A stretch of 32,466 bases of DNA from Candidatus Thorarchaeota archaeon (GCA_004376265.1 SOKL01000126.1:1-32466); one strand, 5' to 3'; shown: positions 1 to 32,466, numbered from the stretch's first letter. Notes: generated by a model from the letters alone, not told the origin. Numbers and translations are program-made.

Positions 1-136
1 GGATGTGGAAGTTGGTGACACTGGCTGGAGAAGGGTGGAACAGAGAAATTTCTCGCAGTTATGGTTCACTCACCAATATGTGAGATTTAGGTTATGATTA
101 AATCCAAACCTACTGACTCTGAGAGTGGTCGGTTGT

Positions 137-964
137 CTAGATTTCGTTGAAACGCTCCCGGAGCCAATCTACTGTGCCGAGGAACAATCCCTCTATACTA
201 TAGACGTCAGACTCACGTAGATATGCACACTTGTTCTCAAAGAGAGGTCCATAAAAATCTGATGTGGAATAATTGACTGGAACCCCGTAAAACATCTCAT
301 TGAAACTTGGTAGAGTAATCATCGTACAATCAGTATCATCAGGATTTTCGAGTATACCCACATTTTGTCGCGCGCAGTTCTTGTCCAGTTTAGATTGAAT
401 GATAACTGGTATGATTCCGCCAAATCTTCGTCTCGATGAGCGTCCAATCTCAGGAACTGATGCATCTCGAAATCGACGAATCGTTGGATGATTATGTCCC
501 ACAACAATCAGTTTTGCATCAAGAACATCGGTTGACGGCCAAGAATGTCCATGTAATAGTCCGACATTTTCATCTCGAGATCCTACGACAATTCCGTGGA
601 CATCAGTGAGTATAACATCTCGTGGAAGGAGTGCTCCTAGGTCACCATCATGATTGCCCGGAATAACCGTGGTTTCAACAATTTCCACCAAGTTCGCCAT
701 GAATTCTGGTAATATCTCCCAGTTATAGAAGCTGTCAGCAATGATTGTGTGCTTTACATCTCCAATGATGTATAGATAAGATACGTTATACTTTGTCACT
801 AAATTCTCTATTCTCTGAAGTATAACAGGATGTTGGGGAGGGAATTCAACACCTTTTTCCTGTGAGATAGTTTCTTCGAATCCGAGATGAATATCTGAGA
901 TTAGTAGTATAGTTGCATCATCACGACTGATAATCAGTCCTCTATCATCGAATATTGACTCCAT
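137..964 (-). CDS. ICC-like metallophosphoesterase
   Basis: 275 aa ORF with calcineurin-like motifs: LLISDIHLG, IIGDVKH, IPGNHDGD, LLHGHSWP, IVVGHNHP. Confidence 0.85.
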   Translation of the reverse strand: MESIFDDRGLIISRDDATILLISDIHLGFEETISQEKGVEFPPQHPVILQRIENLVTKYNVSYLYIIGDVKHTIIADSFYNWEILPEFMANLVEIVETTVIPGNHDGDLGALLPRDVILTDVHGIVVGSRDENVGLLHGHSWPSTDVLDAKLIVVGHNHPTIRRFRDASVPEIGRSSRRRFGGIIPVIIQSKLDKNCARQNVGILENPDDTDCTMITLPSFNEMFYGVPVNYSTSDFYGPLFENKCAYLRESDVYSIEGLFLGTVDWLRERFNEI

Positions 965-1019
965 CGCTGTATCGATATCAAATATACAACATTTTAACCT
1001 CGTTATACCAGAAAATTGA

Positions 1020-1412
1020 ATGAGAATTATGTCACTTCCACAAACTGAGATAACAAGACTGTCTCAAAAAGATCTCACCCAGAGTGATATCGAGTATTTC
1101 CGTAACAAATACGGAAAGAAGTTCGTGCGTGCCCTTAGAGCGGTCGAGGAGGGTAAAGTAGTCAAGTACCACTTTCTCCCCAGTGAATCGGAAACATGGA
1201 TTGTGAAAGGCCGTCGTCAATATCTGGTCATACCTGAACTATACTGTACATGCAGGAGTTTCTATCAAGAGGTCGTCATCTCACGTGAAATCAACTTGTG
1301 CTACCACCTTTTGGCACAAAGGATTGCTGAGATTCGTGAACAGTATCAGGATCAAGAATCCACTGATACAGAAAGACGACAACTCTTTGTTGAGTGGCGT
1401 AGAACTGATTGA
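1020..1412 (+). CDS. SWIM zinc-finger protein, SWS1/Shu2-like
   Basis: 130 aa; CTCRSFYQEVVISREINLCYHLLA matches the SWIM pattern CxC..n..CxHxxA of the SWS1/Shu2 subgroup. Confidence 0.7.
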   Translation: MRIMSLPQTEITRLSQKDLTQSDIEYFRNKYGKKFVRALRAVEEGKVVKYHFLPSESETWIVKGRRQYLVIPELYCTCRSFYQEVVISREINLCYHLLAQRIAEIREQYQDQESTDTERRQLFVEWRRTD

Positions 1413-1495
1413 CCATAAGCGTGTTATGAGGATAACTTTAAAACATGGTCCAAGGTCAGGCACGCTGACTGAGCCGAAAGGTCGGGTACATCAAA

Positions 1496-2593
1496 ATGAA
1501 GCAGCTCAGGAATACTACTAGAGTTCTTGCAACAGTAATCACTATGATGATTCTTCTATCTAGTATGCAGAGCATCGTTAGTGGTCAGTCTAATTTAGAC
1601 CCAATAGTTGTGCTCTACGATGCAAGCCATAACCAACAGTACGCTGCAGATGACGAAGATCGCGGACTCAAGCTGATGCTTGACATGGTCAATGCATCAA
1701 CAAAGTATGATCTCCGTGTCAATGACGATGATGAGCTGACTGATGTACTGCTCAATGATGTTGATATTCTCATTATAGCTGCTCCTGATGAGGGTTCACC
1801 TTTCACTGAAGATGAGGCAAACGGAATAGCTGAGATGCTTGCCAATGGGAGCTCATTGTTTGTCTTAGGTGATCCCGTTATTGGGGAAAACTCTAATTAC
1901 TGGGCTGAAGCACTCATGCAAGATTTGGGAGAGAATGATGCAGTAAACAATTTTCTAGATGCTATCAATGTAACTAGTGTTCGATTCAGTCTCAATGAAT
2001 CTGGCTTTTCTGAAATATATGGAGATATAATGTTCGATAACGAGCATACTGTGTTTAATGAAACTTACCCTTGGATGATACGACTAGATACTAGTACTTG
2101 GGACACAAGTCATCCGATTTTCCGAAACATCAATGACCTCTATACCATGACAGCTACTTTAAAGCCGCTCGAATTAGCCAGTGGAATTGCTAGAGGCTAC
2201 GAGAGTACTTTTGCTCAATTCAAGAGGGACTTCAACAGCTGGGGTAACTATTCACACCCGAATATGACACTTGCAGATTTTGAACAGAATCCACTCTCCT
2301 TTTCTGCTATCAATGGAACATTTCCATCATGGATGTCTGCTTTCGAGTATGACGCTAGTCGGATTGTCATCGCAGGTTCTACTCTCATGTTCACAGGGCG
2401 AGACCTTGATTATCCACAAACCGATTTGAAATGGTTCTACATGGGTGACAATGCACGGCTCTTCATGAATATCATAGACTGGTTGACCGAAGATTTTGCT
2501 GCAGCGCCTAGCGCTGTTATCCCCTTAGCAATCATATCATCTGTAGTACTAGCCATAGGTGTAGTCTTCTACCTATTCAAGAAGGTACGGTAA
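1496..2593 (+). CDS. Secreted, membrane-anchored protein with a GIFT/DUF4350-like domain
   Basis: N-terminal signal-like segment (RVLATVITMMILLSSMQSIVSG), C-terminal TM helix plus KKVR; DVDILIIAAPDEGSPFTEDEANGIAEMLANGSSLFVLGDP resembles the GldG/IFT52-type fold; many N-x-S/T sequons. Confidence 0.55.
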   Translation: MKQLRNTTRVLATVITMMILLSSMQSIVSGQSNLDPIVVLYDASHNQQYAADDEDRGLKLMLDMVNASTKYDLRVNDDDELTDVLLNDVDILIIAAPDEGSPFTEDEANGIAEMLANGSSLFVLGDPVIGENSNYWAEALMQDLGENDAVNNFLDAINVTSVRFSLNESGFSEIYGDIMFDNEHTVFNETYPWMIRLDTSTWDTSHPIFRNINDLYTMTATLKPLELASGIARGYESTFAQFKRDFNSWGNYSHPNMTLADFEQNPLSFSAINGTFPSWMSAFEYDASRIVIAGSTLMFTGRDLDYPQTDLKWFYMGDNARLFMNIIDWLTEDFAAAPSAVIPLAIISSVVLAIGVVFYLFKKVR

Positions 2594-3212
2594 AAGCCCA
2601 CTCTGGGCTATCCACTTCCTGTTCACTAAGGAGAGAATCAATTGTTTCAATGAGTTCCCTCATTCCAGATCTTTTCAGAGCAGACGCCACAATCACATTT
2701 GGCTTTAAAGATGGAACTGCTTCTTTGAGTCTGTCCACCAAGAACTGCAACTCGATAGCGAGCTTTCGTTTTTTCACTTTGTCGCTCTTATTTGCTAAAA
2801 TAATCACTCGAGGTGATATTTCGGAGAGAAAGCTATAGAACTCAACGTCTATTGGAATCTCGCCTCGCGAGGACCACCTCTCAAATATCTCTCTGAAGAG
2901 GGAGATGTCAATAATCAATACTGACATAGCCAACTGATCACTCCACGACTCTAATTTTTGAATGATATTGACCTTGTTTTCTTCAATAGTGGTCTTACTC
3001 TGCCCTGCCATATATCCAAAACCAGGTATGTCTACAATTGTGATTGGTCCGAAATCTATCATTAATTCCCAACGAGTACTACCAGGTTTTTTCCCTACAC
3101 GCACCTTTTTTCCAGTGAGAGCTCGAATTGTGCTGCTTTTCCCAACATTGCTTCTTCCAGCAAACACAATCATTGGTTTTTTGGATTTACCAATACTGCC
3201 TAGTTCTTTCAT
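2577..3212 (-). CDS. engB: EngB-type GTP-binding protein
   Basis: G1 GRSNVGKSS, G3 DIPGFGY, G4 NKSDK; EngB-like length (211 aa). Confidence 0.85.
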   Translation of the reverse strand: MKELGSIGKSKKPMIVFAGRSNVGKSSTIRALTGKKVRVGKKPGSTRWELMIDFGPITIVDIPGFGYMAGQSKTTIEENKVNIIQKLESWSDQLAMSVLIIDISLFREIFERWSSRGEIPIDVEFYSFLSEISPRVIILANKSDKVKKRKLAIELQFLVDRLKEAVPSLKPNVIVASALKRSGMRELIETIDSLLSEQEVDSPEWAFTVPS

Positions 3213-6027
3213 ACTGAAGTTCTCCCTTGGCTATCTCTCTAAGGATCTCAAGCCGGTCTTTCAATCTCGGTTTTAGAGTCCGTGCAGCGGTCGTTGCTCC
3301 AATACCTCGTCCTGCTAAGACCATCAGAGCAGTCTTTCCATATCTGGAAACGAGTTCTGCAGTGAGTGCAGCAGCTTTGTGTTCCTTTGCCTCATCCTTT
3401 GTGAGTGTTTCGCCACGTTTACGTTTGGCAACAATCTTTAGAATATCATTCCTTGTTGGTGAAGTTGCAGCAATCATTGTAGATTCACATTTCGGACATG
3501 TGACACTATCCTCCAGTGTAGATAAAGTCCGAACAGAATTCCAATGTTCTTCAGCCATGCAGACCAGTCGGAATTTCTTGGAGAGGAGACGTTCTTCCAT
3601 CATTCGAAGTACTTCATCCTCATCGGTTATCTCTCCCATTACTTCAAATCTTGTCTTCTCCTCTATGATCAACCGTGCTAGTGGTGATGGAGTATCAGTT
3701 ACTATTGAATGAACTTTGAGTCTTCCTTTTGAATATCTGTCAAATATGTCCATAGCCCTTTTCTCATCCATCTTATCATACAGAACCTCTCTCATAGCTT
3801 CTTGAAAAACTGGTGTGCCTTCAAAGGACTTAATCAGGTATTTGACAGGAATCTCCATTGGTTTTGCATCTTTGCGAATTACGTCCATTCGTCTTGCTAC
3901 ATGAATAAATCGTGAAGCAAAATTCTGGGTGTGCTTCATTGCTAACCGGAGGATGACTGAAACTTGTTGTCCTGTATAATCTTGGAGGACATCGATGACC
4001 CATTTTGGATCTATTCTTTTCCCCGCTGTGAAGAGGATACGGTATGGGTCTCTTTCAACAGCTACTTCAACTCCAAAACGTGTTGTCAAAAGGGAGGCGA
4101 TAATTATCCCTAAGGCTTCGTTGACCTTTGTTCCAAGAGGAGCATGTAAGACCAATCCTGAAGGGAATTCTTCTAGAACAAACAGATTTTCCGAGGGAAG
4201 CTTCTCTAAGATGTCTTTGCTTGTTCTCAGGGTTTCTTGAAGGTGATGATGTGCTTCCTTTGATATTCCATACTCTTGGATTAACCATTTACCGACATCC
4301 TTTGGGTTCATATCCAATACAGAGTTCCACATCTTTGCTACTTCCGTAGCAACCTCAAAGGGAACTGGAATCATCTCTCCTACCCATCGGGGGGCTTCAC
4401 TATCTGTACCTGAGGCTGGCGCACATAACACCTCACCGGTTTCATCATCAATATTGACTACATTCCAAGGCCTACCCCTGATTACAAAAACTGAACCAGT
4501 TTCAACATTAGATGAAACGAAGTCCTCGTCAAGCACCCCGATGGACGTACGTGTGGTTATATCCACAGCATTCACTTGCCTCACATCAGGAATGGTGCTC
4601 AAACGATTATAGTAAAAAATTCGTGTTCTTGCACCTCTCGTAACCTCAGACCCAACAATCTCCAGTATCCTTCGACCTTCAAGAAAATTAAGAAGCTGGG
4701 TAAGTTCATCAATGGTAACCTGTGCAAATGGGTATGCTGAGTTTATAATCTTCAGGAGTTCATTCTTGTCGATTTGGTTAGTATCTAATAGAATTCCTGC
4801 AATCTGATGACTAAGGACATCCCATGATTTCAGAGGTATCTTCGCGTTTTCGACCTTGTTCTGCTTCGCGCGTCTGAGAATCACTCCAGATTCAGTGATA
4901 TCATCAAGATTCACTGTGGCTATCACGACTCCTTTCGAGGATCTTCCTATGCTATGACCTGATCGACCACTCCTTTGCAATAGTCTAGATACCTCCCTTG
5001 GTGAGGAATATTGAACCACTAAGTCTGCTTGTCCAATATCAATTCCAAGTTCTAGACTCGAAGTTGCGATGATTGCCTTCGAAACCCCAGTCTTGAGTCT
5101 ATCCTCCGCTGAAAGTCGCGCTGTTTTAGAGAGCGAACCATGATGAACGTCAAAATCATATGGCGGCTTGATAATCCGCATCTTTGCTCCAAGCACCTCA
5201 GAGAATGATCGCGTATTAGTGAACACAATAACCGATTGATGATTATTGATGAGTTCTATGATTGCTTCCAATCTTGCAACAGAGTGTGGGGGATAGGATA
5301 TCTTCTTGGCAAGTTGTATGTGACTGTCCGTAGGTTCTGGCATTGTCACTTTGAGATCCATCTGACGTTTACCATACCCGGCCCAGAGTGTCTTGACAGC
5401 TTTACTACCTCCTAGGAGAGAAGCCACCTCTTTTGGATTTCCAACAGTAGCAGAGAGACCAATACGTCGTACTGGAGTTCCCACTACACGCTCAAGCCTT
5501 TCTAGACCCAGACTAAGCTGTGTGCCCCTCTTGCTGTCCGCAAGATCATGAACCTCGTCAACAATAACAGCAAAAACCGTTCTGAGATGATACCTCAATC
5601 TTTTTCCGGGTAATATTGCCTGCAATGTTTCTGGAGTGATAATCAGTAGATTTGGAGGATTGATTGCTTGTTTTCTTCGTGCATATTGGGTGGTGTCACC
5701 ATGACGTACAGCAACAGAGAGTCCAAGATGATTACATAGTTCTTCAATTCTCTTGAAGACATCACGATTCAAAGCTTTCAAAGGTGTAATGTATAGAATA
5801 TAGAAACCAAATAGATCCTTAATTTTTTTCATCTTCTGTAGATGATGTAATAGGGGTAGTAGTACAGCTTCGGTCTTACCGCTTCCAGTTGGCGCTAATA
5901 ACAGTGCGTTTTCACTCGTTTCGAGCAAGTGGGGAATAGCTTTCTCTTGAATAGGTGTGAACTGGGTTATTCCATGCCTACTAAGAAAACCAGCAATCTC
6001 CTTACTCAGAGGGGCAAACTCACTCAT
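3187..6027 (-). CDS. Lhr-type large DEAD/H-box ATP-dependent helicase
   Basis: Q-motif FTPIQEKAIP, Walker A APTGSGKT, DEVH box, SAT motif (GLSATVGNP), QRSGRSGHS; 946 aa with Lhr-like C-terminal extension. Confidence 0.88.
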   Translation of the reverse strand: MSEFAPLSKEIAGFLSRHGITQFTPIQEKAIPHLLETSENALLLAPTGSGKTEAVLLPLLHHLQKMKKIKDLFGFYILYITPLKALNRDVFKRIEELCNHLGLSVAVRHGDTTQYARRKQAINPPNLLIITPETLQAILPGKRLRYHLRTVFAVIVDEVHDLADSKRGTQLSLGLERLERVVGTPVRRIGLSATVGNPKEVASLLGGSKAVKTLWAGYGKRQMDLKVTMPEPTDSHIQLAKKISYPPHSVARLEAIIELINNHQSVIVFTNTRSFSEVLGAKMRIIKPPYDFDVHHGSLSKTARLSAEDRLKTGVSKAIIATSSLELGIDIGQADLVVQYSSPREVSRLLQRSGRSGHSIGRSSKGVVIATVNLDDITESGVILRRAKQNKVENAKIPLKSWDVLSHQIAGILLDTNQIDKNELLKIINSAYPFAQVTIDELTQLLNFLEGRRILEIVGSEVTRGARTRIFYYNRLSTIPDVRQVNAVDITTRTSIGVLDEDFVSSNVETGSVFVIRGRPWNVVNIDDETGEVLCAPASGTDSEAPRWVGEMIPVPFEVATEVAKMWNSVLDMNPKDVGKWLIQEYGISKEAHHHLQETLRTSKDILEKLPSENLFVLEEFPSGLVLHAPLGTKVNEALGIIIASLLTTRFGVEVAVERDPYRILFTAGKRIDPKWVIDVLQDYTGQQVSVILRLAMKHTQNFASRFIHVARRMDVIRKDAKPMEIPVKYLIKSFEGTPVFQEAMREVLYDKMDEKRAMDIFDRYSKGRLKVHSIVTDTPSPLARLIIEEKTRFEVMGEITDEDEVLRMMEERLLSKKFRLVCMAEEHWNSVRTLSTLEDSVTCPKCESTMIAATSPTRNDILKIVAKRKRGETLTKDEAKEHKAAALTAELVSRYGKTALMVLAGRGIGATTAARTLKPRLKDRLEILREIAKGELQYERTRQYW

Positions 6028-6039
6028 CTAGTCGACGTC

Positions 6040-6267
6040 CTATCTCTTAAGGTGTCGACATTCATTAATCAAGATGCGTATATCAGTCCTAAAGGTCACC
6101 TCTGTTTCTTCCATTTTCTCTTCCAGTTTGTGAATTATGGAATCCAGAGAGTCTGCTTTCTTGTCAATTTCATCAACAAGTGCTTTAATCTCATCAAGAT
6201 TGGAGATGTGTGGTGAAACTCTTTCAAGAGCAATCTGTAGAATTGAACTTATCATCGGGAACACCAT
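6040..6267 (-). CDS. Small coiled-coil protein of unknown function
   Basis: 75 aa, heptad-like LDSIIHKLEEKMEETE; lies 12 nt upstream of the Lhr helicase start on the same strand. Confidence 0.55.
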   Translation of the reverse strand: MVFPMISSILQIALERVSPHISNLDEIKALVDEIDKKADSLDSIIHKLEEKMEETEVTFRTDIRILINECRHLKR

Positions 6268-6275
6268 CCCGCTCT

Positions 6276-6395
6276 CTACTCTTCGTCTTCCTCACCATAG
6301 ATCATGTAACCCATCGTGAGAAGTAGAGCAACGATACCCATTGCAGCTAGTATGATATACAAAACGGAAATAATGGCGTCGCCTTGAATCTGCAT
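6276..6395 (-). CDS. 39-aa single-TM micropeptide
   Basis: Reverse-strand translation MQIQGDAIISVLYIILAAMGIVALLLTMGYMIYGEEDEE*; one hydrophobic helix and acidic tail; stop is 8 nt upstream of the next gene. Absent from the ORF track (below length cut-off). Confidence 0.5.
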   Translation of the reverse strand: MQIQGDAIISVLYIILAAMGIVALLLTMGYMIYGEEDEE

Positions 6396-6461
6396 TAGAA
6401 TCCCGTGCCCTCGGACTGAGTCCACTTATAATCATTACTGAATGTTAGGCGTTGTACTGCA

Positions 6462-6713
6462 TCAAACTTCGGCTTTCTTTTCTTCATAGAATCTATCTAT
6501 GAAAGAGCCATAGATGTCGACCTGTTCAGTCAGTGGGTTGACCTCATCAATGGTCATCTCCAACCCGCATGATCCGCATTTCACAGTTGCCATACCATTA
6601 TCGCGATAGAGCTCAATCTTGATAGCTGTGTTCCCACAATCTGGACATGGATATACATCTGGAATGCGCTTCTGTGGTCGTCGATTTACTTTTTGTCGTC
6701 TTCTTCTTCCCAT
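6462..6713 (-). CDS. Transcription elongation factor Elf1-like zinc protein
   Basis: MGRRRRQK basic N-terminus, CPDCG...CGSCG zinc ribbon, 83 aa: Elf1-type layout. Confidence 0.8.
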   Translation of the reverse strand: MGRRRRQKVNRRPQKRIPDVYPCPDCGNTAIKIELYRDNGMATVKCGSCGLEMTIDEVNPLTEQVDIYGSFIDRFYEEKKAEV

Positions 6714-6770
6714 GAGGAATCACCCGATGCCTATTTCACACCAACCAGAGCAAAAGCCCCGAAAGAAATA

Positions 6771-6788
6771 GAGCGGGCTCACCCGCTC
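6771..6788. promoter_or_regulatory. Perfect 7-bp dyad GAGCGGG-CTCA-CCCGCTC in the divergent intergenic region
   Basis: Read directly: GAGCGGG (6771-6777), CTCA, CCCGCTC (6782-6788), just upstream of an A/T-rich TATA-like element. Confidence 0.5.
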
Positions 6789-6790
6789 GG

Positions 6791-6806
6791 ATGCTAATTT
6801 AAGCAT
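6791..6806 (+). promoter_or_regulatory. Putative TATA element within inverted repeat ATGCT-AATTTA-AGCAT
   Basis: Position relative to an ATG at 6874 would suit an archaeal promoter. Confidence 0.35.
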
Positions 6807-6873
6807 TTTGTTGAATGACATTACTATTAATTACGAAGGTTTCTTATTGTTGATTGATTCGTTTCGGCTAACG

Positions 6874-7107
6874 ATGTCAGACTTCTCAAAAAACATTCAG
6901 TGTGTACTCCGGATTCTTGAAAATGCGGATTCATTGACAACAGCAGAAATTCTAGAGATTGCTCATACTGAAGACTATGCAGAACTTTGTAGCGATTGTG
7001 CTGGTGGTGACACCTTCGTTGCTGCAGCAAACCAACTTGTGGCAGATGGATTGATTACTAAGAAGTTCGGCAAGGGAGGCTATCGGTGGCAACTGATTAA
7101 GGACTGA
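6874..7107 (+). CDS. Small winged-helix-like protein with a CxxC motif
   Basis: MSDFSKNIQCVLRILENADSLTTAEILEIAH...LCSDCAGGDTFVAAANQLVADGLITKKFGKGGYRWQLIKD; recognition helix/wing pattern. The ORF-track start (6808) lies too close to the TATA-like element; 6874 is preferred. Confidence 0.6.
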   Translation: MSDFSKNIQCVLRILENADSLTTAEILEIAHTEDYAELCSDCAGGDTFVAAANQLVADGLITKKFGKGGYRWQLIKD

Positions 7108-7112
7108 TTATC

Positions 7113-8354
7113 ATGGATGACTGGACTAAGATCAGAAATGATTTTCCTGCACTTGAACGTACAATCAACGGTCGTCCAGTGGTATACCTAGACAGCGCAT
7201 GTATGGCACTTAAACCTCGACAGGTCATCAACGCCATGAATGAATACTACGAGATGTACCCTGCTTGTGGAGGAAGAAGTATCCACAAATTTGGAGAAGA
7301 AGCATCAAATGCTTACTCTGCAGCCAGGGGTAAATTTGCTAAATTTATCAATGCCGCTGAACAGGATGAATGTATCTGGACTCGAAACGCCACAGAGTCA
7401 CTGAACATTGTTGCCAGTTCAGTCAAACTACCAAAAGGATCCAAGATTATTACTACCTCTCTTGAACATCACAGTGGGTCATTACCATTTGTAGAGAGGG
7501 CTAAAAGAGACGGACATAAATGTGAGATAATCAAAGCCCAACCAGATGGGACCTTTGACATCGAGGATTGGAAGAAGGCGATAGATAACAATACCAGTCT
7601 TATCTCGGTTGTACACTCATCCAATGTTACGGGTACAGTTGCTCCAATGAAAGAGATTGTCGAACTTGCTCACGATCGTGGAGCTAGAGTGATGAGTGAT
7701 GACGCTCAATATGCGCCCCATCATCCATTAGATGTTCAAGCCATAGATGTAGATTTCTCAGCAATGTCCGTCCATAAGATGTGTGGACCCACTGGTATGG
7801 GAGTTCTCTATGGAAAGATGGAACACCTTGAATCAATGGACATGTGTATGTATGGTGGTGACACCGTCAGTGACGTACGATTTGAGAATAACAAAATACT
7901 CCCGGAATATCTACCTCCTCCTGCCAAGTTTGAAGCCGGTCTTCAGAACTATGCAGGTGCAATAGGTGCAGGTGCTGCTGCCGATTACCTTCAGTCAATT
8001 GGAATGCATAAAATCGAGAAACATGAGAGATCGTTACTTGAAATAGCTCTAAAAAGACTGCTAGAAATGGAGCATGTTGACATCCTTGGAACCGATGATA
8101 TCACAATCAAGACTGGGCTTGTAACATTCAATGTTGACACAGTGTCCTCAGCTCACGACGTTGCTACATTCCTAAATGACGAGCTCAACGTCATGGTGAG
8201 ATCGGGTTGGCATTGTGCTGGACCATTTCATTATCAGATGGGCATAGACCCGAAGAAAGGAACCGTACGTGCAAGCTTCTATCTATATAACAACCGTTCA
8301 GATGTTGACGTTTTCCTTAAAGGATTGGGATCTCTCATTGAAGCGAGTTTATAG
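7113..8354 (+). CDS. Cysteine desulfurase, SufS/class V aminotransferase family
   Basis: VYLDSACMALKPRQVI, TRNATESLNIVA, LEHHSGSLPF, SVHKMCGPTGMGVLYGK (PLP lysine), VRSGWHCAGPFH. Confidence 0.88.
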   Translation: MDDWTKIRNDFPALERTINGRPVVYLDSACMALKPRQVINAMNEYYEMYPACGGRSIHKFGEEASNAYSAARGKFAKFINAAEQDECIWTRNATESLNIVASSVKLPKGSKIITTSLEHHSGSLPFVERAKRDGHKCEIIKAQPDGTFDIEDWKKAIDNNTSLISVVHSSNVTGTVAPMKEIVELAHDRGARVMSDDAQYAPHHPLDVQAIDVDFSAMSVHKMCGPTGMGVLYGKMEHLESMDMCMYGGDTVSDVRFENNKILPEYLPPPAKFEAGLQNYAGAIGAGAAADYLQSIGMHKIEKHERSLLEIALKRLLEMEHVDILGTDDITIKTGLVTFNVDTVSSAHDVATFLNDELNVMVRSGWHCAGPFHYQMGIDPKKGTVRASFYLYNNRSDVDVFLKGLGSLIEASL

Positions 8355-8394
8355 AACTCGTATTTCCAATTGCCCATGGTCGCCATGAGTTTGG

Positions 8395-10554
8395 CTAAGC
8401 TGTTTCTTTCTGAATCTCTTCCTTCAGACGTTTAACCTCTCTCATTGGATCTGCGAACTCAAAGCCGTTTGCAGATAGATCTAGTGAGTCTCGAAACGTC
8501 TTAACCCGTCCATATACAGAGATGTATTTTCCAACGACTTTGTCAGAGTTCTCAATCAGTGGTTTTTCTTCCTTTTCTGATTTCTTGATAATTTTATCAG
8601 CTTCTACTGCAGTCATCTGAAGTAGTTCTTCTCCAACCTTACCAAACAGAGTAACTCTGATTGATCCCGACCCGTCATCAACAGTAATCTTGTATAGCAT
8701 CCTTGGTTCTGGATTGTCGACCTTTCCACAGGATTTGCAGACGTACCCTTCATCAGCCTCTTCCAGTTTCTTGTTACAGCTCGGGCAGGCTTGGTAGATT
8801 GGGCTCATATTCTGACTCAAGTTCACGACAATGCCACAAATCTCTACATTCTTGTCCTCGTAGTTATCACCAATATCTCCAATTAGAACTCTTGAGGCCT
8901 TTGTTAAAGGTTGTAGAGAAACCTGCGACACATCAAGTTTCTTGAGTTTGGACTTTTTTGGGTTGATTCTGATTTCAGCTTTGCGACCAACTTGGAATTC
9001 AGCATCACCCCGATACCCTTCTTTCACATATCCATGAAGAATGTGGATGATGTCGTCCGTCTTGATGTCCGTAATTTTCTCAATATCCTCATTCCAAAAT
9101 GTCACACGTATCTGGCCAGATTCATCTGCTAAAATGAGATTCCTGACCTGCCCTTCTTTATCATCCTTGGTTGTGAAAGAGGTCACGTCATATACAGTGA
9201 CAACTTTCCCCTCGATATCAACGTCCCACATTCCTGTTGCCAGATCATTGATGTCTTTCTTGCCCAAAGGTTCGGAATCAGATTGTAGAGAAACCTGCGA
9301 CACATCAAGTTTCTTGAGTTTGGACTTTTTTGGGTTGATTCTGATTTCAGCTTTGCGACCAACTTGGAATTCAGCATCACCCCGATACCCTTCTTTCACA
9401 TATCCATGAAGAATGTGGATGATGTCGTCCGTCTTGATGTCCGTAATTTTCTCAATATCCTCATTCCAAAATGTCACACGTATCTGGCCAGATTCATCTG
9501 CTAAAATGAGATTCCTGACCTGCCCTTCTTTATCATCCTTGGTTGTGAAAGAGGTCACGTCATATACAGTGACAACTTTCCCCTCGATATCAACGTCCCA
9601 CATTCCTGTTGCCAGATCATTGATGTCTTTCTTGCCCAAAGGTTCAGATCCGCTTGTAGATGGAGCTCCTTCAACTGCATCAATCTTATCCTTGAGTTTT
9701 CGCTCAATTGTGGCTGATTTTCCAATATGGACTTCGATATCAGAACCGTCACGATTCAAGCGTGTGTTTACATTCCTGAGTCTAATGACCTCGTTCTGTT
9801 CTGCACTTTCCATTTCTGTTGCGCTTTCATCCCAGAAGACAAGTCTGACATTTCCAGTTTCATCTGCTGCTATCATACTCAGAACTTTTCCTTCAGACTC
9901 GTCTCTTTGCCTTATGAAGGTAGAAAGTCTGAAAATTCTCTGAATCACAACTTTGACACTGATACCGAATAAGCCCTCTTTAAGATCTGTAATTTTCATA
10001 TCTTCAGACTGGGATGCACCAAAATCTATTCCAAGCTCTTCGATTTCATAATCCTCAAGTTGTCGGATATGCCCCCTTTGACCAAGGTTCACTTCTATAG
10101 AATCACCAAGCCCCTTTTTCACATAGGCTCCACGTAGTTGAATTACATCATCAACAGAGATGAGGTTCTCGTCAACAGTTTTTGTCAAATCATCCCATAG
10201 GACTACTCTGATACTACCAGTATCATCAGAAACTCGAATACTTGCGACCTTTCCTTCTCCTCCCCCATCTTTCCGACTGAATGTACGAACTCCTCCAATA
10301 TTGTCAACTCGAGCTGTGATTGCGATATTTCTAGTAGTTTCCGTGATGTCCTCAATTTTCTGACGTGCTGCTGGAGACATCTGATGAAGATCAACTCCGA
10401 GTTCTCTTGCCACAATCATTGCGGCAGATTCATCGTTGATTACTTCGGGTCCGAGTTCCTGACGTTTTTCCTCAATCATCTTCAATATGTCCTTACGTTC
10501 GTAGTCGGACCTATGCTTCAGAATTCTTTCTATTGTTTCCTCAAGAGTAAGCAC
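8395..10554 (-). CDS. Multi-OB-fold replication protein A with C4 zinc finger
   Basis: Five OB-fold segments (e.g. ASIRVSDDTGSIRVVLWDD; ILADESGQIRVTFWNE twice) and CPSC..CKSC in the C-terminal OB. ORF track starts at 10587; a GTG at 10554 preceded by AAGGTGAT is a better start. Confidence 0.88.
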   Translation of the reverse strand: MLTLEETIERILKHRSDYERKDILKMIEEKRQELGPEVINDESAAMIVARELGVDLHQMSPAARQKIEDITETTRNIAITARVDNIGGVRTFSRKDGGGEGKVASIRVSDDTGSIRVVLWDDLTKTVDENLISVDDVIQLRGAYVKKGLGDSIEVNLGQRGHIRQLEDYEIEELGIDFGASQSEDMKITDLKEGLFGISVKVVIQRIFRLSTFIRQRDESEGKVLSMIAADETGNVRLVFWDESATEMESAEQNEVIRLRNVNTRLNRDGSDIEVHIGKSATIERKLKDKIDAVEGAPSTSGSEPLGKKDINDLATGMWDVDIEGKVVTVYDVTSFTTKDDKEGQVRNLILADESGQIRVTFWNEDIEKITDIKTDDIIHILHGYVKEGYRGDAEFQVGRKAEIRINPKKSKLKKLDVSQVSLQSDSEPLGKKDINDLATGMWDVDIEGKVVTVYDVTSFTTKDDKEGQVRNLILADESGQIRVTFWNEDIEKITDIKTDDIIHILHGYVKEGYRGDAEFQVGRKAEIRINPKKSKLKKLDVSQVSLQPLTKASRVLIGDIGDNYEDKNVEICGIVVNLSQNMSPIYQACPSCNKKLEEADEGYVCKSCGKVDNPEPRMLYKITVDDGSGSIRVTLFGKVGEELLQMTAVEADKIIKKSEKEEKPLIENSDKVVGKYISVYGRVKTFRDSLDLSANGFEFADPMREVKRLKEEIQKETA
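8911..9645. repeat. Tandem in-frame duplication, two 363-bp copies (8911-9273, 9283-9645), period 372 bp
   Basis: The two copies read identically along their length, including synonymous positions; separated by 9 nt; each encodes one OB fold (SEPLGKKD...VSLQ). Confidence 0.95.
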
Positions 10555-10717
10555 GCAGATCACCTTCCGTCCACTAAGTGGTGGCATGGGCTATTCAATG
10601 GTTTAACTCAGATGCTTTAAAGTAATATCCTCAATTGGTCCGAGCTTGGAGAATTTTTTGGGTGTCACAAAGCGAAACACAGAATAATCCAATGATACTG
10701 ATTCAAGTTGACTTGTT

Positions 10718-13700
10718 GTGACAGAACCAGAACTCACTCTCCCTGAACATAGTATATTCTACAAACAGTATTTCGATTCACTATACGAAGAAATAAACAT
10801 AATCTATGAAATTGCTCAAAGAGCTCGTGAACAGGGATTCGATCCTACAACAAAAGTCGAAATTCCCCCTGCACATGATGTCGCTGCACGAGTTGAAGCC
10901 ACACTGGAGGGTCCAAAAGGAGTTGCAAAACGAATTCGTGAGTTTCAGGATGTGAAAGAAACACGAGAAGAAGTTGCTTTTGCTGTTGCTAAAGAAATTG
11001 CTGAGGGAACACTGAGTAATGTTACAGAAACGGTTGCAATAATTGTTAGTCGTAATCCACAGTATGAGCCCAGTCAAATAATGAAGATGGTTGATAAGAA
11101 ACGCGAAGAGCTCGGTCCTGGTGTAAATAACGGATTCGCAGCCATGGTAGTAGCAAGGGAGTGTGGAGAGAAAACTGCTAGAGAAACAGCAGAGAAGGCA
11201 GCAGATAAGGCCGTTCGAGTAGCTCTTTCAATCTTGACAGAGAGTATTACGGCTGCACCTCTTGAGGGGATTTCCAAGGTTCGTATAGAAGGTTCCGGAG
11301 ATGAACAATATCTTGCATTATACCTCGCAGGTCCGATTCGCGCTGCAGGCGGAACTGAAGCTGCAATGACGGTCTTAGTAGCAGATTATGTACGCCAAGT
11401 ACTCAACTTACCAGCATTTAGGTCATCTGAAGAGGAAACAGAACGTGCAATAGAAGAGGTGGAACTGTATGCAAGAATGGTCCATCTCCAGTATCCAGTT
11501 CATTCCGAATTAGTACGGTTTGCAGCATCAAGACTACCAATCATGTTGACTGGAGACCCAACAGAAGAATTCGAGGTTTCAGGAAGTCGCGACCTAGACC
11601 GTATTGAAACGAATAGGGTTCGTGGAGGAACCGTCCTTGTCCTCAGCGATGGTGTTGTAGGGAGAGCTGCTAAACTGGCTAAGATTGTGAGTAGTGCTAA
11701 CATTCCCGGATGGGAGTGGTTACATGAACTTGCCACAAAGATGTCAAAGACCACAAGCTTTGAAGAGGAAGATGATATCACTAATAAGACACTTGAGCCA
11801 AAGTTCGATTATCTGGCTGATGTAATCGGAGGGCGGCCTGTATTCTCCCATCCATCTCGTGTTGGGGGATTCAGATTGAGATATGGTCGTTCAAGAAACA
11901 CAGGTCTTGCAGGGGTTGGAGTTCATCCAGCTACTATGTTTATTGTTGAAGAGTTCCTTGCAACAGGTACGCATATCCGTACAGAGCGACCAGGAAAAGG
12001 GTCTATTGTTGCACCTGTTGATACTATTGAAGGACCAATTATCCTCCTGAAAGATGGTTCAGTGATACGAGTAAAAGAGAGTGATGAGGCTCGATTATTA
12101 GAAGGCAAGATTGAGCGTATCTTGTACCTTGGAGATGTGCTCGTTGCACTTGGTGAATTTCTTGAAAACAATCATCCACTTGTGCCATCAGGCTACTGCG
12201 AAGAGTGGTGGTCTCACGATCTTGATCACGCTCTGTCCAAACTATCAACGACTGAGTTAATCAAACGTCTAGGATCTAAGTTGTCACTAGAATATGTTAA
12301 TATGATGATTGACTTGCCTCTATCTCAGATACCAAACCCCGAACAAGCGGTGCATCTATCTAAAAAACTCAAGGTACCATTACATCCATACTATCTCTAT
12401 CGTTGGCTTGCATTAATGCCAGAAGACGCCTTAACATTACGGAAATGGATTCTAACAAAGCATAGTATAAAGAAAGACTCTGTTATGACTCTCCCCTTTG
12501 ATTCAAGTAACAAGAAATTACTAGAAATTATTGGTATACCTCACACACTTTCGTCTAACAAGAAATGGATTCATCTTACTGATGACCCGATTGTAATACT
12601 TGCCCAGCTTGGAAAAAAGGAGGCAAAGACAAAGGGAACAACAACTCTTGAACTATTGAATTCTGTTTCATCTGTAAAACTGATGGATAAAGTTGGATTC
12701 TCTATTGGTGCAAGAATGGGTAGACCTGAAAAAGCTGAAGAGCGTAAGATGAGGCCCCCTGTCCAAGTTCTGTTCCCTGTAGGGCGTACAAAAGGAACTG
12801 AAAGACAGATAGAGAAAGTAGCAAAGAGTATGGAGTATCAACCAACGATAGAAGATACTATCGAAGAGGATTCAACAGAACCCGATTCAAACGGTGTCGT
12901 GTTGGACACAATTGAAACCGAGATTCCTGTTGAACTTGAGATGGTCTTCCGTATCTGTCCAAACTGTTCCAATGAAACATACGAATCAAAATGTCCGAAA
13001 TGTAGAACTCCCACAATTGTATCCTGTTCGTATGAGAACTGTGGTCAACCAATTGACAATAAAACAGGCATGTGTCAATACAGCCATGAAAACAGCAAAA
13101 CTCGTGTGTATTCAGTTCGTTTGACCAATTTGATCAATCGTGTCAAGACTGAAGTAGATGAGTTTGAAGCTCATGGAGTTCGCGGTGTTCTAGGTCTCAC
13201 CAGTGACTACAAAATTCCTGAATACCTTGGAAAAGGAATTCTTAGAGCGAAACATGATGTGTATTGTTACCGTGATGGAACAGCCCGTTTTGATGCTACT
13301 GATGCTCCATTGACCCACTTCACACCTGAGGAAATTGGAGTCCCAGTCAGTCGCCTTCGAGAGCTGGGATATATCACAGATTATGAAGGAGAACCATTGA
13401 TTTCAGAAAATCAAGTAGTCGAGCTGAAAGTTCAGGATATTGTAGTTTCAGAAAATTGTGCGACGTATCTTGGGAAGGTAGGAAGGTTCGTTGATGATTG
13501 TTTAGAGAAAATTTACGGCCTTGAAAGATTCTACAAATTTGGAGCACAGGAAGATGTAGTTGGTCAACTCGTGATTGGTTTGGCCCCTCATACCTCGGCA
13601 GGAATTATTGGAAGAATAATTGGTTTCACAAATGCCAGTGTCTGTTATGCACATCCCTACTGGCACGCTGCAAAAAGGAGGAACTGTGATGGCGATGAGG

Positions 13701-14431
13701 ATGCTTTGATTCTGGTTCTTGATGCACTTCTTAATTTCTCAAAGGACTACCTTCCAGCGGGGCGTGGTGGGTTAATGGATGCACCTCTTGTTCTTTCAGT
13801 GATTCTTAATCCAACAGAGGTGGATGACGAAAGTCATAACATCGAGGTCTGTAAACGGTATCCTGCAAAATTCTACGAGATGGTTGCTGAGGCTAGGCAT
13901 CCAAAAGATGTCATGAACCTAGTGGACATAATTGCCTCACGATTGAATACAGCTGCACAATACGAAGGTTTTGGATTCACACATGACACCAAATCAATAG
14001 ATATAGGTCCAAAAAATTCACGATACAAGATACTAGGAAGCATGGATGAGAAACTCACTGCCCAATTGAATCTTGCAATATTGATAGATGCAGTAGATGC
14101 ACAAGATGTAGCTAAACGTGTTCTATCAACTCACTTCTTCCGCGATATCAGAGGAAACTTACGTGCATTTTCTACGCAGAAGATTCAATGTCAGAAGTGT
14201 AGACGCATTTACAGAAGAATACCCCTATCTGGGAAATGTGTCTGTGAAAACAAACTCTCATTGACTGTTCGACAGAAGAACATCTCAAAATATCTAGATG
14301 TCACAAGGAAAATAATCATGGATCACGACCTTGATCAGCATCAGAAAGAGCGATTGAAGCTCATCACCGCATCTCTAGATTCGTTATTCGTATCAGAACA
14401 GACTACACTGATTGACTTCTTTGAAACCTAA
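10718..14431 (+). CDS. polC: DNA polymerase D (archaeal DNA polymerase II) large subunit DP2
   Basis: YLAGPIRAAGGTEAA, GARMGRPEKAEERKMRPPVQVLFP, APHTSAGIIGRIIGF, KRRNCDGDEDALILVLDALLNFS, zinc clusters; C-terminal PIP-like QTTLIDFF. GTG start. Confidence 0.97.
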   Translation: MTEPELTLPEHSIFYKQYFDSLYEEINIIYEIAQRAREQGFDPTTKVEIPPAHDVAARVEATLEGPKGVAKRIREFQDVKETREEVAFAVAKEIAEGTLSNVTETVAIIVSRNPQYEPSQIMKMVDKKREELGPGVNNGFAAMVVARECGEKTARETAEKAADKAVRVALSILTESITAAPLEGISKVRIEGSGDEQYLALYLAGPIRAAGGTEAAMTVLVADYVRQVLNLPAFRSSEEETERAIEEVELYARMVHLQYPVHSELVRFAASRLPIMLTGDPTEEFEVSGSRDLDRIETNRVRGGTVLVLSDGVVGRAAKLAKIVSSANIPGWEWLHELATKMSKTTSFEEEDDITNKTLEPKFDYLADVIGGRPVFSHPSRVGGFRLRYGRSRNTGLAGVGVHPATMFIVEEFLATGTHIRTERPGKGSIVAPVDTIEGPIILLKDGSVIRVKESDEARLLEGKIERILYLGDVLVALGEFLENNHPLVPSGYCEEWWSHDLDHALSKLSTTELIKRLGSKLSLEYVNMMIDLPLSQIPNPEQAVHLSKKLKVPLHPYYLYRWLALMPEDALTLRKWILTKHSIKKDSVMTLPFDSSNKKLLEIIGIPHTLSSNKKWIHLTDDPIVILAQLGKKEAKTKGTTTLELLNSVSSVKLMDKVGFSIGARMGRPEKAEERKMRPPVQVLFPVGRTKGTERQIEKVAKSMEYQPTIEDTIEEDSTEPDSNGVVLDTIETEIPVELEMVFRICPNCSNETYESKCPKCRTPTIVSCSYENCGQPIDNKTGMCQYSHENSKTRVYSVRLTNLINRVKTEVDEFEAHGVRGVLGLTSDYKIPEYLGKGILRAKHDVYCYRDGTARFDATDAPLTHFTPEEIGVPVSRLRELGYITDYEGEPLISENQVVELKVQDIVVSENCATYLGKVGRFVDDCLEKIYGLERFYKFGAQEDVVGQLVIGLAPHTSAGIIGRIIGFTNASVCYAHPYWHAAKRRNCDGDEDALILVLDALLNFSKDYLPAGRGGLMDAPLVLSVILNPTEVDDESHNIEVCKRYPAKFYEMVAEARHPKDVMNLVDIIASRLNTAAQYEGFGFTHDTKSIDIGPKNSRYKILGSMDEKLTAQLNLAILIDAVDAQDVAKRVLSTHFFRDIRGNLRAFSTQKIQCQKCRRIYRRIPLSGKCVCENKLSLTVRQKNISKYLDVTRKIIMDHDLDQHQKERLKLITASLDSLFVSEQTTLIDFFET

Positions 14432-15285
14432 GATGACTGAGTTTCGAGGGCTAGCTTCAACAAATCTCTATCTTCTATCATTCCGATGAGGCTACCTGTG
14501 ACTGATAACACTGGAGCTTGGTCAATATCTTCAGTGCGAAGAATTGTGACGCATTCAGCAACTGTTGTAACCTCACTGAAGCTGATTATGTTCTTAGTCA
14601 TCACTTCTGAAACAGCTGTGCTGGGTAAACGAAGGAGTTTCTTGGTGACGACGAGAAAGTCCTTTGAGGTCCAACCCCAATCTACAGCACCATCTTCACC
14701 GCTAAAGGTCTGTGATATGTTATCTTCAATGGTGACTTCAGAGAGGCGGATGTAATCACTTACTGTTATCATACCAGTCACGCCTCCACTCTCTCCAAGG
14801 ACAACTAATCCGTTCTTTCCTGCCATCTCCATAATCATATATGATAGAGGAAGTGGAGTCTTCTCCCAAACTGCATTCACTCTTCTCGTTACAAGTTTCG
14901 AAATTTCCATCGATCCTATTTTTTCGTCAGTTCCTAATGTAGCGCTTAGAATATCTGGGACTGACAACAGACCAACAAGCTCATCTTTCTCAACAACAGG
15001 AAGTCTCCTGTATCTTTTTTCAAGCATTATCTTGAGAGCTGTCTTGATATCTGTTCTAGGTTTGACAGTTTCCGGATCCCTTACCATAAGCATCGCTAAT
15101 TGATTTTCATCCACTTTTCGAAGAAGGTCACTCCTGGTGACAATTCCTACTAGAGTTTTCGACCCTTTTTTAACGACAGGAAGACCATTGACTTGCTGAT
15201 CTGCCATTATCTGAAGAACATTTTCTCTAGTTCCTGGTACAGAAACGTAAATAACGTCCGATTGCATACAATCCTTGACCATCAT
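14428..15285 (-). CDS. Four-CBS-domain protein
   Basis: Four CBS units (VNGLPVVKKGSKTLVGIVTRSDLL; YRRLPVVEKDELVGLLSVPDIL; NGLVVLGESGGVTGMITVSDYI; IDQAPVLSVTGSLIGMIEDRDLL). Confidence 0.9.
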   Translation of the reverse strand: MMVKDCMQSDVIYVSVPGTRENVLQIMADQQVNGLPVVKKGSKTLVGIVTRSDLLRKVDENQLAMLMVRDPETVKPRTDIKTALKIMLEKRYRRLPVVEKDELVGLLSVPDILSATLGTDEKIGSMEISKLVTRRVNAVWEKTPLPLSYMIMEMAGKNGLVVLGESGGVTGMITVSDYIRLSEVTIEDNISQTFSGEDGAVDWGWTSKDFLVVTKKLLRLPSTAVSEVMTKNIISFSEVTTVAECVTILRTEDIDQAPVLSVTGSLIGMIEDRDLLKLALETQSS

Positions 15286-15415
15286 TATTAGGGCTACTCC
15301 GGTAATGTAGAAATTGGTACTTAATCAAGACTACAGACAATAGTCAATCTATAGAATTGATATCGCCGGAACTATTGTTTTTTGGTCACCTTTTATGGTT
15401 TTCCTTAGCTTTATG

Positions 15416-15976
15416 TTACCACGGATGCTCTTTTAGACCAAGCAAATATCCTAATGCATTACTAAGCCAATGAATCCCTAGAGTTGTAAGTATCAGAATG
15501 ATTACAAATCCAGGACCCGGCATCATCAGAGGGAATACAAAGATTAGGGCCATGATTATGAATCCCAGCTGATCAAGAAATGGCATTGGATCACCACTCT
15601 TGACATTGACCCTCCTCTTTATGAACGAACCAATCAAATCTCCTGTTAGCGATCCAAGTGATAATAGAAATGCCGCGGGAATACTAATGAAAAGAACATA
15701 GTCCATTTCTGGAGTAATTGTGACAAACTGTGCTAACAATGGTCGTAAGTATGGAGCAGCAATGACTTGTCCAACCCCGACCAATGATCCAAAAAATACA
15801 CCAACAATGAACCCTCGTATTGACTTTCCATTACCTAGTATACGGTTCCCATCACGGAAGACCCTTCCTCCATCAATCGGTTGACCGCCTCCACCTAAAA
15901 CTGGAGTCGCATTGGCTATCCATGCGGACAATCCAAGCCAGATTGATAATTCAAAAAGGGCAAGTCCTTCATACAT
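15416..15976 (-). CDS. carS: CDP-archaeol synthase
   Basis: Multi-TM 186 aa; GGGQPIDGGRVFRDGNRILGNGKSIRGFIVG and DLIGSFIKRRVNVKSGDPMPFLDQLGF motifs. Confidence 0.92.
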   Translation of the reverse strand: MYEGLALFELSIWLGLSAWIANATPVLGGGGQPIDGGRVFRDGNRILGNGKSIRGFIVGVFFGSLVGVGQVIAAPYLRPLLAQFVTITPEMDYVLFISIPAAFLLSLGSLTGDLIGSFIKRRVNVKSGDPMPFLDQLGFIIMALIFVFPLMMPGPGFVIILILTTLGIHWLSNALGYLLGLKEHPW

Positions 15977-16014
15977 TGAATAATACTCCCTGTGTGCCGT
16001 CTAGTTGCCTAATT

Positions 16015-16704
16015 TCACTCTTTCTCATCTATCTTTTCTATCGAGAATCCCATGTCGGTGAGATACAAACGACAGTCAGATGGTTCACCCTCAGGTCTTA
16101 TCCGCTTGATGATTCTAGTTCCCTGTTCTTTTCCCACTCGCATCTTTACACTATAATCCGACCAATAATCTAGGATATTCTTGGCAACCGGTTCAAAGTC
16201 GCCAGTATCTTTCATACGAGCTCTGACTTGATTTAGAACCAACATGGCCACATCGTGTTTTCTTGCGAGACCCTTCAGAATCCCTGCCTGTCTGTTCAAT
16301 TCACGATGATTTGAGTAGTTTGTTGCCTTATCTTCCAATTCTAATCTATAGAATTTGGTCAGAGTGTCGATGACAACTAGCTTTGTATCCTCACGAATAT
16401 AGAGATCCAAGTCATCAATCAGGGCTCCCTGTTCATTGAACCCTCGTGGCACCAGAATCTTCACCTTTGTTTCAAGATCTGTAAACGATTGTCTTGTGAT
16501 CTGCTTCAGACGTTCTACAGGGGACGTAGTTTCTGCGTTGATGTAGATAGTTCTGTAATCTAATCTGAATACAGCATTCACAAACTGCAACGCTAGTGTT
16601 GTCTTACCTCCTGCTGCTTCCCCAAATATATGAGTGAATTGTCCTGTGAAAAGACCGCCATTCATGATACGGTCGATGAGTGATACCCCAGACGGAAGAA
16701 TCAA
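16015..16704 (-). CDS. radB: RadB-type RecA-family protein
   Basis: Short RecA core (229 aa), Walker A GEAAGGKT, Walker B KLVVIDTLTKFY, LNQVRARM; TTG start. Confidence 0.85.
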   Translation of the reverse strand: MILPSGVSLIDRIMNGGLFTGQFTHIFGEAAGGKTTLALQFVNAVFRLDYRTIYINAETTSPVERLKQITRQSFTDLETKVKILVPRGFNEQGALIDDLDLYIREDTKLVVIDTLTKFYRLELEDKATNYSNHRELNRQAGILKGLARKHDVAMLVLNQVRARMKDTGDFEPVAKNILDYWSDYSVKMRVGKEQGTRIIKRIRPEGEPSDCRLYLTDMGFSIEKIDEKE

Positions 16705-16770
16705 ATTCTATCTCACTGCCTATCTGTCGTCGCTTTCTGAGTGATAAGCATACCTAGAAGGACTGATATA

Positions 16771-17541
16771 ATGTTTAGGTGGCAGGTAGCAGTTGCCACA
16801 GAAAATCCCCGGGTGCTCTATCTAATAATCGAGCTTCTGAAGGAACTAGGCCTCGAGTTCGTTGTCTGTACGACAGATGACACTCGCTGTGAGCACGCAA
16901 AAGTGGTCATTACCACTCTAGAAGACTCGCTAAACCGCGAATATGACTCAGTGGTTGTGGTTGACGAAAGGCTTGATCCGGATTTCACATCAGTAGAGAT
17001 AATGTCCCGACTGAATGATGTATATAATCCGACTCTTGCTGTGGTTGGCGTTGATCCAGGAATGCGATTTGGAGTTGCTCTAGTTATAGATGGTGTAGTG
17101 ACGTACAAGAACTCTCAGACATCTCCAAGTGCAGCAGGACGACTAACACTTCGCTTGAATTCCTATATTAAACGTCTTTTTCCATCGTGCCACATAATTG
17201 TGCGGGTTGGAACCGGGTCCAAACTGTATTCAACGTTATACTTGAGAGACGCTCTAGGTCAGTATCCAAACCTTGGGGTTGAGCTTGTGAACGAACACCA
17301 CACAACTCTCTCTGGTGGTGCCACCTCAGACCAATCTTCTGCGATTCTCATAGCAGGAAGAGCTGGTCGACAATATATTGACAAAGACTTCATCTTAGAA
17401 CCAAAGGATGGGTACATTCGCTCACTACAGCAATTTGTCAGACGTTCAACTCATGACAAGAGAGATATCTCTAAAGAAGAAGCTCGGTCTATTTTGCTTG
17501 ACAAGATATCATTGAACAGTTTCTTAGACAATACCAATTAG
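16771..17541 (+). CDS. RNase H-fold protein related to RuvC/YqgF
   Basis: VVGVDPGMRFGVALVIDG (first Asp), VELVNEHHTTLSGGATSDQSSAILIAGRAG (second/third acidic positions); ATG at 16771 preferred over GTG 16741. Confidence 0.6.
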   Translation: MFRWQVAVATENPRVLYLIIELLKELGLEFVVCTTDDTRCEHAKVVITTLEDSLNREYDSVVVVDERLDPDFTSVEIMSRLNDVYNPTLAVVGVDPGMRFGVALVIDGVVTYKNSQTSPSAAGRLTLRLNSYIKRLFPSCHIIVRVGTGSKLYSTLYLRDALGQYPNLGVELVNEHHTTLSGGATSDQSSAILIAGRAGRQYIDKDFILEPKDGYIRSLQQFVRRSTHDKRDISKEEARSILLDKISLNSFLDNTN

Positions 17542-19484
17542 ACCATGAAGAAACTCTCCACTCGATGAGCGGTAATCTCAGGGTCGTCCCGAATTACTTG
17601 AGTGACTTCCATCAACCAAGATGGAATGAATCTATTGAGATAAGGGGAACCAAACCGCTGGTCGAGTAATACAATTGCTCCTCTATCATCCAATCTTCTC
17701 ACTGGTCTACCAGCTGCTTGAATGGCACGAGTCACGGCTGGCAGCACATAAGCATAATCTCTCCCTTTTTGGTTGAATCTTGAGTCGTAATAGGCAATCA
17801 ATGACTCTACTCTAGGCGTGGGCTTGGCATAAGGCACACCAACTACAACAACACTTTCCATAGTTGACCCTGGGAAATCCCCTCCTTCAGAGTTACGACC
17901 GCCCTGTACTCCCAGAAGTACTGCACCACCACTATCTCCTTGTTTTTTGAAGTCTTCGATCAACCTATCATTCTCGATACCTTTCATTCCACGTTTCTCA
18001 ATGAAGAGTTTCCGTCGAAGCTGTTTCTCAAGACCTGCATCAATCAGGGATTTACCAATGGAATAGCTTGATGTGAAGATGCCAGTATTGCTTGGTGTTG
18101 CGTGAGCTACGGCAACACAATGCTCTACCATTCGTTCGAACGTAGTCTGATTTCGATTCTGGAACGAAGTATCAAGCCCATCAATAATGAGGCCGATTCT
18201 GTTCCTTCTCGCAAAAGGACTCTGGAATGTTGCTAATACCGCATCTGTATCGAAACCCAACATTTCTGAATAGGCTGTTAAAGGTGAAATTGTACCTGAA
18301 ATAGCCACAGAACTGTGAACCAAGTCTAAGACGTGCCTTGTGACAGAGGTAGGGTCTAAAGCAACAAGATCCAATGATACTCTTCTACTCTCTCCAAGAC
18401 CCCGATTAGATGCCAGCAAGAATGTGTAGTCCTTCCTCTCTGCAAATCGTAACCATCTGAGTAAGAACTCACTCACTCTGAATATAGAGGAACGTGGGAA
18501 CTTGCCTGCTTTTAGAAGCCCTTTTCGTATCTTTGCTCCTAAATCCTTCATGTGACCAAGTACAAATTTTTGGTGCTCGAGTTGACCAATTGTTATTGAA
18601 GACTCAACAATTCTTCGTGGGTCTACAATTCTCTCTTCAATCTGTTTCATGTCCGAAGACATCTCTAGAATCGTCTTAGCTAGTGCGCGACAGAAATTCT
18701 TTGAAATATCGTCATTGTAGGTTGTCGCCTCTCTTAGAGCCTGTCTAATTGCACCGATAGTCAATGAGTCGCTGGCAGAATCCAAAGCTGTGGTAGGTAC
18801 ATTATGAGCCTCATCCTGAACAAGTACCATCTTTGAAGTAGGAGTATCAAGGTCCGGAATAAAGACATCCAGTATCCAAGGATCGAAAACATAGAGGTAG
18901 GAGAGTGCTACAACATCAACAACCTTGGCAAGGCGTTTCGTGAGTTCGTATGGACATAATGACCTACTCTTTGCAATCTTAGTGATTTCAGGAGCTGTTA
19001 GTACCTTCTTTGGCATGTCTGCAAGAAGTTCTTCAGGGTTTCCTGCCCTTCGAAGATTCTCATAATACGTACATCGTCCAGTCGTTTTCAATTGCCCACA
19101 GACCTCTGAAATTGGGGCTACGAAATCTGCACTCTCTAAAACAAAAGAGTTCGAGCACATGTGTCGGCGTCCGCGAAAAGACACTCCACTAACATCTCTT
19201 CTATTCGATATCGACTCAAGCTCTTCCATTACGCGATCAAGTTGCCGGTGGGTTCTTGCGCAATACAGAATCTTACCTTCCTTTTGATTAATCCAAGGCA
19301 AGACAGCACTCAATGTGACACAGGTCTTTCCAAATCCATTCGGTGCTTCTGAGCATATGTGGGTCCCTGCCCTTACTGAAACCTCTATTCTCTCCATCAT
19401 ATCTTCCTGACCCTCTCGGGCTTCGTCATAAGGGAAATAATCTGTAAAGCTAGAGGTTTCTTCAATCATCTGAGCTCTGTACAT
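17538..19484 (-). CDS. XPD/Rad3-like (DinG-superfamily) DNA helicase
   Basis: APNGFGKTCVTLSAVLPW, CARTHRQLDRVMEEL, FeS-type cysteines (MCSN..VCGQ..RCTYY..LCPYE), VQDEAHN, QAAGRPVRRLDDRGAIVLLDQRF. Confidence 0.9.
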   Translation of the reverse strand: MYRAQMIEETSSFTDYFPYDEAREGQEDMMERIEVSVRAGTHICSEAPNGFGKTCVTLSAVLPWINQKEGKILYCARTHRQLDRVMEELESISNRRDVSGVSFRGRRHMCSNSFVLESADFVAPISEVCGQLKTTGRCTYYENLRRAGNPEELLADMPKKVLTAPEITKIAKSRSLCPYELTKRLAKVVDVVALSYLYVFDPWILDVFIPDLDTPTSKMVLVQDEAHNVPTTALDSASDSLTIGAIRQALREATTYNDDISKNFCRALAKTILEMSSDMKQIEERIVDPRRIVESSITIGQLEHQKFVLGHMKDLGAKIRKGLLKAGKFPRSSIFRVSEFLLRWLRFAERKDYTFLLASNRGLGESRRVSLDLVALDPTSVTRHVLDLVHSSVAISGTISPLTAYSEMLGFDTDAVLATFQSPFARRNRIGLIIDGLDTSFQNRNQTTFERMVEHCVAVAHATPSNTGIFTSSYSIGKSLIDAGLEKQLRRKLFIEKRGMKGIENDRLIEDFKKQGDSGGAVLLGVQGGRNSEGGDFPGSTMESVVVVGVPYAKPTPRVESLIAYYDSRFNQKGRDYAYVLPAVTRAIQAAGRPVRRLDDRGAIVLLDQRFGSPYLNRFIPSWLMEVTQVIRDDPEITAHRVESFFMV

Positions 19485-19579
19485 CAGCCATTCTTGACCT
19501 TGATAATACTGTTGCTTCTAGATGAATCAAAAATACGTTAGTCATTTATCCCACCTATCATACCATATTTTGAACAATA

Positions 19580-19924
19580 ATGGAGTTTGAAGATATATCC
19601 GAGTTCTCTTCAGAAACTTCTGCAGGGACAATCAAGATTCGCATTATGGATTTGTCGAATGGTCAGCTTGTGTTAATAACTGACTCAGACCGTTTTAGAC
19701 TAGGTTTCTCTGCAGTTGCTATTCCTGCTGGCCAGGGCCGCTCAGAACCCACTTCTACTGGACTATTCACAGAGGGGCTTGAAATCACCCTTGTACGAAC
19801 ACTCGCAGAGAGAGTTGCTTCGTGGACGAACCAGACCTGCATGCTAGTCTTGGGAATGAGTGCATTGACCCGTGAGCGCATGATGGAACTCACATCTTTG
19901 TTAAAGGATCATCTTGTGTCATGA
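19580..19924 (+). CDS. Small alpha/beta protein, possible PAC3-like proteasome-assembly-chaperone fold
   Basis: 114 aa; strand/helix order and length resemble PSMG3 (LVLITDSDRF...VRTLAERVASWTNQTCMLVLGMSALTRERMMELTSLLKDHL). Confidence 0.35.
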   Translation: MEFEDISEFSSETSAGTIKIRIMDLSNGQLVLITDSDRFRLGFSAVAIPAGQGRSEPTSTGLFTEGLEITLVRTLAERVASWTNQTCMLVLGMSALTRERMMELTSLLKDHLVS

Positions 19925-20120
19925 TATACTCAATCACATCTATCACCCAACGACCTGTTTCCTCGATTTGCGAAATCCTATCCAGATACTCTTCCCAGTT
20001 TATCCCAGTAGCTTCATTCCATCCTTCATACGCAACTTTAAGATTATTCGAAGCCTCATGATGATATCGGCATAGTTCATCCTCTAATGCGTCTCGACCG
20101 CATATTCCACAAATTGTCAT
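19890..20120 (-). CDS. Small conserved archaeal zinc-binding protein downstream of topA
   Basis: MTICGICGRDALEDELCRYHHEA... CxxC..CxxH cluster; ATG overlaps the topA stop codon by 4 nt. Confidence 0.65.
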   Translation of the reverse strand: MTICGICGRDALEDELCRYHHEASNNLKVAYEGWNEATGINWEEYLDRISQIEETGRWVIDVIEYIMTQDDPLTKM

Positions 20121-22246
20121 TTGTCCGATACCTCTTGTTTCTTCATAGCTTGCTTCGCTCTACGTTCTTCAAGTGCCTTGAGTTCCTCTTTTCTTCCAGG
20201 ACATTCAGTCCAATTAATACAGGTTTCCCATTTTCGTCGACCTGAAACTACTTGGAACATTTTGTACCCACAACGAGGACACATCTTTTCCAACGGAGAT
20301 ATTACCCCTTTCTGGGGAAGTGAAAAGGTCTGGTCACACTTTTCATCTTTATACTTTGAACAGCCAACAAATCGCTTCCCTGTTTTTGATGATCTAATTA
20401 TTCGTAGTGTACCATCACTGCATTTGGGACAATCACCAAGCTCTTCCATTGACTTCCAATATCTCTGAAGACCCAGAACGAGAGCATTTCCAATCTCTTG
20501 TTCCTGTGCTTTAAAGTCATCAAGAATCTCTATCAAGTCACCCTTTGCTCTTGACAAAACCGTCTTTCGATCCGTCTGTTCTTTCTGAATTTCTTCCATC
20601 TCTTTCTCTAAACGTCTGGTCAGCTTTGGTGAGAGCATATCAGGCATATATCGTTCTAAGGTTTCATAGAGAGCGTATCCCAGAGTCGAGAGTTCAAATC
20701 TATCTCGGAGACTGTAGCCCCGAGATTTAACTGAGTCTACAATTCTTGCCCTTGTTGCCTTAGTCCCCAGATTTTCTTTCTCAAGTAATTTTAAAAGGCT
20801 TGCTGGATTGAACCGTGATGGGGGTTGAGTATACCGTTCATCAAAGCGTACAGGACTTAACACCAACGAATCGCCTTCTGATAATTCAGGAAGTTCTTTC
20901 TCCTCTGTTTTGGCGTAAGGATTATAGAACTTCATCCACCCCTGTTTCAATACTCTTAACCCTCGTAGATACAACAAGTGTTCGCTGCATCTTATGTCTG
21001 CTCGAAGATGTTCCTTCACTGCCGGCTCACCAAAGAGTGCTAGAAATCTTCTGACAATAAGATCATACAGTTTCTTCTCGCTTGGAGTTAGTCGTTTTGT
21101 GGGCTTTATACCTGTGGGATGTATTGCAGGATGGGCAGGGTCATTCTTTTTTCCTTGAACTGGAGCGAGGTTACCAACTTGGAGCACTTCCTCCGCAAGT
21201 GGAGCATAGGTTTTCATCCCCATAATTCCATTGAGGATTTCCTTCAAATTCAATGTGTCAGGGAGTTTTTCACTACTAGTACGAGGATATGATATGACTG
21301 CATCCAGATAGAGTGATTGAGCAACTGCCAGAGTTCGACTCGGTTTGAAGCCAAAGTGTCTATAGGCCTGTGCTTGGAGACTACTAAGATTGAATGGTGG
21401 GTGTGGTCCCTGTTTTGTAGTTCTGCTGTTTATCAAGTCCACAATAGCCGTATCTCCCTCGAGATCATTTACGACTTTCTTGACTTCAGTTTCAACTTCG
21501 AATCGCTTCTTGGAATACTCAAGCTCTATCTCCACACCGTTGTGCATTGTCTTTGTTTGAATCACCCAGAAAGGTTGTGGGACAAACACATTGATTTCCT
21601 GTTCCCTTATTGCTATGTATGACAAGGTTGGACCCTGAACTCTTCCAGTGGACACAATCTTGAACCAACCTACGGTATTCTTTATAGCGAGTGTCAGGGC
21701 TCGTGTGAGATTGATTCCAAAGAGCCAATCAATCTCGTGTCGTACTTGACCAGACTCAATCATTGGAAAGTCTAGACTATTGGACATCGTGTCATGTGCA
21801 TGTTGGATCTCTTTATCTGTGAGAGCAGAAAAAAACATCCGATGTGCCGCAGTTGGATCGGTTTTGCACGCATACTTCAATGTGAGATATCCAATGAGAC
21901 TACCCTCGATATCAAAGTCAGTGGCAACAATAAAAGAATCAATATCCTTCGATAGTCTTCTTATCAGATTGATGATTGGCTTGATTTTAGTAGCCTTCTT
22001 ATCCACCTCATACTTTGGCACCCATTCTGTTTCCACACGTGGATACGTCCATCCCTTCACAGTTTGTTTCAATTCGAAGAGATGCCCAAGAGCGTATACC
22101 ACAATGAGATCGTCTGCTCCTCTCTTACACTCGTAGTATGAAGCACCGCGTTTCTTGACCTCTATCGGAGCCTTATTATCATCTAGAGCATTAGCTATCC
22201 GCTTTGCAGCAGTTGGTTTCTCTGTGATAATCATCACTCTAGACAT
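20117..22246 (-). CDS. topA: DNA topoisomerase I, type IA
   Basis: Toprim MIITEKPTAAKRIA and ATDFDIEGSLIGY, active-site Tyr region AVISYPRTSSEKLP, C-terminal zinc fingers CPKC/CSKYKDEKC and CPRC/C. Confidence 0.95.
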   Translation of the reverse strand: MSRVMIITEKPTAAKRIANALDDNKAPIEVKKRGASYYECKRGADDLIVVYALGHLFELKQTVKGWTYPRVETEWVPKYEVDKKATKIKPIINLIRRLSKDIDSFIVATDFDIEGSLIGYLTLKYACKTDPTAAHRMFFSALTDKEIQHAHDTMSNSLDFPMIESGQVRHEIDWLFGINLTRALTLAIKNTVGWFKIVSTGRVQGPTLSYIAIREQEINVFVPQPFWVIQTKTMHNGVEIELEYSKKRFEVETEVKKVVNDLEGDTAIVDLINSRTTKQGPHPPFNLSSLQAQAYRHFGFKPSRTLAVAQSLYLDAVISYPRTSSEKLPDTLNLKEILNGIMGMKTYAPLAEEVLQVGNLAPVQGKKNDPAHPAIHPTGIKPTKRLTPSEKKLYDLIVRRFLALFGEPAVKEHLRADIRCSEHLLYLRGLRVLKQGWMKFYNPYAKTEEKELPELSEGDSLVLSPVRFDERYTQPPSRFNPASLLKLLEKENLGTKATRARIVDSVKSRGYSLRDRFELSTLGYALYETLERYMPDMLSPKLTRRLEKEMEEIQKEQTDRKTVLSRAKGDLIEILDDFKAQEQEIGNALVLGLQRYWKSMEELGDCPKCSDGTLRIIRSSKTGKRFVGCSKYKDEKCDQTFSLPQKGVISPLEKMCPRCGYKMFQVVSGRRKWETCINWTECPGRKEELKALEERRAKQAMKKQEVSDK

Positions 22247-22373
22247 AATACATTGTCTCTCCTCTCAATCACTTCCAGACAATTCCTAAACACAAATAGC
22301 CGTTGTGGCACATGCGAGTAAATCAGGCTAGTACAACTTTGCATATCGCGATAATCTTAAAAGCAGACGAAAA

Positions 22374-22820
22374 ATGGGACCCGTCGAGGTAAGATATGTG
22401 AAACCTTGGTGGCCGAGGATTATTGTAAAACCAAGAGTGCGACTCACTAGGCCCAGTTTTGGAATGCCTACTCGCCCTCCGGATACAGTCATATTTGGAC
22501 TCTTGTTCGTAGTTGTGTTATTTGTCCTCGGTGGTAATATCTATACACTAGTTCGATCACCTCCTGCAATTGCAGGAAGCCAATCAGGTGCACCGATTCT
22601 CATTGCTCCTGGAATTGATCAACAGTTAGGCATGGAAGGAATTGTTGCTTCAGTAATCATAATGGTAGGAGTCAGTGGACTTGGTTTGGTCTATTATGGT
22701 TCCAAGTATGTATTCCAACCAGGTTATGCAACAAGGCTGGTGGTGCTCGGGATGCTTATGACTGGCGTATCCTATCTGATCTTCAACTATCTGTGGTCAA
22801 TGAAGGTTGGTTTGTTTTAA
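22374..22820 (+). CDS. Ost3/Ost6-like oligosaccharyltransferase membrane subunit (no thioredoxin domain)
   Basis: 148 aa with about three TM segments; GGNIYTLVRSPPAIAGSQSGAPILIAPGIDQQLGMEGIVASVIIMVGVSGLGLVYYG parallels the TUSC3/OST3 SGQMWNHIRGPPYA...Q..[20 protein letters not shown] region; STT3 gene about 3.5 kb away, same strand. Confidence 0.6.
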   Translation: MGPVEVRYVKPWWPRIIVKPRVRLTRPSFGMPTRPPDTVIFGLLFVVVLFVLGGNIYTLVRSPPAIAGSQSGAPILIAPGIDQQLGMEGIVASVIIMVGVSGLGLVYYGSKYVFQPGYATRLVVLGMLMTGVSYLIFNYLWSMKVGLF

Positions 22821-22867
22821 TCCAACCATACCAATTCAACTGGCAATTAATGAATTAATGACACAGT

Positions 22868-23581
22868 CTAAGTCATGTACAAATGTTCAATTTTTGTCCG
22901 TTCCAGTAGATTAGAGATGAGTTCCTCAGCAATTACAAGCTTGATTCTCTTGCTCTTATCAGCAGTGAAATGTGCGTCCTGATTGGGTTTTGACCACTTT
23001 CCAACCAAACTACCAAAATCCATTCCCGCGAGTACAATTCTCGAAGGTGAATATTCACTAACGATGTGACACGCTCTGTCTCCATCAGTGAATCCACCCC
23101 ACAGGAAAGCTCGATGTGTTGGTTCAACCTGTGTACTTCCTAAAATGTTTCCAAGTTCCGGAACAGCTGATCTGACGATCTCCATGTTATCACCATGACC
23201 GTGAACAATGAGGAGTGCGCCTTTACTATTGACTTCCTTAAGGTGTTCCATATCCCCATCCAAATCTGTAGCGACCACATCGCATTTTATATCCTGCTCC
23301 AATACAACTGAAACTGCACCATCCGCAACCACAAAGACGGAATCTGAGAGATCATCATTTGTTTTCAGGTTCTTCAAATGGCGTTCAAGTGACGGGCCTG
23401 CTCCACAAACAATCACAATCTTATCAGTAATAGTATCCCGCAATCGTTCTAGTAGAGGCTTTGGTTTGATATTTTCAAGTAAAGTAGTGAGAAGTTCTGT
23501 TGCCTCTTGGTCTCTCACCACATCCAAATCTAATCTTTGAACTATGTCCAGATAGGTGGGATACCAATCAGTCCATCTCAT
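22868..23581 (-). CDS. mptE: DUF115 protein, MptE-like 6-hydroxymethyl-7,8-dihydropterin pyrophosphokinase
   Basis: IVCGAGPSLERHL, DVVATDLDGDMEHL, VHGHGDN, GFTDGDRACHI; ATG overlaps upstream dihydropteroate synthase stop. Confidence 0.85.
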   Translation of the reverse strand: MRWTDWYPTYLDIVQRLDLDVVRDQEATELLTTLLENIKPKPLLERLRDTITDKIVIVCGAGPSLERHLKNLKTNDDLSDSVFVVADGAVSVVLEQDIKCDVVATDLDGDMEHLKEVNSKGALLIVHGHGDNMEIVRSAVPELGNILGSTQVEPTHRAFLWGGFTDGDRACHIVSEYSPSRIVLAGMDFGSLVGKWSKPNQDAHFTADKSKRIKLVIAEELISNLLERTKIEHLYMT

Positions 23582-24540
23582 AATGGTTCACTCATATCTT
23601 GTTGCTCATAAGTTTCCTTTCCTATACGTGCAGCAATTCTTGCTTCTTTCACATCATGTGCACGAATTATATTGGCTCCATTCATCACAGCAATAGAGGT
23701 TGCAGCCGTTGAACCAATAAGACGGTCGTCTGGATCACTCTGTCCGAGAAGATGACCGATGAACGCCTTTCTTGACACTCCAACTAGAAGAGGGTGATTT
23801 AGTGTGGTAAATTGGTTCAGGTTCCTCAAGATGGCAAAGTCAACTTCAGGTGGCTTTCCGAAACCAATTCCCGGGTCTAGAATAATCCTCTCTGCACTTA
23901 TTCCATGATCTTTTGCGATAGTCAAACTGATCCTCAAGGAATCAAGCGATTCCTGAACACTTCCACATGGAGTGTTACAATTAGCCATCAATATTACAGG
24001 AACCTCTCGGTCTGCTACCAACTTTCCCATTCTGGGGTCTGCTTGCAAACCTGAAATATCATTCACTAATGAAGCACCAAGATCAAGCGCAACCTCTGCG
24101 ACAGCTGATGATGTAGTATCAATCGAAATCGGTCTTTTCATATTATCAACGGAACCTAGTGCTAAAGAAACCCTGTTGATCTCTTCTTCTCTTGATACAT
24201 CAGATGCGCCATAAACCCTCTTAGGGGCTGTAGACGCAGCACCTATGTCGATCAAATCAGCTCCTTCTGTAACTACCCGTTCCAGCATCATTCGAAATTC
24301 GTTGGAGTTTTTTGCAATGGCTCCTTTGTAGAAAGACTCTGGAGAGAGATTGATTACGCCCATGATGCGAACTGGATGGTTTGGTCCAATTTGAAGACCT
24401 CCTATATTGACCAAGACACGGGTTCCTCCAAGTGTATATCTGGATAGAAGGAAATAAAATGATACTGATTCCGCTACGGACACCCAAACGGGTGGCTCTT
24501 CACTGGTGAATTCATATGAATAACATACTTGAGCGCACAC
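23578..24540 (-). CDS. folP: Dihydropteroate synthase family protein
   Basis: RIMGVINLSPESFYKG, GADLIDIGAAST, ISIDTTSSAVAEVAL, ILDPGIGFGKPPE, GVSRKAFIGHLL. True start probably internal because the annotated one overlaps gcvT. Confidence 0.88.
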   Translation of the reverse strand: MCAQVCYSYEFTSEEPPVWVSVAESVSFYFLLSRYTLGGTRVLVNIGGLQIGPNHPVRIMGVINLSPESFYKGAIAKNSNEFRMMLERVVTEGADLIDIGAASTAPKRVYGASDVSREEEINRVSLALGSVDNMKRPISIDTTSSAVAEVALDLGASLVNDISGLQADPRMGKLVADREVPVILMANCNTPCGSVQESLDSLRISLTIAKDHGISAERIILDPGIGFGKPPEVDFAILRNLNQFTTLNHPLLVGVSRKAFIGHLLGQSDPDDRLIGSTAATSIAVMNGANIIRAHDVKEARIAARIGKETYEQQDMSEPL

Positions 24541-25673
24541 ATCTCTATGATTGGCACGTAAAACACGGTGATGTAATTCCTTTCGCAGGATGGGAGATGC
24601 CAGTTCGATATAGTGACATCAGAGAAGAGCATAAGGCTGTAAGAAACAGCATAGGTATATTCGACACCTCACATATGTCGAGATTCATTATCACAGGTCC
24701 AGAGTCTCTTGAGTTTCTCCAATTCCTCACTACTAACAATGTCAGGAAACTAAAGATAAACGGTGGTCAGTATACTACTTGTCTGAATGAGCGTGGTGGG
24801 ATTCATGATGACTTGACTTTATACAAGATTGGCGAGGAGGAATACCTCTGGATTACAAATGCCTCAAACGGATCAAAAATCTGTGACCATTTGATGAAAC
24901 ACATGAATGATTACAAAGTCAATGTGAAAGACAAATCCCGTGAAATCACTATGATTGCAGTTCAGGGTCCAAATGCACTCAAGCTAATGAATAAGATGGC
25001 TGGTCAGGATGTCAGTGAGTATCCCCGTTTCTCGATCTATCCAGTCAAACTTGCAGGATACGACTGTTATCTATGTAGGACCGGATACACTGGAGAAGAT
25101 GGAGTAGAAATCCTACTCCTAGATACACCATATAGTGATGAGGGAAAGAAAAAGGCACTAGCATTCTGGGAAGAGCTTCTGATGCAAGGAAAGGAGTTCA
25201 ATATCCTACCGTGTGGTCTAGGCGCTAGGGACTCCACGCGCCTTGAAGCAGGATTTGTACTCTATGGTCATGAACTTGATGAAGAAACATCCCCAATCGA
25301 AGCTAGGATTCCTTATGCTGTGAAGTTCAAGGTAGAACCTCATTATATTGGATATGATGTTGTGCGTCACCATAAGAAAGAAGGTGGTATTCGGAAAACA
25401 CGCATTGGTCTAGTTATGATCGATCGTGGAATTCCGAGAGAACACTATCCCATCCTCCAAAGTGGCACTCCGATTGGAGAAGTGACAAGTGGAGGTCTGT
25501 CACCAACTTTGAACAAAGGTATCGCGCTAGGATATGTCACACCCGAAATGGTCGACATCGGTGATATTGTTGAGGTTGATATCAAAGGAAGAATAAGAAA
25601 TGCCCAGGTTACAAAATGGCCTTTCTACAACAAGGAGACCTATGGAGCGTCCAGGTTAAAACATCCAAACTGA
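24516..25673 (+). CDS. gcvT: Glycine cleavage system T protein (aminomethyltransferase)
   Basis: HVKHGDVIPFAGWEMPVRYSDIREEHKAVRNSIGIFDTSHMSR, RTGYTGEDGVEI, GLGARDSTRLEAGFVLYGHELDEETSPIEA. Confidence 0.95.
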   Translation: MNNILERTHLYDWHVKHGDVIPFAGWEMPVRYSDIREEHKAVRNSIGIFDTSHMSRFIITGPESLEFLQFLTTNNVRKLKINGGQYTTCLNERGGIHDDLTLYKIGEEEYLWITNASNGSKICDHLMKHMNDYKVNVKDKSREITMIAVQGPNALKLMNKMAGQDVSEYPRFSIYPVKLAGYDCYLCRTGYTGEDGVEILLLDTPYSDEGKKKALAFWEELLMQGKEFNILPCGLGARDSTRLEAGFVLYGHELDEETSPIEARIPYAVKFKVEPHYIGYDVVRHHKKEGGIRKTRIGLVMIDRGIPREHYPILQSGTPIGEVTSGGLSPTLNKGIALGYVTPEMVDIGDIVEVDIKGRIRNAQVTKWPFYNKETYGASRLKHPN

Positions 25674-25716
25674 TTTAAACTGAGCACACCTTTCGCAGAA
25701 CGTTGGTGGATCTAAA

Positions 25717-26112
25717 TTGAGTGAAACCGAAATTAAAGAAGGACTGAGATATAGCAAGGACCATGAATGGATTAAGGTTGAAGGAGATATAGCCACTGTC
25801 GGTATAACTGACTTTGCTCAGAACTCTCTTCACGAGATCACATTTGTGGAAATTTCTGAAGTCGGCACAGTATTGGAAGCTAACGGAGAATGTGGACTTG
25901 TGGAGTCCATGAAAGCAAGCTCAGATATTTTCACACCTGTTGCTGGCGAGATTGTCGAAGTGAATGGTGAGCTCGAAGACGCTCCGGAAATCGTAAACGA
26001 AGATTCTTACGGCAAGGGTTGGATGTTCAAGATTAAACCATCAAATCTCGATGTTGACTATGCAAAACTCATGGATGCTGCAGGATACAAGACCTTCATA
26101 GAGTCTGAGTAG
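25717..26112 (+). CDS. gcvH: Glycine cleavage system H protein
   Basis: YSKDHEWIKVEGDIATVGITDFAQNSL, lipoyl-lysine motif VESMKASSDIFTPVAGEIVEVN; TTG start. Confidence 0.95.
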   Translation: MSETEIKEGLRYSKDHEWIKVEGDIATVGITDFAQNSLHEITFVEISEVGTVLEANGECGLVESMKASSDIFTPVAGEIVEVNGELEDAPEIVNEDSYGKGWMFKIKPSNLDVDYAKLMDAAGYKTFIESE

Positions 26113-26278
26113 ATAACGTCAAAACTCCAAAAAACCGGTTTCTTCCATGCTTCTCTTACCAAATATCCATTCTGACTCATTTTGCAGCTTAGGACAAGTT
26201 TACAATTAACAACAACCTTTTTAGCGAATCACAAAATCGCTGCCGATAGTTCGAAACAGCACGGAGACTACACCCTAA

Positions 26279-29005
26279 ATGTCATTCAGCAAGTTCAAAC
26301 GGTCTACGGGAAGATTCCTACGTCAAGTTTTCCACAGACCGAAAGCAAAGATTTCTCGTGGTTCCGTTATGCTCATTGTGACTCTTCTTCTGATATTCAC
26401 AACAGCTCTATTACTTCGATTGGAACCATTGATAGACTCTCAACCAATAGTTCGTGCTTTTGACCCCTGGTTCCAGCTGAGGGTTACTGACTACGTAGTA
26501 GAGAATGGATACAGCGCCTTCTTCACCTGGCATGATGATGCCACTTGGGTACCATGGGGACGTGATATGGCTAGAACCAGCTACGTTGGTGTACCATTCA
26601 CAAGCGCATTCTTCTACTTCGTACTCAATGGAATTGGAATTCAAGTTGACGTTCTCACAGTGTCCCTGCTTCTTCCAGCTTTTATGGGCGCTCTGACCGC
26701 AGTTGTTGCATTCTTCCTAGGAAGAGAACTCTCAAACAACACAGTTGGTCTTTTCAGCGGCCTTTTCATGGCGTTTATACCAGCATACCTCACACGAACA
26801 ATCGCAGGCTTCTATGACAACGAATGTATTGGTGTGTTTGCTATAGTATTGACCTCATACTTGTTCTTGAGAGGTCTGAAGCGTGGTTCCCTTTTATCCG
26901 GTGTTGGTGCCGGTGTTGCGCTCGGATACCTTCTCGTTTCTTGGGGTGCTGCAGATTTCATGCTTGGTCTTTTTGCTCTGTACACCGGTGTTATGTTATT
27001 GATGGGACGATATAGCAAACGTTTACTCTCAACCTATTTGACAACAATATCGATAGGTCTCTTTATTGGGGGTTTGATCCCCCGAAATGGTTTCGAAAAC
27101 CTTGGTGATTTCGTAATTCTTGCTCCGATTGGTATGGCCGGACTTTTGGTTATGTATGAAATCTGGCTTAGAATTGGAGCTTATCGTGAAACAACCGCCA
27201 GCGCGTTATCACCACTCATGAAACCAATCCTTGTTGGACTGATTGCTCCCCTTGTAGGCGTTGTAGCATACATGTTGTATGCAGGTGATACCGATCTTGA
27301 AATCACACCATACACTTCTAATCCAATATTACGACTTGGTGGTAAGTTCCTCACGGTGATTAATCCATTCACACGACTGGATCAACGTATCCTTGCCTCT
27401 GTAGCTGAACACTTGCCAAGCCCATGGGGAAGCTTCTACAACACCCTTTTGATACTGATATTCTTCTTCCCACTTGGTATGTATTTCGCCTTCAAGCGAG
27501 GTCGTGATGAAGATTGGTTTATCCTCGTTTACGGAGTCACATCAGTCTACTTTGCCGGAAGCATGATTCGTTTGAGCCTGATTCTAGCACCTGGAGTTGC
27601 AATCCTAGCTGCAGTGGCTGCATACAATATCCTCTCACCATATGCAAAAGTAATCACACAGAAGTCAGTATTTGAGAGACGAAGATTCAGGATGAGCTCA
27701 TCTCTGACTTCAGAGCATGCGCTCACAGCTTTCGCATTCGTTGGACTGCTACTCTCAGTTAATATTATTCTTGGAATTCAGTATGTATCCTTCCAGATCG
27801 GTAATCCTGAGTTTTCAAATATGCCTCTTTCATCCACTGGTCAAGCCACTGATTGGCAGACGGCGATGACCTATATACGCAATACTTTACCTGACTCGTC
27901 AGTTATTGCAAGTTGGTGGGACTATGGTTATTGGATAAACAGCGCATCTGATGCGAAAACGATTGTAGACAATGCGACGTTTAATACGACGCAAATAGCA
28001 ATGATGGGTTATGCGCTAATGTCGCTCAATCTAACCGACTCCCTCAGGACGTTCAAGACCTGGAATACGACACATGTGCTCGTATACTTTGGTCACCGAA
28101 TTTCCGGATTAGGTGGAGATGAGGGCAAATGGCCTTGGATGGTTCGTATTGCCGAGGACAGATTTGGCAGCAATTACATTGATGATGCCACCTATCTTGG
28201 GTCCAGTGATGAAACACAAGATGCTTTCTATCAGTCCACGCTCTACAAACTGCTATCGTACAATGAACCAAGAACCCAGGAAGAGGCAAGCGCATTAGGT
28301 CTCTCTGACGTACGCATCAGTTTGGATCAGGAACTTTGGCGTGATACAGTATGGATCTCCCACATGCCTATCGACCTCCATGGTGCGTTCAAGTCCCCCT
28401 ATATATCATCATCATATGGAACTGTCAAAATCTACGAGATCGACTACACCATGTACTATCAGTGGTTAAACCAGACTGAATCTGATTGGCAACCTACTCT
28501 AATATCAGATAATCTTGAATCAACACTTGATGGTGGGATTAACGGGTCTGAGCTCAGTCTAACTAGCTACCCAGTTTCATTCGGTGGTGGTTATGAAGCC
28601 AAGGTCTACACAGAGTCAAACTCTACTCATATGTACTACGGAATACAGATGGACAACTACACCCTAGGCGATGATGCTTTCGGTATTCAAATCTCGCCAC
28701 TCGATTCAACAGAAAACTCTGACCTTCGTATTGTGAACTACAATGGTCAAGACTTCGATGGTCATATCCGATATGATGGAACGTGGGCAGAAGATTCAAC
28801 CGGAACTGATTCGACAGAGTTTGCTACAGGTAGCAACGTCATCGAGTTCATAATACCTCTGGACGGTGGAGATTCACAAGATGTTCCAATGTCCCAAGGA
28901 ATGAACTATCAGATTAGGTTACTCTGGTGGAACAATGTAAATCATGGTGAACCCTCGTTCACTGTGGATTGGAACATCTTCTGGGTACCAATTGAACTGT
29001 ACTAA
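26279..29005 (+). CDS. aglB: STT3/AglB oligosaccharyltransferase catalytic subunit with extra C-terminal beta domain
   Basis: FDPWFQLRVTDY, GFYDNECIG, SWWDYGYWI and DEGKWPWM (DxxKxxxM) motifs; multi-TM N-terminus. Confidence 0.95.
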   Translation: MSFSKFKRSTGRFLRQVFHRPKAKISRGSVMLIVTLLLIFTTALLLRLEPLIDSQPIVRAFDPWFQLRVTDYVVENGYSAFFTWHDDATWVPWGRDMARTSYVGVPFTSAFFYFVLNGIGIQVDVLTVSLLLPAFMGALTAVVAFFLGRELSNNTVGLFSGLFMAFIPAYLTRTIAGFYDNECIGVFAIVLTSYLFLRGLKRGSLLSGVGAGVALGYLLVSWGAADFMLGLFALYTGVMLLMGRYSKRLLSTYLTTISIGLFIGGLIPRNGFENLGDFVILAPIGMAGLLVMYEIWLRIGAYRETTASALSPLMKPILVGLIAPLVGVVAYMLYAGDTDLEITPYTSNPILRLGGKFLTVINPFTRLDQRILASVAEHLPSPWGSFYNTLLILIFFFPLGMYFAFKRGRDEDWFILVYGVTSVYFAGSMIRLSLILAPGVAILAAVAAYNILSPYAKVITQKSVFERRRFRMSSSLTSEHALTAFAFVGLLLSVNIILGIQYVSFQIGNPEFSNMPLSSTGQATDWQTAMTYIRNTLPDSSVIASWWDYGYWINSASDAKTIVDNATFNTTQIAMMGYALMSLNLTDSLRTFKTWNTTHVLVYFGHRISGLGGDEGKWPWMVRIAEDRFGSNYIDDATYLGSSDETQDAFYQSTLYKLLSYNEPRTQEEASALGLSDVRISLDQELWRDTVWISHMPIDLHGAFKSPYISSSYGTVKIYEIDYTMYYQWLNQTESDWQPTLISDNLESTLDGGINGSELSLTSYPVSFGGGYEAKVYTESNSTHMYYGIQMDNYTLGDDAFGIQISPLDSTENSDLRIVNYNGQDFDGHIRYDGTWAEDSTGTDSTEFATGSNVIEFIIPLDGGDSQDVPMSQGMNYQIRLLWWNNVNHGEPSFTVDWNIFWVPIELY

Positions 29006-29068
29006 AAATATCCGACTGGCGGTTGACTCAAAATCAATCGCCATGTTCTCTTTCCAAATAATAACAAA

Positions 29069-29245
29069 CTACTCGGTAGACAATTCTCGTGCTTTCTGTT
29101 TTGCTTTTCGTCGATAGTTTCCATACTTGTCCTGAGGACTGTATTTGGGGGGTTTAGGACTAGATACAGAGCATCCACACTTTGGACAGGTAACTTGATT
29201 GAGTGTGTATTCCCCACATTTATGACACTTAAAGAGATGAGTCAT
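29069..29245 (-). CDS. nop10: H/ACA RNP protein Nop10
   Basis: Reverse-strand translation MTHLFKCHKCGEYTLNQVTCPKCGCSVSSPKPPKYSPQDKYGNYRRKAKQKARELSTE*; Nop10 pattern CxxCG.YTL...CP.CG...PP.YSP.D.YG.YRR; directly after aIF2alpha. Absent from ORF track. Confidence 0.93.
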   Translation of the reverse strand: MTHLFKCHKCGEYTLNQVTCPKCGCSVSSPKPPKYSPQDKYGNYRRKAKQKARELSTE

Positions 29246-29254
29246 TTCAGACCA

Positions 29255-30049
29255 CTACTTTCGAATAAAACTAATATTCCCAGAGTCACTTTCTATGGTC
29301 TTTGTTATCAGACCAAGAACATCTGTGAGAATTTCTTCTGCTTCCTGATAATCCGGACTTACTATTCTGAGCTTGTAGCGAGGTGAACCAAGAGTGTAAA
29401 TCTCTGTTGTAGATTTCTCGTGTTTCTTTCCCTCTAAAAGTCCCTTTGACAAGGCTTTCTTAATAACCTCAATACCCTCTGAACCAAGAACGGTGATTGT
29501 CATTTCTCCATCAATCTCAACAGATGGAATTTCAATTCGTTGTTTTGCTAGATCTGCAACCTGTTTACGAAGCTTCTTCGTTGCAACGACTTCTTCGAAT
29601 ACTTCAACGTCACCATCTGATGCTCGTTCAAGTCCTTTGTAAATCTCTCCGAAGACATCCTCAATTGGCCAACCAATCTTCTCATAGACCTGATCGAGAG
29701 TCATGCTATTCTCTTTTGCAATGAGTTCTAGAAGTTTCTCGGCTTTCTGAGCACGTTTCCATTCGTTGTTCTTTGTCCTTTTAGCTTCGGCAGACACTCT
29801 TCTAAGTGAGCAGTCGATATGTCTCTTTTCAGTGTCAACTTTCAGAACCTTGATAACAACACGTTGATTCTCATGAATGTGATTACGGATGTTCCTGACC
29901 CATGTACTGCTAACCTCTGAGATATGAATGAAACCCTCTTTCTCACCAAACTCAGGCAAAACAACATAGGCTCCGTAGTTTGCAACTTTGGTTGCAACTG
30001 CAATAGCAAACTCATCTTGGTGTGGCCACTCAGCACGTTTCAGGACCAT
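29255..30049 (-). CDS. Translation initiation factor aIF2 subunit alpha
   Basis: S1 domain (YGAYVVLPEFGEKEGFIHISEVSSTWVRNI), HIDCSLRRV, aIF2alpha C-terminal domain; operon context. Confidence 0.95.
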   Translation of the reverse strand: MVLKRAEWPHQDEFAIAVATKVANYGAYVVLPEFGEKEGFIHISEVSSTWVRNIRNHIHENQRVVIKVLKVDTEKRHIDCSLRRVSAEAKRTKNNEWKRAQKAEKLLELIAKENSMTLDQVYEKIGWPIEDVFGEIYKGLERASDGDVEVFEEVVATKKLRKQVADLAKQRIEIPSVEIDGEMTITVLGSEGIEVIKKALSKGLLEGKKHEKSTTEIYTLGSPRYKLRIVSPDYQEAEEILTDVLGLITKTIESDSGNISFIRK

Positions 30050-30062
30050 TTTTCTTTACATC

Positions 30063-30263
30063 CTATGGAAGGACTTCGATTTCCCTGGCGATTGGCTCTA
30101 GTTTTGCCTTGCCACCGCTGGGTTTCGCTAGTATTTTTTCGCACTTCAGACATTTTACCTCTGTGGTAGCATACCCGAAAATAATCTGCTCGTTTTCGCA
30201 GTCTAGGCACTTAACCCTTAGAAACCGCGACTTTGGTTGTTGAACGATATCACCCTTCGGCAT
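30063..30263 (-). CDS. rps27e: Ribosomal protein S27e
   Basis: [42 protein letters not shown]. Confidence 0.95.
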
Positions 30264-30272
30264 TCAAATCAC

Positions 30273-30554
30273 CTATGCTCTTTGTATATCGACCTTCTTC
30301 AGACGCATACTCTTGGACTGGATTATGTGGTCGCACTCCTTGCATTTGAGTTTTAGAACAGTTTTCTTAGTTGTCTTAGCGAACCGCTTCTGGATTGGCT
30401 TCGGAAATGATCCATAACCTCGAGTCTTCCTAGCCATCCTGCGCTCTCCTTCAGCTACGCGCCTCCTCTTTCCAGGTTTTCCTATGGATACGGAGTGTTC
30501 AGTATGCTTCCGGCATCTGGGACAGTATTTGTTCAGTTCGCTCTTTATTTTCAT
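30273..30554 (-). CDS. rpl44e: Ribosomal protein L44e
   Basis: YCPRCRKHTEHSVS, GYGSFPKPIQKRFAKTTKKTVLKLKCKECDHI. Confidence 0.95.
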   Translation of the reverse strand: MKIKSELNKYCPRCRKHTEHSVSIGKPGKRRRVAEGERRMARKTRGYGSFPKPIQKRFAKTTKKTVLKLKCKECDHIIQSKSMRLKKVDIQRA

Positions 30555-30643
30555 CTAGCAGTCACCAGTCCTAGCTACGCCACTCGGTCTTGATTTCTTT
30601 ATAATTCTTAGGGCATGTTCCTCTGAATGCTAGGTTGTGCAGG

Positions 30644-30844
30644 TTAAGCCGCGGTTACTAGAGAAGATATGTGTGCAATTACAGTGGCAATCACGAGTAT
30701 TGCTGCCAGTATAACAACCAAGGTAGGCCCTACTTTGATGCCTGGTGTCTCGTCCTCAAAGAATCGTATTAGACCAGCACCTCCACTTGGCATTGGCCCG
30801 TCCCCGCTTCTCTTTTTTCTCTTTTTCGCGGTCTTAGGCATCAT
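30644..30844 (-). CDS. Preprotein translocase Sec61-beta subunit
   Basis: PMPSGGAGLIRFFEDETPGIKVGPTLVVILAAILVIATVIAHI. Confidence 0.93.
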   Translation of the reverse strand: MMPKTAKKRKKRSGDGPMPSGGAGLIRFFEDETPGIKVGPTLVVILAAILVIATVIAHISSLVTAA

Positions 30845-30904
30845 TAATCACCTTGACTTATCTCCTGACTTGGTCAGGAGCTTTTAATCCTTTTGACAGA
30901 GGTC

Positions 30905-31219
30905 CTATTTAGTCATCCTCATATCAGACGACTCTGGACATACACAGGGCGATTCCTTGCATTTTGAACAGACATCACTGTATTTCTTGTAGAATGCATT
31001 TGCAACATCTATTTCTAATAGGTTAGCTAGCGAACAGAGCCAAGCGAAGACATCTGCAACCTCGTCTGAAATAGCTAATTTCGTATCGTTATTCTGAATC
31101 GCTTCTTTCAGCTCTTCTAACTCCTCGAAAGTCCTCTTCAGAGTCCCCTCTACACCTCGAGCTTGGTCTCTCTCAAGGTAGATTTTTCGCATCATTTCCT
31201 GTGCTTCTTCAATGTTCAT
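30905..31219 (-). CDS. MazG-like nucleotide pyrophosphohydrolase with Cys-rich tail
   Basis: TFEELEELKEAI..., ISDEVADVFAWLCSLAN (MazG acidic motifs) followed by CSKCKESPCVCPES. Confidence 0.8.
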   Translation of the reverse strand: MNIEEAQEMMRKIYLERDQARGVEGTLKRTFEELEELKEAIQNNDTKLAISDEVADVFAWLCSLANLLEIDVANAFYKKYSDVCSKCKESPCVCPESSDMRMTK

Positions 31220-31257
31220 TAGAAACCCTCCGGAGGAACCTGTATTAATGACAAGCG

Positions 31258-32466
31258 CTACATGAATCGCAGATGTGCATAGGCCTCTGTTTCAGTGTCG
31301 AAGGCATAGTGCACTTTCTGGTAGTCCTTGCGGAACTCTCCAACCTCACCAGCCACCTTCTCTAGATCTTCTCCTTTCATAACCACTCGGGTCATGAACT
31401 CTGCAATCGCATCCATCTCCGACTCCTTCATACCCAGTCTGGTCATCTCACTTGTTCCGAGCCTAATCCCACCTGGAGCCTTGTAATCGCGACCCCTCTT
31501 CTTATCCCAAGGTAGAAGATTGCGATTGATGATCATGTTTGCATCTTCTAGTCTCTCTTCAACAGTGGCTCCATCTTTCATCGGTGTTTCAGTAATGTCC
31601 ACAAGAATAACATGTGATTCAGTGAAGCCCTTGTGCTCTGCGATAACGCTCCAACCCCTCTCATGGAGTGACTGAGCCAATGCCTTGGCATTCTTTAGAA
31701 TTTGATCCATGTACTCGTTGCCAAATTCCATCAATTCAGCCAGAACAACAGCAAGGCCAGCAACGTTGTGAAGATGGTGATTACTAAGTAGTCCAGGGAA
31801 TGAAGCTCTCTTGATCGCTTCAGCGAATTCTTCCTTGGCTAACACGATCCCATGCTGAGGTCCAGGCATTGTCTTGTGAGTGGATGCAGTCATTATGTCC
31901 GCACCCTCTCTCAGTGGATCCTGGAAACGTCCGGCTGTAATCAGACCTGAAACGTGTGCTGAGTCATATCCGATAGTCATTCCGTATTCATCAGCTATGT
32001 CACGAAACTCCTTGACAGGATGTGGAAATGGAAACACGCTTCCCCCAAAAAGAAGGAACTTGATCTCATCGCCCTTGTCATGTAGCTTCTTTATGAGGTT
32101 CATACTTGCATCAATGTCGATGTTGAACTCCTTGTCATCGAACACCCAGTTGCGTACCTTATGACCCCTGATAGCGCCTGCAGTACCACCAAGATTTCTT
32201 CTAGCATGAGAGATATGACCACCATGTGCGATTGAAAGAGCTAGCATCCTATCACCTGGGTCCATCACTGCGGTATACATCGCTAGATTCGCTACTACGC
32301 CTGAGATTGGTCGCACATCTACAAAATCCGCCTTGAACAGTTTCTTTGCTAGATCTATGGTGATGAGTTCAACCTCGTCTATATACTTACAACCCGCATA
32401 GACTCGCTCACCTGGCCAGCCCTCTGCATAACGGTCTCGAAAGTCACTGACTATTGCAGACCTAAC
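31258..32466 (-). CDS. glyA: Serine hydroxymethyltransferase, truncated at its 5' end by the window
   Basis: Reading frame stays open to 32466 (VRSAIVSDFRDRYAEGWPGERVYAGCKYIDEVE...VDVRPISGVVANLA); MTASTHKTMPGPQHG contains the PLP lysine; GIRLGTSEMTRLGMKESEM. Confidence 0.95.
   Translation of the reverse strand, partial: VRSAIVSDFRDRYAEGWPGERVYAGCKYIDEVELITIDLAKKLFKADFVDVRPISGVVANLAMYTAVMDPGDRMLALSIAHGGHISHARRNLGGTAGAIRGHKVRNWVFDDKEFNIDIDASMNLIKKLHDKGDEIKFLLFGGSVFPFPHPVKEFRDIADEYGMTIGYDSAHVSGLITAGRFQDPLREGADIMTASTHKTMPGPQHGIVLAKEEFAEAIKRASFPGLLSNHHLHNVAGLAVVLAELMEFGNEYMDQILKNAKALAQSLHERGWSVIAEHKGFTESHVILVDITETPMKDGATVEERLEDANMIINRNLLPWDKKRGRDYKAPGGIRLGTSEMTRLGMKESEMDAIAEFMTRVVMKGEDLEKVAGEVGEFRKDYQKVHYAFDTETEAYAHLRFM

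Follow-up and report, generated by a model that had tools for sequence, protein, structure and literature searches.

An RPA-like three-helix domain inserted in the large subunit of PolD in a Thorarchaeon

In 2023, the DUF2240 region that begins Rpa1 received the name AROD and was described as an acidic three-helix bundle (Madru et al. 2023, PMC10122647). AROD makes contact with OB-1 and OB-4 on adjacent RPA molecules and weakens the hold of OB-1 on ssDNA (PMC10122647). In an isolated AROD-OB-1 construct, a triple mutant of the OB-1 contact of AROD raised the ssDNA affinity about tenfold, and the partners described for AROD are RPA OB folds alone (PMC10122647). In DP2, the large subunit of PolD, a KH-like domain lines the template entry and guides the single-stranded template (PMC6355029). 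Communication between RPA and PolD in archaea is known to involve the winged helix of Rpa2 and the Accessory-1 region of DP2 (PMC11686378).

We analyzed a locus in which an RPA-type domain lies within DP2 itself. The window is the whole stretch of 32,466 nucleotides (nt) from Candidatus Thorarchaeota archaeon (GCA_004376265.1 SOKL01000126.1:1-32466), located on contig C210 of the source assembly. This assembly comprises 3.04 Mb in 393 contigs, with an estimated completeness of 91.4% and an estimated contamination of 8.3%. The insert is known from one species, represented by one MAG and a single assembly. The following features were delineated (window coordinates):

8395..10587, minus strand: RPA gene with AROD and OB folds, 730 aa (ORF; Rep_fac-A_C and OB-fold matches)
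10387..10554, minus strand: AROD domain of RPA (residues 12-67), paralogous to the insert (DUF2240 match; alignment to PDB 8aa9)
10588..10717, no strand: divergent intergenic region between RPA and DP2, 130 bases (from gene coordinates)
10718..14431, plus strand: gene of the PolD large subunit DP2, GTG start, 1237 aa (ORF; PF03833, PF24844, PF24846)
10718..11008, plus strand: DP2 N-terminal (anchor) helices, residues 1-97 (aligned in 29 DP2s; helices in the model)
11009..11029, plus strand: retained native linker TLSNVTE, residues 98-104 (alignment; TLGNITE or TLGNITD in relatives)
11027..11188, plus strand: insertion, putative AROD-derived three-helix domain, approximately residues 104-157 (absent in relatives; similarity to RPA AROD; fold match)
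11189..11737, plus strand: DP2 downstream region, residues 158-340, including the KH-like domain with PIRAAGGT at residues 206-213 (aligned with the DP2s of P. horikoshii and P. abyssi)

Like other archaeal DP2s (PF03833, PF24844, PF24846; PDB 3o59, 5ijl, 6hms), the window DP2 has the full domain set and the KH-like motif. The N-terminal, central, and catalytic domains and the PIRxxGGT motif (PIRAAGGT, residues 206-213) are present, and the NCBIfam polC and PRK04023 models were both matched above cut-off. Unlike in the archaeal DP2s examined, an additional domain of 53 residues separates its anchor helices from its KH-like region. RPA (10587-8395, minus strand) and DP2 (10718-14431, plus strand) stand head to head, as the initial annotation had read them. 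This order is conserved across the Thorarchaeal family: in nearly all relatives, matches to the RPA N-terminus were located on the strand opposite to DP2, a few hundred bases upstream of it. The RPA start as listed is an ATG at nt 10587, 11 residues ahead of the AROD (window 10552-10587). In several relatives, the RPA frame starts where the window has V12, encoded by GTG (nt 10554), and this codon may be the true start.

The similarity between the two proteins was quantified by local Smith-Waterman alignment. DP2 residues 104-151 and RPA residues 17-64 share 24 identities in 47 positions with one gap, exactly the count made by eye in the initial annotation. Its coordinates were also right, with SNVTETVA from DP2 residue 100 (nt 11015) and the RPA match from residue 17 (nt 10539, minus strand). 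The alignment score was 112, whereas 2,000 shuffles averaged 23 and did not exceed 44, and BLASTP of the DP2 segment against the RPA segment of the same genome gave E = 1e-14. An HMM of 24 family RPA N-termini, from which the insert was left out, matched the DP2 insert with 46.7 bits (i-Evalue 2e-16, computed in a two-sequence search space). No match of the general Pfam DUF2240 model was reported on the DP2 segment. When the whole genome was searched with the segment, only DP2 itself and the RPA N-terminus were matched. The match in the initial annotation held, but the first residues of its segment, TLSNVTE, belong to the native linker and not to the insert. The insertion is clean and in frame and adds a net 53 codons to the linker that joins the anchor helices to the KH-like domain, with native linker kept upstream (TLSNVTE) and downstream (AEKAADK) and the frame maintained at both ends; its edges (approximately residues 104 and 157) are uncertain by a few residues.

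The fold of the insert was compared with known structures. In RPA, the N-terminal module gives a Pfam match to DUF2240 (1.7e-5) and can be aligned with AROD-OB-1 of P. abyssi (PDB 8aa9). In a model of DP2 residues 1-340, built on an alignment with almost no homologues across the insert, the latter forms helices at residues 102-112, 118-132, and 138-149 (block pLDDT 90-96). Folded alone from its single sequence, with no alignment, it again gave three helices (pLDDT 88). A sequence-profile search of the PDB with an AROD alignment returned nothing meaningful, and therefore a fold search was used. When 350,542 PDB chains were searched by Foldseek with the insert model, the top three chains were 8aa9_A, 8aa9_B, and 8aaj_A, all P. 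abyssi AROD. The best AROD match had a probability of 0.96 and an rmsd of 1.8 over 52 columns; the E-values were near 1 because the domain is tiny, and it is the ranking and probability that carry weight. The host fold is intact: compared with residues 1-300 of P. horikoshii DP2, the DP2 N-terminal model reached a TM-score of 0.85 (by target length). We are confident in the predicted three-helix bundle. Thus, the insert resembles P. abyssi AROD (PDB 8aa9, 8aaj) as a three-helix bundle of about 50-55 residues with AROD as its best PDB fold match, and it is homologous in sequence to Thorarchaeal RPA AROD. In contrast to AROD, it is located inside DP2 and not at the Rpa1 N-terminus before OB-1.

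The insert is absent from 23 DP2s of the same family, including those of 14 of the 15 congeners, and from six DP2s of other families of the phylum. In the fifteenth congener (G006), which is outside this count, DP2 is cut by a contig end. In the 29 insert-free DP2s, the anchor helices pass directly into the KH-like region or are followed by unrelated short expansions. The stretch from AKEIAEG to AVRV measures 24-31 residues in 80 named DP2 loci (Thor-, Loki-, Heimdall-, Hermod-, Jord-, and Njordarchaeota, Methanobacteria, Methanosarcinales, haloarchaea, and others) versus 78 in the window. P. horikoshii DP2 has about five residues at the insert site, and the flanks are contiguous in Pyrococcus as the initial annotation had stated (query residues 100 to 158 correspond to chain residues 93 to 98). 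When 227 genomes of the phylum were scanned with a profile, the window DP2 was the only DP2-sized frame among the matches listed (to about 4e-6). A weak DUF2240 match in a 1224-aa frame of G196 was rejected: BLAST did not match this frame to DP2, and its sequence looks like that of a long helical protein. When a DP2 tree was built with the insert removed, the window branched alone, and its sister group consisted of five congeners that lack the insert (support of the six-member clade, 100/99). Judged by this topology, a single gain on the terminal branch of the window is the simplest history. The proposal of a lineage-restricted extra domain homologous to the RPA N-terminus was thus borne out by the DP2 sampling and by the profile and fold searches. 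Of the two contrary outcomes that had been named beforehand, an ancestral DP2 segment and the lack of a profile relation, neither occurred: the segment is absent from the other DP2s examined, and the profile and fold searches tie it to the RPA module.

The same linker is expanded in two other genomes, by about 28 residues above the usual length in G017 (L026:1117-2058) and by about 12 in G014 (L021:1504-2394). These expansions are unrelated to the insert. The one in G017 has a slight look of a partial repeat of a neighbouring DP2 helix.

As to the donor, the RPAs of the Thorarchaeal family score 96-130 against the insert, compared with 46-76 for 18 RPAs from other Asgard families, indicating that the source is evidently an RPA of this family. 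The insert is very probably a copy of the AROD domain of such an RPA. The intragenomic transfer suggested earlier therefore stood with respect to a donor within the family, but the RPA of the same genome is no closer to the insert than RPAs of other genera. It scores 112 and is not singled out, whereas RPAs of other genera reach 130, and the identities amount to 23/49 with the own RPA versus 26/49 with an RPA from another genus. The insert and the own RPA are 61% identical in DNA. In an AROD tree, the insert is on a very long, unplaced branch, and synonymous change is unusable for dating it, since dS is saturated even between congeners. No relative of the insert was found in viral contigs when a viral donor was considered. 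These comparisons would fit either a copy from the own RPA with subsequent fast change or a transfer from a relative.

The simplest route would be local copying of the adjoining RPA gene, and signs of recombination at the locus speak for it. One OB fold of the RPA gene is tandemly duplicated (372 bp; window 8911-9660); the copies are 98-100% identical, and identical over the best compared 270 bases. A near-identical OB pair of its own, with a 378-bp unit and likewise identical over the best compared 270 bases, is present in the RPA of G011 (L117:4700-5432). The equivalent pairs in G003, G005, G008, G012, and G013 are 71-78% identical, and the extra OB is lacking in the other congeners G002, G006, G007, G009, G010, and G015. 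The pair in the window thus appears to be the product of a recent duplication or gene conversion.

The insert has changed considerably in comparison to the RPA domain. The dN between the insert and the own RPA is 0.34; that between the own RPA AROD and sister RPAs is 0.04-0.06 for four of five and 0.10 for the fifth. A simulation of neutral change from the own RPA, which was run to about the same identity and assumes this RPA as the donor, predicted an AROD profile score of 36 ± 6 bits. The real insert scores 51 bits (P = 0.008), showing that, given the own RPA as donor, its fold is constrained beyond drift. In the same simulation, the retention of family-invariant columns (12/21) was not significant (P = 0.15). 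Acidity was not kept: the net charge of the insert is 0, the value that the simulation predicts for drift, in contrast to -5 in the own RPA AROD, -4 to -8 in all 24 family ARODs, and -6 in P. abyssi. According to the alignment, the positions of the P. abyssi OB-1 salt-bridge residues K16, E23, and E27 (the first is numbered K16 in the methods of the paper and K17 in its main text; PMC10122647) are occupied by N113, Q120, and M124 in the insert. This salt-bridge test is weak, as in Thorarchaeal RPA itself just the E23 position is mostly acidic. As regards the shared binding partner that the initial annotation had suggested as a possibility, both losses, of acidity on the surface and of the salt-bridge residues, speak against the known AROD contact having simply been inherited. 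The insert is therefore to be called AROD-derived and not a proven AROD.

We propose that duplicative recombination across the adjoining head-to-head RPA/DP2 pair is the probable origin of the insert. The predicted three-helix module beside the KH-like domain would constitute an extra protein-contact bump, which may weakly touch the OB folds of RPA on the incoming template. Such a contact could help to hold PolD near RPA-coated DNA or could loosen RPA ahead of the polymerase. This resembles the interplay of the Rpa2 winged helix with DP2 Accessory-1 (PMC11686378) as a route of RPA-PolD communication, but another domain and another DP2 surface would be used, and the RPA-type domain is built into the window DP2, whereas the known contact is made in trans. 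By analogy with these systems, an RPA contact beside the template entrance can be suggested only tentatively as the mechanism. For an AROD-derived origin and a contact function taken together, we see about even chances. That PolD took the OB-binding domain of RPA and uses it in cis to engage and loosen RPA on the template seems rather improbable. The combined reading of origin and contact has against it that the insert lacks the acidity and the salt-bridge residues, that the own RPA is not the closest one, that the DUF2240 model does not match the DP2 segment directly, and that only one species and one MAG are concerned.

About as likely as the RPA contact, and thus also a tentative reading, is that a self-folding domain is carried along in a permissive surface linker and has no partner, its fold being kept since misfolding is costly in an essential polymerase. 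The unrelated expansions in G014 (L021) and G017 (L026) suggest that the site tolerates extra sequence, and the drift of acidity to the neutral expectation and the restriction to one species are in line with this. The AROD profile, kept above the drift prediction (P = 0.008), speaks for more than carriage, although a folding constraint alone could account for it. A horizontal transfer of the domain from the RPA of another Thorarchaeon, after which it was either functional or merely carried, appears unlikely. The higher scores and identities of other genera's RPAs (up to 130 versus 112; 26 versus 23 of 49) would support such a transfer, but these score differences are small and the insert is on a long, unplaced branch. 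Moreover, the adjoining RPA gene is the nearest template, and neither another genomic copy nor a viral relative was found.

The 8.3% estimated contamination and the single assembly behind the species raised the question of a chimeric join that created the extra segment. We consider this artefact highly improbable: the insert is in-frame at both ends, with native linker on both sides, its fold is preserved, and it is identical to nothing else in the genome. Its DNA identity to the own RPA is only 61%, too low for a stray copy of a neighbouring read. The probability is close to nil for an ancestral DP2 segment lost elsewhere or an internal duplication of the DP2 N-terminal helices. A similar helix pattern is hinted at by a second Pfam DP2 stretch, which overlaps the first and places residue 128 at profile position 55. 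However, the insert scores only 26 against the own N-terminus of DP2 (shuffle mean, 23) versus 112 with RPA, and internal duplication was therefore rejected. An ancestral segment was rejected because it is absent from every other DP2 examined, Pyrococcus structures included.

If the proposed RPA contact is correct, the window DP2 would have a cis handover at the active-site entrance, while other archaea would depend on separate contacts. The lineage-specific capture of a domain from a replisome partner is unexpected in DP2, an ancient and essential replication protein. The case ties AROD to the polymerase itself and offers a natural fusion for testing whether ssDNA is handed over from RPA to PolD by way of AROD. 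In addition, it shows that whole domains can be accommodated in the anchor/KH linker of DP2.

Unusually long DP2 frames (1641-1701 aa, an excess of about 500 residues) were noted in G030:C142, G033:C242, and G034:C256; the additional residues are possibly inteins. In addition, small proteins of about 96-126 aa (G000:C132:8747-8911, with similar frames in many family members) match only the first half of the DUF2240 model. The RPA AROD matches its second half, and Pfam DUF2240 may thus join two different units.
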